From Paenibacillus puerhi (GTDB lineage: Bacteria > Bacillota > Bacilli > Paenibacillales > NBRC-103111): 64,000 nucleotides of DNA. Position numbers and translations under genes: made by a program. The stretch covers positions 1-64,000 of the forward strand of contig NZ_WUWM01000023.1 in the NCBI RefSeq assembly GCF_009846885.1, read 5' to 3'. The notes under the pieces are model-generated. The model made no database searches and had not been told where the DNA came from. It was given only the letters and a program-made list of their open reading frames with translations. Positions 1 to 64,000 of this stretch are shown here, piece by piece. Positions within the stretch are counted from its first letter, which is position 1. Every line of letters begins with the position of its first letter.

Positions 1-584
1 TTTACACTTTCGTCCACATCGTCAGCGTCGACGTATCCTTTTGTAATTAGTTTTTCGAGCAGATTACGCCCCGATACGCCAAATATATCGGTTGCGACTG
101 TACCAAGTTTCACGTTACTCATTTCCAAGTATTTCTGGATGCGGTTTTTTTCTGCAGTAAGGTTTCCTATACGTTTCTTACGAAGACGGCATAGATCGCG
201 AAGTTCTCGCAAGTCTTCGCAAGGTACAAAACTCGGCTCAATTAAACCGACCCGAAGCAACTTCGCAATCCATTCTGCATCACTTACATCCGTTTTCCGA
301 CCGGGGACATTTTTGATGCGATGAGCATTGGCAAGCGTCATGTCAAAGTAACCTTCCAAGATGTTGTACACCGGTTTCCAGTAAATTCCGGTGCTTTCCA
401 TGGCTACATGGCTTATCGACTTCGCCTCAAGCCACTTTAATAATTCAAACAAGTCTTTGGTCATCGTTCCGAACGTACGCGTCTCACTTTCCACTCGCCC
501 ATCTTCGCCAGTGATTAATGCGCAAGCTACTATTGTTTCCTGATGAACGTCCATTCCCACACATTGTGGGTACAATACTTCCAT
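1..584 (-). CDS. IS110-family transposase, N-terminal part, cut by window edge
   Basis: The reading frame starts at ATG 584, behind a CGGAG ribosome binding site, and stays open to base 1, giving about 194 residues. It begins with GMDVHQETIVACAL, followed by MESTGIYWKPV and KTDVSDAEWIAKLLRVGLI. These carry the acidic residues of the RuvC-like DEDD domain of IS110-family recombinases. The C-terminal Tnp20 domain with its catalytic serine lies beyond the window, so intactness cannot be judged. IS110 enzymes move the element as a circle, guided by a bridge RNA from the element's non-coding end. The family call is firm; the subgroup is not determined. Confidence 0.92.
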   Translation of the reverse strand, partial: MEVLYPQCVGMDVHQETIVACALITGEDGRVESETRTFGTMTKDLFELLKWLEAKSISHVAMESTGIYWKPVYNILEGYFDMTLANAHRIKNVPGRKTDVSDAEWIAKLLRVGLIEPSFVPCEDLRELRDLCRLRKKRIGNLTAEKNRIQKYLEMSNVKLGTVATDIFGVSGRNLLEKLITKGYVDADDVDESV

Positions 585-850
585 GTAACCGACTCCGATA
601 CTAAATGATCTCATGGTGAGGATGGGCTCGAGCTTTACTATTTTTCTGTTCGCAGTCACCTGAATGGGCAGTTCAGGGCTAGCAGGGAGTTGTTCACTGA
701 ACCCGTCCTTACAGTTTTCGTAAAGGGGTCAAACCACCATTAATCCTAACGTAGTATTTCACCATGGTGTTACAAGTATGGAGCGGTAAACATTACTGTA
801 AACACATGCTGCTCATTTTCATGCTGGAGTTGTGCCTGAAAGGAAAGAAG
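585..850 (-). ncRNA. Non-coding upstream end of the IS110 element, candidate bridge RNA region
   Basis: About 260 bases precede the transposase start without a coding frame. A stem GTTCAG (671-676) pairs with CTGAAC (697-702) around a 20-base loop. In IS110-group elements the long non-coding end in front of the transposase encodes the bridge RNA, with target- and donor-binding loops. The place and length fit, but no loops were matched to target or donor sequence and the outer end of the element is not defined here. This is inference from position. Confidence 0.3.
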
Positions 851-861
851 ACATGACTGTT

Positions 862-1180
862 TTCGTACAAAAACGGCTCATTTTCATCTTAAGCGGGCAT
901 ATATATACGATTTTTCGTATAAAACGCAAACTTCGAGCAACTATATGCGCCTCTTTATACGATTTTTCGTACAAAAACGGCTCATTTTCATCTTAAGCGG
1001 GCATATATGTACGATTATTCGTATAAAACGCAAGCTTCGAGCAACTATATGCGCCTCTTTATACGATTTTTCATACAAAAACGGCTCACTTTCACCTTAG
1101 GCGGGAATATATGTGCGATTTTTCGTACAAAAACGGCTCATTTCACCTTAGGCGGGGATATATGTACGATTTTTCGTATA
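862..1180. repeat. Tandem array of six 52-bp units with palindromic borders (types A-B-A-B-A-A)
   Basis: Units begin at 862, 914, 966, 1018, 1070 and 1122. Spacing is exactly 52 bases, except the last, which is 51, and a partial copy follows at 1173-1180. Type A contains ACGGCTCATTTTCATCTTA; type B contains ACTTCGAGCAACTATATGCG. Every junction reads close to TATACGATTTTTCGTATA, a small inverted repeat that can form a hairpin. The unit is not a multiple of three and frames through it break, so it is non-coding. From 1181 to 1430 nothing recognisable is seen. Confidence 0.9.
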
Positions 1181-1430
1181 GAGCCGTTAGCGGTTGGGAT
1201 GGACACGGATACAAATGTAAGGGACCTATTGGACCGGTAGAGCGACAATTTCTTGGTTTTTCCGGCGTTGGAGACCGCTAAGAGTACACAAAGGCCATGT
1301 CCGTTAGCTGATTCCGATACCCATTCAGGTAATGGGGAGGACCAGCAACGTTACCTCGGGAACGTTCAACTAGTCACTCGTTCAAGCTGAAAGCCGTCTC
1401 TCCACTCACCAAGCCGTACTGCTCTCTCTC

Positions 1431-1491
1431 TATACAAAAATAAAGCCGGCAAGCACGCTGCTCGCAACACGAGCGGCTTGCTTGCCGGCTT
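1431..1491 (-). terminator. Rho-independent terminator after rbgA
   Basis: Read on the minus strand, an 11-bp arm AAGCCGGCAAG and its complement (1443-1453 and 1481-1491) enclose a second GC-rich stem and are followed by TTATTTTTGT. It closes the long rbgA-to-fapR block. Confidence 0.85.
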
Positions 1492-1582
1492 GGACAGACC
1501 GGTATTCCTTCCTTGGCTTCATCGAGCCCCAAGCACGCACAGAGGCATTCCTATGCTGACTTGAGTCCACGGCGATCCGCTT

Positions 1583-2476
1583 CTAGCCTTCCAATGATTG
1601 GACGGCCGGTTCCCCCTCGGGAAGCTCCATCGTAACACGGCCGAGCTTGCCTGCCCGCAGCTCGCGCAGTATCGCAAGCGATGCCTTCTCCAGATCGACC
1701 CGCCCGCCGCTGATCAGCGCTCCGCGTTTCCGGCCCACTTCCTCCATCAGCTCGACGACCGCATCCGTATCCGACGGATCCTCCGGAAGCTTCTCCACCC
1801 CGAAGCGCTCCTTCAAGGCGACGGGATAATGTGCGACCAGATAGCGCATAGCGAACAAGGCGATTTCTGCGGTATCCAGAATTTCTTCCTTGATCGCGCC
1901 CGTGGCCGCCAGGCGGAAGCCGACCGTCTGATCCTCGAACTTCGGCCACAGGATGCCGGGAGTGTCCAGCAGCTCCATCTCCGTGCCTACTTTGATCCAC
2001 TGCTGGCCCTTCGTTACCCCCGGCTTGTCGCCCGTTGCGGCAATCTTGCGGCCGGCCATTTTATTGATCAAGGTCGACTTGCCGACATTCGGTATACCGA
2101 CGATCAGTCCGCGCATCGTGCGCGGTTTCATCCCCTTGCGCAGCTGGGCTTCAATCTTGGCGGAGAGCAGCTGCTTGCTCCGCTGGATAATTTCGCGTGA
2201 CGGATTGCCGCCTACCGCATCGATCGGTACCGCCTCCAGCCCTTTCTCCGCGAAATATTCGATCCAGCGGCGCGTTGCCTCCGGATCTGCCAGATCGCTC
2301 TTATTCAGCAGTACCAGCCTGGGCTTTTGCTGCAAAATCTCATCGATCATGGGATTTCGGCTCGACAGCGGAATCCGCGCATCAAGCAGCTCGATCGCCA
2401 CATCGATCAGCTTCAGCTTGTCTTGAATCTGACGACGGGCCCTTGTCATATGCCCCGGAAACCATTGTATAGACAT
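1583..2476 (-). CDS. rbgA: Ribosome biogenesis GTPase RbgA (YlqF)
   Basis: RbgA is a GTPase needed for late assembly of the 50S subunit. The protein has 297 residues, slightly longer than the usual 280-290. The GTP motifs are circularly permuted, as in this family: G4 NKSD at 58-61 comes before the P-loop GIPNVGKS at 127-134 and the G3 motif DTPG at 171-174. The N-terminal WFPGHMTRA is typical. It is the last gene of the block; lepB lies 47 bases upstream and a strong terminator follows. Confidence 0.97.
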   Translation of the reverse strand: MSIQWFPGHMTRARRQIQDKLKLIDVAIELLDARIPLSSRNPMIDEILQQKPRLVLLNKSDLADPEATRRWIEYFAEKGLEAVPIDAVGGNPSREIIQRSKQLLSAKIEAQLRKGMKPRTMRGLIVGIPNVGKSTLINKMAGRKIAATGDKPGVTKGQQWIKVGTEMELLDTPGILWPKFEDQTVGFRLAATGAIKEEILDTAEIALFAMRYLVAHYPVALKERFGVEKLPEDPSDTDAVVELMEEVGRKRGALISGGRVDLEKASLAILRELRAGKLGRVTMELPEGEPAVQSLEG

Positions 2477-2523
2477 GTGGAATGCTCACCTCACTTTTAT
2501 ATGAAGTCAGCCTAACCCACAGA

Positions 2524-3114
2524 TTAGTGGATCAGGCTGATTTTGTTGAGCGGCCAGTAGATGACATCCGCTCTTCCTACGATCTTTTCGAACGGAACGA
2601 AGCCAACGCGGCTGTCCCGACTATCCAAGCTGTTCGAGCGGTTATCGCCCATGGCGAACAAGCTGCCTTCAGGAACGGTCTGCTCCGCAAAGTTATTGAG
2701 ACGGTTGTAAGGAGTGCCTCTCTTGGCCGCTTCCTCAAGCACGGATTGCAAATATTCTTCCGAGATTTGCTTATCGTTTACGAATACCTTATCTCCCTCG
2801 ACGCGCACCTTGTCTCCAGGCAGCGCGATTACGCGCTTGATGTAATCCCGTCCGTCCGGAGCATGGAAGACGATTACCTCTCCGGCCTTCGGCTCTGCAA
2901 ATCTATATAGAATTTTGTTAACGATCATTTTTTCACCGGTATAAAAGTTAGGCTCCATCGACGGACCATCCACGACGAACGGAGAACAAATCAGCCAGCG
3001 GATCAAGATGACGAGCACGGCGGCAATCAGCAGCGCTTTTGCCCATTCCCAAGCTTCATTCTTGATGCTAGTCGCTTTTTTAACGGTTTGTTGCTGCTCT
3101 TGCTCCTGCTCCAT
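2524..3114 (-). CDS. lepB: Type I signal peptidase
   Basis: This membrane protease removes signal peptides from exported proteins, using a serine-lysine dyad. The 196 residues hold a basic cytoplasmic N-terminus, one membrane segment (about 26-43), the serine box GPSMEPN with Ser52, the lysine box YIKRVIALPG with Lys93, and the GDNRSNSLDSR box near the C-terminus. It belongs to the SipS-like Gram-positive class. The start ATG has GTAGGAAG upstream. It sits just after the rplS terminator, so it depends on read-through or on a promoter within the terminator region. Confidence 0.96.
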   Translation of the reverse strand: MEQEQEQQQTVKKATSIKNEAWEWAKALLIAAVLVILIRWLICSPFVVDGPSMEPNFYTGEKMIVNKILYRFAEPKAGEVIVFHAPDGRDYIKRVIALPGDKVRVEGDKVFVNDKQISEEYLQSVLEEAAKRGTPYNRLNNFAEQTVPEGSLFAMGDNRSNSLDSRDSRVGFVPFEKIVGRADVIYWPLNKISLIH

Positions 3115-3140
3115 CAGCTTCCTACCCTTCGCACCATTAT

Positions 3141-3180
3141 GCTAAAGAAAACGAACGGGGGCTTGATAACCAAGCCCCCG
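3141..3180 (-). terminator. Terminator between rplS and lepB
   Basis: A perfect 10-bp stem CGGGGGCTTG/CAAGCCCCCG (3156-3165 and 3171-3180) with a five-base loop is followed on the minus strand by TTCGTTTTCTTT. It limits transcription from rplS into lepB. Confidence 0.88.
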
Positions 3181-3189
3181 GTGTCCATT

Positions 3190-3531
3190 CTATCGGATTT
3201 CTTGAATTCTCGCTGCTTTACCGCGAAGACCGCGCAGATAGTAGAGCTTCGCGCGACGAACTTTACCACGGCGAGCCACTTCAATCTTGTCAATTTTCGG
3301 AGTATGCAATGGGAACGTTCTTTCAACGCCGACACCGTAAGAAATTTTTCTTACTGTGAATGTTTCGCTGATGCCGCCGCCGCGACGTTTAATAACAACG
3401 CCCTCGAACAGCTGAATACGTTCGCGCGATCCCTCGATAACCTTAACGTACACTTTCAAAGTGTCGCCGGCACGGAAATTCGGAATGTCGCTGCGAAGCA
3501 GTTCCTTTGTAATCTCTTGAATCAAACTCAT
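3190..3531 (-). CDS. rplS: 50S ribosomal protein L19
   Basis: L19 sits at the 30S-50S interface of the large subunit. The 113 residues match the family length, with the conserved [16 protein letters not shown] and the C-terminal [18 protein letters not shown]. The start ATG follows GGAGGGAGTCATCC. A 245-base gap separates it from trmD and carries its own promoter and leader, so it can be expressed apart from trmD. Confidence 0.98.
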
Positions 3532-3673
3532 GGATGACTCCCTCCTTCCACACAGGTGTTCTTGCCGCTTCTCCAGATGCCTGTCTTGTCAATAGTCACG
3601 CGCAGAGGACCACCGTACTCGTGGCGAATGCCACAACGTTAGATATCATAGCATAAATCAAATTGAAACTCAA
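3532..3673 (-). promoter_or_regulatory. rplS promoter and leader, candidate L19 leader
   Basis: On the minus strand a -35 TTGAGT (3668-3673) and a -10 TATGAT (3645-3650) are spaced by 17 bases, which places the transcript start near 3638. The resulting leader of about 105 bases contains short complementary pieces such as CAGG and CCTG around 3560-3590. L19 leaders are a known autoregulatory RNA class in Bacillota; the identity here is inferred from position only. The promoter itself is well supported. Confidence 0.6.
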
Positions 3674-3776
3674 CTGAAACTATGAAAAAAATAGGAGACC
3701 ATTCGATTGCCTTATCCGTGTTCGATTGAAGCCCCGCGAATGCTCGTCATTACTCCTCCGAGCCGGGGGCTCCGCC

Positions 3777-4517
3777 CTACTTGTCCTCCTGCTGGAATTC
3801 CGCCAGCCACTTGCGGTCCTGCGCCGTCAGCTCGATACGTTCCAGCAGCTCCGGGCGCTTCCTCCAGGTACGATACAGCGATTGTTTTCGTCTCCACTGG
3901 TCAATATGGGCATGATTGCCCGAGATCAGCACATCGGGTACATCCCAGTCCCGGAATTTGGCCGGCCGCGTATAGTGGGGATATTCCAGCAGGCCCGTAC
4001 TGAATGAATCCGTAACCGCAGACGTCTCGTTGCCGAGCACTCCAGGCAGCAGCCTGACAACGCTATCGATAACGACCATCGCAGGCAGCTCTCCGCCGGT
4101 CAGCACATAATCGCCGATCGATATCTCGTCAGTAACCAAATATTCGCGGATACGCTCGTCATAGCCCTCATAATGGCCGCAAACAAAGATCAGATGGCGT
4201 TCCTGAGACAGCTCCTCCGCCTTCTTCTGCGAGAACGGTTCCCCTTGCGGGCACATCAGGATAACCCGGGGCTTCGTCTGTTCATCCACAGGCCTTATAT
4301 CTTCAACGGCCGCAAAGATCGGCTCTGCCTTCAGCACCATGCCTCCGCCCCCGCCGTACGGGTAATCGTCAACCGTATTATGCTTGTTGTTCGAATAATC
4401 CCGAAAGTTAACCGTATTCAGCTCAACCAGGCCCTTTTCCTTCGCCTTGCCCAGAATGCTCGAATGAAACACCCCATCGAACATCGCAGGAAACAAAGTC
4501 AGCACGTCGATTCTCAT
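3777..4517 (-). CDS. trmD: tRNA (guanine-37-N1)-methyltransferase
   Basis: TrmD makes m1G37 next to the anticodon and prevents +1 frameshifting. The 246 residues carry the SPOUT knot motifs [20 protein letters not shown] and [14 protein letters not shown], then LPGVLGN. The start codon overlaps the rimM stop (ATGA, 4514-4517), so the two genes are translationally coupled. Confidence 0.98.
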
Positions 4518-5038
4518 AGGTCAAGCAAGCCTTCCATCAGACGAACCGTAACCTTCTTGTCCTTTACGTTTACATCAAGCACTACTTCATCGATGTACGG
4601 GATCAGCAGCTCCTTGCCTTGCGGACGTTTGATTACCCATACATCGTTGGCGCCGGGGGACAAAATTTCCTTGATCTCCCCCAGTACCTCCCCTTCCTCA
4701 GTAACGACCGAGCAGCCGATAATCTCGTGATAATAATATTCATCCTGATCCAGCTCAGACAAATACTGCTCTTCCACCTTCAGCAGCCAGCCTTTATACT
4801 TCTCAACCTCGTTGATATTACCGAATCCTTGGAATCGAATAATAAACATGAGCTTATGCTCCCGCGCCGACTCTACCGTCACCGGCAGCTTAGCTCCCGA
4901 ATTCGGATCAACGAATACGAGTTTGCTATTCTTCGCAAACCGCTCGGCCGGAAAATCCGTCTCGGAAACCACCTTCAGCTCTCCACGGATTCCGTGCGTA
5001 TTCACTATTTTACCAACCGTATACAGCTTATCGCTCAT
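4514..5038 (-). CDS. rimM: Ribosome maturation factor RimM
   Basis: RimM binds S19 and helps mature the 30S head. Starting at [16 protein letters not shown] (ATG 5036-5038) the protein has 174 residues, the usual length. An upstream in-frame ATG at 5089 would add 17 residues unlike the family, and the AAGGAGG site lies just before the chosen start. The N-terminal RimM beta-barrel is followed by a PRC-barrel around [19 protein letters not shown]. It is coupled to trmD by a 4-base overlap. Confidence 0.96.
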
Positions 5039-5077
5039 AGTACTTTTTATGCCTCCTTGCTGGCCAATGAGAAAAGA

Positions 5078-5097
5078 GTTAGGAAGCATCTCCTAAC
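5078..5097 (-). terminator. Small hairpin between khpA and rimM, possible attenuator
   Basis: A 7-bp stem GTTAGGA/TCCTAAC with a 6-base loop is followed on the minus strand by TCTTTTCTC. The U-tract is interrupted, so it is at best a partial terminator inside the operon. Confidence 0.4.
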
Positions 5098-5111
5098 CCT
5101 CATCTTTTCCA

Positions 5112-5342
5112 TTATGATACGATCTCAACCGAAACGCGTTTCGATTCTTTCACTGCAGCAGATGTGACTACCGTGCGAAGCGCCTTCGCGATTCGCCCCT
5201 GCTTGCCGATCACCTTCCCGACATCGGAAGGGTGAACGGACAGCTCGAACGTAATGCTGCGGTCGTCTTCTACGATATTCACACGTACATCCTCCGGATG
5301 ATCGACGAGCGCCCTGGCAATTACAGATACAAGATCTTTCAT
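5112..5342 (-). CDS. khpA: KH-domain RNA-binding protein KhpA (YlqC)
   Basis: This 76-residue protein is a single type II KH domain with the RNA-binding loop VIGKQGRIAKALR. In Gram-positive bacteria KhpA forms a complex with KhpB and binds many RNAs, affecting cell division and envelope growth. Its place between rpsP and rimM is conserved in Bacillota. The site GGGAGG precedes the ATG by 11 bases. Confidence 0.95.
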   Translation of the reverse strand: MKDLVSVIARALVDHPEDVRVNIVEDDRSITFELSVHPSDVGKVIGKQGRIAKALRTVVTSAAVKESKRVSVEIVS

Positions 5343-5370
5343 CGGGATCGGACCCTCCCAATCTCACAGA

Positions 5371-5643
5371 TTACTTCTGCAGTTTGGATTCGTGGAATTT
5401 CGTCATAATGCCAGCTTTGCTGAACAGACTGCGAACCGTATCGGAAGCTTGAGCACCAGTTTGAAGCCATTTCAGTGCTTTCTCTTCATCAATATTTACA
5501 ATGGCTGGTTGTGCAACCGGATTGTAAGTACCAATTTCCTCAATAAAGCGGCCATCACGCGGGGAACGGGAATCCGAAACCACTACGCGGTAGAAAGGAG
5601 CTTTGTGAGCGCCCATACGCTTAAGACGAATGCGAGTTGCCAT
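5371..5643 (-). CDS. rpsP: 30S ribosomal protein S16
   Basis: S16 is a small-subunit assembly protein. The 90 residues start [31 protein letters not shown], which is diagnostic, with IGTYNP and the [15 protein letters not shown] segment after it. The start follows GGGAGGTGAATTTTTAAT. It lies 39 bases downstream of ffh, with no terminator between them. Confidence 0.98.
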
Positions 5644-5682
5644 ATTAAAAATTCACCTCCCTAGTAAGATAAACCAGAACGT

Positions 5683-7050
5683 TTAGAACGGAAATTTCAT
5701 CCCGCGACCCATTTTCTTCAGCTGCTTCATCTGCTTGGCGCCCTTCGGCCCCATCATGCCGGAGAATTGCTTCATCATCTTGCGCATTTCGTCGAACTGC
5801 TTGATGAAGCGGTTCACATCCTGTACCGAGTTGCCGCTGCCCGCTGCAAGACGCTTACGGCGGCTTGGGGACAACAGGTCCGGATTTTGCCTTTCTTCCT
5901 TGGTCATCGACTTGACGATGGCCGCTACGCGGGACATCTGCTTGTCGTCGACCTTGACATCCTTCATTCCCTTGATCTTGCCTGCTCCTGGCAGCATATC
6001 GAGCAGTTGATCAAGCGGGCCGAGCTTCTTGACTTGCTCCATCTGCTCCAGGAAATCATCGAAGGTGAACTCCGCCTGCCTGAGCTTGCGTTCCATCTCC
6101 TTAGCCTTGTCCGCATCGATACCGGCCTGCGCCTTCTCGATCAGAGTCAGCATATCTCCCATACCGAGTATCCGGGAGGCCATCCGCTCCGGGTGGAACG
6201 GCTCAAGGGCATCCATCTTCTCGCCCATCGCCGCGAACTTAATCGGACAGCCGGTAACCGCCTTGACGGATAATGCAGCCCCGCCGCGCGTATCGCCGTC
6301 GAGCTTCGTGAGCACGACGCCCGTCAGCTGCAGCTGCTTGTGGAAGCTATCGGCCACATTCACGGCGTCCTGCCCTGTCATCGCATCCACGACGAGCAAG
6401 ATCTCATCCGGCGATACAGCCTCGACGATCTGCTTAAGCTCATCCATCAAGCTCTCGTCGATATGTAATCGGCCTGCCGTATCGATGATCAGATAGTCGT
6501 GATGCTGGTCCTTAGCTTGTTGAAGCGCCTGCTTGGCGATCTCGACCGGGCTTACTTTATCGCCGAGCGAGAAAACCGGCACCTTCAGCTGCTCGCCGAG
6601 AACCTGCAGCTGCTTGATCGCAGCCGGACGGTAGATATCGGCCGCCGCCAGCAGCGGACGGTGATTCTGCTGCTGCAGCATCTTGGCCAGCTTGCCTGTC
6701 GTCGTCGTCTTCCCTGCGCCCTGCAAGCCGGCCATCATGATAACGGTAGGCGGCTTGTTCGCTTTAGCCAGCTTGCTGTTCGTACCGCCCATCAAGGCAG
6801 TCAGCTCTTTATTTACGATATCGACGACAATCATGCCGGGAGTAAAGCTATCCAGCACTTCCTGGCCGATTGCCCGTTCCTTCACTTTGGCCACGAATTC
6901 CTTGACGACTTTAAAGTTGACGTCCGCTTCGAGCAGGGCCAGACGCACTTCGCGAAGCGCCTCGTTAACGTCGTCCTCGGTCAGCTTCCCTTTGCCTCTC
7001 AGCTTGCTGAATACACTCTGAAGCCGGCTGGATAATCCTTCGAATGCCAT
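5683..7050 (-). CDS. ffh: Signal recognition particle GTPase Ffh (SRP54)
   Basis: Ffh binds signal sequences and the 4.5S/scRNA and docks with FtsY to deliver membrane proteins. The 455 residues show an N domain, then a GTPase with P-loop GLQGAGKTTTTGK, the DTAGR box and TKLDGDTRGG. A methionine-rich M domain follows, ending GAKQMKQLKKMGRGMKFPF. It forms a small operon with ylxM, 43 bases upstream. Confidence 0.98.
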   Translation of the reverse strand: MAFEGLSSRLQSVFSKLRGKGKLTEDDVNEALREVRLALLEADVNFKVVKEFVAKVKERAIGQEVLDSFTPGMIVVDIVNKELTALMGGTNSKLAKANKPPTVIMMAGLQGAGKTTTTGKLAKMLQQQNHRPLLAAADIYRPAAIKQLQVLGEQLKVPVFSLGDKVSPVEIAKQALQQAKDQHHDYLIIDTAGRLHIDESLMDELKQIVEAVSPDEILLVVDAMTGQDAVNVADSFHKQLQLTGVVLTKLDGDTRGGAALSVKAVTGCPIKFAAMGEKMDALEPFHPERMASRILGMGDMLTLIEKAQAGIDADKAKEMERKLRQAEFTFDDFLEQMEQVKKLGPLDQLLDMLPGAGKIKGMKDVKVDDKQMSRVAAIVKSMTKEERQNPDLLSPSRRKRLAAGSGNSVQDVNRFIKQFDEMRKMMKQFSGMMGPKGAKQMKQLKKMGRGMKFPF

Positions 7051-7093
7051 CCGTGGTCACCACCTTCAAGGGAATAATTCTTTACCTCAGCAG

Positions 7094-7444
7094 TCAATCC
7101 AACGCCTGCAGCCTGTCCGCCAGCTCCTTCAGGGTCTTCCCCTGCTCGCCGGGCATCCCGCCCGCCAGCTCGTGCAGACTATGAAGCAGCTTCTGCCTCT
7201 GCTCATGCTTATCGAGCAGCCGCAGCTTGGATTCATACTCCTCGAGCACCGACTCGGCACGCTTGATATGCTCGTAAACGGCCTGCCGGCTAATATTGAA
7301 TTCCGTTGCGATTTCGCCAAGCGAATAATCGTCGTGGAAATAATGCTTCATAAACGTTTGCTGCTTTTCCGTCAACAGCCGCTCGTAGAAGTCGAACAGC
7401 AGGTTGATCCGGTTTGTTTTCTGAAGGGCGCTTACTTCCGTCAC
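7094..7444 (-). CDS. ylxM: SRP-associated helix-turn-helix protein YlxM (UPF0122)
   Basis: YlxM is a small DNA-binding-like protein coded beside ffh; in streptococci it stimulates the SRP GTPase. The 116 residues carry the typical [20 protein letters not shown] and a sigma-like helix-turn-helix around [24 protein letters not shown]. The start is GTG at 7444, with AAGGGGGT upstream. It is the first gene after its own strong promoter. Confidence 0.93.
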
Positions 7445-7499
7445 TTTGCGTTACCCCCTTCGTTAAGGTAAATCCCTTGACACCTAAGCAACATCACCT

Positions 7500-7528
7500 A
7501 TCATACAGAATCAGGCATAGGATGTCAA
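7500..7528 (-). promoter_or_regulatory. Sigma-A promoter of ylxM-ffh
   Basis: On the minus strand TTGACA (7523-7528) and TATGAT (7500-7505) are 17 bases apart, about 55 bases upstream of the ylxM start. It lets the SRP genes be transcribed independently of ftsY-smc. Confidence 0.75.
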
Positions 7529-7561
7529 GTCTTTCTCCTTGTCAGCTATAGCCCTCGGCAT

Positions 7562-8551
7562 TCAGTACTGCTTATCGGCCTCGGCTATCCACTTATTGAA
7601 GAGCGCGTGCACGAACTGGTCGGAGTCAAATGGCTGCAGATCGTCCTGCTTTTCCCCAAGACCGACAAACTTGACCGGCAGCTTAAGCTCTTGGCGAATA
7701 GCAACGACTATGCCGCCTTTTGCCGTTCCGTCCAGCTTGGTCAGCACGAGACCTGTCAGGCCCGACTTCTCGTCGAACAGCTTCGCCTGCATCAAGGCGT
7801 TCTGGCCTGTCGTGGCGTCGAGCACCAGCAGCACCTCGTGAGGAGCATCGGGCACTTCGCGGCGAATGACGCGGAAAATTTTGTTCAGCTCCTCCATCAG
7901 GTTCACCTTATTTTGCAGCCGTCCCGCTGTATCGCAGAGCAGCACGTCGGCGCCGCGCGACTTGGCCGCCTGCAGCGCGTCGAACATCACTGCGGCCGGG
8001 TCGGAGCCCGCTTGCTGCTTGATGACGTCTACGCCTACCCGGCGTCCCCATTCTTCAAGCTGCTCGATCGCGCCAGCGCGGAAGGTGTCGCCGGCCGCCA
8101 GCATAACCTTCTTGCCTTGCGATTTGAGCAAATGAGCCAGCTTGCCGATCGTCGTCGTTTTGCCGACGCCATTGACGCCGACAAACAGAATAACCGTCAA
8201 ACCGGCATCCGCCATGTTGAGGCCCGCCTGCTCGTCGCCCTTGAGGAGAGCGATGATTTTCTCCGACAGGATGGGCTGCAGCTCACTCGGACTTTCAATT
8301 TTACGCTTGCGCACTTCGGCACGCAGCTCTTCAATCAGCTTGAGCACCGTGTTCACGCCTACGTCAGCGCCGATCAGAATTTCCTCTAGCTCTTCGTAGA
8401 ATTCCTCGTCAATTTTTTTGCGTCTGGAAAACAAGTCATCCACACGCTCGATGAACACATCGCGCGTCTTGGCAAGACCTTCCTTGAACTTATTTGTTAC
8501 CTCTTCCGTCTTCGAGGAAATGCTTTCTTTCAACCGTTTAAAAAAATTCAT
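7562..8551 (-). CDS. ftsY: Signal recognition particle receptor FtsY
   Basis: FtsY is the membrane-associated SRP receptor GTPase. The 329 residues start with an amphipathic MNFFKRLKESI. The N domain and GTPase follow, with GVNGVGKTTTIGKLA, DTAGRLQNKVNLMEELNK and TKLDGTAKGG. Length is typical of Gram-positive FtsY, which lack the long acidic A domain. It follows smc by 81 bases. Confidence 0.97.
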   Translation of the reverse strand: MNFFKRLKESISSKTEEVTNKFKEGLAKTRDVFIERVDDLFSRRKKIDEEFYEELEEILIGADVGVNTVLKLIEELRAEVRKRKIESPSELQPILSEKIIALLKGDEQAGLNMADAGLTVILFVGVNGVGKTTTIGKLAHLLKSQGKKVMLAAGDTFRAGAIEQLEEWGRRVGVDVIKQQAGSDPAAVMFDALQAAKSRGADVLLCDTAGRLQNKVNLMEELNKIFRVIRREVPDAPHEVLLVLDATTGQNALMQAKLFDEKSGLTGLVLTKLDGTAKGGIVVAIRQELKLPVKFVGLGEKQDDLQPFDSDQFVHALFNKWIAEADKQY

Positions 8552-8632
8552 CCGCCATCACTGCCTTCATCTTTGAATTTATCTATGAACCCGGGGGGGA
8601 ATATGCCTGCCCGGGCCCTGAATTTCCTAACT

Positions 8633-11600
8633 TTAGCCTGCCTCCATCACGGCATCGTCCTCTTCCAGTCGTACGGACACAAGCTTGGATACGCCGCCTT
8701 CCTCCATCGTCACGCCATAGAGCACATCGGCCTCTTCCATCGTTCCTTTGCGGTGAGTAACGACGATGAACTGGGTTTGCTCCGAGAACTCGCGCAAATA
8801 TTCGGCAAAGCGCGTCACATTGGCTTCATCCAGCGCCGCCTCGACTTCATCGAGCACACAGAAGGGAACCGGTTTAACCCGGATAATGGAGAACAACAGC
8901 GCGATAGCAGTAAGCGCCCGCTCTCCTCCGGAGAGCAGCTGCAGATTTTGCAGCTTCTTGCCCGGCGGCTGTGCGACGATCTCGATGCCCGTATCGAGCA
9001 AATTATCGGGCTCGGAGAGGATGAGATCCGCCCGCCCGCCGCCAAACAGCTTGGCGAACACGATTACGAAATGAGAGCGAATCGCATCGAACGTCGTACG
9101 GAATCGCTTGGCCATCTCCTCATCCATCTCGCGAATGACGCCGTACAGCGCTGTCTTGGCTTCCACCAAATCATTCTTCTGCTCCGACAAGAAGGTAAAG
9201 CGCTCGTTCACGCGCTGGTACTCTTCGATGGCGCCCAGGTTAACCTCGCCGAGAATAGCGATTTCGCGCTTGAGGTCCCGCACCAGATTTTGAGTGCCGA
9301 GCACGTCCTCCGGCACCGGATAACGTTCCTTAGCGCGCTCGTAGCTAAGCTCGTAATCATCCAGCAGCTTCTTCAGCAAATTCTCCAGCTCCACGTCAAG
9401 CCGGTTCACCTTCACTTCCGTCTGCCTGAGCTGCTCTTCAATGCTGCGAAGCTGATTGCGCTGCTCGCGGGTTTTGTTCTCCTCCGCCTCTATCCTTGCA
9501 TTCCAGCTTGCCCGCTCGGCCCGGTTCAGCTCCAGTTCCTCGGCTGCCTGCTGCTTCTTCAGCTTCAGGTCGTTCAGTTGCTCGATCTGGCGTATCGTCT
9601 CCTGATCATGATGCTCCATATCGTACTCCAGCTGGCGCAGGGACTCCCTGCATGTCTCCAGCTCTCCCGAAATCACATTCAGCTCGGCGACAACCCGGCG
9701 CTCCATCTCCTGCAGCGCTTGCTTGGCCTGCGACTGCGACGCGACCTGTACTTTAAGATCCGTCATCTGCGACTGCAGCTCCTCCTTGGCCGATTCGCTC
9801 GCCTTGCGGCGAATTTCGGCCTCGCGGATCGCCTGCTGCAAAGCCGCTTCTTCCTCCCGAAGCCGCTCCATCGCCGCCAGCGCCGCCTCCCGGCGACGCT
9901 GCAGGTCGCTGCGCTCCGCGCTCATCGACTCGTCATCGGCGCCATGAAGCGCAAGCTGCTCCGCCACCTGCCTGGACTCGCCCGCAAGCGGCTCCAGAGA
10001 GGCTCGGATCTGCTGCTCCTCGATCCGGCGCGCCTCCCCCAGCTCCCGCAGTTCGTCGAGCTGCTTGCCCGCGTCGCCGATCTCGCGCCGCATCGCATCG
10101 GCCTTAGCCTTATAGCTAGCCAGCTGTTCTTGAGATACGACGATTTCCTTATCCATCTCCTCGATCTGCCGCTGCCGGCTGAGCAAGCTCGTCGCCTTCC
10201 TCTGCTGGCTGCCGCCCGTCATCGAGCCCCCAGGGTTCACGACATCCCCTTCCAGCGTGACGACCCGGTACCGGTATTGAACGCGGGCTGCTATCTTGTT
10301 CGCCAGCTCCAGCGATTGGGCGATGATGACGTTGCCGAGGAGACTGCCGATGATCTGCCGGTATCGATCCTCGAACTGGACCAAATCGACCGCAATCCCG
10401 ACGAACCCCTCCATGCTCTCGATACCCCGCTGTTCGCTTTCGGGGATCGAGCGTGCGCGGATGACGTCCAGCGGAAGAAAGGTCGCCCGGCCTAATTGAC
10501 GACGCTTCAGGAAGCCGATCGCTTCTCGCCCGTGGGCCTCGCTTTGGACCACCACATGCTGAAGCGCACCGCCAAGCGCCGTTTCCATCGCCGTTTCCAC
10601 ATGGGCAGGCACCTTCACCAGCTCCGCGACCGCCCCGTGAATGCCTCGGAGATCCGCACGGTCCTTCGCCTTCAGTACTTCCTTAACCCCATGCATAAAG
10701 CCATCATAATCGCTGGCCATCTCATTCATCGTATCGCGCCGCGAGACCAGCGCCTCTATCTTCTGCTCCCACTTGCGCACAGCCGCCTGGGCCTCTTCCG
10801 AGAGCGCCTGCTTCTCCCGTACGCCTTGACTAAGCTCCAGATACCGGTTGCGCGCCTCTTGAATGCCCGCCAATGCCTTGTCCAGTCTCTTCTCCAGCGC
10901 GGACTTGCGGGCCGCGATGCTCTCCTGCTGATCGAGCCACTTACGGTTTTCGTCGCCCAGCCGATCCAGTCTCCGGCCAAGCGCCTCAAGCTGCTGCTCG
11001 GTATACCGGGCTTCGTTGCGAGCATTAGCCGTCTGGTTCAACACCTCGAGCAGCTCGCCCTTCAGCCGGTCCTCCTCCGCGCTGCTGATGCCGCCGGACA
11101 CCCCGAGCAGACGGTCTTCCTCCGCCTTCAACTGCTGCTGAACTCCGGCCAGCTGATCGGCAACCACGCGCAGCTTCTCGCGAGCTTCACCGAGCTCAGC
11201 CTCCTTCTCCGCCATTCGGCCTTCCAGCTGCCGGGAATTGATCTGCAGTTGAGCGCGATTGGCGGAGTAATTTTTTTTCCGCTCCTTAAGCACCTCTCCC
11301 TGCCCTTCGCATTTCTCGAAGTCTTCGCTGATCTGCAGCAGCTTGCCCTGAAGCTCCTCGATCGCTTCCTCCTTACGGCGAAGCTCCCACCGATCCGTCT
11401 CCAGCTGCGCATCATGCGCGCTGACGAAGCCCGACAGCTCGAGCTGCGATTCCTTGAGCTTGTCCAGACGTTTGTTCGTCTCCTCCCAGGTCTGGTAGAT
11501 CTGCTCGATCTGATACACATACATGGCGATCTCGCTGGACTTGAGCTCCTCCTTCAATTCCTTGAAGCGGATCGCTTTCTCGGACTGGGTGCGCAGCGGG

Positions 11601-12208
11601 TCCAGCTGATCCTCCAGCTCCGACACGAGATCGTGAATCCGCAGCAGATTCTGCTCGGTCTCCTGCAGCTTTTTTTCCGTTTCTTTCTTGCGCGATTTAT
11701 ATTTGACGATCCCCGAAGCTTCCTCGAAAATGCCCCGGCGCTCCTCTGATTTCGTGCTCAAAATCTCTTCGATCCGGCCTTGCCCGATAATCGAGTACGC
11801 TTCCTTCCCGATTCCGGTATCCATGAACAGCTCCGTGATATCCTTCAGACGGCAGGACTGCTTATTTATCAGATATTCGCTCTCGCCGCTGCGATGTACT
11901 CGCCTGGTGACGGTGACTTCCTGATAATCCAGAGGCAGAGACTGGCTGGCGTTGTCCAAAGTCAAGGATACTTCCCCGTAGTTCACGGCTTTGCGGGCAT
12001 CGCTTCCTGCAAAAATAACGTCCTGCATATTGCCCCCGCGCAAGCTCCTTGCACTTTGTTCCCCGAGCACCCAGCGGATCCCGTCGGAGATGTTGCTTTT
12101 ACCGCTGCCGTTCGGACCTACAACTGCCGTGATGCCCTGGACGAATTCCAGCTCCGTGCGGTCCGCAAACGACTTGAAACCCGACAGCTCAATACGCTTC
12201 AAAAACAA
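8633..12208 (-). CDS. smc: Chromosome partition protein SMC
   Basis: SMC is the ATPase of the bacterial condensin that compacts and resolves chromosomes together with ScpAB. The 1191 residues have the N-terminal Walker [10 protein letters not shown] at 31-39. Long heptad-rich coiled coils flank a hinge at roughly 510-670. The C-terminal head carries [17 protein letters not shown] and the Walker [15 protein letters not shown]. Length and layout are typical. It lies downstream of rnc, with a terminator-like hairpin between them. The long opposite-strand frames within it reflect codon bias only. Confidence 0.98.
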
Positions 12209-12282
12209 GTTGACTCACCTCTTAGCGCTATTGTATCATATCCGCCGCCCCGCGTAGAGCGTGCTTTTGTCTTCCGCTCAGC

Positions 12283-12313
12283 GCAAAAAGAAGCGGCGAC
12301 CGATGGCCGCCGC
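12283..12313 (-). terminator. Terminator between rnc and smc
   Basis: A 9-bp stem (12293-12301 with 12305-12313, one G-T pair) and a 3-base loop are followed on the minus strand by TTCTTTTTGCG. It separates rnc from smc. Confidence 0.78.
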
Positions 12314-12327
12314 CTGCTTCTCTTCCG

Positions 12328-13032
12328 CTATGATTTGGGCGCCCGAACCTTTAACGTATCCAGGGCGCCGGCGGCGGCATGCTGCTCCGCCTCTTTTTTG
12401 GAACGCCCCGTACCTTGCCCGAGTCGCTGATCGAACAAAAATACCTCCGCGATAAATTCGCGCTCGTGCGCGGGTCCACGCTCGTCGACAATCTTGTATT
12501 CGAGCGGCCCCATATTGTGCTGCTGGGTAAACTCCTGCAGGAGGGTCTTAAAATCCGCCGTCAGCAAGCGTCCCTGCTCAGGCAGCCGCGGAAACATGTG
12601 GGCGCTCAGAAAATCCCGCACGACCTCAAGGCCCTGGTCCAGATACAGAGCGCCAATGAACGACTCGAACACATCGGCCAGCAGCGCTGGCCGCGTTCGA
12701 CCTCCGGTTAGCTCCTCGCCTTTGCCTAGCAGCACATACAAGCCGAATTCGAGCTGCTCGGCAAAACCGACAAGCGACGGCTCGCAGACGATCGAGGCAC
12801 GCAGCTTGGTAAGCTCCCCTTCTGAGCGATCCGGGTATTTATTATACAAAAATTCGGATACCGTAAGCTCAAGCACCGCATCCCCTAGAAATTCAAGTCG
12901 TTCGTTATCCCTGTGATGCCCCATCCGATGCTCGTTCACATAGGAGGAGTGAGTAAATGCTTGCTTGAGCAGCTCGGGATTGCGGAACGGGATGGACAAG
13001 TCGGTCTGCAATTGCTTTAAATTCCGATGCAT
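12328..13032 (-). CDS. rnc: Ribonuclease III
   Basis: RNase III cleaves double-stranded RNA in rRNA and mRNA processing. From ATG 13032 ([12 protein letters not shown], with AAGGTGAT upstream) it has 234 residues. A GTG three codons earlier overlaps that ribosome binding site. The endonuclease signature [14 protein letters not shown] and the second acidic site [15 protein letters not shown] are present, then a C-terminal dsRNA-binding domain ending [16 protein letters not shown]. All catalytic acidic positions appear intact. Confidence 0.97.
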
Positions 13033-13129
13033 GGCGATCACCTTCGTGTCAGCTGATGGTTCCAGGGGGCTTCTCCACCCCCCGAAACATTGTGGTTAGT
13101 ATAAGGCAGCCTTCATTAACTTATGCTTT

Positions 13130-14368
13130 TTATGCTTCGTATTTCTTCATAATTACGGTGGCATTATGTCCGCCGAACCCAAATGAGTTGGACATGACGA
13201 TGTTAAGATCCGCCTCGCGCGGCGTATTCGGCACATAATCCAGATCGCATTCCGGATCCTGATTATCGAGGTTGATCGTCGGAGGAATAACGCCATGCTT
13301 CAGCGCTAGCGCACAGATCAGCGCTTCAACCCCGCCGGCAGCGCCGAGCAGATGGCCCGTCATGGACTTCGTCGAGCTGACCGCGAGCTTGTAAGCGTGT
13401 TCCCCGAAAGCCTGCTTAATAGCCGTCGTCTCCGACTTGTCGCCCACCGGAGTTGACGTGCCGTGGGCATTGATATAATCAATCGCCTCGAACGGTATAC
13501 CGGCGTCCTTGACCGCCTTCACCATACAGCGGGCTGCGCCGTCCGGATCCGGATCGGTCATATGATGGGCATCCCCGCTCATCCCGTATCCGATGACTTC
13601 GCCATAGATGCGCGCACCGCGCTTCTGGGCATGCTCCAGCGACTCCAGAATCAGAATACCGGCGCCCTCTCCCATCACGAAGCCGTCGCGTCCGGTATCG
13701 AACGGTCGGCTTGCCTTCTCCGGCTCGTCATTGCGAGTCGACATGGCGCGTAGCGCGCAGAAGCCGGCAACGCCGGTCGGGCTGATCGTTGCTTCCGCAC
13801 CGCCGCAGATCATAACATCCGCGTCGCCCCTCAGGATCGTTTTGAACGCATCGCCGATGGAATGAGTGCCTGTAGCACAGGCCGTGACAGCCGTGCTGTT
13901 CGGACCCTTGGCTCCGGTAATCATCGAGATTTGACCGGCTCCCATGTTGGCGATCATCATCGGGATGAAGAACGGACTTACGCGCTTCGGCCCTTTCTCC
14001 AGCAATATTTTATGCTGCTCTTCCCAGGTCGACAAACCGCCGATGCCGGAGCCTACATAGACGCCGACACGCTCGGGGTCCGTCTGCTCGCGGATATCCA
14101 AAGCGGCATCCTTCAGAGCGTTCATCGTTGCCGCAACGGCAAACTGAACGAAGCGGTCCATCCGGCGCGCTTCCTTCTTGTCTACATAGTTCTCAACCAC
14201 AAAATCTTTAATCTCTGCAGCGATCCGCGTCGGATATTCGCTCACATCGAACGATTCAATGTTGCTGACTCCTGACTTGCCTGCAAGCAAGTTCGACCAG
14301 AACGTTTCCACATCTTGGCCGATGGCGGACATCACGCCAAGACCGGTAATCACGACTCTCTGCTTCAC
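13130..14368 (-). CDS. fabF: Beta-ketoacyl-ACP synthase II (FabF)
   Basis: FabF condenses acyl-ACP with malonyl-ACP in fatty acid elongation. The 412 residues contain the nucleophile in [14 protein letters not shown] (Cys164) and the two histidine motifs [12 protein letters not shown] and [13 protein letters not shown]. It follows acpP in the same transcription unit, separated by a 183-base gap that holds a strong hairpin. Confidence 0.98.
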
Positions 14369-14510
14369 TCGATACCCACCTCTATGAATACGGCTTAGCG
14401 GCGGCCGGTCCTAAGCCCAAAGCAGCCGCTGTCGCCAGAATATACTACTTCATGTCATGCAACGATCCATCTGAAGGCCGCCAAGGCCCTTAAATGGACT
14501 GGATATGGAG

Positions 14511-14546
14511 ATAAGTCCCGTCACTGAACAGCATAACGGGACTTAT
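14511..14546 (-). other. Strong 11-bp hairpin between acpP and fabF
   Basis: ATAAGTCCCGT (14511-14521) and its exact complement (14536-14546) enclose a 14-base loop. No U-tract follows on the minus strand. It is more likely an RNA processing or stability element, letting acpP be made in excess of fabF, than a full terminator. Confidence 0.6.
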
Positions 14547-14551
14547 ACGTC

Positions 14552-14785
14552 TTACGTATGAGATTTTATGTACTCAACTACTTGACCTACAGTAGCGATT
14601 TTCTCTGCGTCTTCATCAGAGATTTCCATATCAAACTCATCTTCCAATTCCATAACCAATTCCACAACATCGAGAGAATCGGCACCTAAATCATCTTTAA
14701 ACGATGCTTCCAGGGTCACTTCCGCCTCATCGACGCCAAGACGGTCTACTACGATCCGCTTTACGCGATCTACAACGTCGGACAT
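14552..14785 (-). CDS. acpP: Acyl carrier protein
   Basis: ACP carries growing acyl chains on 4'-phosphopantetheine. From ATG 14785 ([12 protein letters not shown]) it has 77 residues. A GTG three codons upstream overlaps the GGAGGTG binding site and is rejected. The attachment site [18 protein letters not shown] places the modified serine at position 37. It is very acidic, as expected. It lies between fabG and fabF. Confidence 0.98.
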
Positions 14786-14900
14786 CCGGTTCACCTCCTC
14801 TTTGGTATTATACTGAACTTATGGACAAATTGCCATAGCTAGTGTGCCAGGCGGGCAAAAATGTATCAGCGCGTCCGCAGCGGGCTGCGAACGAGCTTCC

Positions 14901-14933
14901 ACGCGGGGCCTTGCGCCCAAGAGACCCCCGCGT
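14901..14933. other. GC-rich hairpin between fabG and acpP
   Basis: ACGCGGGG (14901-14908) pairs with CCCCGCGT (14926-14933) over a 17-base loop, in the 168-base gap between fabG and acpP. A TATAAT box for acpP lies at about 14807-14812 on the minus strand, but without a convincing -35. Confidence 0.4.
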
Positions 14934-14953
14934 AATTTGCCCGGAAGGACCTG

Positions 14954-15694
14954 CTACATATACATGCCGCCGTCAATATGAATCGTCTGGCCGGTCATAT
15001 AGCCGGCATCCTCGGATACGAGGAAGCGGACGGCCTTCGCAATATCTTCGGGCTGTCCAAGGCGGGCAAGCGGGATTTGCTTAAGCAGCCCGTCGCGCAA
15101 TTCCTCCGACAGCTTGTCGGTCATATCCGTCTCGATGAAGCCCGGGGCTACGCAATTCACGTTGATGCCGCGCGAAGCCAGCTCCTTGGCCGCCGCCTTG
15201 GTCATGCCGATCACGCCAGCTTTGGCCGCCACGTAGTTGGCCTGCCCGGGATTCCCCAGCGCGCCTACCACAGACGAGATGTTGACGATGCGGCCCGAGC
15301 GCTGCTTCATCATCGGCCGGGTCGCTGCTTTCACGCAGTTGAACACGCCCTTCAGGTTCGTCTCGATCACTTGATCGAACTCCTCTTCCTTCATGCGCAT
15401 GATCAGATTATCCCGCGTAATCCCGGCGTTGTTGACCAGGATATCGATCCTGCCGAATGCCTCGAGCACCTGCTTGAACATATCCTCGACTTCCTGAACC
15501 GAGCCCACGTTGGCCCGAATCTTGAAGGATCGGCGTCCCAGCGCTTCAATCAGTCCCACGGTCTCCGCTGCGGCAGACTCGCTGCCGGCATAGTTGACGA
15601 CTACGTCGGCTCCCGCCTCCGCAAGCGTAACCGCGATGGCCCGGCCGATGCCGCGCGATGCGCCCGTTACGAGCGCCACTTTCCCTGTAAGCAT
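14954..15694 (-). CDS. fabG: 3-oxoacyl-ACP reductase FabG
   Basis: FabG performs the NADPH-dependent first reduction of each elongation cycle. The chosen ATG 15694 follows GGGAGGGAAATGAA and gives 246 residues; an upstream ATG would add 11 unusual residues. The Rossmann motif TGASRGIG (10-17), NNAG (88-91) and the catalytic Ser141, Tyr154 and Lys158 of the short-chain dehydrogenase family are all visible. Confidence 0.98.
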
Positions 15695-15759
15695 TTCATT
15701 TCCCTCCCGAGGCGGAAAGTCTGACAAGAGGTTCTCCCCTGAAGACTCTCACGTGTGAG

Positions 15760-16704
15760 TTACTGCGCCGTGGCAAGCTGGAACTGCTCGAGCGCTTCCA
15801 GACTATTGATCGAATGCACCTTCACGCTGCGGTCGATCTTTTTGATCAAGCCGGCCAGCACGCTGCCGCTCCCGAACTCAATAAACGTGTCTACACCTTC
15901 GGCGATCAGGTAGGCTATGCTATCCTCCCACAGTACCGAGGAATGCACCTGATCGACCAGCAGGCGACGAATCTCGTCAGGCTCCTGCACAGGTTTGGCG
16001 TTAGCATTGGCGATAACCGGCACGGACGCGCGATTCATCTCCACTTGCTGCAGAACGGCTGCGAGCCGCTCCGAGGCCGGACGCATCAGCGAGGAGTGGA
16101 ACGGCCCGCTGACTTCAAGAGGAATGACGCGCTTGGCGCCGGCCGCTTCTTTCCCCTGCTCGACGATAGCTTGTACCCCTTCGACGCTGCCGGAGACGAC
16201 AATTTGACCCGGACAATTCAGGTTCGCCAGCTCGACCGGGGTTCCGCCTGCGCTGATGCGAGAGCAAAGCGCCTGAAGCGGTTCGCGATCCGCACCGAGG
16301 ACAGCTGCCATAGCTCCCTGACCGCTCGGTACAGCCGATTCCATAAACTCGCCCCGAGCCCGGACGGTGCGTACGGCGTCGCCGAAGCTGAGTACTCCCG
16401 CCGCCACCAAGGCGCTGTATTCGCCCAGGCTGTGTCCGGCGACATAGTCGGGCTGCAGCGCATATTTAGCCTGGAACCGCTCGAGATAAGCAATGCTCGT
16501 CGTCAGCAGCGCCGGCTGCGTGTTCGCAGTTGCCTTCAAGTCCGCTTCCGGCCCTTCCAAAATAATGCGGCTGATCGGAAAGCCGAGCGCTTCATCCGCC
16601 TCGTCATACCGTCGCTTGGCCGCAGCGTCCGACTCGATTAAATCTTTCCCCATGCCCACGGCCTGAGCGCCTTGACCGGGAAATACGAATGCCACTTTAC
16701 CCAT
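15760..16704 (-). CDS. fabD: Malonyl-CoA:ACP transacylase FabD
   Basis: FabD loads malonate onto ACP. From ATG 16704 (MGKVAFVFPGQG, with AGGAGG nine bases upstream) it has 314 residues; a TTG three codons earlier is less likely. The catalytic serine is in GHSLGEY (Ser92), and the family motif FPGQGAQ is at 8-14. It lies between fabH and fabG. Confidence 0.97.
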   Translation of the reverse strand: MGKVAFVFPGQGAQAVGMGKDLIESDAAAKRRYDEADEALGFPISRIILEGPEADLKATANTQPALLTTSIAYLERFQAKYALQPDYVAGHSLGEYSALVAAGVLSFGDAVRTVRARGEFMESAVPSGQGAMAAVLGADREPLQALCSRISAGGTPVELANLNCPGQIVVSGSVEGVQAIVEQGKEAAGAKRVIPLEVSGPFHSSLMRPASERLAAVLQQVEMNRASVPVIANANAKPVQEPDEIRRLLVDQVHSSVLWEDSIAYLIAEGVDTFIEFGSGSVLAGLIKKIDRSVKVHSINSLEALEQFQLATAQ

Positions 16705-16735
16705 AACCGTCAACCTCCTGCCAGTTCTCTCTCTC

Positions 16736-17722
16736 TTACCAAACCAATACGGAGGCTCCCCAGGTCAATCCTCCGCCGAAACCGACGAGCACCACGGAGT
16801 CGCCGTCCTTGACCCGGCCTTGCTCCACAGCCTCCGCCAGAGCAACCGGGATCGAGGCCGCCGACATATTGCCGTACTTATCTACATTGATCATGCACTT
16901 GTCAGCCGATAGGTCCAGCTTCTGCAGCGACGACTGAATAATGCGGATATTCGCCTGATGCGGAACGAGCAGGTCGATATCGCCCTTCTCCATGCCGGCC
17001 TTACGAAGCGCCTCCTCCGCTGCATTTCCCATGATGCGCACCGCGAATTTGAATACCTCGGAGCCCGCCATATAGATGTAATGCCCTTTGCCCGCGAGCG
17101 TCTCCGGCGTGGCCGGACAGCGCGAGCCGCCAGCAGCGACCTGCAGCAGCGGGCCGCCCGATCCGTCCGCGCCCAGCTCGAACGACTTGAAGCCGCGTCC
17201 TTCTTCTACTTGGCCCAGCACAACCGCTCCCGCGCCGTCTCCGAACAGAATGCATGTATTGCGATCCGTATAGTCCGTAATCTTCGATAAGCATTCCGCG
17301 CCGACCACCAGTACATGCTTGTACATGCCGGTGGCGATAAAGTTGGAGCCGGTCGCAAGACCGTATATAAATCCGGAGCAGGCTGCAGACAGATCGTATG
17401 CTGCCGCTTTCTTCGCTCCCAGCTTGTCCTGCAGGATACAGGAGACCGATGGAAACGCCATATCCGGCGTTATCGTCGCGACGATGATCAGGTCCAGCTC
17501 CTCCGGACTTACGCCTGCCGCCTGAAGTGCGGCGAGCGAAGCCTCATAAGCGAGATCGGAAGTAGCCTGCTCCGCAGAAGCGAGCCGACGTTCCCGGATC
17601 CCCGTCCGAGTGACGATCCATTCGTCATTCGTCTCAACCATTTGTTCCAGTTCCTGATTCGTTAACACACGATCAGGCACATACTTGCCGGTACCGATAA
17701 TGCCTACAGGCAGTAAACTCAT
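16736..17722 (-). CDS. fabH: Beta-ketoacyl-ACP synthase III (FabH)
   Basis: FabH starts fatty acid synthesis from acyl-CoA and malonyl-ACP. Branched-chain primers are usual in this group. From ATG 17722 (site GAGAGG seven bases before) it has 328 residues. The triad is complete: Cys115 in SAACSGFIYGL, the histidine in HQANIRI and the asparagine in DKYGNMSAAS. Only one base separates it from the plsX stop, implying coupling. Confidence 0.97.
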   Translation of the reverse strand: MSLLPVGIIGTGKYVPDRVLTNQELEQMVETNDEWIVTRTGIRERRLASAEQATSDLAYEASLAALQAAGVSPEELDLIIVATITPDMAFPSVSCILQDKLGAKKAAAYDLSAACSGFIYGLATGSNFIATGMYKHVLVVGAECLSKITDYTDRNTCILFGDGAGAVVLGQVEEGRGFKSFELGADGSGGPLLQVAAGGSRCPATPETLAGKGHYIYMAGSEVFKFAVRIMGNAAEEALRKAGMEKGDIDLLVPHQANIRIIQSSLQKLDLSADKCMINVDKYGNMSAASIPVALAEAVEQGRVKDGDSVVLVGFGGGLTWGASVLVW

Positions 17723-17723
17723 A

Positions 17724-18725
17724 TTAGGACCTCTCGCTTCCATTGCTGATTTCTGCGCGTATGCCGCCGATCAAGTCGCTCTGGACGGCAATACGCGCCT
17801 GCCTTACCGCATTCTTTACTGCCAAGGCGCTGGAAGAGCCGTGGCTCTTGAGCACAAGCCCGTCCACCCCAAGAAGCGGTGCTGCGCCATGCTCATTGTA
17901 ATCCATCTTATTGCGGAACTTGCCAAGTCCCTTCTTCACGGTGGCTGCTGCCAGCTTCGTATACCAGGTGCGCGTAAATTCTGCCTTGAGCGCAGAGAAG
18001 ATGACCGAAGCCGCTCCCTCGAGAGACTTCAGCATAATATTCCCGGCGAAGCCGTCGCAGACAATGACGTCGCATGGCTTGCTCAGCACATCGCGCGATT
18101 CCACGTTACCGATGAAACGTACGGGCGCCTGCTCCAGCAGCGGGTATGCCGCCTTCGTCAGTTCATTTCCCTTCATCGCTTCCGTCCCCACGTTCAGAAG
18201 CCCGACCTTGGGCTCCCGGATGCCGTGCACTTTGCTGCGGTAAATGCTGCCCATGATCGCATACTGGACGAGCTGCTCCGGCGTGGCGTCCATGTTTGCG
18301 CCCAGATCCAGCGCCAGCACGCCCTCCCCGTCCATCGACGGCAGCATGGGAGCAAGCGCTGGCCGCTCGATTCCCTTCATCCGCCCGACGACGAGCAGAC
18401 CGGCTGTCATCAGCGCGCCGGTATTGCCTGCCGAGATCATCCCGTCCACCGCACGCTCCTTCAGCATGCGTCCGGCTACGACCATCGAGGCGTCCTTCTT
18501 GCGGCGGACCGCCTTCACCGGCTCATCGTCCGCTTCAATCACCTCCGACGCGTGGACTACCTCCACATTCGCCGGCTTCCGGCCCTGAAACAGCGGTTCG
18601 ATTCGGGCATTGTCGCCCACGAGCACGACGGTCGTATCCGGCCATTCGGCCGCTGCCAGCAGCGCACCCTCCACCGTGGCCTGCGGCGCGTGGTCCCCGC
18701 CCATCGCGTCAATCGCTATCCGCAT
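17724..18725 (-). CDS. plsX: Phosphate acyltransferase PlsX
   Basis: PlsX makes acyl-phosphate from acyl-ACP, the donor for PlsY in phospholipid synthesis. From ATG 18725 (AGGAGG eight bases upstream) the protein has 333 residues and starts MRIAIDAMGGDHAP, the family hallmark. ISAGNTGALMTAG and VCDGFAGNIMLKS are also typical. The start overlaps the fapR 3' end by 17 bases. Confidence 0.97.
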   Translation of the reverse strand: MRIAIDAMGGDHAPQATVEGALLAAAEWPDTTVVLVGDNARIEPLFQGRKPANVEVVHASEVIEADDEPVKAVRRKKDASMVVAGRMLKERAVDGMISAGNTGALMTAGLLVVGRMKGIERPALAPMLPSMDGEGVLALDLGANMDATPEQLVQYAIMGSIYRSKVHGIREPKVGLLNVGTEAMKGNELTKAAYPLLEQAPVRFIGNVESRDVLSKPCDVIVCDGFAGNIMLKSLEGAASVIFSALKAEFTRTWYTKLAAATVKKGLGKFRNKMDYNEHGAAPLLGVDGLVLKSHGSSSALAVKNAVRQARIAVQSDLIGGIRAEISNGSERS

Positions 18726-19317
18726 GCAGGTCTCCTCCTTCGGAGCGTTCTTTGCTCGCATGATAAATAATGAAATTCCCTTGAAACACCATCTCTTCGC
18801 CTACGTAAGTGAAAACCTCCACCTTCGCCTTGCCTTTGGAAATGGAGCGGACATAAGCTTTGGCTATGCACTTCTCCGCAAGCCGGACAGAGCGTACGAA
18901 CCGGATGTCCGCCGCTGCCGTCAGCGCAACCGAATCGTTGATCAGCGCGACGGCAAGCGAGTTGGCCTGAGAGAAAATATGATGGCCGCGCGCGATCTTC
19001 GTCCGGGAGAAGACATGCTCCTCCTTAATCTCAAACATGGAGATGCCGCTCTTATCGAGCTGCAGGTCGATGACGTCTCCGATGACCTCATGCAGAGGCA
19101 GCGAACGGACCTGATCATAGGACTGTTCGGCCATCAGCTTCATCCGCTCGCGAAGCTCGGGGATTCCCAGCTCCAGTCGATCCAGACGAATAGTCTGTAT
19201 ACTGACCTGAAAAAGCTTGGTCAGCTCCTCATCCGTAATGAACGGATTTTCTTCTATCGCTTTGGCCAGCTGCTGCTGGCGCTGCCGTTTGGGAAGGCGT
19301 TCGATCGCGAGCACCAC
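18709..19317 (-). CDS. fapR: Fatty acid and phospholipid regulator FapR
   Basis: FapR represses fatty acid and phospholipid genes and is released by malonyl-CoA. The 202 residues have an N-terminal helix-turn-helix (KRQRQQQLAKAIEENPFITDEELTKLF) and a C-terminal hot-dog fold that binds the ligand. The start is a GTG next to a weak AAAAAGG site. It is the first gene of the long fab block, and a palindrome fitting its operator lies 68 bases upstream, suggesting autoregulation. Confidence 0.95.
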   Translation of the reverse strand: MVLAIERLPKRQRQQQLAKAIEENPFITDEELTKLFQVSIQTIRLDRLELGIPELRERMKLMAEQSYDQVRSLPLHEVIGDVIDLQLDKSGISMFEIKEEHVFSRTKIARGHHIFSQANSLAVALINDSVALTAAADIRFVRSVRLAEKCIAKAYVRSISKGKAKVEVFTYVGEEMVFQGNFIIYHASKERSEGGDLHADSD

Positions 19318-19384
19318 CTTTTACCGTTTCAAACTGCTTCTGTCCAGATCCTTATGTAGCCAATCTATGAACTGACACTATATC

Positions 19385-19401
19385 TTATGACCAAGTCATA
19401 A
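19385..19401. promoter_or_regulatory. Candidate FapR operator
   Basis: TTATGAC-CAA-GTCATAA is a perfect palindrome with 7-bp arms. Its 17-bp length and TTA...TAA ends match known FapR sites in Bacillus and Staphylococcus, although the inner bases differ. It lies between a possible -35 and a TATAGT -10 for fapR on the minus strand. Confidence 0.55.
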
Positions 19402-19532
19402 CGAAAAGTATACTGGATTCTGAAGCAAAAGGGAAGCGGAAAGCGGGGAAAACCGAGTCGCTCCGCTAGCACTTTCTGCGAAGATAGGTATAGAACCCGG
19501 ACTAAACCCCGTCATTAATAAAGATGATATGA

Positions 19533-19578
19533 CAAAAAAGACAAAAAAATAGCACTCAAGCCGAAGGGCGAGCACTAT
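19533..19578 (-). terminator. Terminator after rpmF
   Basis: A stem of about 9 bp with two G-T pairs (ATAGTGCTC and GAGTGCTAT) is followed on the minus strand by TTTTTTTGTCTTTTTTG. Confidence 0.85.
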
Positions 19579-19598
19579 CTCTTTGACCTTGTATGAAA

Positions 19599-19772
19599 TT
19601 ACTGATTGATGATCTCTCTGCTCTTGTACGTGCCGCAAGATTTGCACACGCGGTGAGCCAATTTCATTTCGCCGCAATGGCTGCATTTCACCATACCCGG
19701 TACTTCCAATTTAAAGTGAGTCCGACGCTTGTCACGGCGTGTTTTGGACGTTCTCCTTTGAGGTACTGCCAT
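19599..19772 (-). CDS. rpmF: 50S ribosomal protein L32
   Basis: L32 is a small zinc-ribbon ribosomal protein. From ATG 19772 (AGGAGGTGGGAAAT upstream) it has 57 residues, [17 protein letters not shown] being diagnostic. Four cysteines in CSHCGEMK and CKSCGTYK form the zinc site, so this is the zinc-binding paralogue. It is transcribed with yceD. Confidence 0.98.
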
Positions 19773-19816
19773 ATTTCCCACCTCCTTCAACGAATTCACG
19801 CGTACGGCGCCCCGTC

Positions 19817-20341
19817 CTACTCGTTCTTGAATAAATCTGCAAGACCTGCCAGACGCGGGTCGATCTTGTCCGTTCTGCAGCCGCACTCCCGCTCGTTACG
19901 ATCGGTACCGCAGGAGGGGCACAAGCCTTTGCAATCTTCTTTGCATAGAGGAATGTACGGAAGCGAGAACATGACGCTCTCAGCCAGAAACGGCTTGAGC
20001 TCGATGCGGTCGCCCGACACGTACAGGACATCGTCAGCATCCTCGTCCTCTTCGTCCGGTTCTTCCGCCGCGTTCTCCTCGCCCTTCACAAACGTTTCAT
20101 GAAAAGGAATCTCCACATGATCGTGAACAGCCGTCAGACAGCGGGAGCAGGAAAGCTCCACGTCCAGCTCCAGGTTGCCTTCCACCACGGCCGCGCCATC
20201 GACATCGCGCGCTTCGAGCTGCACGCTTAGCGGTCCGTACCCGGTTAGGCTTCCATCCTTGGGCAGCACGTCCGTCAGGTCTTCTTGACCCTCCAGCTTC
20301 AGCAGCCCTTTCGACGACAATTCCTTCCAATGTATAAACAT
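19817..20341 (-). CDS. yceD: YceD/YlbN family protein (DUF177)
   Basis: This family is encoded before rpmF in most bacteria and is needed for normal 23S rRNA levels; the mechanism is unclear. From ATG 20341 (GGGGTGATAACT before it) it has 174 residues. A cysteine pair CSRCL lies mid-protein, and a C-terminal cluster [13 protein letters not shown] plus CGC suggests a metal site. An acidic stretch [17 protein letters not shown] separates the halves. Confidence 0.92.
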
Positions 20342-20368
20342 AGTTATCACCCCAAACAAACAAAGATT

Positions 20369-20420
20369 ATTATATCGATTAGTCTTACCTTTTGTCAACA
20401 TTTTCACTTCATGATATAGT
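20369..20420. promoter_or_regulatory. Overlapping divergent promoters for yceD-rpmF and tmcAL
   Basis: Minus strand: TTGACA (20393-20398), 18-base spacer, TATAAT (20369-20374), leading into yceD. Plus strand: TTGTCA (20392-20397), 17-base spacer, TATAGT (20415-20420), leading into tmcAL. The two -35 boxes are the same bases read on opposite strands. Confidence 0.75.
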
Positions 20421-20472
20421 GATGAATCATAGGCCATTGACTGCGAAATGTCAATATGCGGAGGAATTATCC

Positions 20473-21762
20473 ATGCGGACCGTCGGTCTCATCGTTGAAT
20501 ACAACCCGTTACATAACGGACATCTCTACCATTTCCAGCAGTCCAGGCAAGCTGCGGACGCCCAGGCCGTAGTCTGCGTGATGAGCGGCCACTTCCTTCA
20601 GCGAGGCGAGCCTGCCCTGGCGGACAAGTGGGCGCGCGCCGAGATGGCGCTGGCGATGGGCGCGGATCTCATACTTGAGCTGCCCGTCGCCTATTCGTCG
20701 CAGCCGGCCGAATGGTTCGCTTACGGAGCGGTCGCCACGCTGGAGGCTACCGGCATCGTGGACAGCCTCTGCTTCGGCAGCGAAAGCGGGGATCTTGGCG
20801 AGCTTGACGCAGCCGCCGCCTTGCTGCAGGAGGAGCCGCCGGCGTTCCGGGAGGCCCTCGCCGAAGAGCTGGCCGGGGGAGCTCCTTACCCGGCAGCCTA
20901 CAGTGCAGCCGTGGCCCGGCTGCTGCCCGGCACCGACAAAGCCGAGCTGGCCAAGCCGAACAATACGCTCGGCCTTCATTATCTGATCGCGCTCCGGCGT
21001 CTTGGCAGCGCGATCCAGCCGTTGACCATCCGCCGCACCAAGGCGGAGTACAGTCAGGCTGAGGTGACGGACGCTCGGATCGCCAGCGCGACGGCCTTGC
21101 GCAAGCTGCTGCTGGAGAAGGGCACGCTGGATGAGATTCGGCCGTACGTGCCGGAGGCGACAGCGCGCATCCTGGAGCGCGAATGGCATGCAGGCCGTGC
21201 TCCGGTCCACTGGGAGCTGTTCGCCAAGCCGCTGCTGCAGAGACTGCTCACGCAAACGCCCGAGCAGCTCGCGTCGATCGCGGAAGTGACCGAAGGGCTG
21301 GAGCATCGCATACGCGCCGCGCTTGGCAGCTGTGTCCCGCCTCATACTCCTGTCGTCGATACGCTGCTGGGACAGCTGAAGACAAGACGGTACACCCGCA
21401 CCAAGCTTCAGCGGATGCTGCTTCGCATATTGCTCGGCCATACCAAGGAAGAGCTTAGCGCCGACAAGCTCGCCCGCGGGATTTCGTACATTCGCGTGCT
21501 GGGCTTCAGCGAACGCGGACGCGGACTGCTGAAGCAGATGAAATCAAAGGCGAAGGTGCCCGTCGTCACCAAAGTCACGACCTCGCCTTCGCCTTTCCTG
21601 GAGATGGATATTCGCGCCACGTCCGTCTATTCGCTGGCCTTCCCCGAATCGTCGGCCCGCGACTGGCTGCGCGATTATTATGAACCGCCCGTCCGAACGG
21701 AAGAGGCGCCGGCTTCTGCGACGGACGATCAGGAAGCCTTGGGGGCCAGCTCCGCCAAATAG
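20473..21762 (+). CDS. tmcAL: tRNA(Met) cytidine acetate ligase TmcAL (YlbM)
   Basis: TmcAL uses ATP and acetate to form N4-acetylcytidine at the wobble base of elongator tRNA-Met. From ATG 20473 (GGAGG eight bases before) it has 429 residues. The nucleotidyltransferase motif NPLHNGHLYH is at 14-23, and an RNA-binding C-terminal half follows. Its 3' end overlaps the convergent sepM gene by 34 bases. Confidence 0.94.
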   Translation: MRTVGLIVEYNPLHNGHLYHFQQSRQAADAQAVVCVMSGHFLQRGEPALADKWARAEMALAMGADLILELPVAYSSQPAEWFAYGAVATLEATGIVDSLCFGSESGDLGELDAAAALLQEEPPAFREALAEELAGGAPYPAAYSAAVARLLPGTDKAELAKPNNTLGLHYLIALRRLGSAIQPLTIRRTKAEYSQAEVTDARIASATALRKLLLEKGTLDEIRPYVPEATARILEREWHAGRAPVHWELFAKPLLQRLLTQTPEQLASIAEVTEGLEHRIRAALGSCVPPHTPVVDTLLGQLKTRRYTRTKLQRMLLRILLGHTKEELSADKLARGISYIRVLGFSERGRGLLKQMKSKAKVPVVTKVTTSPSPFLEMDIRATSVYSLAFPESSARDWLRDYYEPPVRTEEAPASATDDQEALGASSAK

Positions 21763-22817
21763 CGGAGCGCGTCCTCCACGGTGCCTACCGGCACGATCTT
21801 CATGCTCGTACCGATCTCCTTGCCGCGCTCCACGGCGGCGGAATAGTTAGGTATCGTAGCGCCGTTAGCCGCTTTGGCATCCTTCGGGGCGAAAAAAATC
21901 TCCGCTCCCGCCCGGTCCGCCGCAACGACCTTGTGCAGGATGCCTCCGATGACGCCCACCTTTCCGTCCGGATCGATCTCCCCGGTTCCTGCGATCCGAT
22001 GTCCCTTGGTCAGGTCCTCCGGACTAAGCCGATTCATGATCTCCAGCGTAAACATCAGCCCGGCGGAGGGTCCGCCTATTTCGCCCGCCTGGATCGTGAC
22101 CTGATGCTCCGGCTTGTCCGGCTGCACGCTGTGCACCTCAGCCGGCGCAATCCCAAGTCCTACGCGTCTGGCCGACGCCTCCACCTTCTCTTGATCCGGC
22201 AGAACAGCCAAAGCGATCTCCCGCGTTCTCGTCACATCCCCTCGTTTAAAGCCTACCCGTGCCGTGTCCCCGGCTTTTTTATTCTGAAGCGCCGCCCGCA
22301 TCTCGTCATAAGTATGGATAGGCTTGCCTTCCAGCTCTACGATGGTATCTCCCGCTTGAAGCTCGCCCGCTGCCGGAAACCCAGGAAATACCTGCAAAAC
22401 CACGACGGCATCCTTTCGGATGTGATAGGGAATGTGCAATTGGTTATATGCCGCTTGGATCGCATCCGCCTGCGACGTATGCATCACGATTTCTTGACGC
22501 TGGGAGTACTCCGCTTGGGTTTCGTTGTTTTTCAGCAGATCCTTCTTCGCTCTCAGCTCCTGATACGGCGTGAGGAAAGACATCATATACGCTGCCAGGT
22601 TAACTTCGCTTAATTGAACGGTCGTCAGCATGAACTGTCCCTTGTCCTCGCCGGCCGGCTCCTTGACCTGCACCATAGGCGCAAGCACCTCCGCCGTCCC
22701 CGGCTTGAGAATGTAATACGGCATCGGAACAAAATAAACGACGTATAAGAGTAAAATAGCCGCGAACACCGAAAATACGATGCGCGACGCTTTTTTTATG
22801 TGTCCGGTATCTTCCAT
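21729..22817 (-). CDS. sepM: PDZ-domain Lon-type membrane protease SepM/YlbL
   Basis: The family combines one N-terminal membrane segment, a PDZ domain and a Lon-like Ser-Lys protease facing outside. In Bacillus subtilis YlbL clears the division inhibitor YneA; streptococcal SepM trims a peptide pheromone. From ATG 22817 (GGGAGAGCT before it) it has 362 residues: membrane segment 13-33, PDZ around FPGFPAAGELQAGDTIVELEG, catalytic serine in GEIGGPSAGLMFTLE, lysine in DPDGKVGVIGGILHKV. The 3' end overlaps tmcAL. Confidence 0.93.
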   Translation of the reverse strand: MEDTGHIKKASRIVFSVFAAILLLYVVYFVPMPYYILKPGTAEVLAPMVQVKEPAGEDKGQFMLTTVQLSEVNLAAYMMSFLTPYQELRAKKDLLKNNETQAEYSQRQEIVMHTSQADAIQAAYNQLHIPYHIRKDAVVVLQVFPGFPAAGELQAGDTIVELEGKPIHTYDEMRAALQNKKAGDTARVGFKRGDVTRTREIALAVLPDQEKVEASARRVGLGIAPAEVHSVQPDKPEHQVTIQAGEIGGPSAGLMFTLEIMNRLSPEDLTKGHRIAGTGEIDPDGKVGVIGGILHKVVAADRAGAEIFFAPKDAKAANGATIPNYSAAVERGKEIGTSMKIVPVGTVEDALRYLAELAPKAS

Positions 22818-22942
22818 AGCTCTCCCACCTCTGTCTGCACCGACTTCCGATTTGCCCTCTTGCCCTAGCGTACGCGCCACAGGTCTATTCCATGCAATCG
22901 GCGCGTAAACATGTACCAATCTGACAAGCCGGAGGGATTCGG

Positions 22943-24223
22943 ATGCCCCGCTTATCCGCCCTGATCTCCCCCAGGCTGGCCACCTTTCTGCTCGGCGCCG
23001 GAGCTCTTGCCCTCGTGGTCAGCATCATTGCGTTCCCCGACCAAGCCTTCCGATCCTCGCTGCAAGGGCTGCATCTTTGGTGGAAGCTCGTCTTTCCCGC
23101 TCTGCTGCCGTTCCTGATCCTGACCGAGCTGCTCCGCGGCCTTGGCCTGATGCACGGGTTCGGCGTATTGCTGGAGCCGCTGTTCCGTGCGCTGCTGCGC
23201 ATCCCCGGCATCGGGGGCTTCGTCATAGCGGTCGGCTTCACCGCAGGGATGCCGGCCGGGGCCGCCGCCGTCAGCGCGCTTCGTTCCAATCGCCAGCTGA
23301 CGCGCGAGGAAGGCGAGAGGCTCCTGGCCGCCTCTCACCTGCTCAGTCCGGTTATTCTGATCAGCGTCGTCGGCGTGGGCTTTCTTAATAGCGCACCCGC
23401 CGGGCTGGCGCTCGCGGTCATCCATTATGGCACCGCCTTGATCCTCGCGGTCGTCCACCGTTTGAGGCTGCCGGCCCCTGCCGATAAGACCTATTCTGCC
23501 CGCCCAAATGCCGGTGTGTTCCGGCGTTTCTTCTCGGCATGGGAAGAAGCGCGAGAACAGGATGGCCGAACATTCGGCAAACTGCTCGGTGATGCCGTAG
23601 TCTCAAGCGTACAGCAGCTTTTCGTGATCGGCGGCTTCATGATGATGTTTTCGTTGATTCTTCAGGCCATTACGTTGACCGGCTTGGTCGAAGCGGCGGC
23701 GTCCTTCCTGCTGGCCTGGAGCGATGGAGCGCTGTCCGATCTACTAAGCCCGATACTTGCCGCCTCCGTCGCCGGGCTATTCGAGCCGCATCTGGGCGCC
23801 TACGCCCTTACCCGGCTGCTAGCTCCCGGAACGGAAGGCGGCCTCCCGTGGGGCATCGCTGCGCTCAGCGCTTTTCTAGCCTGGGGCGGCCTCTCTTCCC
23901 ATGCTCAGGTGCGAAGCCTAACGGCCGCGACAGATCTACGCTTCTCGCGCTTCGTGCTGGCGCGTCTGCAGCACGGAGGCATCGCCTATATCGCGACCCT
24001 GCTGGCCTGGCATCCGCTATATGCGTATTTCGGCCGCCCTGCGGCCATCTCCGCCTGGGCCCCCTCGCTAGCTCAAAACCACAGCTGGCTGATGGAGCAA
24101 CACCGCTGGTGGCCTTTTATCAGCCCGATGATGCTGCAGTTCGGCAGCACTCTGCTCGCCATGCTTCTGCTGTCCATTTTTGCGGCTTTCTTATTTCACC
24201 GGGGCCGCAAATCCTCCAAGTAG
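22943..24223 (+). CDS. ylbJ: Sporulation membrane protein YlbJ (SpoVV)
   Basis: YlbJ, also called SpoVV in Bacillus subtilis, is a mother-cell membrane protein that moves dipicolinic acid toward the forespore. The 426 residues contain several hydrophobic segments, with the family features PALLPFLILTELLRGLGL and GFTAGMPAGAAAVSALR. The start ATG follows GGAGGGATTCGG. The gene is monocistronic and ends three bases before the convergent coaD. It marks the organism as a spore former. Confidence 0.92.
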   Translation: MPRLSALISPRLATFLLGAGALALVVSIIAFPDQAFRSSLQGLHLWWKLVFPALLPFLILTELLRGLGLMHGFGVLLEPLFRALLRIPGIGGFVIAVGFTAGMPAGAAAVSALRSNRQLTREEGERLLAASHLLSPVILISVVGVGFLNSAPAGLALAVIHYGTALILAVVHRLRLPAPADKTYSARPNAGVFRRFFSAWEEAREQDGRTFGKLLGDAVVSSVQQLFVIGGFMMMFSLILQAITLTGLVEAAASFLLAWSDGALSDLLSPILAASVAGLFEPHLGAYALTRLLAPGTEGGLPWGIAALSAFLAWGGLSSHAQVRSLTAATDLRFSRFVLARLQHGGIAYIATLLAWHPLYAYFGRPAAISAWAPSLAQNHSWLMEQHRWWPFISPMMLQFGSTLLAMLLLSIFAAFLFHRGRKSSK

Positions 24224-24226
24224 CCC

Positions 24227-24775
<549 letters not shown>

Positions 24776-25330
24776 TTATCCGCCCATGCGGAACACGGTT
24801 ATGGTCGTATCTCCATATTCCGCCCGGCGTATCGGCACCAGCTCACCGATCGGCTCTCCATAGTGATCGTCGGTATCGTGCTCCACAACCACCCTCGCCC
24901 CTTCCGTCAACAGCGCCTCGCCTGCAAGCTCCTCCAGAAGCTCTTGAATCACCTTTAACCGGTAGGGCGGGTCCACAAACACCAGATCGAAGGCATGCTC
25001 CCGCTTCGCCAGCGCCTTCAAAGCTCTTAGCGCATCGTTGCGGTATACCTCGGCTCGATCCTCGAAGCCTGTCGCCTTCAGGTTCATCCGAATCGTATCG
25101 ATCGCTTTTTTGTCCATATCCGTCAATACCGCCCGCTGCATCCCGCGGCTAAGCGCCTCAATGCTCAGGCCGCCCGTTCCCGCAAACAGATCAAGCACGA
25201 GGCCCCCGTCAAAATACGGGCCGATCATACTGAATATGGCTTCCTTCACTTTATCCGTGGTGGGCCTTGTCCCCATCCCCGGCACCGCTTTGAGCGTCCT
25301 GCCTTTGGCGCTGCCCGAAATTACCCTCAT
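24776..25330 (-). CDS. rsmD: 16S rRNA (guanine-966-N2)-methyltransferase RsmD (YlbH)
   Basis: RsmD methylates G966 of 16S rRNA. The 184 residues start MRVISGSAKGRTL. The SAM-binding motif is DLFAGTGGLSIEALSRG and the catalytic motif for exocyclic amino groups is DLVFVDPPY (a DPPY motif). It forms a pair with coaD, as in many Bacillota. A minus-strand promoter is visible just upstream. Confidence 0.96.
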   Translation of the reverse strand: MRVISGSAKGRTLKAVPGMGTRPTTDKVKEAIFSMIGPYFDGGLVLDLFAGTGGLSIEALSRGMQRAVLTDMDKKAIDTIRMNLKATGFEDRAEVYRNDALRALKALAKREHAFDLVFVDPPYRLKVIQELLEELAGEALLTEGARVVVEHDTDDHYGEPIGELVPIRRAEYGDTTITVFRMGG

Positions 25331-25367
25331 GTTCGTGCATCCTTCCTTCTTCTAGCTGAATACCGTT

Positions 25368-25397
25368 ATCGTACCATAAAGAGGAAACGTTGCACAA
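25368..25397 (-). promoter_or_regulatory. Possible promoter of rsmD-coaD
   Basis: TTGTGC (25392-25397) and TACGAT (25368-25373) are 18 bases apart, about 38 bases upstream of the rsmD start. The boxes are moderate matches. Confidence 0.45.
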
Positions 25398-25439
25398 AGC
25401 GATGCGAAAAAAATGTGCGGCGCATGTATAGCTTTCCGT

Positions 25440-25582
25440 AATTTCGGCTATCCTACCATTATCGACATCCGAAAATGTCGTAGATAACCGCGGAGAAGGC
25501 TTACGTTCCCCATAAGCTCTTCGTCCGGTTTCTCCTCTCCCATGAATTTGGACCTCGTCGCGAGACGGGGTCCGATTTTTTA
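25440..25582 (+). ncRNA. Candidate structured RNA ending in a plus-strand terminator
   Basis: The 286-base gap between rsmD and the permease gene, both on the minus strand, contains a clear plus-strand terminator. It has stem GGACCTCGTC/GACGGGGTCC (25550-25559 and 25564-25573), loop GCGA, then GATTTTTTATG. Upstream are CGACAT/ATGTCG and a GGAGAA...TTCTCC stem enclosing GCTTA/TAAGC. No plus-strand gene precedes it, so a small RNA is the simplest reading. No convincing plus-strand promoter was found. A ylbH (rsmD) leader RNA class exists in Bacillota, but that would be on the other strand. Confidence 0.4.
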
Positions 25583-25616
25583 TGGGTATTAAGGATGCTT
25601 TGGATCCGTGCCTCTT

Positions 25617-26300
25617 TTAATGCGCCCTTCCCCTCGTAAAAAGCAAACCGCCAGCCACGAATATCGCATATAGAATTAGGTTAAATCCGACTCCCAGCCA
25701 TAGCGAGTCGTTGAATAGCAGTGCATTGAAAAAAGCAACGACATGAACGCGAAGTGACGGAATCGCCGTTCCGATCGGAATGAACGCAATGAGCAGCGCC
25801 CACATCAGCCAGCCCACAGGGTGGTAATAACCGGAGCTCAACATACTCAGAAGCGCCATTGCCATCAAGTAAAAGGCCGTTTGATAAAGGATGGAGCCTG
25901 CAAAACCAAAATCGTTCCAATGAAAAGCTTCAATTAGATCAACAGCGCTGGAGTAATTTCCGAACACATGGACTTGAAGCACAACCCATAAAGAGTTGCA
26001 TAAAGCGACTGCTGCCGCCCAGACGGCAAAAACGGTATGGATCCCCATAAAATACTGCTCCCGGCTTGCACCCAAGCTCACGATACGCTTGTAATAACTG
26101 AGCGGCAGCACAATAGCGAGAAGCGGCAATATGAGAATCAGCAGATTGCTTTCCGATAGACGGCTATCTCCGATGTTCTCTATAGTGAGGTTAACGATAA
26201 GCTCCGCCAGCCTTCCAAGCAGGATCAGAAAAATAACGCACCAGATATAAATCCTCATTTGCAAGTAAGTTGCCTTTACATGAACGGCCGCTGCACCCAA
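25617..26300 (-). CDS. ABC transporter permease, YtrC-like
   Basis: A 227-residue hydrophobic protein with about six membrane segments (LPLLAIVLPLSYY, TAFYLMAMALLSML, VGFNLILYAIFVAGGLLF among them) and no other domain. It is the third gene of a GntR regulator - ATPase - permease set, with a one-base gap to the ATPase gene, which makes it the membrane part of that exporter. Substrate unknown; similar sets respond to cell-wall antibiotics in Bacillus. The first residues before MRIYIWCV are unusual for a membrane protein, so the true start may be internal. Confidence 0.7.
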   Translation of the reverse strand: MGAAAVHVKATYLQMRIYIWCVIFLILLGRLAELIVNLTIENIGDSRLSESNLLILILPLLAIVLPLSYYKRIVSLGASREQYFMGIHTVFAVWAAAVALCNSLWVVLQVHVFGNYSSAVDLIEAFHWNDFGFAGSILYQTAFYLMAMALLSMLSSGYYHPVGWLMWALLIAFIPIGTAIPSLRVHVVAFFNALLFNDSLWLGVGFNLILYAIFVAGGLLFTRGRAH

Positions 26301-26301
26301 C

Positions 26302-27171
26302 TTAGGAACCCCCTTCGATTAAATACGAGAAAAACTTTTGAAGCGTCAGATTCTCAATCGAAATGTCCAACTGGCGCGCCTGCTGCCTGTCCCCATCATC
26401 CAGCTTCTCGTAAATAGCGGCAAGTGTGCCGCGGCCGTAAGCTTCGCTGTATAATACCCGCTTCTCAGCCGTAAACAAGGCCACTGCCTCGGAATTTCCC
26501 CGGATCAGATGAGCAGCCGTACGTATGTATTCCATGTCGTCATGAAGCAAGAAAGAACCGGCTTCCATGATATAGACTCTTTCCACGACAGGGGCAATTT
26601 CGTCAATCAAATGCGTGGAAAGTAAAATCGTACGAGGATGATTGGCGTAATCCTCCAACAGCGTCTTGTAAAATCGGTCTCGCATTAATACGTCGAGCCC
26701 AAGTACCGGCTCATCGTATAAAGTAAGCGAAGCCCGGCTGGCCAGACCAATGATGTTTCCTACGAGTGACTCCGTGCCCCTTGAAAGCTGTCTGATTTTT
26801 TTTTGCGAATCGATCCGAAAGATGCTTAGCAGTTCATGTGCGTACGTCCAATCCCATCGAGGATGGAACTTCGCGGCAAACTGCAAAATTTCGATAACCC
26901 TCGCTCCTCCAAAGTGTTTATATTGGTCGCGTACGTAACAGAAATCTGTTGGAAGCTCCCCTCTGCCCAGCTGTTTGCCATGGACCTCAATTGTGCCGGA
27001 GTTTGGCAAGATTCCACCCGCGATTGTGTTAAGCAACGTGGTTTTTCCAGCTCCATTCCGTCCGAGCAAGCCATAAATTAAATTTTCCTCCAATTGAAGG
27101 TCCAAATTCCGCAAGGCGTGGGTTCGACCGTATTTTTTGTTCAAATTGCCGCATGCCAAGGCTATACTCAC
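26302..27171 (-). CDS. ABC transporter ATP-binding protein, YtrB-like
   Basis: The 289 residues show Walker A GRNGAGKTTLLNTIAGG, a D-loop region LTLYDEPVLGLD and the H-loop STHLIDE. The signature is RQLSRGTESLV instead of LSGGQ, as often seen in exporters paired with small GntR repressors. A C-terminal tail of about 80 residues is family-specific. It lies between the gntR-type gene and the permease gene in one operon. Confidence 0.88.
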   Translation of the reverse strand: MSIALACGNLNKKYGRTHALRNLDLQLEENLIYGLLGRNGAGKTTLLNTIAGGILPNSGTIEVHGKQLGRGELPTDFCYVRDQYKHFGGARVIEILQFAAKFHPRWDWTYAHELLSIFRIDSQKKIRQLSRGTESLVGNIIGLASRASLTLYDEPVLGLDVLMRDRFYKTLLEDYANHPRTILLSTHLIDEIAPVVERVYIMEAGSFLLHDDMEYIRTAAHLIRGNSEAVALFTAEKRVLYSEAYGRGTLAAIYEKLDDGDRQQARQLDISIENLTLQKFFSYLIEGGS

Positions 27172-27178
27172 GGCTCTC

Positions 27179-27562
27179 TCAGTCCTTTCTCAGCTGTTTG
27201 ATCATGTCGATGATCTCTTCAATCGTCAGGCCAAGCTTGTCTGCCTCGCTTAGAAGATCCGACAACAGTTCTTTATGGAAACGATCTCTCCGTTTCAGTT
27301 GGATCTTCTGTTTCGCCTCCGGTGTGACAAACATGCCAAGCCCTCTTTTTTTGTACAGAATACCTTCATTTACGAGCAGGCCGATCCCTTTGACTACCGT
27401 GGCCGGATTAATTTGAAACAGCTGAGAGAATTGCGCCACGGAAAGAATTTGTTCGTCCACGTGGAAAGTGCCGTTCAGAATATCATCCTCAATGATGTAG
27501 GCGACCTGTTGAAAAATCGGTTGCTTATCGTCAAAAGTAACGTTCATTTTGTCACCATTCAC
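27179..27562 (-). CDS. GntR-family regulator, short YtrA type
   Basis: The 127 residues contain the GntR winged helix (PIFQQVAYIIEDDILNGTF, then VAQFSQLFQINPATVVKGIGLLVNEGILYKKRGLGMFV) and only a short helical tail, which defines the YtrA subgroup that lacks an effector domain. Such proteins repress adjacent ABC operons. It heads its own operon and faces a second ABC operon. Near-identical operator copies in both promoters suggest it controls both. Confidence 0.9.
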   Translation of the reverse strand: MNGDKMNVTFDDKQPIFQQVAYIIEDDILNGTFHVDEQILSVAQFSQLFQINPATVVKGIGLLVNEGILYKKRGLGMFVTPEAKQKIQLKRRDRFHKELLSDLLSEADKLGLTIEEIIDMIKQLRKD

Positions 27563-27563
27563 C

Positions 27564-27618
27564 CTATTAGTATGTTACCTGTATAGCACACCATAATAGA
27601 AACGGAAACAGTTGTCAA
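27564..27618 (-). promoter_or_regulatory. Promoter and operator of the GntR-ABC operon
   Basis: Minus strand: TTGACA (27613-27618), 17-base spacer, TATGGT (27590-27595). Overlapping and following the -10 is the dyad GTGTGCTA-N6-TAACATAC (27570-27591). The gntR start lies immediately downstream. Confidence 0.8.
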
Positions 27619-27680
27619 CATTCCAAATCTCGCTCATGCTGCATCGTCATCGGGATTAAGCGCGAACAAACGATCGTGTA

Positions 27681-27735
27681 TTGACAACCAAACAGCGAGG
27701 TATTATGGTATGTTATATGAGTAGTACACTAATAC
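27681..27735 (+). promoter_or_regulatory. Promoter and operator of the second ABC operon
   Basis: Plus strand: TTGACA (27681-27686), 17-base spacer, TATGGT (27704-27709). The dyad GTATGTTA-N6-TAGTACAC (27708-27729) follows at the same place as in the divergent promoter. About 50 bases remain to the ATPase start at 27786. Confidence 0.8.
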
Positions 27736-27785
27736 ACAGACATTGAAGATTCCATTCATGGGATTAAAGCAGATGATTAAGGGAG

Positions 27786-28499
27786 ATGGAAGAAGTGAAA
27801 AAGCTAATTGAATTCAAACAGGTCACGAAGGAATATCAGGTGGGGGAAGTGCTAATCAAGGCGCTGGACGGCGTTGATTTTTCCATATCGGAGGGAGAGT
27901 TTGTCGTCGTGTTGGGAGCGAGCGGTGCGGGAAAAAGCACGATTCTGAATATACTGGGCGGCATGGATACCGCTACCTCGGGCGAAGTGATGGTTGGTGA
28001 TCAGGACCTTACAAAATTAAGCGAAAACAAACTAACCCAATATCGCGGCGAGAAGGTAGGCTTTGTTTTTCAATTTTACAACCTGCTCCCGAATTTAAGC
28101 GCCTTGGAAAATGTTGAATTTGCTACTGAAGTATGCAGGAACCATCTGAATGCCAAAGACGTTTTGCATCAAGTCGGCTTGAGAGATCGGATCCGAAACT
28201 TCCCGTCCCAGCTTTCCGGAGGCGAGCAGCAGCGAGTGGCGATAGCAAGAGCCGTCGCCAAAAATCCTTTGCTTTTGCTTTGCGACGAACCAACCGGCGC
28301 TTTGGATTATGTGACGGGCAAGTCCGTTTTAAAGCTTCTTGAAGATTTGAACAAGGAAACGAACAAATGTGTCGTCCTGGTCACGCATAATACAGCGATT
28401 GCTGCTATGGCCGATAAAGTGATCAAGGTGAAAAGCGGTAAAATCGAAAGCATTACGATGAACGACAGAAGACAAAGCGCTGAAGGGATTGAATGGTGA
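27786..28499 (+). CDS. ABC transporter ATP-binding protein, MacB/LolD type
   Basis: The 237 residues are a full ATPase: Walker [18 protein letters not shown]-loop [19 protein letters not shown], signature [16 protein letters not shown], Walker [15 protein letters not shown]-loop VTHN. This class works with a FtsX-like permease and exports or senses peptides and lipids. The stop overlaps the permease start at 28493-28499. Control by the divergent GntR regulator is likely. Confidence 0.93.
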
Positions 28500-30829
28500 G
28501 TATGACATTATTCCTAAAACTATTGCGGGATATAAAAGGATCCGCCGGGCAGTTCCTGTCCCTTGCACTGGTTGTGGCTGTTGGGGCATTTTTCTATACG
28601 GGCCTGGTCACCTTGAGCGATAATTTGAACGCTTATACGAAGGCCTACGTGAGCAAGCATAATTTAAGCGACTTGAATGTGTACTTCAGCCAAATTTCCA
28701 AACAAGAGGTGGCGGGTTTAAGCGAAGTGGAAGGCATCAACAAACTAGAAGGGCGCTATACCTTTGATGCTACGGAAGCTTTTGACGGATACAACGCCGC
28801 ACTGAAAGTTCATTCGATCCCTCCCAACCATGAGATCAATACGCTTGCAATGATGGAAGGCAGCCTCCCGTCGGGCCGAGGGGAAATTGTTATAGATTCC
28901 CGGTATGCCATGGAGCATCAGTACCGCGTCGGCGATGAGATCCAGCTGCGGGCGAACGGTAAGGAATGGGGGTTTACGATTAGCGGCTTGGGCGAAAATG
29001 TGGAGCATGCGAAAAAGAACGACATTCAAGACCATAAAAACCACGGCATCGCTTATGTTGGGGAAGAAATGATCCCTGAGGTGGCGGGAGGCTTCTTCTA
29101 TAATGAAATCCTGGTGGATGTAAAAGAAGGTTACAATACCGACAAAATAGGGGAATCCATTGAAGAAAAGTCCAAGCAGCTACCTTACTTAAGCCAGGAA
29201 AGCAAGGAACGGTCGTTCAGTTATTCCCGGATACAGGCTACGCTTCACAATAATAGCTTAATGAGCAAGGTGATTCCGTTGGTTCTGTTTTTGATCGAAG
29301 CGATTATCTTGTTTCTAGCTATGTCGAGGATGATCGATTCTCAACGAAGTCAAGTCGGGGTCATGAAGGCAGTGGGGGTGAAAAACAGCAGCATCATGCT
29401 TCACTATATGGGATACCCTGTGCTAGTCGGGTTGGCAGGCTCGATCTTGGGCTATGTCATGTCCGCTACGGTATTTGTTCCTTTCATAGCGGTATCCAAT
29501 GCAAGGTCCTACACGCTGCCAGGCATTGAATTCTCGCTCTCCTATTATTCGATCCTTCCTCCCCTCCTTGTCTCCAGCGTGTTCGGGATGCTTGCCTGCT
29601 ACTTAAGCGGCAGAACTATATTGAAGGAACGCGCGGCTCAGGCCATGCGCCCAAGGCCGCCAAAAGCGATGAAGCGAATACTCCTGGAAAGAATTCCGGG
29701 CTTTTGGGGCCGTATGCCTTACAGCTACAAGCTCATCTTGAGAAATATTTTTCTGAATAAGCAAAAAGCTCTGGCAAGCTCGGTTGGCGTGGCGGTCAGC
29801 ACGGTATTATTGATAACGGCATTCGGCACTCAAGCCTCCCTGCAGAAGGTAGCGAACCAGTTCCAACAGGTGTATACCTATGATCTACGAGTCGATTTCA
29901 AGAAGGGAGAATCCGCGAACACAGCCATTTCTCTCCCCGACGGCGTAAAAAACAGTTTTTTGTTGTCCACCTTGCCTATTGAATTGAAACAAGGAAATCA
30001 AACCGAGAAGGCTTCTCTCGTCGTAACGGAAAAAGAAAACAGTCTCATTCATTTCTTTGACGAAAAGGATAACGCGATAAGCCTCGAAACTAACGGTGTG
30101 CTTGTCCCGAAATCTTATGCCGATCACTATAATATTTCGGAAGGGGATCTTGTCACCATCCTGTTTGCAGCGCCGGAGCTTCGGAATAAAACGGTGGAGA
30201 TGAAGGTTCTGAACATTTCTACGCAGTATTCAAGCCCGTCGTTTTATATCACGCCCGCATATTTGGAAAGCTTTGGACTGGATTACAATCCGACCTCGCT
30301 TCTCGTGGAAGCCGATCAAGCAGCAGCTCTGCCAAGCATTCGCGGTTATTTCGAACAACATCCCCATGTAGATACGATCGCGGACAAGACGGACCTGAGG
30401 AAAGAAGCGCGGTACATTTTGCAGCAAAACAGCTTCGTCTTTATCATGTTCATCATTTGTTCCGTCGTCCTCTCCTTCGGCGCTATTTACACGATATCTT
30501 CCATCAACATATATGAGAGGAATCGTGAGCTTGCAACCCTTAAAGTATTGGGCTATCAAAAAAATAAAATCAACCGGCTTATCTTTTTTGAAAATATCAT
30601 CATCACCACGTTTGCAGTACTTGTAGCTCTGCCGGTAAGCGGCTATGTTTATACGCTGGTAGTAAAGGCACTGTCGAGCACGCATCAACAAATCCCGGAT
30701 CAATTGAATGTACTCATTATCTCGCTGTCGGCTCTCCTTGCATTCGCGCTTACCATTCTCTCAAACCTGCTGCTTCGGAGAAAAGTGACCGGCATTCATA
30801 TGATTGAAGCATTAAAGAGCGTTGAATAG
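28493..30829 (+). CDS. ABC transporter permease with two FtsX domains
   Basis: The 778 residues have an N-terminal membrane helix (about 18-38) and a MacB-like extracellular region. A first FtsX block (about 255-385) is followed by a second extracellular region, and a second FtsX block lies in the last 130 residues (VLSFGAIYTISSINIYERNRELATLKVLGYQKNKI). This is the usual architecture of large permeases of bacitracin/lantibiotic-type or lipid exporters. It forms one operon with the ATPase. No dedicated two-component system lies next to it. Confidence 0.9.
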   Translation: MVSMTLFLKLLRDIKGSAGQFLSLALVVAVGAFFYTGLVTLSDNLNAYTKAYVSKHNLSDLNVYFSQISKQEVAGLSEVEGINKLEGRYTFDATEAFDGYNAALKVHSIPPNHEINTLAMMEGSLPSGRGEIVIDSRYAMEHQYRVGDEIQLRANGKEWGFTISGLGENVEHAKKNDIQDHKNHGIAYVGEEMIPEVAGGFFYNEILVDVKEGYNTDKIGESIEEKSKQLPYLSQESKERSFSYSRIQATLHNNSLMSKVIPLVLFLIEAIILFLAMSRMIDSQRSQVGVMKAVGVKNSSIMLHYMGYPVLVGLAGSILGYVMSATVFVPFIAVSNARSYTLPGIEFSLSYYSILPPLLVSSVFGMLACYLSGRTILKERAAQAMRPRPPKAMKRILLERIPGFWGRMPYSYKLILRNIFLNKQKALASSVGVAVSTVLLITAFGTQASLQKVANQFQQVYTYDLRVDFKKGESANTAISLPDGVKNSFLLSTLPIELKQGNQTEKASLVVTEKENSLIHFFDEKDNAISLETNGVLVPKSYADHYNISEGDLVTILFAAPELRNKTVEMKVLNISTQYSSPSFYITPAYLESFGLDYNPTSLLVEADQAAALPSIRGYFEQHPHVDTIADKTDLRKEARYILQQNSFVFIMFIICSVVLSFGAIYTISSINIYERNRELATLKVLGYQKNKINRLIFFENIIITTFAVLVALPVSGYVYTLVVKALSSTHQQIPDQLNVLIISLSALLAFALTILSNLLLRRKVTGIHMIEALKSVE

Positions 30830-30971
30830 CGGTTAAGTGATAATTAGCCGGGGTTCGACAGTTTGAAACCCTCTGTAGGCACCTATGGATAAATTATTAC
30901 CTTTTTGGGCGCGGATTTTTTAACTTGCTTGGTCTTGCTTGGAGCATCGTGCGGCTTTTGGGGAGCGCCTA

Positions 30972-32660
30972 ATGTCGAATAACCTGGATTCCCGTCAACC
31001 ATAACGAGGTGAGAGGCAGATGGCAACTATCGTTTACCAAAAAGATAAGCGTTCAGGGATAACTTACGCATACGAGTCCGTGTCCTACTGGGACAAAGAG
31101 AAGAAACAATCCCGTGCTAAACGTACACTGATTGGCCGGGTAGACCCACTTTCAGGGAAAATCATCCCCACTGATGGCAGGGGGCGAAAACAAGCGCAAA
31201 AGGCCCCCGCCACTGCAAAAAGAGGGCCAGTTCCCTCGACCCAAACAGCGAGGAAGTTTTACGGCACTACTTATTTGCTTGATGCCATTGGAGAAAAGCT
31301 GGGCATTGCTCAAGACCTGGAGAAATACTTCCCAGGCTTAGTTCAACAACTCTTATCGATCGTCTACTATTGGATCCTTGAGGATAAGAATCCACTGTAC
31401 CGCTTCGAAAAATGGAGCCATATACATAAGCACCCGTACGGAGACAATAGCTCCTCCCAACGAAGCAGCGAACTATTTGCTTCCATAACCGAAGAAGCCA
31501 AAAGCCAGTTCTTCCGCTTGCAAGGAAAGCGGCGAGTAGTCAAAGAATATTGGACTTATGACATCACCTCTATCTCCAGCTATTCAGAGGGGTTGCGCCA
31601 AGTCCAATACGGACGGAATAAAAAAGGTGATCCGCTCGCGCAGCTGAATTTGGCGTTGGTGTTTGCAGAAAGCTCCAACCTGCCGTTTTATTACCACAAG
31701 CTGGCGGAGAACATTCCTGGCGCGAAGACCATTACGAATTTACTCTCTGATTTCTCTACATTCGAGTTCTCTAAGGTGAAGCTGGTCATGGACCGCGGAT
31801 TCTACAGCGAAAGCAACATCAACGCGCTTTATAAGGCACACTTAAAGTTCTTGATTTCGGCCAAAATGTCTCTGGCATTCATTCGGAAAGAATTGGGCGG
31901 CATTTATGATCATTTCTGCTCCTACGAACAATTTAATGAAAAGTATGAACTCTACTGTCATACCGTGCCGACGCAGTGGAGTTATACCGAGCACCGTCCC
32001 TACAAAGGAGACACGCTTACGGAACCGAAGTGCAAGTATATCCACTATTATTACAACATAGACAAGGCTGCTGAGGATGAAAAAGCCTTTGATCGTAAAT
32101 TGATTTGGCTGCTGCAGGTACTGGAGTCTGGAAACAGAGTCCCAGAGCACGAACCGCAGTACAAGAAGTACTTTAGAAGTCAAAACCACGCCTAAACGGG
32201 GTGCGCGTGTTACGATGAAAGAAGACGCTGTGGCCAAGGCCAAAAGGTATTATGGTTACTTCGCCTTAATCACCAATGAAACAATGGATGCCGAGACCGC
32301 GCTAGAACTATACCGAAATAAGGACGTTATGGAGAAAGCCTTTGGCAACTTAAAGGAACGGCTCAATATGCGCCGTACATTGGTTTCCTCCGAGCAGAGC
32401 CTGGATGGAAAGCTGTTTGTTGAGTTCGTGGCCCTCATTTATCTTTCATACATTAAGAAACAAATGCAATATACCGTACTATTGAAGAAGTACACGATGC
32501 AAAGTGCACTAGATAAGCTAGATGTCATTGAATGCTTTGAAGCGCCCGGCCAACAAGTGCGTGTCGGAGAACTGCTGGAGAAACAAAAAGAGATCTACGC
32601 TAGCCTTGGAATAGACCCGCCATCCTCGTTATGAGTGCTCGGGAATCTAGGTTGAATACC
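30972..32660 (+). mobile_element. Insertion sequence, IS1634/IS4-like, about 1.69 kb
   Basis: Imperfect inverted ends flank the transposase. The left end near 30972-31010 contains AACCTGGATTCCCG, then ATAACGAG; the right end near 32621-32660 contains, inverted, AACCTAGATTCCCG, then ATAACGAG. The second open frame ends inside the right end. Exact outer borders and a target duplication could not be fixed. The element lies at the edge of the low-GC island. Confidence 0.75.
31020..32634 (+). pseudogene. IS1634/IS4-like DDE transposase, frameshifted
   Basis: The first frame (31020-32195, 391 residues) begins MATIVYQKDKRSGITYAYES and includes LVMDRGFYSESNINALYKA of the DDE domain. The second (32215-32634) contains YYGYFALITNETMDAE and the ELYRNKDVMEKAFGNLKERL region with the final catalytic Glu. 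Dropping one base near 32172-32175 joins them into one frame (YKKYFEVKTTPKRGVRVTMKEDAV), about 537 residues. A single-base insertion has therefore broken the enzyme, unless it is a sequencing error or programmed shift; no slippery heptamer is evident. Confidence 0.85.
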
Positions 32661-32904
32661 ATTTTCCTAAGGAAAATAAAGTTTCAGATTGGCAAACTTT
32701 TTGATTGCGGGTTTCACCTCACAAATCGGCAGCATTCATTAAATAATTTTTGACTGACACTGACCTCCGTTATAAAAGCACTGAGTTTACGACATGACAA
32801 AATTGGCCTATAAGAATGCTCAGCGAAAAACCTGCCTAATCAATTTTTTAACCAGCACTTATAGAATTATTCATCGTATAGTGCCCCAGTCCAACATTAG
32901 GGCT

Positions 32905-33675
32905 CTATGTTGCTTTTGTCTTTACTATAGTCATTTTTATTGAATTAAGAGCATTAAAGCCTTCAACATACTCCTCTACTGAAGGAGACGTAAGATTGCA
33001 GGCGAAAAGATGGTTACGAAAAGCAAAAAATAGTATAATATCTCCACTTGTCATTTTCCCAATTTCGTAATGATAGATTTGATGAGTAATAAGTTCTCCA
33101 TAATCATCATATCTAACAGACAATGTAAGGTCTTCCTTTTCCGGATAAACAGTATATCCAAACTCCCAAAAGCTACCTGGGTCTGCAAACCGTGAAAAAC
33201 GTCTGGCTCTGTCGTGATCAGAAGTATAAGGATCAATATTTCCTTCAGTTAGCAATGCTTCGAGCCCAATCTTTAATAACATTCTAACTATAAATGAATC
33301 TTGCTTATGGCTATGCTTAGGAATAAGTAACGATGTACTATCAGTTTTGATTAAGACATTACTGTATTCACCAGTTAATATAATATGATCTAATCCTAAC
33401 GGATAAATAAATAAATTTGAATCTAATTGAGCCAAAGGACTCTTCTTCTTTTTTGTTTTTATGTTCGCAGCAACTCTCTCAATATTAAATGGAGGATTAT
33501 TTAATGCCTCTCCTTCTATTTTTGAACCAAAGTACTGGTTGCACGAATCACAAACATATCCTAACGGCAGTACTAAATCATCATTGCCCAATGATTCAGG
33601 AATGACATGTTCTATTTTTAAAAAAGATACATCTCTTCTCAAACAAAATAAACATCTACCCCTTGGAATTTCCAA
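32905..33675 (-). CDS. HNH-type endonuclease-like protein
   Basis: The 256 residues start with CLFC (8-11), EHVIPESLG (22-30) and CDSCNQYFG (42-50). Together these form a zinc-bound HNH fold of the HNH_5-like type. The remaining 200 residues are not recognised; they are beta-rich and contain CRIS-unrelated, non-repeated sequence. Such proteins occur in phage defence and mobile islands as nucleases. The gene has clearly lower GC than the flanking chromosome. It stands alone between the IS and a GNAT gene, on the same strand as the latter. Confidence 0.7.
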   Translation of the reverse strand: MEIPRGRCLFCLRRDVSFLKIEHVIPESLGNDDLVLPLGYVCDSCNQYFGSKIEGEALNNPPFNIERVAANIKTKKKKSPLAQLDSNLFIYPLGLDHIILTGEYSNVLIKTDSTSLLIPKHSHKQDSFIVRMLLKIGLEALLTEGNIDPYTSDHDRARRFSRFADPGSFWEFGYTVYPEKEDLTLSVRYDDYGELITHQIYHYEIGKMTSGDIILFFAFRNHLFACNLTSPSVEEYVEGFNALNSIKMTIVKTKAT

Positions 33676-33844
33676 TTAATTATCACCTCTTCATCTTAAA
33701 ATCCCAAATCCATTTGAGGCTCTACTTAGTATCCGTATCCTTCCAAACATTAATTTAACTAAAATCCATTTATTATTGATATTTTCCGATTAAGAGTATT
33801 GTCTGAACCGGAAATATGTCCTTCAATTGTAGTAACAGGTAAAG

Positions 33845-33888
33845 GAACGGTAGTTCCACAACTCAATTTGAGTGCGGCGCTACCGTTC
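33845..33888. other. Two-part inverted repeat between the HNH and GNAT genes
   Basis: GAACGGTAG (33845-33853) pairs with CTACCGTTC (33880-33888), and ACTCAA pairs with TTGAGT inside it. It lies just downstream of the GNAT gene on the minus strand and could end that transcript, though the U-tract is poor. Confidence 0.5.
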
Positions 33889-33934
33889 TAGCAATATTCT
33901 GTTAATTTGTTTAGTTTGTCATTACCAGTTTTAA

Positions 33935-34483
33935 TTATTTCAAGTACCCGTTAAATACATACTCAATTGAATCTGGTTTATATATTCCGCAAATTTCTTG
34001 TGTTTTTTCGAATTTGTATTTTTCAATGTGATACATAAACATTTCAATTCGGTCTTCCGAGATAGTTATAATTGGTTTTCTTGTGCCTAGGTATTCAAAA
34101 CACCTTTCAAAAAGTTCTGTACCTATTCCTTTATTTTTATAATCTTGATGAACACGAAAAGTACAAATTTTCTTTTCATCCTTTGTTTTTTTAAGAATAG
34201 CAATTCCACTAAGAATTGCTTGAGGATTCCCCTCAATCTCGGAGAGAACAACCAATATTTCCCTCTGTCCATTCTTTTTTTCAACTTCAGGAATCACAAC
34301 ATTATAAAACCACTCTTCAAATTGCGGATAGCTCTCTGACAAGTCTTTTAAATAGTTATATAACTTATCCTTAGACTTTTCGCCTATTTCACTAATAATA
34401 AATTTTCTTAATTCACTCGGTTCTATTTCAGATATTTTGAGAAATATATTCTTAACAATGGATACTTCCACTATTGGAAACAT
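33935..34483 (-). CDS. GNAT-family N-acetyltransferase
   Basis: The 182 residues have an N-terminal helical part with ESYPQFEEWFYNVV and a GNAT core. The core includes the acetyl-CoA motif HQDYKNKGIGTELFERCFEYL and a C-terminal MFMYHIEKYKFEKTQ. The acceptor is unknown. It is similar in order and sequence to the GNAT segment inside the PIN fusion at 36207-37706. It ends next to a hairpin and starts 6 bases from the stop of the membrane-anchored protein gene, so the two form an operon. Confidence 0.75.
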   Translation of the reverse strand: MFPIVEVSIVKNIFLKISEIEPSELRKFIISEIGEKSKDKLYNYLKDLSESYPQFEEWFYNVVIPEVEKKNGQREILVVLSEIEGNPQAILSGIAILKKTKDEKKICTFRVHQDYKNKGIGTELFERCFEYLGTRKPIITISEDRIEMFMYHIEKYKFEKTQEICGIYKPDSIEYVFNGYLK

Positions 34484-34489
34484 CTCCTT

Positions 34490-35482
34490 TTAATTAAAAA
34501 GAAACTGAGACAACCAATTTCCACCCACACCAGCAAATGTCCCAAGAAGAACAATTCCTCCTATGTAACAAGAAATAACAAAGGTCGTGCCCTTTTTGTA
34601 TTGAAATCGGGATAAATCGGAAAAATCTTCAACATATTTTTTTATAGACTCTCCTGTATGAGGATCAATGACTTTCTTAGCCTTGCTCTTCATATGATAA
34701 GCGATAATGTTGTAATCAACTCCTTCTATATAATCTTTCCACAGATCGTTCTCTAACATCCTACTATTAATGTCTTTACCATACTGAATAATTACATCAT
34801 TAGCATTTCTCAGTATAAGATAGTGTACTGCTAAAAAATTAAATTTATATCCTTTTTGAAACTGTTCCCTTAACTCTTCACTACAACTACGAATATCATT
34901 TAATCTAAAATCAATAATCTCAGTGTTTGTAAAATGGTCATTTAAAAAGCTCACTCCTTGAATTTCATTGTTAATTAGCTTAATATCATTTTTATTGACT
35001 TTTAAACGGAAGCGAAAATAATATCTTTTTATTACATCTAGTTTAATTCCTTTAATGTCTAATTCAATTATCGTACCAGGAGTAACTGATCTACTTTTAC
35101 ACTTTCTAAGTATAAGTTGGTCTTCCTTATCTAAGGAATAGATGATAAAATCCGGTTTATTTTTCACACCGTTTACAATAAGCCGTTTTGGTTGACCTTC
35201 AGTAGTAGTAAAATCTTCATTAAAAATTGCGTTGACTAATTGATTGTTTGAAATAACACTACCAAGATCAGTAATTTGAGTGCTATCAATCTTAAATGGT
35301 GCATACAAAAAGACTTTATCGATTTTTGTAACATCCTCAATCAAAAGACCAAAGTCAAAACAATACGTCTTATTCTTTACGTTCTGATCCCACAAATTAA
35401 TATGTACAGTTGCTTCTTTATTTGGGTCAAGATTGGAATCCTGTACTGAATACCATAAAGCAAAACTTCTCAAATCTAACAC
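34490..35482 (-). CDS. Unrecognised protein with C-terminal membrane anchor
   Basis: The 330-residue protein is not recognised. Most of it looks like soluble alternating strands and charged helices. Near the end a hydrophobic segment of about 25 residues (FVISCYIGGIVLLGTFAGVG) precedes WLSQFLFN, so it is probably tail-anchored with the bulk in the cytoplasm. It is co-transcribed with the GNAT gene and divergent from the kinase-PIN-ASCH operon. The context suggests a defence or stress role. Function unknown. Confidence 0.6.
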   Translation of the reverse strand: MLDLRSFALWYSVQDSNLDPNKEATVHINLWDQNVKNKTYCFDFGLLIEDVTKIDKVFLYAPFKIDSTQITDLGSVISNNQLVNAIFNEDFTTTEGQPKRLIVNGVKNKPDFIIYSLDKEDQLILRKCKSRSVTPGTIIELDIKGIKLDVIKRYYFRFRLKVNKNDIKLINNEIQGVSFLNDHFTNTEIIDFRLNDIRSCSEELREQFQKGYKFNFLAVHYLILRNANDVIIQYGKDINSRMLENDLWKDYIEGVDYNIIAYHMKSKAKKVIDPHTGESIKKYVEDFSDLSRFQYKKGTTFVISCYIGGIVLLGTFAGVGGNWLSQFLFN

Positions 35483-35610
35483 CTCATTATCTTAAACTCT
35501 TCTCAAGCATTACTTCAAGTAGAATCAAGATGCTAAACACCTATATTATACTTACTATACTCCTGTTTATTCAATCTTGATTTACATGCCCTCTCACACA
35601 AGTAAAATGA

Positions 35611-35638
35611 TTCCAATCAAAAGGGTTCATGATATAAT
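35611..35638 (+). promoter_or_regulatory. Promoter of the kinase-PIN-ASCH operon
   Basis: TATAAT (35633-35638) with a weak -35 TTCCAA (35611-35616) 16 bases upstream. GGAGGGAAATGA lies just before the first start codon at 35671. Confidence 0.55.
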
Positions 35639-35670
35639 AAACATGTAGAGTTTTAATTGGAGGGAAATGA

Positions 35671-36207
35671 ATGAAAAATCTCATCTTCATGGGAGGAATA
35701 CATGGAGTAGGAAAAACAACTTTTTGCAACGAACTCTCTAATAGGTACCCGCTATCATCATTCTCAGCGAGTAGAATTATTTCTGACATAAAAAAACAAA
35801 AATTCACTTCAAACAAGCAAATCACAGATATAGATAAAAATCAAGATTTTCTTATACAAGGAATTGAGCAAATAGAATCAGCTTCTATAATCAATATTAT
35901 TGATGGTCATTTTTGCTTAATTGATAAGAAAAACAACATCTCAAGAATACCTAAAGAAATATTTACTAAACTTGAACCTATTCTACTGATTGTTGTGATA
36001 GATTCGGTAAATAAAATCATAGACAGGCTTCAAACCAGAGATAAACTAGTCTACTCCCCATTATTCATCGAATCTTTTCAAAATGAAGAAATCAAGTATG
36101 CAAAGATGATAGCAGAAATGCTAGGCAAACCGCTCTTCATTTTCAATAATACGCCCGAATCAAAACTCGAATTACATGAATTTATCACCGAGCTGGGAGT
36201 GATATAA
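35671..36207 (+). CDS. P-loop kinase-like ATP-binding protein
   Basis: The 178 residues begin MKNLIFMGGIHGVGKTTF, a Walker A (GIHGVGKT, 9-16) in the style of AAA_33/adenylate-kinase-like small-molecule kinases. ILLIVVIDSVNKIIDRLQTRDK provides a Walker B-like strand and a lid-type arginine. The substrate is unknown. The stop overlaps the start of the PIN fusion by one base (TAATG), so the products are coupled. GC is low compared with the flanks. Confidence 0.7.
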   Translation: MKNLIFMGGIHGVGKTTFCNELSNRYPLSSFSASRIISDIKKQKFTSNKQITDIDKNQDFLIQGIEQIESASIINIIDGHFCLIDKKNNISRIPKEIFTKLEPILLIVVIDSVNKIIDRLQTRDKLVYSPLFIESFQNEEIKYAKMIAEMLGKPLFIFNNTPESKLELHEFITELGVI

Positions 36208-37706
36208 TGAGAGTTTTACTAGATACAAACATCATTATACATAGAGAAACAAGTTCAATTGTAAAGAATGAAATTGGAATCTTATTCAGATGGCTTGACA
36301 AACTAAAATACTCTAAGTGTGTGCACCCACTAACAGCTAGTGAGTTGCAAAAACATAGAGATCAAAAAACTGTTAATTCTATGTTGATAAAACTTGATAG
36401 TTACCATCTATTAAAAACTGAAGCACCGTGGAATACATATTTACAAGAATTGTCACATAAATACGACAAAAATACGAATGATGTCAACGACTCGAAAATT
36501 TTAAACGAGTTAATTGCAGGAAGAGTCGATATTCTTATCACGGAAGACCGAAAAATGCATTTTAAAGCCGCAAGGCTTAAATTTGCTGATAAAGTGTTTA
36601 CAATTGATTCTTTCTTAGAGAAGGTTACCAGCGAACATCCTGAATTAATTCAGTACAAAGTCCTCGCTGTCACAAAAGAGTACTTTGGCAATATTGATAT
36701 TAAGGATGATTTTTTTAATAGTTTAAAAGAAGATTACCCTGGGTTTGAAAATTGGTTTAATAAAAAGTCTGATGAAATGGCCTATATATGTAAAATTGAC
36801 GAAAAGATCTCCGCCTTCCTATATTTGAAAATTGAAGGAACTGATGAGAACTACAGTAATATTACTCCCCCGTTTGCCAAAAAACGTAGGCTAAAAATAG
36901 GCACATTCAAAGTCACTCTAAATGGTTACAAACTCGGAGAACGGTTTATTAAAATTATTATAGATAATGCATTAAAAGCACGGGTAGACGAAATTTATGT
37001 TACTATTTTTGATAGAACAATTGACCAAATTAGGTTAATCAACCTTCTTTCCGACTACGGCTTTACCAAACATGGATTAAAGGATGGTTGTGAACTTGTT
37101 TATACACGCGATTTTTTGCCCGCCTTTGATGAAAGCAATCCAAAGTTTACTTTCCCATATGTTAGCTCGAACAAAGAAATATTCCTAGCGCCTATTTATC
37201 AAGAATATCATACAAATCTCCTGCCCGACTCTATCTTACGAACTGAGTCACCTAAGAATTATGTTGAAAATGAACCATTTAGAAACGCGATTAGCAAAGT
37301 ATTTATCTCTCGTTCAATGGAAAGAAATTTATGTCCAGGGGATATAATTATCTTCTATAGGACGGGAGGTTACTACACAAGTGTTGTCACTACTCTTGGC
37401 ATTGTTGAAAGTGTTAATAATAATATAGCTGACCCGGAGCAATTCATCTCTCTCTGTAAAAAAAGAAGTGTTTTTAACGATAACGAACTTCTAGAATTTT
37501 GGCATTTCAAAAGGAGCAAACCCTTCATTGTAAATTTCTTGTATTCATATACTTTTCCAAATCGGATCAATATGAAAAGATTAATTGAGTTAGGAGTTAT
37601 CCAAAATGTTCATTCCGCCCCGAGGGGGTTTATGAGAATAACATACCAAAATTTCAAGGACATCATTCGGGAGGCGCAAGTCGATGAACGTATTATTATC
37701 AATTAA
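36207..37706 (+). CDS. PIN-GNAT fusion with C-terminal PUA/EVE-like domain
   Basis: Residues 1-140 form a PIN ribonuclease domain with all four acidic positions (Asp6, Glu46, Asp95, Asp114). Residues about 150-305 resemble a GNAT fold; the second CoA-binding glycine is missing in GYKLGERFIKI (240-250), so catalysis is doubtful. Residues about 330-480 contain RNLCPGDIIIFYRTGGYY and TLGIVESV, suggesting a PUA-like (EVE/ASCH) reader. It is the middle gene of a coupled trio; the 3' end overlaps the ASCH gene by 23 bases. A targeted RNase acting on tRNA, rRNA or modified RNA is a fair inference. Confidence 0.72.
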   Translation: MRVLLDTNIIIHRETSSIVKNEIGILFRWLDKLKYSKCVHPLTASELQKHRDQKTVNSMLIKLDSYHLLKTEAPWNTYLQELSHKYDKNTNDVNDSKILNELIAGRVDILITEDRKMHFKAARLKFADKVFTIDSFLEKVTSEHPELIQYKVLAVTKEYFGNIDIKDDFFNSLKEDYPGFENWFNKKSDEMAYICKIDEKISAFLYLKIEGTDENYSNITPPFAKKRRLKIGTFKVTLNGYKLGERFIKIIIDNALKARVDEIYVTIFDRTIDQIRLINLLSDYGFTKHGLKDGCELVYTRDFLPAFDESNPKFTFPYVSSNKEIFLAPIYQEYHTNLLPDSILRTESPKNYVENEPFRNAISKVFISRSMERNLCPGDIIIFYRTGGYYTSVVTTLGIVESVNNNIADPEQFISLCKKRSVFNDNELLEFWHFKRSKPFIVNFLYSYTFPNRINMKRLIELGVIQNVHSAPRGFMRITYQNFKDIIREAQVDERIIIN

Positions 37707-38055
37707 GCCTGAGTTTATTGATTTAATTGTCTCGGGTGAAAAACAATATGAATTTAGAAAAACTATATTTAAGCGAAAGGATGTCTCTACAATAATAGTC
37801 TATGCGACTACGCCAGTCAGTAGAGTTGTCGGAGAGTTTGAAGTAGATTACATTCTTTGTAAAGATGTTAACTCGTTGTGGGAAGAGACTAAATCTTTTG
37901 CAGGAGTAGATGAGGATTTTTTCTTCAATTATTTCAACAACAAAGAAAAGGGGTATGCTATTAAGATTAAAAACTTCAACCAATATCCTGAACATAAAAT
38001 GTTAACTGAAATATATCAATCGCCCCCTCCTCAATCATTTGCGTATATTTCCTAG
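37684..38055 (+). CDS. ASCH-domain protein
   Basis: The 123 residues start MNVLLSIKPEFIDLIVSGEKQYEFRK, the ASCH signature (GxKxxEfR) of this PUA-like fold, and continue IIVYATTPVSRVVGEFEVDYIL. ASCH domains are thought to bind RNA; some are amidohydrolases of modified nucleosides. It overlaps the PIN fusion gene by 23 bases, so a joint function is likely, perhaps as substrate reader or antitoxin-like partner. Confidence 0.78.
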   Translation: MNVLLSIKPEFIDLIVSGEKQYEFRKTIFKRKDVSTIIVYATTPVSRVVGEFEVDYILCKDVNSLWEETKSFAGVDEDFFFNYFNNKEKGYAIKIKNFNQYPEHKMLTEIYQSPPPQSFAYIS

Positions 38056-38074
38056 TCTAACACAATAATCATGA

Positions 38075-38109
38075 AAGGCCATCTCCGTTTTGCTTGCGAA
38101 GGTGGCCTT
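38075..38109 (+). terminator. Hairpin after the ASCH gene
   Basis: AAGGCCA (38075-38081) and TGGCCTT (38103-38109) can pair 20 bases after the ASCH stop. The U-tract is weak, so termination is uncertain. Confidence 0.4.
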
Positions 38110-38144
38110 CATGCCGATTTATTGCCGATTCCCATGTTTTTCAT

Positions 38145-38917
38145 TCACCTCGTAAAAAACGGAATAGCGGATTCGTAATATCCTCTTCATACGTATCCTT
38201 ATTGATAAACCGTCCCACCGATGGGTCATTAGTACCTTGCCCTTAGGTAATACAGCCCTGTCTCAGCGTCGTACATTTCCCCAGCATATTTGAACGGATT
38301 GCTTACCTGCTCGACAGGGAGGCCGACCAGATTGCCCCATTCGTCATACTGGTAGCTGTTTTTAATCGTTCCCTGCGTATCGACAATCTGCACAACATCG
38401 CCATGCCCATTATACAAATAGTAATAGGACTGAAATGTAGCGCGATACCATTTGGCCAGCAAGCAATCCGGTCCCCATTTTTCAGGCGAAGTCCATCGGG
38501 CTCGGGTGCATAGTCGAATTCCACGACAGAACCGTTTTTCTAGACATTCGTCAGTTGATCCCACACATTGTATGAATAGTGGCTTAAATTCGGTGCAAAC
38601 AGGTCAGCGGAGTTCTGAACAGTTGTACGATTACCGCGAGCATCGTATGCATACTTGATCACTTCCACAGCTAACCCACAGTATATTCCTACTCATATCA
38701 TAAGTATAACGGTATTCGGATAAGACGACTGTGCCTTTTTGGGTTGCTATCTTTGGTCAGCCGGTTGATTTTGTCATACAAAAAGGTAGACTACAGATAT
38801 GTCCGCTCGGTCACTTGACCTGTTGCATCTGTCACACGGATAAACCGATTAAGCTCGTCATATGCATAGGTGGTACTGCACGAGCGCGGATCAACGTTCG
38901 TCTTCTTCAAACCTGCT
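38145..38917 (-). pseudogene. Decayed RHS/YD-repeat protein fragment
   Basis: Read on the minus strand, pieces of an RHS core appear in different frames: TTYAYDELNRFIRVTDATG, IKYAYDARGNRTTVQNSA, LYNGHGDVVQIVDTQG, YAGEMYDAETGLYYLRARY and DPSVGRFINKDTYEEDI. Stops and frameshifts separate them, for example after RARY at 38229. Only the C-terminal end of the RHS shell is left, without a toxin tip. It marks the right border of the accessory island. Confidence 0.85.
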
Positions 38918-38965
38918 AGCATATGAAGACTACTAAGAACGACCTCCTCTATTTTCCAATATATA

Positions 38966-39003
38966 ACAAAAGAAAAGACAGAGCGCCTCCCTTCAGCGCT
39001 CTG
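38966..39003 (-). terminator. Terminator of the sialate operon
   Basis: An 8-bp stem CAGAGCGC/GCGCTCTG (38979-38986 and 38996-39003) is followed on the minus strand by TCTTTTCTTTTG. Confidence 0.85.
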
Positions 39004-39024
39004 CCTACATTCAATTATTCCAGT

Positions 39025-39495
39025 TTATCCTCTGAGCAACCCCACATGAATCTTCACTACCGCTTTCTTGATTTTCCCCGGCTTCCCCATGCCTGGCCTG
39101 TGAATATCATGAGGGAAAAAGACGGCGAACATGCCAGGCTTAAGGTGGAGCAAATTTTCGTCGGATACGGGCGCATACAGCGCATAATCCTGTTCCGGGT
39201 CATAGCTCTTAACAGCTTCGCTATCCGCTCCCCAGGACCAGTAGCCGATCGTCTCTTCCCCTTCCATCAAATACTGGAGATCGATGTACGACTCATGCTT
39301 CTCGGCCAGATGATCTTCCGGCGACTTGGCGTCGAATTCCATAATCGATACATACATCTGATCTCCATCGATCTCCGTGCGCCCTAGAGGCGGGTTTCCT
39401 TTGAGCAGGCTCTGAAGCTTTTCCATCGCGGCTACGATGACTTTATGTTCATAGTGACGTTGTTCTTCCCAGGATGACATAGAACCTAAAATCAT
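39025..39495 (-). CDS. YhcH/YjgK/YiaL family protein, probable sialic acid anomerase
   Basis: The family (DUF386) is a metal-binding cupin; members in sialate operons speed anomer exchange of N-acetylneuraminate. From ATG 39495 (GGAGG nine bases upstream) it has 156 residues. The metal-site features HLAEKHESYIDLQYLMEGEE and FFPHDIHRPGM are present. It is the last gene of the operon. The GTG seven codons earlier overlaps the ribosome site and is rejected. Confidence 0.88.
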   Translation of the reverse strand: MILGSMSSWEEQRHYEHKVIVAAMEKLQSLLKGNPPLGRTEIDGDQMYVSIMEFDAKSPEDHLAEKHESYIDLQYLMEGEETIGYWSWGADSEAVKSYDPEQDYALYAPVSDENLLHLKPGMFAVFFPHDIHRPGMGKPGKIKKAVVKIHVGLLRG

Positions 39496-39554
39496 TCTTC
39501 CATTCCTCCAAATCACGCATCTCGTTTCAGAAAGCCTTACTTCAGACCAATCGA

Positions 39555-40409
39555 TTAGAGCAGCTTCACCGCAACCGATGCCGCCGTTAGTTCCTTATTT
39601 CTTATGGAATCCGTATAAGTTCGTTTAAAATACTCGACATAGAGCACATCCAGCAGGTACAGCTGCGAAATTTTCGCGGATAAGGAACCGCCCTGCAATG
39701 GCCCTTCATTCGCGCCGCAAAGCAGCGTAAGATCCGAATAGGAGGTGAGCGGAGACTTCACGAAGCGGGTGATGGAAATAACAGTGGCCCCCGATTCTTT
39801 GGCCCTCTTGGCCAATTCAATCGTATCCTTGGTCGAACCCGAATACGAGATGATAACGGCCACATCCCGGTCCGTCATCAACGCCGCGGACATCATCTGC
39901 AGATGAGAATCGATCGTGCACTCGGTCTTATTGGTAATGCGCATAAACTTGATTTTGGCTTCCATGGCCGTCATTAAGGAAGATCCCACGCCGAAGAAGA
40001 TGATGCGTTCAGCTTGAACAAAATAATCAATAGCTTGGTTCAATTTATCGTAATCGACCAAGTTAAACGTCTCGTTCAACGCGCTGATATTGGACGCCAG
40101 CACTTTGGAAGCCACTTGATTAAGCGTATCATTCATCAGAATCTTATCGGTGAGCTGCGGAATTTCATTCTCTACGGTGATGCTATGGGCCAGCGCAATC
40201 TTGAAATCCTGGTACCCCTTGTAGCTCAGCGATTTGCAAAACCTGAATATACTGGACTCTCCTACTCCGCAAGCATCCGCGAGGTCGGTAATCGACATGT
40301 ATACCACATCTCTCGCGTTATTCAGAACATAGTCGGCCACTTTGACTTCCGTATTGGTCAGGTTGTTGTACTTGGAATGAATTGTTGTAAAAATATTGAC
40401 AGCACGCAA
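39555..40409 (-). CDS. RpiR/MurR-family transcriptional regulator, probable NanR
   Basis: The N-terminal helix-turn-helix (MSITDLADACGVGESSIFRFCKSLSYKGYQDFKIAL) is followed by a SIS sugar-phosphate-binding domain with IISYSGSTKDTIELAKRAKESG. The start is taken as TTG 40409, because GGAGGTGATAGG stands seven bases before it (284 residues). Regulators of this type in sialate operons respond to N-acetylmannosamine-6-phosphate. It is in the operon it probably controls. Confidence 0.88.
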   Translation of the reverse strand: MRAVNIFTTIHSKYNNLTNTEVKVADYVLNNARDVVYMSITDLADACGVGESSIFRFCKSLSYKGYQDFKIALAHSITVENEIPQLTDKILMNDTLNQVASKVLASNISALNETFNLVDYDKLNQAIDYFVQAERIIFFGVGSSLMTAMEAKIKFMRITNKTECTIDSHLQMMSAALMTDRDVAVIISYSGSTKDTIELAKRAKESGATVISITRFVKSPLTSYSDLTLLCGANEGPLQGGSLSAKISQLYLLDVLYVEYFKRTYTDSIRNKELTAASVAVKLL

Positions 40410-40436
40410 CCTATCACCTCCATGAGTTCCAGACAA

Positions 40437-41321
40437 TCAGCGTAAAAACAAGGACGCGGCGCCTAATAAACCCGCTTTATTCCCCAAGGCTGCCTTGAGA
40501 ATCTTCACATCGGCAAAGCTCGCCATAATCAAATCCTTGGTTTGCCTTCCGACTAGTTCAACCAGGTCATCCCGCTCCATAACCCCGCCCCCTACAATAA
40601 CCGCCTGCGGATTAAAAACATGAATGAGGGATGCGAGTCCTGCCGAAACCTCCGTTACCCAGGCTTGCAGAATGTGATTGAGCTTCTCATTTCCTATCCT
40701 TATTTTATCAAAAAAAACTTTCCCGTCCACCACTTCCGGATCCGCCTGCTGAGCCATTCGCACCAAGGCTGTCGTAGAAGCAAACGTTTCAAAGTAAGGT
40801 TTCCGCGCTTGGCCATCCCTTTCGGATAACGAACGGGTATACATATGACCGAACTCGGCCGCCGACCCGTTGGCCCCCCGGTAGATTTGATGATTGATCA
40901 CGATGGCGCCTCCGACCCCGGTACCGAACGTAAGGCAGAGGAAATCGCGATAAGAAGCGGCAGCACCGAAGACGGCTTCGCCGAGCGCAGCCGCATTGAC
41001 ATCATTTTCTACCTTAACGGGCTTCCGAAACCTGGATTCAAGTATGTCCTTTATTTTCATCCCCGTATAATCCGGAATATTTTCGTTAGCATAGGCAATA
41101 AGGCCTTCTTCCGCATTCACTTGCCCGGCCGTACTGATCGCGATCGCATCGAAATCCTCATAAGCCCCTATCTGATCCATCAATCTCTTCATCAAATGGG
41201 GACCGCCCCGCTGAGCCTCTGTCGCATATTCCTTGAACTGATCGATGTTCCCCAGCTCATTGCAAATCCCCATTTTCGTGTTGGTTCCGCCAATATCCGC
41301 AGCTAGAATTTTCATACTCAT
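40437..41321 (-). CDS. nanK: ROK-family N-acetylmannosamine kinase
   Basis: NanK phosphorylates N-acetylmannosamine. The 294 residues carry the ATP motif ADIGGTNTKMGI and the ROK loop LTFGTGVGGAIVINHQIYRG with GSAAEFGHM. The usual cysteine zinc motif (CxCGxxGCxE) after GHM is absent; the segment reads YTRSLSERDGQARKPYFETFAS. The catalytic Asp lies in ENDVNAAALGE. It begins three bases after nanE, with no clear ribosome site, so coupling is likely. Function is assigned from context. Confidence 0.85.
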   Translation of the reverse strand: MSMKILAADIGGTNTKMGICNELGNIDQFKEYATEAQRGGPHLMKRLMDQIGAYEDFDAIAISTAGQVNAEEGLIAYANENIPDYTGMKIKDILESRFRKPVKVENDVNAAALGEAVFGAAASYRDFLCLTFGTGVGGAIVINHQIYRGANGSAAEFGHMYTRSLSERDGQARKPYFETFASTTALVRMAQQADPEVVDGKVFFDKIRIGNEKLNHILQAWVTEVSAGLASLIHVFNPQAVIVGGGVMERDDLVELVGRQTKDLIMASFADVKILKAALGNKAGLLGAASLFLR

Positions 41322-41324
41322 TGC

Positions 41325-42014
41325 CTATTCGACAGCTTTAACGAATTTTTTAGTTATATCCATCGGTCGTGTAATGGCCGAGCCCACCACTGCCGAATAA
41401 ATGCCCAGATCAAATAGCTTCTTCAATTCTTCCGGCGTGGAGATACCGCCCTCTGCGATGATAGGAACGTTCAGAGTACTCACAAGCTTCTCAACCAATC
41501 CAAAGTCAGGCAACGTGTTGTCTTTGGTCGCTTCCGTATAACCGCTTAACGTCGTTCCTACCAGATCGAACCCCAGTTCAGCAGCCGTGACCGCTTCTTC
41601 ATAGGTGGAGCAATCCGCCATAAACAGCTGGTCCTTATACTTCTCTCGGATGAGCGGGAACAGCTCGGCGATAGTTGAACCGTCAGGTCTGATTCGGTCT
41701 GTCGCGTCCATCGCGATGATCTCAACGCCCTCCTCGCAAAGCGCATCGACTTCCTTCATCGTAGGCGTAATAAAAACGGGACAATCCCCGTAAACTTCCT
41801 TGATAATGCCGATAATCGGCAGATTGACCGTTTGCTTGATTTCTTTGATATCCGCAACACTGTTAGCTCGAATCCCCGATGCTCCGCCTAGGAAGGCCGC
41901 ATACGCCATTCTTCCCATTATAAACGGACTATGAAGCGGTTCGTCCGGCAGAGCCTGACAGGACACGACCAGCTTTCTTTTGATTTGCTCGAATACGTCG
42001 TTTTTTGTTTTCAT
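41325..42014 (-). CDS. nanE: N-acetylmannosamine-6-phosphate 2-epimerase
   Basis: NanE turns ManNAc-6-P into GlcNAc-6-P. From ATG 42014 (GGAG nine bases before) it has 229 residues, the family length. The (beta/alpha)8 features SCQALPDEPLHSPFIM, GIRANSVADIK, PIIGIIK and IAEGGISTPEELKKLFDLG are typical. It lies between the permease and the kinase genes. Confidence 0.95.
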   Translation of the reverse strand: MKTKNDVFEQIKRKLVVSCQALPDEPLHSPFIMGRMAYAAFLGGASGIRANSVADIKEIKQTVNLPIIGIIKEVYGDCPVFITPTMKEVDALCEEGVEIIAMDATDRIRPDGSTIAELFPLIREKYKDQLFMADCSTYEEAVTAAELGFDLVGTTLSGYTEATKDNTLPDFGLVEKLVSTLNVPIIAEGGISTPEELKKLFDLGIYSAVVGSAITRPMDITKKFVKAVE

Positions 42015-42039
42015 TGGTTTACACTCCACAACTCTTTAT

Positions 42040-42885
42040 TTATTCCTTGACCGCTCCGGCTGTCATGCCTTGGGTAAAGTACTTTTGGAACAACAAGAAG
42101 ATCAACAGCATGGGGATGGCGGCAACGGTAGCTCCGGCCATTTTGTAAGCGAAGTTCGGATTCAGATCCTGCATAAGAGTTGCCGTACCGACCATCAACG
42201 TTTTCATATTTTTCTCTTGTCCGATGACTAACTGCCACAAGTAATCATTCCATACTTGAACAAAGCTCAAAATGAACAACGCCCCGATACCGGGCTTAAC
42301 AATAGGCAGCATAATCTGAGTGAAGGTTCTCCATTCCCCGGCCCCGTCGATTCGGGAAGCTTCTCTTAATGCATTAGGAGTGGCATCAAAAAAACCTTTT
42401 AATAAGAAAACGCCGAATGCTGTAGCTACGTTCGGCCAGATCATCCCCTGGTAGCTGTTAACCATTCCGAAATCTTGAATGATCCGGAACAAGGGTACGA
42501 TCATGATTTCCTTGGGAATCATCAAGCTCGAAATAAAAATAATAAAGATGATATTTTTACCCTTGAAATTAATCTTGGAGAACGCATACGCGGCCATTGC
42601 CCCTACCATGATAACAAGAGCCGTAGTTACCCCGGACACGACTATACTGTTGATTGCCCATCTAACAGCAGGCTGGCTCTGGAACACATCCACATAGTTA
42701 GAGAAAGTAATGGTGGTTGGCCACCAGTCTGGCGGCATCTTGACAACATCCGAGCTGTTCTTCAGCGAGCTTGTAAACAACCAATATAGAGGAAACAAGT
42801 TAAGAATCGCTAAGAGGGTAACCAGCACATTTGAAACAACGTCAAACCGCTCCCTCTTCTTCTTCCTATTCGTAGTATGCGACAT
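42040..42885 (-). CDS. Sugar ABC transporter permease, MalG type
   Basis: The 281 residues from ATG 42885 (GAGGGG seven bases before) contain six membrane segments and the EAA loop EASRIDGAGEWRTFTQIMLPIVKPGI that docks with the ATPase. N-terminal basic residues precede the first helix. With the upstream permease and binding protein it forms a CUT1-type importer, here for sialic acid by context. A GTG five codons earlier overlaps the ribosome site. Confidence 0.9.
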   Translation of the reverse strand: MSHTTNRKKKRERFDVVSNVLVTLLAILNLFPLYWLFTSSLKNSSDVVKMPPDWWPTTITFSNYVDVFQSQPAVRWAINSIVVSGVTTALVIMVGAMAAYAFSKINFKGKNIIFIIFISSLMIPKEIMIVPLFRIIQDFGMVNSYQGMIWPNVATAFGVFLLKGFFDATPNALREASRIDGAGEWRTFTQIMLPIVKPGIGALFILSFVQVWNDYLWQLVIGQEKNMKTLMVGTATLMQDLNPNFAYKMAGATVAAIPMLLIFLLFQKYFTQGMTAGAVKE

Positions 42886-42901
42886 GCTGTAACCCCTCAC
42901 T

Positions 42902-43777
42902 TTACTTATCCTTAATCAAAGCTCTCAGCTGAGGCACCGACAACAGCAACGTTATGAGGAACATGATGACCCCCACCGCCGACGCCGTACCGAGCTGATT
43001 ATATTTGAAAGCATTATTGTATAAATAGTACATCAGAGTTACAGATGCATTATTCGGGCCGCCGCCCGTCAAAAGCTGAATAACGACAAATATTTTCAAA
43101 ACGGCAATGATGTTGATGATCGCAATATAAATCGTGGAGGAGCTTACGGAAGGAATCAAAATTTTCGTAATGACATGCCATCTGTTCGCTCCATCGACTT
43201 CCGCAGCCTCAAACAAATCTTTAGGCACGCCGATCATCGCTGCGATATACAGGATAATCGCTTGTCCCACATTGGTTGCGAATGTCACGAATATTATTAC
43301 TGGCATAACCGTCGTTGTTTTCCCAAGTAAATTGACCGAACCAAATCCCAGTTCTTGTGATAAGTAAGAAATTAGCCCATTAGCCGGGTTAAGCAAAAAG
43401 CTCCATACCATACTCATAACAACCATAGATACCATAACCGGCACATAGAAGCTACCACGGATAAACGAAACATATTTGGCGTTCTTGTCGAATACAGCGG
43501 AAGCCACGAAAAGGGCAAAGCCTACGGTAAGAACAACGATAAACACCACAAAGATTACGGTATTGAATAGCGCCTTAAAGAATACAGGGTCGCTAAATAG
43601 CGTCACGTAATTGTCCAGGCCAACAAACTTCTCGCTTGTATAACTGATCTGATACAGGCTGAGTCTTATACCTTCAATGATCGGATAGACCAGAAAAATC
43701 AAGAATATCAAAATTTGGGGCGAAATGAACAAGTAGCCGGTTAAGCTTTCTTTGAAGGATTGATTGCGCAATTTCAT
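42902..43777 (-). CDS. Sugar ABC transporter permease, MalF type
   Basis: From ATG 43777 (AAAGGA six bases before) it has 291 residues. The first helix (LFISPQILIFLIFLVYPIIEGI) and the EAA loop DLFEAAEVDGANRWHVITKILIPSVS are characteristic. Six membrane segments are visible. It pairs with the MalG-type gene that follows 16 bases downstream. Confidence 0.9.
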   Translation of the reverse strand: MKLRNQSFKESLTGYLFISPQILIFLIFLVYPIIEGIRLSLYQISYTSEKFVGLDNYVTLFSDPVFFKALFNTVIFVVFIVVLTVGFALFVASAVFDKNAKYVSFIRGSFYVPVMVSMVVMSMVWSFLLNPANGLISYLSQELGFGSVNLLGKTTTVMPVIIFVTFATNVGQAIILYIAAMIGVPKDLFEAAEVDGANRWHVITKILIPSVSSSTIYIAIINIIAVLKIFVVIQLLTGGGPNNASVTLMYYLYNNAFKYNQLGTASAVGVIMFLITLLLSVPQLRALIKDK

Positions 43778-43799
43778 ATCGCGTTCCTTTCTAATTAGC

Positions 43800-43828
43800 A
43801 GCCTCAAGGTCCTGTCGGCCTCGAGGCT
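43800..43828 (-). other. Hairpin between binding protein and permease genes
   Basis: AGCCTC (43800-43805) and GAGGCT (43823-43828) pair just after the binding-protein stop. Such elements often protect the binding-protein mRNA and lower permease expression. Confidence 0.5.
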
Positions 43829-43852
43829 GTTAATCGTGTATGGATTGTTCGT

Positions 43853-45256
43853 TTACTTTTGGTAAATAACAGAGCTTGCCTTGTTCGTTTGAATGACTTT
43901 GTTGCCTTTGCTTTGATAATCTTTCACGGATTGTTCAGGCGTTTTGGAGCCTGTATATAGGGCTTGAAGCTCTGGATAAAGCACTTCTCTAAGCTGGCTG
44001 TATCCTGGAACGTTACCGGTGAAGTTGAACAGGTGCTTAGAGTTAGCATCGTAAGCGGCGAACAGCGGTTTCTCCGATTTGAACTGGTCAACAACGGAGC
44101 TTCTTACCGGAATACTGTTTTTCGATGCTTTTACGAGTTCCGGGTCCGTCGAGAAGAACTTCACGAATTCTTTGGCCACTTCTACTTTCTTCGCATCTTT
44201 GGATTGGAACACGCTTGCTCCGACCACATACGTGAAGGATAGCGGATTTCCGCTTTCGGATGGAATGTTAGCAAGGCGAATATCGAATTTGTTCGCTTTG
44301 CCGCTTGCCATATCGGCTCTCATGTTGTTGAACAGGACCGGATTCGTAAAGCTAATCGCGAGCTGTTGATTCTGGAACATGCCGTTGACATCATTCGACG
44401 ATACCGACTCCGGACCCGGGTTCGTGAAGCCTGCATCCTTGATTTTTTTCAACCATGCTGTGGCCTTAGCGCCGTTCGCATCATCGAGTACGATATTCCC
44501 TTGGTCATCAAAGAACTTGTTGCCGAACATTCTCAGGTAGGCGAGGTTCCATGTATCGCCTTGCGTATTCATAGCGAACAGGCCCATCGGATAAGCGTTG
44601 GAATATTTGTCCTTAGGCAGATTGGCTTTCAGCCCTTTCAGGATCTCTTCATATTCCGCGAGCGTCCAAGTTTTGATTTCATTTTCGCCGCCAACGAATT
44701 TCTCAAGGCCAGCTGCCTTTAGCATATCTGCGTTGTATACTAAGGTTCCCGGATTATGCTGGAACGGATAGAAGTAAATATCTTTACCGAAGGTGACCGC
44801 GTCCCAATAGCTTTGGGCAATATCACCTTTGGCGCTTGAATCCACCATGTCGGTCAGCGGTACCAAAGCGCCCCGGTGGACATAGTCGCCCATCGCGAAA
44901 ATACTTTCAAAGAATACGTCAGGCGGCGTATTGCTGCTCAAGTTAACGTTGAGGAGCTGGTCGCGCTGATCGCCTGCGATCACTTCCACATTGACCTTGA
45001 CATCATATTTGTCGTATTGCTTGGTGAATTTGTCAGCGGCGTATTTCAAGAAGCTGTCATAGTCGGCGCCTGCTTCCGAGGCATCCATAACGCCTTTCCA
45101 TTGCGGCGTCAGCCAAGCTTTGATCTCGACCCTTTCTTTTCCGGTCGTTCCTGCGCCCGTATCGGTACCGGGAGTATTATTGCTTGCACATCCGACTGCC
45201 ATGGAAGTCAGCAAAACCAGCGAGATACCCGTTGTGAGTAAGCGTTTCCTTTTCAT
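43853..45256 (-). CDS. Extracellular solute-binding lipoprotein, probable sialate binder
   Basis: The 467 residues start with a basic signal peptide and lipobox (LLTSMAVGCASNN), so it is anchored outside the membrane. The mature part follows the SBP_bac_1 fold (EVIAGDQRDQLLNVNLSSNTPPDVFFES, then NGMFQNQQLAISF). Length is usual for CUT1 binders. It stands between nanA and the permeases, which argues for sialic acid or a sialyl-sugar. Confidence 0.88.
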   Translation of the reverse strand: MKRKRLLTTGISLVLLTSMAVGCASNNTPGTDTGAGTTGKERVEIKAWLTPQWKGVMDASEAGADYDSFLKYAADKFTKQYDKYDVKVNVEVIAGDQRDQLLNVNLSSNTPPDVFFESIFAMGDYVHRGALVPLTDMVDSSAKGDIAQSYWDAVTFGKDIYFYPFQHNPGTLVYNADMLKAAGLEKFVGGENEIKTWTLAEYEEILKGLKANLPKDKYSNAYPMGLFAMNTQGDTWNLAYLRMFGNKFFDDQGNIVLDDANGAKATAWLKKIKDAGFTNPGPESVSSNDVNGMFQNQQLAISFTNPVLFNNMRADMASGKANKFDIRLANIPSESGNPLSFTYVVGASVFQSKDAKKVEVAKEFVKFFSTDPELVKASKNSIPVRSSVVDQFKSEKPLFAAYDANSKHLFNFTGNVPGYSQLREVLYPELQALYTGSKTPEQSVKDYQSKGNKVIQTNKASSVIYQK

Positions 45257-45357
45257 CTAAACCTCTACCCCTTTTGTCATTTTCTTGGTGATAGTCAAAC
45301 CTGCAGCACTTGGAAGCTATACCCAGACAAGCCAGGTCAGTAAAGCCTGCCTTCGAA

Positions 45358-46269
45358 TCACTTGCAGTAACGTGTAACCGCTTGATCGATCATGGTCACG
45401 ATGCCACCGATGGATGTCTGATCCTCCTCGGTTATGCCTTCAAGAGGACTTCTTACACTACCGATATGGACTCCGCGCCGATTCAGTACTTCTTTGATTA
45501 CCGCATACATGGAGCCTTGTTGAGAGCAAAGGGCGACGATAATATCGTTAATATCACTCTGAATATGCTTGGCCTCTTCAAAATTCCCTTGTTTGACAAA
45601 AGTATTCGCTTGCAGGAATAGCTCGGGCATAGCTCCATAAGTACCGCCAATACCGGCATCGGCGCCCATTAAGCGACCCGCGACATACTGTTCATCCGGT
45701 CCGTTAAAAACGATACAATCGTTTCCGCCAACTTTTTTGAAGCGTTCGATATCCATGGTCGGCATGGAAGAGTTTTTCACTCCAATGACTTTTTTATTCA
45801 TCAGAAGCTTATCGAATAACGATGTCGTTAACGTGTATCCGGTAGTCTGAGGAATGTTATAAATAATGAAGTCCAATGGAGTAGCATCGATGATAGCGCT
45901 CCAATATTTATATACGGCGCTGTCCGGCAGCTTGAAATAAATAGGAGGGATCGCAGATAGAGCGTCATAGCCCAAGGCTGCGGCATGCTTCGCCAATTCT
46001 ATGCTGTCTCTGGTGGAAGGGGCTCCCACATGCGCGATAAGCGTCATTTTGCCTTTCAAACGATCGGCTACATAGCTTAGCACCGCTTTGCGCTCGTCCA
46101 GACTTTGATAAATACACTCCCCTGAGCTTCCCCCGACGTAGACGCCTTGAACTTTTTTGTCTTCCAGGTAATCGCATAAGGCATGGGTGCGAGCTTCTGA
46201 GATATTCCCTTCATCGTCATAGCAAGCATAGAACGCCGGTATGATGCCATGGAACTTTTCTAAACTCAT
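45358..46269 (-). CDS. nanA: N-acetylneuraminate lyase
   Basis: NanA splits N-acetylneuraminate into ManNAc and pyruvate by a Schiff base. The 303 residues have the pyruvate site GGSSGE (46-51), the general-base tyrosine in YNIPQTTGY (Tyr137) and the Schiff-base lysine in GVKNSS (Lys165), the same positions as in Escherichia coli NanA. It belongs to the DapA superfamily; context (nanE, nanK, YhcH) excludes dihydrodipicolinate synthase. It is the first gene of the operon, with CAGGAGG before its start. Confidence 0.93.
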   Translation of the reverse strand: MSLEKFHGIIPAFYACYDDEGNISEARTHALCDYLEDKKVQGVYVGGSSGECIYQSLDERKAVLSYVADRLKGKMTLIAHVGAPSTRDSIELAKHAAALGYDALSAIPPIYFKLPDSAVYKYWSAIIDATPLDFIIYNIPQTTGYTLTTSLFDKLLMNKKVIGVKNSSMPTMDIERFKKVGGNDCIVFNGPDEQYVAGRLMGADAGIGGTYGAMPELFLQANTFVKQGNFEEAKHIQSDINDIIVALCSQQGSMYAVIKEVLNRRGVHIGSVRSPLEGITEEDQTSIGGIVTMIDQAVTRYCK

Positions 46270-46307
46270 TGAAATCCCTCCTGATGTTCAAAATCTTAGG
46301 CAAGATC

Positions 46308-46345
46308 AACATATCATAATTTATCGATATTGTAAATTAATTTCA
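46308..46345 (-). promoter_or_regulatory. nan operon promoter with overlapping palindrome
   Basis: Minus strand: -35 TTTACA (46331-46336), 17-base spacer, -10 TATGTT (46308-46313). The near-palindrome TGTAAATTAATTTCA (46331-46345) covers the -35 and contains the perfect core AAATTAATTT. It is a candidate site for the RpiR-type regulator. Confidence 0.55.
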
Positions 46346-46416
46346 CCTTTAATTTAATTACGAAAAATATTTCCACCATTGTTGAGAGGTAATAAGTATT
46401 TCCTCACCTGAGAGTT

Positions 46417-46433
46417 AGGTTCAATTTGAACCT
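46417..46433. promoter_or_regulatory. 17-bp inverted repeat upstream of nanA
   Basis: AGGTTCAA-T-TTGAACCT has two exact 8-bp arms and lies about 80 bases upstream of the nan -35. It may be a second operator, for example for a catabolite or sugar regulator; it does not match the cre consensus. Confidence 0.45.
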
Positions 46434-46495
46434 TAGTATTTATCGTTTCGCCAAAGATATACATGGTTATATCGTATATGGTTGGTTTTCTCCAT

Positions 46496-46523
46496 GAAAA
46501 AAACTCTGGCTGATCGGCCAGAG
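46496..46523 (-). terminator. Terminator of the GGDEF gene
   Basis: CTCTGGC/GCCAGAG (46504-46510 and 46517-46523) with a 6-base loop is followed on the minus strand by TTTTTTTC. Confidence 0.88.
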
Positions 46524-46551
46524 CTGATGAACGCTATCAAGCGTCGCTTGC

Positions 46552-48132
46552 TTATATGGCTGAGCGCTCCGTCCCGGCCCCTCCATCTTCAAAAAGCCGC
46601 ACCTGATTGCGCCCTTCCCGCTTCGCTTGATACAAAGCGGCATCCGCATCACGCAGCAGCACCTCCAGAGAGTTGCCCGAGCCTGATGAATGAGAGATTC
46701 CAAAACTCGCCGTAATAACAAGCCGTCGATCATCGATCTCCAGCGGGTGTTCTTCCAGCGTGTGGCGAATGCGCTCCCCCGTCTCACCGGCTTCGCGGAT
46801 CGATGGAGACGGAAGGAGGATAACAAATTCCTCTCCTCCGTATCGGCCGAAAAGTTCGCCCCGTGACAACAGGCGCTGAATAACGGCAACGACATGCACG
46901 ATCGCCCTGTCACCCGCATCATGTCCATAGGTATCATTGATATGCTTGAATCGGTCGATATCGAGCAGGATGCAGGCGATCGGATGGCCCTCCTGCTCCG
47001 ATTGTCGCAGCAGCTCTTGAGCTCGATGTATAAAGGTAGCCCGATTCAAAATGTCGGTTAGACCGTCATAATAAGCGAGCTTCTTCAGCTGATCCTGAAG
47101 CCTTCTTTGCTCCGTCACGTCGATCAGCATCAGCAGGCTGCCCACACGCTCCCCCGCCCGGCCACGCAGACTGGAATACCGGACTTGATAATATGACTCC
47201 TGCTCCTGTGCAAACCAGACAAGCTCCTCCTGAACGTCCCCCTCTCCTAACTTGACGGGAAATGGATAGCCAGCTAGCCGGATCCAGGCTTCATCCAGCT
47301 TGATACCGATCATGCTCGAACTCAAACCCGGCAGCATACGGGCCGCCGTGCCGTTATAATCGATCAGGCGCAAGGAGGAATCGAGCACAAGGACTCCTTC
47401 CCCCATACTTTCAAAAATAATCTCCTTGGCAATAGGTACGACGGTCAGCATCTGGGTGGACACCATGGCCCAAATATACAAGGCTGACGTCACAAACAGT
47501 ACAATCGGTACAGGGTCGATGCCGTAGGGGGTCATCCCCATCAGATAGACAAAGGCAGCAAGCAGGGGAAGAAATTGGCCGAAAATGAGCGTAACCAGCT
47601 GCCGCCGGTAATTCTTCCTCGTTTCCCTCCACACCCTCATCAGCAATATCGCCGCAGTCATCATACAGGCGAGCGTGAACAAGCCATGAACGATGAAATA
47701 CGGCCCGATGTCCATATTAGCGATGGGCCCCGAGGTTTCAGTACCGAATTCGACAGACGTATACATTAAGAGATGGACATCATTGGTCGTGACCATAATC
47801 ATCGTGAGGATAGGGATGACAAAGAGCAGAGCAATACCCTTACGTGAAACCGGCTTCCCGATATAGTTCAATACGAGCATCAAGCCGAGTGCCGGAGCTG
47901 TCGAGATGCCTATGTATTCGACGACCGTCCACCTTTTGACCTCTTCCACGGAAGCGCTTGCCATTTCGAAGGCACACGCGAAAATATAGACCGACTGGGC
48001 AGCCGTATACAGGACAAAGGTCCTATGCCCTGACAATTCCTGTCTTTTCACAATCGCGTACAGGCACAGAAACAAAGTTAATACGCCGGAAGTCGCCACA
48101 ATCGTAATGTACATCGTGATAGAATGCTCCAT
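46552..48132 (-). CDS. Membrane diguanylate cyclase (7TM-PAS-GGDEF)
   Basis: This enzyme should make cyclic di-GMP from two GTP. The 526 residues begin with about seven membrane helices (histidine-kinase-type 7TM sensor, 1-230). A PAS domain starting MGEGVLVLDSSLRLIDYNG follows, then a GGDEF domain with LTDILNRATF and the active-site loop GGEEF (432-436). No RxxD inhibitory site is seen five residues before it. The gene is monocistronic with its own terminator. Confidence 0.92.
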   Translation of the reverse strand: MEHSITMYITIVATSGVLTLFLCLYAIVKRQELSGHRTFVLYTAAQSVYIFACAFEMASASVEEVKRWTVVEYIGISTAPALGLMLVLNYIGKPVSRKGIALLFVIPILTMIMVTTNDVHLLMYTSVEFGTETSGPIANMDIGPYFIVHGLFTLACMMTAAILLMRVWRETRKNYRRQLVTLIFGQFLPLLAAFVYLMGMTPYGIDPVPIVLFVTSALYIWAMVSTQMLTVVPIAKEIIFESMGEGVLVLDSSLRLIDYNGTAARMLPGLSSSMIGIKLDEAWIRLAGYPFPVKLGEGDVQEELVWFAQEQESYYQVRYSSLRGRAGERVGSLLMLIDVTEQRRLQDQLKKLAYYDGLTDILNRATFIHRAQELLRQSEQEGHPIACILLDIDRFKHINDTYGHDAGDRAIVHVVAVIQRLLSRGELFGRYGGEEFVILLPSPSIREAGETGERIRHTLEEHPLEIDDRRLVITASFGISHSSGSGNSLEVLLRDADAALYQAKREGRNQVRLFEDGGAGTERSAI

Positions 48133-48230
48133 TTGTCTCTCCCAGGATTAAAGTTGTATAGGTATGTTGGACTATACCGGATTGCTTATACTCACTATAC
48201 CAAATATAACGTGCCCGAGCATTATACTTT

Positions 48231-48266
48231 GAAAAAAATACCCCTGACAGCCAAAGCTGACAGGGG
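48231..48266. terminator. Terminator after the DUF1906 gene, possibly bidirectional
   Basis: An 11-bp stem with one mismatch (48241-48251 and 48256-48266) has TATTTTTTTC after it on the minus strand and GATTTTTGC on the plus strand. Confidence 0.82.
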
Positions 48267-48291
48267 GAGATTTTTGCAGGCCTTGCCCTGC

Positions 48292-49077
48292 TCATTCACG
48301 CGGCAAACCCGAAGCGTCTCTTAGCGCATTTGCCAATTGATTGTAATATTTTTGCTGCTCGGTCAATGCCAGGATCTTGTCAGCCGTTGCGCCTTGCTTG
48401 GCGGCCTCAGCCTCCGCCCAGGATTTTTTTATCCACGTGTTGATCACCGTCTGCGCAACTCCAGGATCGAGTACCGGCTTCGGTAGGATAGCCATCCCTT
48501 TCTTCCACCCTCCTGCGTCCCCATTGGACTCATTATAATCAATCCCGATACCGTTAACGATTACATCGTTTTTATATTGATAGATGCTAATAGGATCATA
48601 CTTCAGGCCGCGGCTCCAGGCGTAGGTTTGCATAAGCTTGGAAGCAAGTCCGCGTTCGTGCATAGCCTTGACGACACGGTAAGAGCCATAGACGCCCAGC
48701 TCGTAGCCGACGATTGCCGCATCGAATGCCTCCAGATACGCAGCGATCGCAGGAAAGTCGCTTGGCGGAGCGTCATAATCCACGGCCGCATAGATCGCAG
48801 AGCCGGGAGGTTGTCCGACTTCTCGCGCATATTGGAGCGCCAGCCTGCCGTCTGCAGTGCCGGCCGCGGCTCCTTCACGTACTCGATTGGCATAGCGTTC
48901 AAAGAACGAAACGATATATAAGCCGGCTTCCATGATCAGCTGCGCCTCGGAGGGCGACAACCCTTTCCAGGAGCCTGCTTCGGCCAAATACCGACCCACG
49001 AACGTAAAGCCCTGGCTGGCAAACAACTTAGCTGTTGCTGCATTCAGCGGTGCAGCGCAATCAAAGCCTTTGGCCAT
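48292..49077 (-). CDS. DUF1906 glycoside-hydrolase-like protein
   Basis: The 261 residues begin MAKGFDCAAPLNAATAKLF and include FVGRYLAE, LYIVSFFERYANR, SAIYAAVDYDA and VGYELGVYGSYRVVKAM. This matches DUF1906 (Rv2525c-like), a TIM-barrel fold related to GH25-like enzymes and presumed to act on peptidoglycan. No signal peptide is visible, so the site of action is unclear. A C-terminal extension of about 60 residues is amphipathic. It is a single gene. Confidence 0.82.
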   Translation of the reverse strand: MAKGFDCAAPLNAATAKLFASQGFTFVGRYLAEAGSWKGLSPSEAQLIMEAGLYIVSFFERYANRVREGAAAGTADGRLALQYAREVGQPPGSAIYAAVDYDAPPSDFPAIAAYLEAFDAAIVGYELGVYGSYRVVKAMHERGLASKLMQTYAWSRGLKYDPISIYQYKNDVIVNGIGIDYNESNGDAGGWKKGMAILPKPVLDPGVAQTVINTWIKKSWAEAEAAKQGATADKILALTEQQKYYNQLANALRDASGLPRE

Positions 49078-49232
49078 AGTTCCATTCCCCCTCCACCCGA
49101 CAGCTTTCGAAGCTTTAGCCCCCAGACGACTGCTTATCCCTTTCTATGGATAAGATATTCCCATTGACGCCTGTCCGTGTGGGCCCTTCAGGTGGATGGG
49201 CTGGCAAGCTAGCGCTTTGATGAACAATAAAA

Positions 49233-49268
49233 ACAAAAAAACAGGCCTTCTCCTGAGAGAACCGCCTG
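49233..49268 (-). terminator. Terminator after the YolD-like gene
   Basis: Stem CAGGCGGTTCTC/GAGAAGGCCTG, with a small mismatch, is followed on the minus strand by TTTTTTTG. Confidence 0.82.
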
Positions 49269-49274
49269 CATAGT

Positions 49275-49526
49275 TTAATCCCGCGGATATTCTACTTTCA
49301 TAATGTCCATAAAAGGAACCTTCGTGACTTCCTCATGAAACGAGATATGGACCATCTTGGTGCGCGAATCCATCTGAACGATCGTTCCCCGCACCTGTTC
49401 CTCCCAGCCCCATACCGTCAGCACAATTTCCGAGTCCTCATTCTTAGCCTCAACCAACTGATTACCCAACTCTTCCAATTCGAATTCATCTCGTGTAGGC
49501 CGCTTGGCCACCTTTGCCTTAGCCAT
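49275..49526 (-). CDS. Small YolD-like protein
   Basis: An 83-residue protein with a basic start (MAKAKVAKRPTRDEFELEELG) and a small beta-barrel-like part (IVLTVWGWEEQVRGTIVQMDSRTKMVHI, ending VPFMDIMKVEYPRD). This pattern resembles YolD-like proteins, found near Y-family DNA polymerases; no such polymerase is next to it here. The start ATG follows GGAGGTGAAGGA. Function unknown; the family call is tentative. Confidence 0.6.
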   Translation of the reverse strand: MAKAKVAKRPTRDEFELEELGNQLVEAKNEDSEIVLTVWGWEEQVRGTIVQMDSRTKMVHISFHEEVTKVPFMDIMKVEYPRD

Positions 49527-49575
49527 TCCTTCACCTCCCGATTAATAACTTATCTAGCTGAAGCTCTGGCCTTGA

Positions 49576-50238
49576 TCACGCCTTGCTTTCTTCCTGATAG
49601 GCCAAATAAATCAGCCCGGCCAGCACCGGTATGCCAGTGAAAATAATAATATCGAGCGCTCTGTCTCCAAATCGCACGACCCAAACCATCCCGCCGGCCA
49701 GGATCAGCACAGCCAGAAAGTGAAAGATAAACGAAAGCGATCGAACGGCATAGATGGACCGGACTTGCGCATACGGAGGGCCTGTCACGAATGTAAAACC
49801 CAGTCGAAGCTTGTACAGCATATAGGATAACGCAATCCCGGTAAGCTGACTAAGCATTTGCGGGATAAAAGCCCCGATACCCTTGATATCGACTCCAATC
49901 TCCATACTTAACATGCCGAAGACGCCCAGCCCCTTCAATACGAGAGATTGAACGACCGCAAAGGCCAGGCAGCCGGTTATGGACAAAGTCCAAGCATGAT
50001 AGAGAGGCACCTTCAGCGAGTAAATCAAGCCAAGGATCACGATCGAGCCTTGGATGATCACGTCCCACTCAGGCGCACCGATTATATTTCTCATCACATA
50101 GGACTCGACAGAGCAAAGCACGGCAATAAGCAGAAGTCCCTTCCAATATCGGAAAAACGGCCACCGGAAAATCTGGAGCATGAGTGCCAGCAAGACCATA
50201 ATATCGATGGAGCCCAAGATGATATAGATCAGATCCAC
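49576..50238 (-). CDS. Unrecognised multi-pass membrane protein
   Basis: A 220-residue protein with about six hydrophobic segments (IILGSIDIMVLLALMLQIF near the start; LSFIFHFLAVLILAGGMVW and IIIFTGIPVLAGLIYLAYQE at the end). No known domain is recognised. The start is GTG 50238 with GAGGGGG seven bases upstream. It is placed upstream of the YolD-like gene on the same strand. Confidence 0.7.
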   Translation of the reverse strand: MDLIYIILGSIDIMVLLALMLQIFRWPFFRYWKGLLLIAVLCSVESYVMRNIIGAPEWDVIIQGSIVILGLIYSLKVPLYHAWTLSITGCLAFAVVQSLVLKGLGVFGMLSMEIGVDIKGIGAFIPQMLSQLTGIALSYMLYKLRLGFTFVTGPPYAQVRSIYAVRSLSFIFHFLAVLILAGGMVWVVRFGDRALDIIIFTGIPVLAGLIYLAYQEESKA

Positions 50239-50381
50239 ACTTGTACCCCCTCTTTACGACGGATCTGCAGACATTCGTTTCCATGATCCTGCCCTGGCAA
50301 GGTCCTGACATTGAATCACTTAAACCCCGAATGGGTAATGTAAGGTATATTCTAAAAAGTATGGGAAAGGAACGATGCCGA

Positions 50382-50600
50382 ATGGCTAACCACAAGAGAG
50401 AACCCGATGTATCCGGCACCTTCGCCGGGATTACAACGCCGGAGGATCAGCAGGATATCGCGGCAACCGATAAAATAAGCGATTACGTAGAGGCTATGAT
50501 GGATCAGCTAGAGGGGGAGGACGAGGAAGCTCCCCGTTCGGATTCTGATCATGGACACGCGACCAATAATGCCTCGGGAAAGCCACGTCTCGGACGCTGA
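50382..50600 (+). CDS. Small acidic hypothetical protein
   Basis: A 72-residue, strongly acidic protein (MANHKREPDVSGTFAGITTP, then a run rich in Glu, Asp and Met), with no membrane segment. AAAGGA lies about ten bases before the ATG, and a frame without it would start at 50241. It could be a small stress or sporulation protein. The coding call is moderate. Confidence 0.5.
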   Translation: MANHKREPDVSGTFAGITTPEDQQDIAATDKISDYVEAMMDQLEGEDEEAPRSDSDHGHATNNASGKPRLGR

Positions 50601-50688
50601 CTCCCGATTCTCGTTTCTATCCAAGTATGCTGCCGCAGCCTGACTCACCAGTGGTCCGGAGGCGGCTCTTTCGCCTGCCGCTACAGCC

Positions 50689-51072
50689 TTATCTCCTTTT
50701 CTCCGCGCGATTTAATTTGTTATGAATCCGATCGAGGAGGTGGACGGCCTCTCCTAATCCGATCAGCAGCATGCCTGCCGTGAGGCCCAGTGCCATCCAT
50801 AAGACCGCAGCCTCAATATGGAAGGGAGAAACGGACATACCCAGCAGCATGCCGTAGATGATGCCCAGCGCGACCAAGAGGATCCCTAAGATCATCAGCG
50901 AAAGGCTGACTCCATTACGCTCTGAGCTGGTATCAAGCTCCACATCCGTATGACCCTCCTCCAGAAGCAGACCAAGCCGTTCATCCGCTGAGGAACGAAT
51001 GTGAAACTTGATTTCTTTCCGGATCTGGTCGTCTTTGTCCAGGTACTTTACGATAAATGCCAGGTTAGACAC
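50689..51072 (-). CDS. Hypothetical protein with two membrane segments
   Basis: A 127-residue protein. The first 55 residues are soluble and charged (FIVKYLDKDDQIRKEIKFHI), then two membrane segments (LMILGILLVALGIIYGML and VLWMALGLTAGMLLIGLG), and a basic tail. No known family is recognised. The GTG start lies directly against the GAGGGG site, so a slightly later start is possible. It follows ctaB by about 40 bases on the same strand. Confidence 0.6.
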   Translation of the reverse strand: MSNLAFIVKYLDKDDQIRKEIKFHIRSSADERLGLLLEEGHTDVELDTSSERNGVSLSLMILGILLVALGIIYGMLLGMSVSPFHIEAAVLWMALGLTAGMLLIGLGEAVHLLDRIHNKLNRAEKRR

Positions 51073-51111
51073 CCCTCTTCGGCTATTGTGGCGCGAGCAG
51101 CTTGCTGACTG

Positions 51112-52029
51112 CTATAGATCGAACAAAATACCCATCAGGGAGTAGATGATGACCGTCGAAAATAAAACCGTCATATGAAGAAGAGAGTAGAGGAACATGG
51201 ACTTTGCCCATTTTTCCGAGTTCATTCTTGAATAGCCCAAGACACTTAAGAGAAGCCACGAAATACTTAGAAGAAGAGCAACCAGCATAAGACCGCTGCT
51301 CAAGGTGACAAACAGAAAACTGCTGGCAATCAATACAAGTAAATAAATATTCGTTTGGATATAGGTTCTCCTCATCCCTTTGACAACGGGAAGCATGGGA
51401 ACCTTGGCCGCTTTGTACTCATCGTGCTTGCGGATCGCTATCGCATAAAAGTGAGGCATCTGCCAAATAACGGTAATCGCAAAAAGTCCAAGAACTGCAG
51501 GATGTGTGACGTCCGGGTAAATAGCCGCCCACCCGATCAGAGGAGGCATGGCCCCGGATATACTTCCGATCTCCGTATTATAAATCGTTCTTCGCTTACT
51601 CCACATGGTATAGGGTACGATATAGAAAAACAAACCTAGAAAACCGAGTAGAGCAGCTAGCGGCGTTGTGAACGCAAGTGCTGTCAAACCCAATATAGTC
51701 ATGAAGATAGCAAGCCATAGAACGGTACGGGGGCTAATCTCACCGGTAACCGTCGGTCTTTGTTTCGTTCTTTCCATAATCGAGTCAATATCGCGATCAT
51801 ACAGGTTATTAAAAGCCCCTGCCGCCCCCATAACTAAAGCGGAACCGATCAAGGCCAACAAGATTTCGGGAAGCTTGTCCAGCAAACTAATCCGATATGT
51901 ATATAGAGCCAATGTCAATCCGGCAAACATAGGAATAAGATTTGATTTGATGATCCCGGTTTTAACCGTCTGAGCCAAAATTTTGGACATGGGCTGCTTA
52001 GCCGACGTGAGGCCCTCTCCCCTTTGCAT
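51112..52029 (-). CDS. ctaB: Protoheme IX farnesyltransferase (heme O synthase)
   Basis: CtaB adds the farnesyl group to heme B to make heme O for terminal oxidases. The 305 residues have about nine membrane helices and the two aspartate motifs NNLYDRDIDSIMERT and, after the middle, the DxxxD region HFYAIAIRKHDEYKAAKVPM. The ATG 52029 follows GGGGAATATGTT. The other cta genes are not nearby. Confidence 0.95.
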   Translation of the reverse strand: MQRGEGLTSAKQPMSKILAQTVKTGIIKSNLIPMFAGLTLALYTYRISLLDKLPEILLALIGSALVMGAAGAFNNLYDRDIDSIMERTKQRPTVTGEISPRTVLWLAIFMTILGLTALAFTTPLAALLGFLGLFFYIVPYTMWSKRRTIYNTEIGSISGAMPPLIGWAAIYPDVTHPAVLGLFAITVIWQMPHFYAIAIRKHDEYKAAKVPMLPVVKGMRRTYIQTNIYLLVLIASSFLFVTLSSGLMLVALLLSISWLLLSVLGYSRMNSEKWAKSMFLYSLLHMTVLFSTVIIYSLMGILFDL

Positions 52030-52164
52030 AACATATTCCCCTTTTCCTTTACGCGAGATGAACTATCGTATCGTAATCTATCTATCAAGTAAAATATACA
52101 CTATATGGCATGTTAATTCTATGTCCGAAGATTGTCAATTAAAGAAGCTAGATCGCTCCACGCT

Positions 52165-52246
52165 AAAAAACAGCCGGATGTTCTGGCTGTCAGCTGACAC
52201 TGCCTGTATTCATATAGGAGAAACGGGGCTGCGTGTCTACAGCCCC
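52165..52246 (-). terminator. Two hairpins after the YjcZ gene
   Basis: GGGGCTG/CAGCCCC (52225-52231 and 52240-52246) comes first on the minus strand. A second hairpin CAGCC...GGCTG (52171-52175 and 52185-52189) follows, with TTTTTTAG after it. The second is the better terminator. Confidence 0.7.
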
Positions 52247-52260
52247 TTCCAGTTATCCTG

Positions 52261-52380
52261 TTAAATAAAGAATGCACGGGTTATGATAACCAATAAAATG
52301 AAGAGCACCAGAATCTCACCCGTGGAAGTAAAACCGCCGAAGCCACCGCAGCTTGCCCCTGCACCGCCAACAAAACCCAT
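52261..52380 (-). CDS. YjcZ-family sporulation peptide
   Basis: A 39-residue peptide (MGFVGGAGASCGGFGGF, then a membrane segment TGEILVLFILLVIITRAFFI). The Gly-rich head and the hydrophobic tail with ILVLFILLVII match the YjcZ family, which is produced during sporulation in Bacillus. The ATG at 52380 has a GGGAGG-type site before it. Two terminators follow. It is a small gene easily missed. Confidence 0.82.
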   Translation of the reverse strand: MGFVGGAGASCGGFGGFTSTGEILVLFILLVIITRAFFI

Positions 52381-52519
52381 TTAGGAAAACCTCCCTTTAC
52401 TGAAGATAATCCATCATATTACACGGTGTCTTCTACTGACTGTGCATTTGACCAGTTCCGCCTTTATTGTTTGGATGCTTATACCGGTCAAGGCTTACTT
52501 CATTAAAATGGAAACCGGG

Positions 52520-53485
52520 TTACATCCCCGGCGACTTCATCCGGTAAAGAGGCTTGTTCTCCAATACCCGTACCGGCGCGGTCCATTCGTCCGTATCGTT
52601 CATCGAGGCCAGCGCATCCTCGGCTGCTTGAAGCTTAGCATCCAGCTGGTCGATGTGATGCAAGGCTACCGCCTCCGGAAGCTGGGGCTGCACAGGGCTT
52701 CCCCATTCCCCAAGATTGTGATGGGACAGCACCAGATGCTGAAGAGCGACCAGCTTCTCTGCCTCGGAATCCAGCCCCAGACGAATAGCGGCCTCGGTAA
52801 TCCAGCCGGATGCGATCGATATGTGGCCGAGCAGCTTTCCTGTTAAACTGTACTCCCGCACAACGCCTAGCTCCGCATTCAATTCCTCGGTTTTGGCTAT
52901 ATCATGCAGGATAATGCCGGCCTTCAGCAAATCAGCGTTCAGAAACGGCCGCTGTCCGGCAATGAACTCGCCAAGCTCCAGCATACGCGCCGTATGGTAA
53001 GCGAGGCCCGAATAGTAGGCGTGATGCATACCTTTGGCAGCCGGATAATGCAGGAGCTTATCGCCTGCCTTGGCTATACAGAAGTCGACGACCGCCCGGA
53101 TATCTGTGTCTCGAATGCTTGCAGCCGCGCTAGCGATCGCGGCAAGCAGATCCTCCGCTTCCACCGGAGCAGTGCGAAGGAAATCCTTTATGGAGCAGTT
53201 ATCCTCAGGAGTTACCTTGCGGATACGCGCTATTTTTAACTGAAGCCTGTCTCGGTACAGCTGCACCACGCCCTGAACCTTTACCAGCATCATCGAGAAA
53301 AACGTTTCCCTGTCCGTGCTTGAAATGTCCCAAAGCTTGGCTGAAATTTCTCCGGTGCTGTCCGCAAGGACCAGATCAAAATAAGCTTTTGGCGGTGTAG
53401 CGTTCGTTTGCTTAACCTCTGCCAGTTTTAATAAAAAATAACCGGTGACCTCTTCGCCGTCCGTAAAGCTCTTAATGGATGTCAT
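52520..53485 (-). CDS. yhaM: 3'-5' exoribonuclease YhaM
   Basis: YhaM degrades RNA and single-stranded DNA from 3' ends with a metal-dependent HD site. The 321 residues start with an OB-fold (GEVTGYFLLKLAEVKQTNATP, DLVLADSTGEISAKLWD), followed by HHAYYSGLAYHTARMLELGE and the HD motif LKAGIILHDIAKTEEL. Domain order and length fit the family. It is a single gene. Confidence 0.95.
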   Translation of the reverse strand: MTSIKSFTDGEEVTGYFLLKLAEVKQTNATPPKAYFDLVLADSTGEISAKLWDISSTDRETFFSMMLVKVQGVVQLYRDRLQLKIARIRKVTPEDNCSIKDFLRTAPVEAEDLLAAIASAAASIRDTDIRAVVDFCIAKAGDKLLHYPAAKGMHHAYYSGLAYHTARMLELGEFIAGQRPFLNADLLKAGIILHDIAKTEELNAELGVVREYSLTGKLLGHISIASGWITEAAIRLGLDSEAEKLVALQHLVLSHHNLGEWGSPVQPQLPEAVALHHIDQLDAKLQAAEDALASMNDTDEWTAPVRVLENKPLYRMKSPGM

Positions 53486-53674
53486 TAGTCTTATTCCCCT
53501 CTCTTGCGCCAGACCTTCCCGCCAACATGCGACAAGGCCGCTTGCCCCAACTTAACCCTTATTTAACTGTAAGGCATGCGGGCGCCCAGATCAAGCTTAT
53601 CGTCTTTTCGGAACAAATGAGCAGACAAGTCATGTTTCCCCGTGCTTTGCATAGTGTTAATACAAGCACAGAGC

Positions 53675-54463
53675 ATGTACAAGGGGGGATATGCGATCGA
53701 ACTCGAGCTCATGGCAATCGGCGCATTTATCGGTATATTGATCGGCCTGACCGGCGTGGGAGGCGCTTCGCTGCTCACTCCTCTTCTAGTAGCAGCAGGC
53801 GTGCAGCCTCTGGCAGCCGTCGCCACCGACTTGGTTTATAATTCGGCTACGAAGCTGTTCGGCAGCATTCAGCACTTGCGCCAGAGAACGGTTAATCTCG
53901 CTTTGGCCCGGCAATTCGCGCTAGGCAGTTTACCCGGCGCAGCAGCATCAATCCTGCTGTTGAAATGGTACCCTCCGCTTCATACGTACCAGGATCTGAT
54001 TATTCGTCATGCACTGGGATATATGCTGGTCATCGTCGCCCTCTTGAATCTGATCCAGTTCATGATCAAAGAAGGCCGCACTTCCGCTCTCAAGGAGCTC
54101 CCGCTCCAGAGGAAGCTTCCGCTTACGATCACCATAGGCTTTGTGCTTGGCTTTCTGGTTGGCTTCACTTCGATAGGCTCGGGCTCCTTGTTTGCCCTGG
54201 CCATGATGTGGTTCTACCGGCTCTCTTCGGCAGAGCTGGTCGGGACTGATGTGGCCCATGCTTTTCTGCTCGTAACCGCCGCCGGCTTGCTGCATATAGG
54301 CTTCGGCCACGTCCAATATGGACTGGTCTTTCAATTGCTGATCGGCTCGATTCCCGGTGTTCTGCTGGGCAGCAAATGGTCATCCCGAATGCCGGCAAAA
54401 CCGCTCCGGCTAGCTATTACGGTGCTAATTCTAATCAGCGGTATCAAGCTGATCATCTCTTGA
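53675..54463 (+). CDS. TauE/SafE-family sulfite or anion exporter
   Basis: About eight membrane segments, with the family repeat GAFIGILIGLTGVGGASLLTP near the start and its echo GFVLGFLVGFTSIGSGSLFA in the second half. The start is taken as ATG 53675 (262 residues). The strong AAGGGGGG lies just after it, so translation may begin at a later in-frame codon, for example ATG 53711 (MAIGAFIG). Substrate not known. Confidence 0.85.
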   Translation: MYKGGYAIELELMAIGAFIGILIGLTGVGGASLLTPLLVAAGVQPLAAVATDLVYNSATKLFGSIQHLRQRTVNLALARQFALGSLPGAAASILLLKWYPPLHTYQDLIIRHALGYMLVIVALLNLIQFMIKEGRTSALKELPLQRKLPLTITIGFVLGFLVGFTSIGSGSLFALAMMWFYRLSSAELVGTDVAHAFLLVTAAGLLHIGFGHVQYGLVFQLLIGSIPGVLLGSKWSSRMPAKPLRLAITVLILISGIKLIIS

Positions 54464-54715
54464 GCGGCTTTGGCTTCCCTCTGTACTCGCTGCTTGCCCC
54501 GCTTACTTAAAAAACGAGGGTTCGACAGCCTGTCGTTTTGTGAAAAACCTTACGTAATCCGCTTGACTTGATACATAATGTAACATATATTTACCTATGT
54601 AAGAGTTGCTATCAACCATTATTTAATCAAGTTAAACAATAGCTTATCTCGTTTCATCGCAGCTAATTTAAGTTACACTTAGTATCATAAACATGACCCT
54701 TGAAGGGGGATATCC

Positions 54716-55558
54716 ATGTCCTATTTGCTGGAGCTGAATATTGCCGAGCACCGTTTGGCCGTTGAGCTTCCTTCCGAAACCATCTATACCTGGGCATTAC
54801 GTACATTTAGCGCAGTACCGGCCACAAGCTACACCTTTGCCTCACGGCTGGACATGATCATCAGCGTCAATATGGGCTATGGCTCACCCAAGGATTCCCG
54901 TCTGCCGCAAATCAGGTTTACGGCTGACCGTATTCGTTACTCCCAAAGTGATCTGTTGATTACGGCCTCTCGCGACTGCTCTGAGGCTGCGATCGAAGCC
55001 TACGACGAATCTGCTTTGGAATACGCCCTGATTCTGCTGTACAACGCCTTGATTACTCAGCGCGAATGGGGCTTGATTGTAGGCGCCTCCACGATCGCCG
55101 AAGGCAGCAAAGCCTACTTGTTCATGCTTCCTGCCGGGCGTCCGGAGGCAGGGTTCCTGCCGCCGCCACCCAAGTGCGCGCTATTGTCCGATGAAGTGGC
55201 AATCCTCAAGGTATCGGGAGGAGAAGTACGCGCCTTTAATTCTCCATTTCGCAAAGGTACCTGCCGCCAGCCGGAGGACATTCATCTTACATGCGAGGTT
55301 GGCGCTTATTACTCGCAGCGGCCTTCGCCGCTCATCCGCCATTCGCCAGTGGGACGCACGGATGCCGTCCAGCAGCTCCAAAGCTGCCTGTATCTCAAAC
55401 CACTGGACCCCAGCGATACAACTAAAACCATCGCCATGTGCCGAAAAGCAATCGAGAAGGTACCCTTCTATGAACTGTACGCCCCAACGCATGATTTATT
55501 CTGGCAGGACATGGTTGCTTCCGTCGATGTCCAGGCCAAGCACCTGCAGCACGGCTGA
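54716..55558 (+). CDS. HPr-kinase-like protein with degenerate P-loop
   Basis: The 280-residue protein has the layout of HPr kinase/PCK-like proteins. GLIVGASTIAEGSKAYLFML corresponds to the strand before the P-loop, and LLSDEVAIL (156-164) to the LSDD acidic motif, followed by FNSPFRKGT. Where GxxGxGKS would stand, the sequence is PAGRPEAGFLPPPP (139-152), with no Lys or Ser/Thr. It is therefore a likely pseudoenzyme. AAGGGGG lies six bases before the ATG. No partner genes are obvious. The family call is moderate. Confidence 0.5.
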   Translation: MSYLLELNIAEHRLAVELPSETIYTWALRTFSAVPATSYTFASRLDMIISVNMGYGSPKDSRLPQIRFTADRIRYSQSDLLITASRDCSEAAIEAYDESALEYALILLYNALITQREWGLIVGASTIAEGSKAYLFMLPAGRPEAGFLPPPPKCALLSDEVAILKVSGGEVRAFNSPFRKGTCRQPEDIHLTCEVGAYYSQRPSPLIRHSPVGRTDAVQQLQSCLYLKPLDPSDTTKTIAMCRKAIEKVPFYELYAPTHDLFWQDMVASVDVQAKHLQHG

Positions 55559-55625
55559 CTTCGGCTGCTGCGCCGGCCTTCCTTGCCTATCAGGATGGAA
55601 CGTCCGGTCGAAAGGGGGTAAACGC

Positions 55626-55655
55626 CAAAAGAGAGGGGGTTCACTTCCCCCTCCC
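55626..55655 (-). terminator. Terminator after the FhuF-like gene
   Basis: GGGAGGGGG and CCCCCTCTC pair on the minus strand, with one wobble, and are followed by TTTTGG. Confidence 0.7.
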
Positions 55656-55712
55656 TTAGCTCCCATCCGCCCTGCTCGATAAGTCTCTTCTGATCAGCTG
55701 CTTGGAGAACGG

Positions 55713-56510
55713 CTAGACCGAGGCCGCCGCCGCTCTGGCTTGCTCCCGACGCTCGGCACGTTCCTCTTCCTTCATCCTAGGACATGTGTAGCAATAGTAG
55801 CCGCCTTCCGTACGGTAGAACTGACAGCAGGCATTTTTAATCCTCACCTGCTTATCCGGATGTTTCATATCTTCGATATAGCGTATCTTCACATCCATCG
55901 GGTTTTTACTGCGCCCGAACACTTCCGCCGGAAGCTCCTCGCGCAGATACCGATAATCTTCCTTAATCCGCTCACGCAGCTCCTCTTGGAGGGCATCGGC
56001 CAACCAGAAGTCCATGTTATAGTTGAACTTGGTTGGAAATTGCCCCCACAGCTGGCCGACCGCTACGCCTCCAGCCTCCGCCGCCGATTCCAGCAGCGGT
56101 CTAAGCGTGCCGCCGTATAGAGCTTCGAACGACGTCCGCAGCCAATCTTCCCGCTCGCTCGCTTCAGCGGGAGCGTTGACTATGCCTGCTTGCCCCAGCT
56201 TGAAAGAGAACAGCGTGCGGCCCTCTTGTTCGAAGAGCTGAATGTCCAGACTACCCAGCGACAAATCCAAAGACTGATTATACGTCGACACGGCGTACTG
56301 CTGTCCCAAAGCCAGGAAACCGATCCAGCTGCCGAAATAAACGGCCGCCGCCGCAGGTTCAAGCGCCTTGATTCTTTGGCCGTACAGCTCAAGAAAACGG
56401 CTCATTTTGTCGGGCTTTAGCAGCTTTGCTGCAGGACATGACCAGAGCAGCTGGCCCGGCTCTGCGGTTCGAATATAAAATTTATTCTGCATTAAGGCAT
56501 GATCCATCAC
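55713..56510 (-). CDS. FhuF-like siderophore-iron reductase (2Fe-2S)
   Basis: The 265-residue protein ends with CCQFYRTEGGYYCYTC (Cys228, Cys229, Cys240, Cys243), the CC-x10-C-x2-C pattern that binds a 2Fe-2S cluster in FhuF and in the C-terminal domain of IucA/IucC-type proteins. The rest is alpha/beta with a conserved NPMDVKIRYIE before it. It should release iron from ferric siderophores in the cytoplasm. A Fur box overlaps its promoter. GTG 56510 (or the next ATG) follows AGGAGG. Confidence 0.82.
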   Translation of the reverse strand: MMDHALMQNKFYIRTAEPGQLLWSCPAAKLLKPDKMSRFLELYGQRIKALEPAAAAVYFGSWIGFLALGQQYAVSTYNQSLDLSLGSLDIQLFEQEGRTLFSFKLGQAGIVNAPAEASEREDWLRTSFEALYGGTLRPLLESAAEAGGVAVGQLWGQFPTKFNYNMDFWLADALQEELRERIKEDYRYLREELPAEVFGRSKNPMDVKIRYIEDMKHPDKQVRIKNACCQFYRTEGGYYCYTCPRMKEEERAERREQARAAAASV

Positions 56511-56562
56511 GACTTATCGTCCTCCTTCAAGCGTCAACCATTCTGAGTCGACTCATGAATCG

Positions 56563-56592
56563 ATTATGTATGATAACGATTTTCATTTTCAA
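56563..56592 (-). promoter_or_regulatory. Fur box over the FhuF-like gene promoter
   Basis: Minus strand: TTGAAA (56587-56592), 18-base spacer, CATAAT (56563-56568). The 19 bases 56572-56590 (GATAACGATTTTCATTTTC) match the Fur consensus GATAATGATTATCATTATC at 16 positions. Iron repression of the reductase gene is the likely outcome. Confidence 0.75.
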
Positions 56593-56683
56593 TTATAATC
56601 GAAACGCGGATCATTTTCCATCCCGTTGGAAAAAGAAATATCGTCGGACGGAAGCCCATTGGTCGAAATGGAGAATCGTAAGC

Positions 56684-56815
56684 CTAACCCGTGAAGCCAT
56701 GAATAGCTAGAGCCCCTAAAGCAGCCAGCCACCGAAGCCATCCGATCACCGATATCCACAAGGGGATACTCAGCAGCACCCCAAAAACAACACCTACCGT
56801 AAGCCGATTCTCCAT
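56684..56815 (-). CDS. Small hydrophobic protein
   Basis: A 43-residue peptide (MENRLTVGVVFGVLLSIPLW, ending AALGALAIHGFTG) with two hydrophobic stretches. GGGAGG lies seven bases before ATG 56815, which supports translation. A longer frame back to 56950 lacks a proper site. No family is known for it. Confidence 0.5.
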   Translation of the reverse strand: MENRLTVGVVFGVLLSIPLWISVIGWLRWLAALGALAIHGFTG

Positions 56816-56959
56816 CCCCTTGCCTCCCGCCTGAGCGCCCTGCCTAACTGCCAAGCCGCATCTTTTTGTTAGGTCAAGCATATCAAAGCTTTGTTGGAAA
56901 TCTGTTAGGGCAGCGTTAGATTTCGGTAAGCGGACTTCCTCGAGGAGCAACGCGAAGAA

Positions 56960-56985
56960 GGCCGCATCGGAAAGTCCGATGCAGC
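56960..56985 (-). terminator. Possible terminator after the VOC gene
   Basis: GCATCGGA (56964-56971) pairs with TCCGATGC (56975-56982) around a 3-base loop. The following U-tract (GGCCTTCTTCG) is weak. Confidence 0.45.
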
Positions 56986-57045
56986 CCAGCCTAGCGTCTC
57001 ATATAATTCGATCAAATTAATGATTCCGGAAGAAGACTTTCGCAC

Positions 57046-57435
57046 CTAATATTCATACAGCTCAAGAGGCAGGCCGTCCGGGTCAGCGAAGAAGGTAAAG
57101 CGTTTGCCGGACGTTTCATCCGTCCTGATCTCCTCGACCTCAATGCCTTGGGCCGTAAGAGCGGCCACGGCCGCCTCGATATCGTCCACCTCGAAGGCGA
57201 GATGCCGCAAGCCGCGAGCTTCCGGATAGCTGAGCCGTTCAGGGGCGTCAGGAAAGGAGAACAGTTCAATCTGATCTTGCTCCCCTACTCTTAAATCGAG
57301 CTTATACGATTTCCGCTCGGCGCGGTAAGTTTCATTCACAATGCCCAGACCGAGCACATCGACGTAGAAGCGCTTCGATCTTTCATAATCCGAACAAATG
57401 ACAGCAGCGTGATGGATACGCTTGATTGATAGCAT
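57046..57435 (-). CDS. Glyoxalase/VOC-family protein
   Basis: The 129 residues begin MLSIKRIHHAAVICSDYERSKRFYVDVLGL. Metal-site residues are seen at His8/His9, at Glu in QIELFSFPDAP, at His in GLRHLAFEVDD, and at Glu in LPLELYEY. It resembles the GloA2-type subgroup of lactoylglutathione-lyase-like proteins. It is the last gene after DUF350 and GspS-like genes, with AAGGAG before its start. Substrate unknown. Confidence 0.88.
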   Translation of the reverse strand: MLSIKRIHHAAVICSDYERSKRFYVDVLGLGIVNETYRAERKSYKLDLRVGEQDQIELFSFPDAPERLSYPEARGLRHLAFEVDDIEAAVAALTAQGIEVEEIRTDETSGKRFTFFADPDGLPLELYEY

Positions 57436-57454
57436 GAGCTTGATTCTCCTTCGA

Positions 57455-57889
57455 TTAGTAACTTATGAGCGATGCCATCAGCAGGCCTGAAGCAAGGCTT
57501 AGGCAGAACGAGAAAATACCCACCGATACATTCCCCTTGGGAATTTCGGCCGTCACACGAAAGGGCGTCAGCAGCTCGAAGAGATAGAATACGATGATCT
57601 GGAACGCAATCCCAAGCAGTCCCCAGATGATCAGATCAAGAATACTAACGGAGTGGTAAACCGCCGAGGCCAGCACAAACACCTGCCCGATCAGCTTGCC
57701 GCCCAGATCATAAGCAGCGGCTTTGCCTGCTGCGGCTTTTGCCGGATTGGCCACTTCCCCTGCCTCGCGGATCAGCTTGAATTCATTATAAGGGGTAACC
57801 AGATTAAAAAAGAAGATGCCCAGCCCCATCAAGGGAACCGTCACTCCCAGGTAAATCAAAAAGCTTAACACATTGTCCAACTGGCTCAC
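57455..57889 (-). CDS. DUF350 membrane protein, YjfL-like
   Basis: The 144 residues have about four membrane segments in two halves (FLIYLGVTVPLMGLGIFFFN and GLLGIAFQIIVFYLFELLTPF, ending SFCLSLASGLLMASLISY). DUF350 members such as Escherichia coli YjfL are often coded beside glutathionylspermidine-synthase-like genes, as here (17-base gap). The start is GTG 57889 with GGGAGG upstream. Function unknown. Confidence 0.85.
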   Translation of the reverse strand: MSQLDNVLSFLIYLGVTVPLMGLGIFFFNLVTPYNEFKLIREAGEVANPAKAAAGKAAAYDLGGKLIGQVFVLASAVYHSVSILDLIIWGLLGIAFQIIVFYLFELLTPFRVTAEIPKGNVSVGIFSFCLSLASGLLMASLISY

Positions 57890-57905
57890 GACTCCGACCT
57901 CCCGC

Positions 57906-59225
57906 TTATGTAACGTTTTCCATTTCCTTCAGGGCGCATGGCAAATAATACGCCATATTGCTCGTTATATTCCCTCCGACCCGCGCAATCACCGCAGAGC
58001 CGACTCCGTCGATAAGGAAGCAGCCCCAAAGCAGCCGCCCCTCAAACGGACCGTTCAACGTTTCCACCCGGACGCGCGGAAGCTCGACGAACGGCTGATA
58101 GACCATGGGCTGCTCCGCATAGTCCAGCTCACCGCTGGTCTCGAGGATTTCCCCGCCGCCATCGTAGATCGTGACGCCGCTGCCCTCGCGGCCCAATATC
58201 GGCTTGCCTACGTAAGAAGCCCCGGCCAGCGGGCCAGGCTCCATATAAGTCGGGAGCATGTACCGTCCGATTACAGCCTGTTCCTCTTCCGTGTAGAACT
58301 GTCCCGTCTCGTGCAGGCTCCAGATCAGAGCCTGCATAGCTTTCGTCTGAGCGGCGAAGCCCGAGGGCGGATTCATAATCGCCAGTCGCCCCTCCCCGAT
58401 CAGCTCCAGTACACGGACTCCTGTCGGATATCCGTCGGTGTCCTGATCCTCGGCGAGCTTCTCCAGCGCGTGAAGTCGGTACCATACATCGACCGGCTCC
58501 ATAGCAGGCTCGGCGGAGTCCCTAGCTTCCGGCAGCTTATCCAGAGGAGCCAGCAGCCGGTCATCCTGTACGCGCAGCTCCTCCAGAGGTACAAACCCCG
58601 CTCCCGGCAGCCCCGAGAGCTTCATCAGATAGCGCGTCGTTCCCGCATCCTCTTCATGCCAGCCAAGCGCGCTGAATACGATCCTTTCCGTCGGATAACC
58701 TTCCTCCCGGTAGCGGTTCAGCATATCCTGAAAAGCTTCGGTCAGCTGCTCCTCGCAGCCCTCGTTCGGATCGGCTTCGCCACAGGCCGCGCAAATAACG
58801 CCGTTGGCATGAAAGGCCTCTACGATGCCCGTCGGCGTATCGCTATTGAACTCCAGCATCTTCCAGCCTTCCCTCGTCCTCGCAAAATCGAACCTTCCGA
58901 TCATCGTCGCCACGGACTCATCAAACCGCAGGCGCAATGTATCGAAGGCTGCAGCCGGTAAACCTAATTCCGCCCACAATGGCGGACCGCCCTGCTGTAC
59001 GATGCTCACCGTCTTGGCGTAGATACGCCCCAATGCCTCCGCGGCCTCCCGCATCTGCGCAAGCTCCCCGGGGCTGATCGGGTATAGATCGGCCAGTGCG
59101 TATTCTTCACCGTACATGCGATCCCATGTGAATACGCCGTCGCGGCGCAGCGGCTCATAAAGCGTCTCGCGCCGGGCGGCGTATCCGGAAGGCAGCTCAC
59201 GGCCGGCTTCCTTGTCGCGTTGCAT
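57906..59225 (-). CDS. Glutathionylspermidine-synthase-like ATP-grasp protein, YjfC/YgiC-like
   Basis: The 439 residues from ATG 59225 (AAGGAGG upstream) match the C-terminal synthetase domain of glutathionylspermidine synthase. Motifs include RFDFARTREGWKMLEFNSDTP, FSALGWHEEDAGTTRYLM and VGKPILGREGSGVTIYDGGG (ATP-binding). Proteins of this stand-alone type lack the amidase half and probably ligate an amine to a peptide or protein; the true substrate is not known. It is flanked by DUF350 and a small lipoprotein, as in the E. coli yjf cluster. Confidence 0.88.
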   Translation of the reverse strand: MQRDKEAGRELPSGYAARRETLYEPLRRDGVFTWDRMYGEEYALADLYPISPGELAQMREAAEALGRIYAKTVSIVQQGGPPLWAELGLPAAAFDTLRLRFDESVATMIGRFDFARTREGWKMLEFNSDTPTGIVEAFHANGVICAACGEADPNEGCEEQLTEAFQDMLNRYREEGYPTERIVFSALGWHEEDAGTTRYLMKLSGLPGAGFVPLEELRVQDDRLLAPLDKLPEARDSAEPAMEPVDVWYRLHALEKLAEDQDTDGYPTGVRVLELIGEGRLAIMNPPSGFAAQTKAMQALIWSLHETGQFYTEEEQAVIGRYMLPTYMEPGPLAGASYVGKPILGREGSGVTIYDGGGEILETSGELDYAEQPMVYQPFVELPRVRVETLNGPFEGRLLWGCFLIDGVGSAVIARVGGNITSNMAYYLPCALKEMENVT

Positions 59226-59286
59226 CCCCTGCACCTCCTTCGTCGTAAGAGCTTACTTTGGCTCCAGCCATCCGCTTCCGCCCTTG

Positions 59287-59565
59287 TTAGGAGCTGGAGC
59301 TTCCGCTGCTGCCGATGCCTCCCTTACTGATGCCGGATGATGTGCCGGTTGAGGCGCCGTTTTTCAGCTGGTTGCCGGAGCTTCCGCCGCTCCCCCCGCC
59401 GTAATAGCCGGAACGCCCTCCGCCTCCATCGTCACAATACCCGTCCTTGTTGCGGTCGACGCACTTATTGTCCGAGCAGCCCGCTGTACCGGCTGCCACG
59501 AGCGCGGTGGCGACGAATAGAGACAGCATGCGATGCGTCCGGCCGCTGCCCTTCCAAATATCCAA
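59287..59565 (-). CDS. Small Gly/Ser-rich lipoprotein, YjfM-like position
   Basis: The start is a TTG at 59565, with GGAGAGGGGAG six bases before it, giving 92 residues. A signal peptide with lipobox (LVAAGTAGCSDNKC) is followed by DRNKDGYCDD, a calcium-loop-like motif. A low-complexity tail of Gly, Ser and Thr follows. In E. coli the comparable slot is held by DUF1190 (YjfM), which is also a small lipoprotein with a simple-sequence tail. It may be the substrate of the neighbouring ligase; this is inference. Confidence 0.65.
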   Translation of the reverse strand: MDIWKGSGRTHRMLSLFVATALVAAGTAGCSDNKCVDRNKDGYCDDGGGGRSGYYGGGSGGSSGNQLKNGASTGTSSGISKGGIGSSGSSSS

Positions 59566-59644
59566 GTTGAACTCCCCTCTCCGCTGTTCATATACGAACC
59601 GACTAACACTACCTGTAAGAAGCTTCTTCCCTCGTTGCCATTCC

Positions 59645-60094
59645 TTACACGGGCTCCGCATAGAAAACATACGTCTCGCGGTCTTCATCGACCTCCGTGC
59701 TTGACCTTTCCCATTCGCGATCCTCGGCGTACAAGTAATTAGCCTGCATATGCAGCATCGCATCGAGAGTATCGGCAAACCTGAACGTCTCCACAAGCCG
59801 GTAATCGGCCGTGCCCTCCCGGTATTCCCTCAGCTCCATATAGATGCCTCGCGGTCCGTCCTGGTCCGGCCTTCGCCAAGGCATAGTACACTCATCCGAA
59901 GCTTCCTTGACATAGATGACATAAAGCTGCTCTTCTACTGCGCAGGACGTTTTCTCAAATACCCGACCGTCCTTGACGAAATAGTCGCATGCGAACCGGA
60001 GCGCAGCCTCATCCCTTCCGATCTGGTCGTACTCGTAAAGAACCGGGAACGTTTCGCTTCTCTCCTTATACAGTCGATACTCCAAGCGCGCCAA
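59645..60094 (-). CDS. Unrecognised 149-residue protein upstream of the yjf-like genes
   Basis: Start taken as TTG 60094, because AGGAGG stands seven bases before it; an ATG frame would begin at 60184. The product (MARLEYRLYKERSETFPVLY) has no membrane segment. It contains LRFACDYFVKDGRVFEKTSCAVEEQLYVIYV and a helical RFADTLDAMLHMQANYLYAEDREWE. It is not recognised. It leads the lipoprotein - GspS-like - DUF350 group and could be functionally linked. Confidence 0.6.
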   Translation of the reverse strand: MARLEYRLYKERSETFPVLYEYDQIGRDEAALRFACDYFVKDGRVFEKTSCAVEEQLYVIYVKEASDECTMPWRRPDQDGPRGIYMELREYREGTADYRLVETFRFADTLDAMLHMQANYLYAEDREWERSSTEVDEDRETYVFYAEPV

Positions 60095-60330
60095 GCCCTC
60101 TCCTCCTCTGCCAAAATCCATATTTATCCGTTCATACCCATGATATACGGACGAAATAAGAACCGGATTCGTTTCTTTGCTCAATCTAAGGTGGTTTCCT
60201 TTGGCTTAGACGCAGTTATCCGTTAGAAAGTTGCGACTTGGACTCAGACGGTTACAACAACCGAACAACCGGGCAACTCTTGGCAGCCTGTCCTCTATAA
60301 AGACTAGCGGATGCATCATCGCGAACATCG

Positions 60331-60360
60331 CAAAAAGGAGAGCGTTAAAGACCGCTCCCC
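60331..60360 (-). terminator. Terminator after the CopD-like gene
   Basis: GGGGAGCG and CGCTCTCC pair on the minus strand with one G-T, and TTTTTGCG follows. Confidence 0.78.
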
Positions 60361-60404
60361 CTCTATAAACTATTAGGCAGGAGGGGCCAACCCCCGAACA
60401 CCTG

Positions 60405-60848
60405 CTAGATTTTGATACTGACTGCCAGCATAACCCCCGCAATCAGGATGATAAAGGCAGAGACGATCGTGATATAGCGGGAGGCATGAGAGTTTCCTGC
60501 TTGGCCGCCTTCCGCCAGCTTCTTCGTCAGCCGACTTCCCATGATGCCCAGCACCACCAGGGCCAACAGGATCAAAGTCCCGCCGCCTTTCTCCATCACT
60601 TCCAGCCAAAGAGGCTTGTTCTTCCCGAGATCCATACTGACGATCATAACCACGCCGCTTGCCAGCACGGCTACCGCTCCCGAATGGCCGAGCCCTTGGA
60701 AAATCTTTATCAGTCGCATCCCCAGGGTCCGCAGCTCCGAGGAGCCCTGCTGCCGCTTCCCTGCCGACAAAACCACGACTATAGCCAGCAGCGCACCGAG
60801 CCAGACGAATAAGCCTGAAAAATGAAGAAATAACATAAAACCGAACAT
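60405..60848 (-). CDS. CopD/DUF2269-like membrane protein
   Basis: The 147 residues have four membrane segments and an early histidine in MFGFMLFLHFSGLFVWLGALL, then GHSGAVAVLASGVVMIVS. Such short CopD-type proteins with conserved His may bind heme or copper. GGAGG precedes the ATG. It lies downstream of the histidine kinase, on the same strand. Confidence 0.7.
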   Translation of the reverse strand: MFGFMLFLHFSGLFVWLGALLAIVVVLSAGKRQQGSSELRTLGMRLIKIFQGLGHSGAVAVLASGVVMIVSMDLGKNKPLWLEVMEKGGGTLILLALVVLGIMGSRLTKKLAEGGQAGNSHASRYITIVSAFIILIAGVMLAVSIKI

Positions 60849-60929
60849 CTTGCAGCCTCCGTTCTCTTGTTGGTGTCCTTCACCCCTCTCATTGTAGAAC
60901 CGCTTTATAAACGGACGGTAAACAACGCC

Positions 60930-62321
60930 TTACGATTCGGACTCCCCCCTAAGAGGCAAGCTAACTCGAAAGACAGCCCCCTGCCCAGGTTCGCTTTGCG
61001 CGTCTATTGTTCCGCCATGAAGGGCAACGATCTGCCAGGCGATGGACAGCCCCAATCCGCTGCCCGACGACTCGTCACGACTCCGGGTTTTGTCGGATTT
61101 ATAAAACCGCTCGAAGATATGAGGCAGATCCGTTTCGGGTATGCCCGCACCCGAATCTCGGATAGTTACAACCGCTTCCTCGCAACCGGCTGGCAGGCTG
61201 ATCCAGATCGAGCCCCCTACCGGAGTAAACTTGATCGCATTTGTAATCAGATTGAGCCAAACCTGGAATAACTGCTGGACATCAGCCGCTATCTTGACTT
61301 CCTCCAGTTCGGGCTCCAGAGTCAGCTGTTTTTCCGTCCACTGCCATTCCGTCACGATCAACGCCTGCCGGATCTGCTCATCCAGCCGGAAGACGGATGT
61401 CTTTTTGACGCCCTCTTCCTTGTCGAGCGCTGCCAAAGTTAACAGCTGCTTGCCAAGACCGGATAAGCGTCGGCTTTCCTTTTCGATCAAAGCCAGGTAC
61501 CGTTCTGCATCCTTCCCCGTGGCCTCTCCCGAACGCATCGCCTGTGCAAAGCCCTGAATCGTCGTTAACGGAGACTGGATTTCGTGGGAGACATTAGCTA
61601 CAAATTCCTGCCTCATATCATCGAGCTGCTTTAGCGACTCAGCCATTTGGGCGAAGTGACGGGACAGATCGCCCAGCTCGTCCTGCCGGTCGATCGTGAA
61701 GGAATAGTCACCCCCGGCCAGTACTTTCGTAGCTTGCGTGAGCTGCTTGACAGGCTTGACAAGGTAACGGGTACATACCATCATGAACAAAATACTGAGT
61801 ATAAACGACAATCCCAGAAGTACCGCCAGCAAGTTCCGGACCTCGCCGATCTGCTGCTGCATATCAGGGCGTACGAACAGCGCATAAGTCTGCCCGTTCG
61901 ACTCTATACTAAGTCCCACCGTATTCGCCAAGCTATTTTCAAAATAACCTCTGACCATCAGCAGCCGGCTTTCCTCTACTAAACCCTGATAGGTCTCACC
62001 GCGAAGTACCCGGCGAATAGACTCCTCGCTCAATTCCGTATTCCGGAAAGGAGTGCCGTAGAATGACCCTTGCAGCTGTTCGTCGACCGCATAGATCTGA
62101 AAGCCCATGTTTCCCATCTTGGACAAATAGACAGCGAGGTCAGCCCCGGTCAGTTCCTCATATAAGGAGCGGAGCTCGCTCGCCAAGTGAAGCGCCTTGC
62201 GCTCGCTGACGGTCCTTAAAGCATCGAGATAATACCAGTTAGTCAACAAAAGCGCCAGCATACCGCTTACTATGGCAATGACTACATAGGTGAGAAAGAT
62301 TCGGATATATAATGTCTTCAT
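60930..62321 (-). CDS. Sensor histidine kinase, HssS-like
   Basis: The 463 residues have membrane helices at about 8-28 and 163-184 flanking an external sensor domain. HAMP (185-235), the phosphoacceptor helix NVSHEIQSPLTT (His246) and an ATPase with LITNAIKF, DSGAGIPE and GSGLGLSI follow. It resembles heme-sensing HssS and related kinases. Its cognate regulator immediately upstream (a 4-base overlap of the reading frames) is broken, so the kinase may be orphan. Confidence 0.9.
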   Translation of the reverse strand: MKTLYIRIFLTYVVIAIVSGMLALLLTNWYYLDALRTVSERKALHLASELRSLYEELTGADLAVYLSKMGNMGFQIYAVDEQLQGSFYGTPFRNTELSEESIRRVLRGETYQGLVEESRLLMVRGYFENSLANTVGLSIESNGQTYALFVRPDMQQQIGEVRNLLAVLLGLSFILSILFMMVCTRYLVKPVKQLTQATKVLAGGDYSFTIDRQDELGDLSRHFAQMAESLKQLDDMRQEFVANVSHEIQSPLTTIQGFAQAMRSGEATGKDAERYLALIEKESRRLSGLGKQLLTLAALDKEEGVKKTSVFRLDEQIRQALIVTEWQWTEKQLTLEPELEEVKIAADVQQLFQVWLNLITNAIKFTPVGGSIWISLPAGCEEAVVTIRDSGAGIPETDLPHIFERFYKSDKTRSRDESSGSGLGLSIAWQIVALHGGTIDAQSEPGQGAVFRVSLPLRGESES

Positions 62322-62870
62322 CCTACGGGCACCTCGAGCTTATATCCCAACCCCCTCATCGTATTGATGGTAAAATCGTCCGTCTGCTTCTGAAAACGGT
62401 CTCGTACCCTGTTAATATGAACGTCGACTGTCCGGCTTCCCCCTTCATAATCCCCTCCCCAGATCAATTGAAGCAGCTGCTCACGGGTGAAGATCCGGCC
62501 CGCATTCGCAGCCAGCTGAGCCAGCAGTTCGTAGCTCCTTAGGCTCAAACGGCTTCACCAAGTAGTCGTCCGTGCCGGACAGAAATCCTTGCTCCTTGTC
62601 GACCAATTCTCCCCGGGCCGTCAGCATAATAATAGGGATGTCGTAGTTTTCGCGAATGTCGCGGCACAGCTCCCAGCCATCTCTTACCGGCATCATCACA
62701 TCTACGATTGCCAGATGCACCGAATCCGTCTCTAGCAGACCGGCAGCCTCTCCCCCATCCTTCGCCTCATATACGAGATAACCCTCCCTTCTCAGGACGA
62801 GCCGTAGCAGCTCACGTATATGAGGATCATCATCTGCAACCAATATTCGGGTTCTCTTCGCTTACACTCC
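62318..62870 (-). pseudogene. OmpR-type response regulator with internal deletion
   Basis: The receiver part (DDDPHIRELLRLVLRREGYL, then VDVMMPVRDGW, TARG and KPFEPKEL) is read in one frame. The DNA-binding part (LSLRSYELLAQLA, then LLQLIWGGDYEGG and RTVDVHINRVRDRF) is in another. Both readings pass through the same bases AGCCTAAGGAGCTAC (about 62534-62549). Around 45-60 codons of linker and the first winged-helix strands are missing. An in-frame TAA lies eight codons before the first recognisable LVADD residues, and no good start codon is seen. A full regulator would have about 230 residues. Confidence 0.85.
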
Positions 62871-62979
62871 TCCTCATGCACTAGGCATAAGCCCGCCTTT
62901 TCTTACGTTAGCCGTGACCTCTATGTATTACAGGACTTTCAGATCGCTCTAATAGTATGCCCTGTTCATGCGTACAACG

Positions 62980-63010
62980 CAAAAGAAGCCCGGCTGGGCG
63001 CCGGACTTCT
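62980..63010 (-). terminator. Terminator after the beta-helix gene
   Basis: AGAAGTCCGGC and GCCGGGCTTCT (62984-62994 and 63000-63010) pair on the minus strand with one wobble and are followed by TTTTGCG. Confidence 0.8.
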
Positions 63011-63024
63011 GAGTCATTCCTTAG

Positions 63025-64000
63025 TTAGAACCCGCTGCGAATCGTATCCTGTCCTTCGTCTTCGATGGCTTCGCCATTGCCCGTGCCGCCATTGCCGAAT
63101 ACCGCATTGGACCGGCAGCGTGTCGAAGCGATCTTGATACCCGCCTCCTTACAGCGGAACAGCGTGTTGCCGGAGATGACGTTATCCCGGCAGACCGAGC
63201 CGGCTTTTTCGCCTAACACTGCCAGACGAATACCTACCTTGGACCGACGTACGTCATTACCGGTCACGGAGTTGGCGTCGCTGTTCATCAGTGCAATGCC
63301 CGTAGGGCAGTCGGTTAGCTGATTGCCGGTGACCAGGTTGCCCTGCGGACGCTCTGTAGCCGCAGCGGCATCTCCCTCCAGGAAAATGCCGGCTTCCCCC
63401 ATTCTAGCGATCATATTGCCTGCAATCACATTATCGGCGCAGTAACCGCGGAGCACGATCCCATGCTTGCCGTTCGTTTCCCCTTTGGGCAGTCCGGCGG
63501 AAAGCACCTGATTGGCTTCGATTCGAAGATGCGTGCAAGGCTGAAGTGGAGACGAAACCGTAACGAGCGCCGCCTTACACTCCTCAGCCACATTGCCGGC
63601 AATAACCGAGTGAGAGCTGCCTGCCGATACATAAATGCAGGACTTGTCCAACTGTTTGAAGCGGTTGTTTTGCAAGGAGTTTCGTTCTCCCGCTTCCATA
63701 AAGATGCCATACTCCTGGGAAGCGCTCTCGGTGGAGTTCAATTTTTCGAACATGCAGTCCTCCACCGTTATCTGGCGGCAGTTTCTTATCCCTACCCCGC
63801 TCGCGATCCAATAAAAGGAACAATTCCGAACAGTCACCTGCTCGGAATCCTTCAGGTCGACCCCGCGCTCGATCAGCTCCATCGTCGTGTTCGTAAGCGT
63901 ACCGAACCCTTCAAGCGAAAGACGCTCGATCATCGCCTTTTTTAGCTGATGTCCAATAATAATCGGAATTCCTACTTGGCCTGAAATAATCGTAGTAGCT
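63025..64000 (-). CDS. Right-handed parallel beta-helix protein, partial at the window edge
   Basis: The frame is open to base 64000, so an N-terminal part lies beyond; an ATG at 63933 is probably internal. Residues show many PbH1 repeats of about 22-25 residues with N-x-[VI]-x-G-N turns (DNVIAGNMI, GNLVTGNQL, ANSVTGNDV, DNVISGNTL, SNAVFGNGG). This is the NosD/pectate-lyase-like fold, often binding polysaccharides. No signal peptide can be seen because the start is missing. A terminator follows. Confidence 0.85.
   Translation of the reverse strand, partial: ATTIISGQVGIPIIIGHQLKKAMIERLSLEGFGTLTNTTMELIERGVDLKDSEQVTVRNCSFYWIASGVGIRNCRQITVEDCMFEKLNSTESASQEYGIFMEAGERNSLQNNRFKQLDKSCIYVSAGSSHSVIAGNVAEECKAALVTVSSPLQPCTHLRIEANQVLSAGLPKGETNGKHGIVLRGYCADNVIAGNMIARMGEAGIFLEGDAAAATERPQGNLVTGNQLTDCPTGIALMNSDANSVTGNDVRRSKVGIRLAVLGEKAGSVCRDNVISGNTLFRCKEAGIKIASTRCRSNAVFGNGGTGNGEAIEDEGQDTIRSGF

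Follow-up and report, generated by a model that had tools for sequence, protein, structure and literature searches.

A cassette of five genes in the window (the whole 64,000-nucleotide stretch of Paenibacillus puerhi DNA that was analysed) is on balance probably an ASCH-restrained, RNA-targeting toxin used against phages, a five-gene form of the (PIN-)GNAT-EVE/ASCH toxin-antitoxin-type module. What points to a toxin, from comparison of sequences and from those parts of the literature that were available, is the match to PADLOC PDC-M11, a published toxin-antitoxin prediction, the annotation of phage relatives as GevT and GevA, the constancy of the ASCH partner and the overlap of its gene with that of the fusion, the acids of the PIN domain, the residues shared with ZmASCH, co-occurrence on plasmids and a five-gene copy in Cohnella. 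Speaking against it are the loop of the fused GNAT, the lack of homology between the ASCH protein and the PUA domain, the loss of ZmASCH Lys53, ASCH genes without the fusion (12/45) and the limited presence of the kinase (40/108 loci) and of the membrane protein u330 (18/108). The (PIN-)GNAT-EVE/ASCH system, found across bacteria and archaea, is known from prediction alone in the literature examined, and a dedicated kinase and membrane protein offer direct handles on how it is triggered. Both printed ideas about the family, base acetylation and destruction of acetylated tRNA, are testable on the defined five-gene cassette.

The cassette and its surroundings

32905..33675, minus strand: HNH endonuclease (Pfam HNH_5, E 2.2e-11), adjoining the cassette and outside the block shared with Cohnella
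33846..38109, no strand: whole cassette, five genes bounded by two hairpins; the block common to Cohnella
33935..34483, minus strand: stand-alone GNAT (Pfam Acetyltransf_1, E 2.5e-5; PDLC04421, E 3.6e-7)
34490..35482, minus strand: u330, tail-anchored membrane protein of 330 aa with a beta-rich part and a C-terminal TM helix (model pLDDT 81)
35483..35670, no strand: u330/kinase intergenic region, candidate divergent promoter region (from ORF ends)
35671..36207, plus strand: AAA_17, adenylate-kinase-like P-loop protein, 178 aa (Pfam AAA_17, E 2.4e-14)
36207..37706, plus strand: PIN-GNAT-PUA(EVE-like) fusion, PADLOC PDC-M11A, 499 aa, predicted toxin/effector (PDLC04422, E 1.9e-217)
36207..36608, plus strand: PIN domain of the fusion, residues 1-134, VapC-like (fold match)
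36639..37121, plus strand: GNAT domain of the fusion, residues 145-305, with a non-canonical acetyl-CoA loop
37164..37688, plus strand: PUA-superfamily (EVE/ASCH-like) domain of the fusion, residues 320-494
37684..37706, plus strand: 23-base dual-coded overlap, end of the fusion gene and start of the ASCH gene
37684..38055, plus strand: ASCH protein, PADLOC PDC-M11B, 123 aa, predicted antitoxin (PDLC04425, E 4.2e-50)

The extent of the cassette is given by blastn comparison with Cohnella sp. REN36, in which a single block, 33846-38109 of the window and 5646-9897 of the Cohnella locus (L120), is 89% identical at the DNA level, with nothing further matched outside it within the 17.5 kb fetched. 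The cassette moved as one block. Its stand-alone GNAT and u330 genes are on the minus strand and its kinase, fusion and ASCH genes on the plus strand, with an imperfect inverted repeat (35612-35661) inside the intergenic region from which the two groups diverge. The left-end hairpin, AACGGTAG..CTACCGTT, was read from the sequence at 33846-33887, and the right-end hairpin is at 38075-38109. In Gordonibacillus kamchatkensis, Paenibacillus sediminis and P. woosongensis the blastn similarity is limited to kinase, fusion and ASCH. Genes around the Cohnella block encode a large serine recombinase, a ResIII/DEAD helicase and a protein that matches SspH and FtsK.

A set of 72,556 plasmid records, 33 of which hold the fusion gene, was searched with every window protein separately. 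The neighbouring HNH endonuclease has matches in seven records, with the fusion gene present in just one of them when counted by eye, and it lies outside the block shared with L120; it is a non-dedicated neighbour that serves as a negative control for the dedication counts given below. Further to the left, at 31020-32634 on the plus strand, is a transposase-like gene split in two ORFs of 391 and 139 aa, each weakly matching DDE_Tnp_1; this broken gene lies at the left side of the low-GC island. Immediately to the right of the cassette is a short RHS-repeat fragment (38229-38564, minus strand).

The fusion protein and its ASCH partner

The PDLC04422 alignment spans residues 1-498 of the fusion, and its AF2 model (pLDDT 87.1) has fold matches that back the PIN, GNAT and PUA parts, the best match of the C-terminal domain to a PUA fold being ZmASCH (PDB 5GUQ). 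The PIN domain matches the VapC fold and has all four of its acids intact. The earlier note had described three coupled genes encoding a kinase-like protein, a PIN-GNAT-PUA fusion with an intact PIN, and an ASCH protein; Pfam and PADLOC matches confirm the three, the structure model bears out the GNAT and PUA assignments, and the true PIN and PUA folds whose absence would have counted against that description are both supported. The canonical acetyl-CoA loop of GNAT proteins has the motif Q/RxxGxG/A. The fused GNAT departs from this motif, the central loop glycine being replaced by K, R or L in 121 of 123 sequences and the final glycine kept in 122, while K208, K230, Y264, T266 and E296 are residues of its own that are invariant in all 123. 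Because the usual loop glycine is absent, acetylation by the fused GNAT is doubtful.

For the ASCH protein the PDLC04425 alignment covers residues 1-122, and its profile aligns with ZmASCH (5gus) at E 1.6e-20 across positions 4-122 of 123; ZmASCH entries are the only significant solved relatives, with YqfB not among them. ZmASCH is a nucleic-acid-binding protein with weak cutting activity on single-stranded RNA, and its Tyr47, Lys53 and Ser128 matter, according to the available part of its description (PMC5615036). R25, Y40, Q117 and S118 of the partner, invariant in 20 sequences, align to ZmASCH R32, Y47, Q127 and S128, so that two of the three tested residues, Tyr47 and Ser128, have invariant counterparts and the third, Lys53, is not kept. 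Judged by these alignments, the partner appears to be a full-length relative of ZmASCH that keeps most of the tested cleft residues. Between it and the PUA domain of the fusion there is no sequence homology (hhalign probability 0.6%), and the sequences thus lend no support to a simple mimic.

Genome contigs yielded 336 relatives of the fusion, the best 80 of which are 53-94% identical, span many bacterial phyla and archaea, and all match from residue 8 or earlier. Viral contigs yielded 177, and among the best 80 of these, 78 match only from residue 149 or later, three viral representatives being counted as PIN forms by length. Locus counts rest on these nearest matches only (best 80 of 336 genome, best 80 of 177 viral), collapsed at 85% identity to the 108 representatives with at least 1300 bases upstream and at least 700 downstream; 63 are of PIN length and 45 short, and neighbours were counted within 4 kb of the fusion gene. 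An ASCH gene is present at all 108, as it is in all 33 plasmid records that hold the fusion gene. Searched alone, ASCH gives 45 plasmid matches, with the fusion gene in 33 of these records and absent from 12.

The exact 23-base overlap occurs at 74/108 loci (44/63 PIN-length and 30/45 short, an archaeon, L177, included). At 15 of the remaining 34 the beginning of the ASCH peptide is still encoded there in the same frame, from a different start or with the end displaced; in the others such an overlap is short or absent. Such wide retention of the overlap suggests a need to produce fusion and ASCH together. The expectation that the three genes would be conserved as a unit holds for the ASCH partner; the set of three is not fixed, a kinase being present at 26/63 PIN-length and 14/45 short loci. 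In the archaeal prophage Methanothermobacter phage psiM100 (L008, 3001-4846) a PIN-GNAT-PUA gene and an ASCH-position gene (ORF5), joined by the same 23-base overlap, lie on the right-hand border of the inserted fragment annotated as IFa. In Hymenobacter sp. CA2-7 (L128, 4651-11734) two fusion/ASCH loci are arranged back to back; in the second, u330 separates fusion from ASCH and an HNH gene follows.

Kinase, membrane protein and stand-alone GNAT

The kinase-like protein has the Walker A sequence GGIHGVGKTT and D78, H80, R119 and R123 invariant in 11 sequences. Among solved structures its profile hits adenylate kinases, with 1nks as the best natural protein (E 1.2e-8), and its place in the P-loop NMP-kinase sequence family is clear; against the NCBIfam adenylate kinase equivalog it scores 25.6 of 155 bits, far under the cut-off. 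All ten of its matches in the plasmid records hold the fusion gene, at a distance of 7-1681 bases, and among the representative loci it is near the fusion gene at 40/108.

Neither Pfam nor PADLOC gives a significant match to the u330 family, and a hydrophobic segment is present in the C-terminal part of 23/23 members. It turned up only beside the fusion system in the sets searched, namely plasmids, viral loci and the genomes of the family and the phylum. Seven plasmid records match u330, and all seven hold the fusion gene, 427-1623 bases away; a profile search of these loci finds fusion, ASCH and u330 in 7/7, the kinase in 6/7 and the stand-alone GNAT in 4/7. At eight viral loci, five with an identical u330, fusion and ASCH adjoin in every case. 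Two of 104 genomes of the window's family have u330, with the fusion gene adjacent in both, and among 398 genomes of the phylum only the window's own has it. Of the representative loci, 18/108 have u330 near the fusion gene (13/63 PIN-length and 5/45 short).

The stand-alone GNAT is a distant paralogue of the fused one (PDLC04421, E 3.6e-7; both match phrog_13728) and keeps the GxG of the acetyl-CoA loop in 11/11 sequences; it is presumably the acetyl-CoA-competent member of the two. It is found at six fusion-gene loci, all with u330, the window and Cohnella copies being near-identical, and u330 is seen with or without it. Ten plasmid records match it, one through the fusion itself; five of the ten hold the fusion gene, and of the nine with a stand-alone copy four have u330.

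A quick tree of 107 rows needs nine changes for u330 and 17 for the kinase, and the two therefore behave as exchangeable modules. Several arrangements show the variety. On the Nitrosophilus labii plasmid (L214, 5001-8554) u330, stand-alone GNAT, GNAT-PUA and kinase genes are in a row with ASCH on the opposite strand, the row adjoining TniQ/TniB transposition genes. The Rhizobium anhuiense plasmid (L210, 3297-9099) has two fusion systems side by side, one with a short and one with a long fusion gene, both with an ASCH of their own, on the two sides of one u330, and then a kinase. A relative of the stand-alone GNAT is also present, with neither u330 nor fusion, beside Wadjet JetD and DUF262 genes on the Variovorax sp. 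SRS16 plasmid (L215, 4034-4360).

Possible modes of action and known systems

As an ASCH-restrained toxin the system might work as follows. The PUA domain would bring the effector to particular, perhaps modified, RNA, most likely tRNA, where the PIN domain would cleave the bound RNA and the fused GNAT may acylate RNA or bind a CoA-like ligand. ASCH, whose translation from the overlap would keep pace with that of the toxin, would restrain the toxin through direct binding or by sitting on the same RNA, and on infection by a phage that stops host expression or changes the RNA, ASCH would be lost or titrated away and the toxin would arrest the cell. For the adenylate-kinase-like protein the most likely role is that of a nucleotide-dependent regulator, and u330 most likely tethers or senses at the inner membrane face, both as dedicated, optional modules of the toxin system. 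A more specific, tentative version has the tail-anchored beta-saddle protein u330, often with the canonical-loop GNAT pairing with the fused one, as the membrane arm of an anchored RNA-targeting defence complex that would sense entry or events at the membrane and then license the PIN-GNAT-PUA effector, the kinase acting as a nucleotide gate.

It is unlikely that the cassette serves mobile DNA purely as a stabilisation module, an addiction pair for retaining a plasmid, prophage or island, with no role in defence. Such a module would fit the relatives on plasmids and in phage and viral records, the position of GevT-GevA next to cI in the lambdoid phage PhiR47_2 and the movement of the cassette as a block, but a dedicated kinase or membrane protein would be superfluous in an addiction pair, and defence-type genes surround the copy in Cohnella.

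A role as counter-toxin has a lower probability still. In this proposal (Bell et al. 2020, PMC7641849 section 24, in the part of that paper available) the host form, PIN-GNAT-EVE, would counter phage GNAT-EVE toxins by destroying the toxic acetylated aminoacyl-tRNAs that they produce, instead of being a toxin itself. The PIN-length and short forms do split deeply, with two changes over the 107 rows of the tree, and the PIN is there in all of the best 80 of 336 genome relatives when 78 of the best 80 of 177 viral ones match only beyond it. That split, however, is partly a matter of sampling, from nearest matches to different seeds, and both forms keep the same ASCH partner and overlap, which suggests the same self-control in both.

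Least probable is an acylation/deacylation pair, in which the fused GNAT would acetylate an RNA or DNA base, as proposed for the (PIN-)GNAT-EVE family by Iyer et al. 2013 in the account given in PMC7641849, and ASCH would be an enzymatic antitoxin removing the acetyl group as YqfB does. YqfB is an ASCH protein and an N4-acetylcytidine amidohydrolase with the catalytic residues Lys21, Thr24, Arg26 and Glu74, whose Thr24Ala variant is inactive according to the available parts of the two reports (PMC6972931, PMC9599836). The Lys and Arg of its motif are kept here (K20 and R25, invariant in 20 sequences), but the catalytic Thr is replaced by an invariant Glu (E23), so YqfB-type deacetylase chemistry is not supported for the ASCH partner; the loop in 121/123 fused GNATs and the restriction of significant solved relatives to ZmASCH also argue against the pair.

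Bell, Wolf and Koonin (2020, PMC7641849) describe, in the parts available, PIN-GNAT-EVE with ASCH and often AAA_17 as predicted toxin-antitoxin or defence operons near type I restriction-modification or other defence genes, and PIN-less GNAT-EVE in prophages. The same fusion order with its N-terminal PIN fold and acidic site and its middle GNAT fold, the ASCH neighbour and the AAA_17 neighbour are all present here; the membrane protein and stand-alone GNAT, also present here, are not named in the text available, and 'transmembrane' has no occurrence in the main text of that paper. The guess in the earlier note at an RNA-targeting stress or phage-defence module is in agreement with these published predictions, as far as they were available. 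Its statement that no named system has this exact set fails because PADLOC has PDC-M11 (M11A, E 1.9e-217; M11B, E 4.2e-50), section 10 of PMC7641849 describes the operons and the GevT/GevA record exists.

M11A and M11B are both matched nearly full length here by adjacent genes, as the PADLOC definition of PDC-M11 has it. No PDC-M11 model matches the kinase or u330, and the stand-alone GNAT matches M11A models through their GNAT part only. VapC toxins consist of a single domain and are paired with the DNA-binding antitoxin VapB. The PIN domain here is like VapC in fold and four-acid active site, but is part of a fusion and has ASCH as its partner. ZmASCH (ZMO0922, PDB 5GUQ), both the nearest solved relative of that partner and the best match to the PUA fold of the fusion, was studied as a single protein, with a Lys53 that is not kept here, and neither 'toxin' nor 'GNAT' occurs in the main text of the paper on it (PMC5615036, available in part).

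In the record of Escherichia phage PhiR47_2 (PV340567.1) a short relative is annotated as the toxin GevT and the ASCH protein as the antitoxin GevA. GevT, 37% identical to residues 158-499 of the fusion, has no PIN domain, and the start of GevA lies 23 bases inside the end of GevT; next to them the record annotates neither a kinase nor u330. The names are those of the GenBank record, and a literature search found no paper using them for these proteins. The membrane-anchored u330 family and its companion GNAT look new, being unmentioned in the literature examined, part of which was available in excerpt. The three-gene set is an already catalogued predicted defence or toxin-antitoxin candidate, of which the cassette described here is a larger, five-gene variant.
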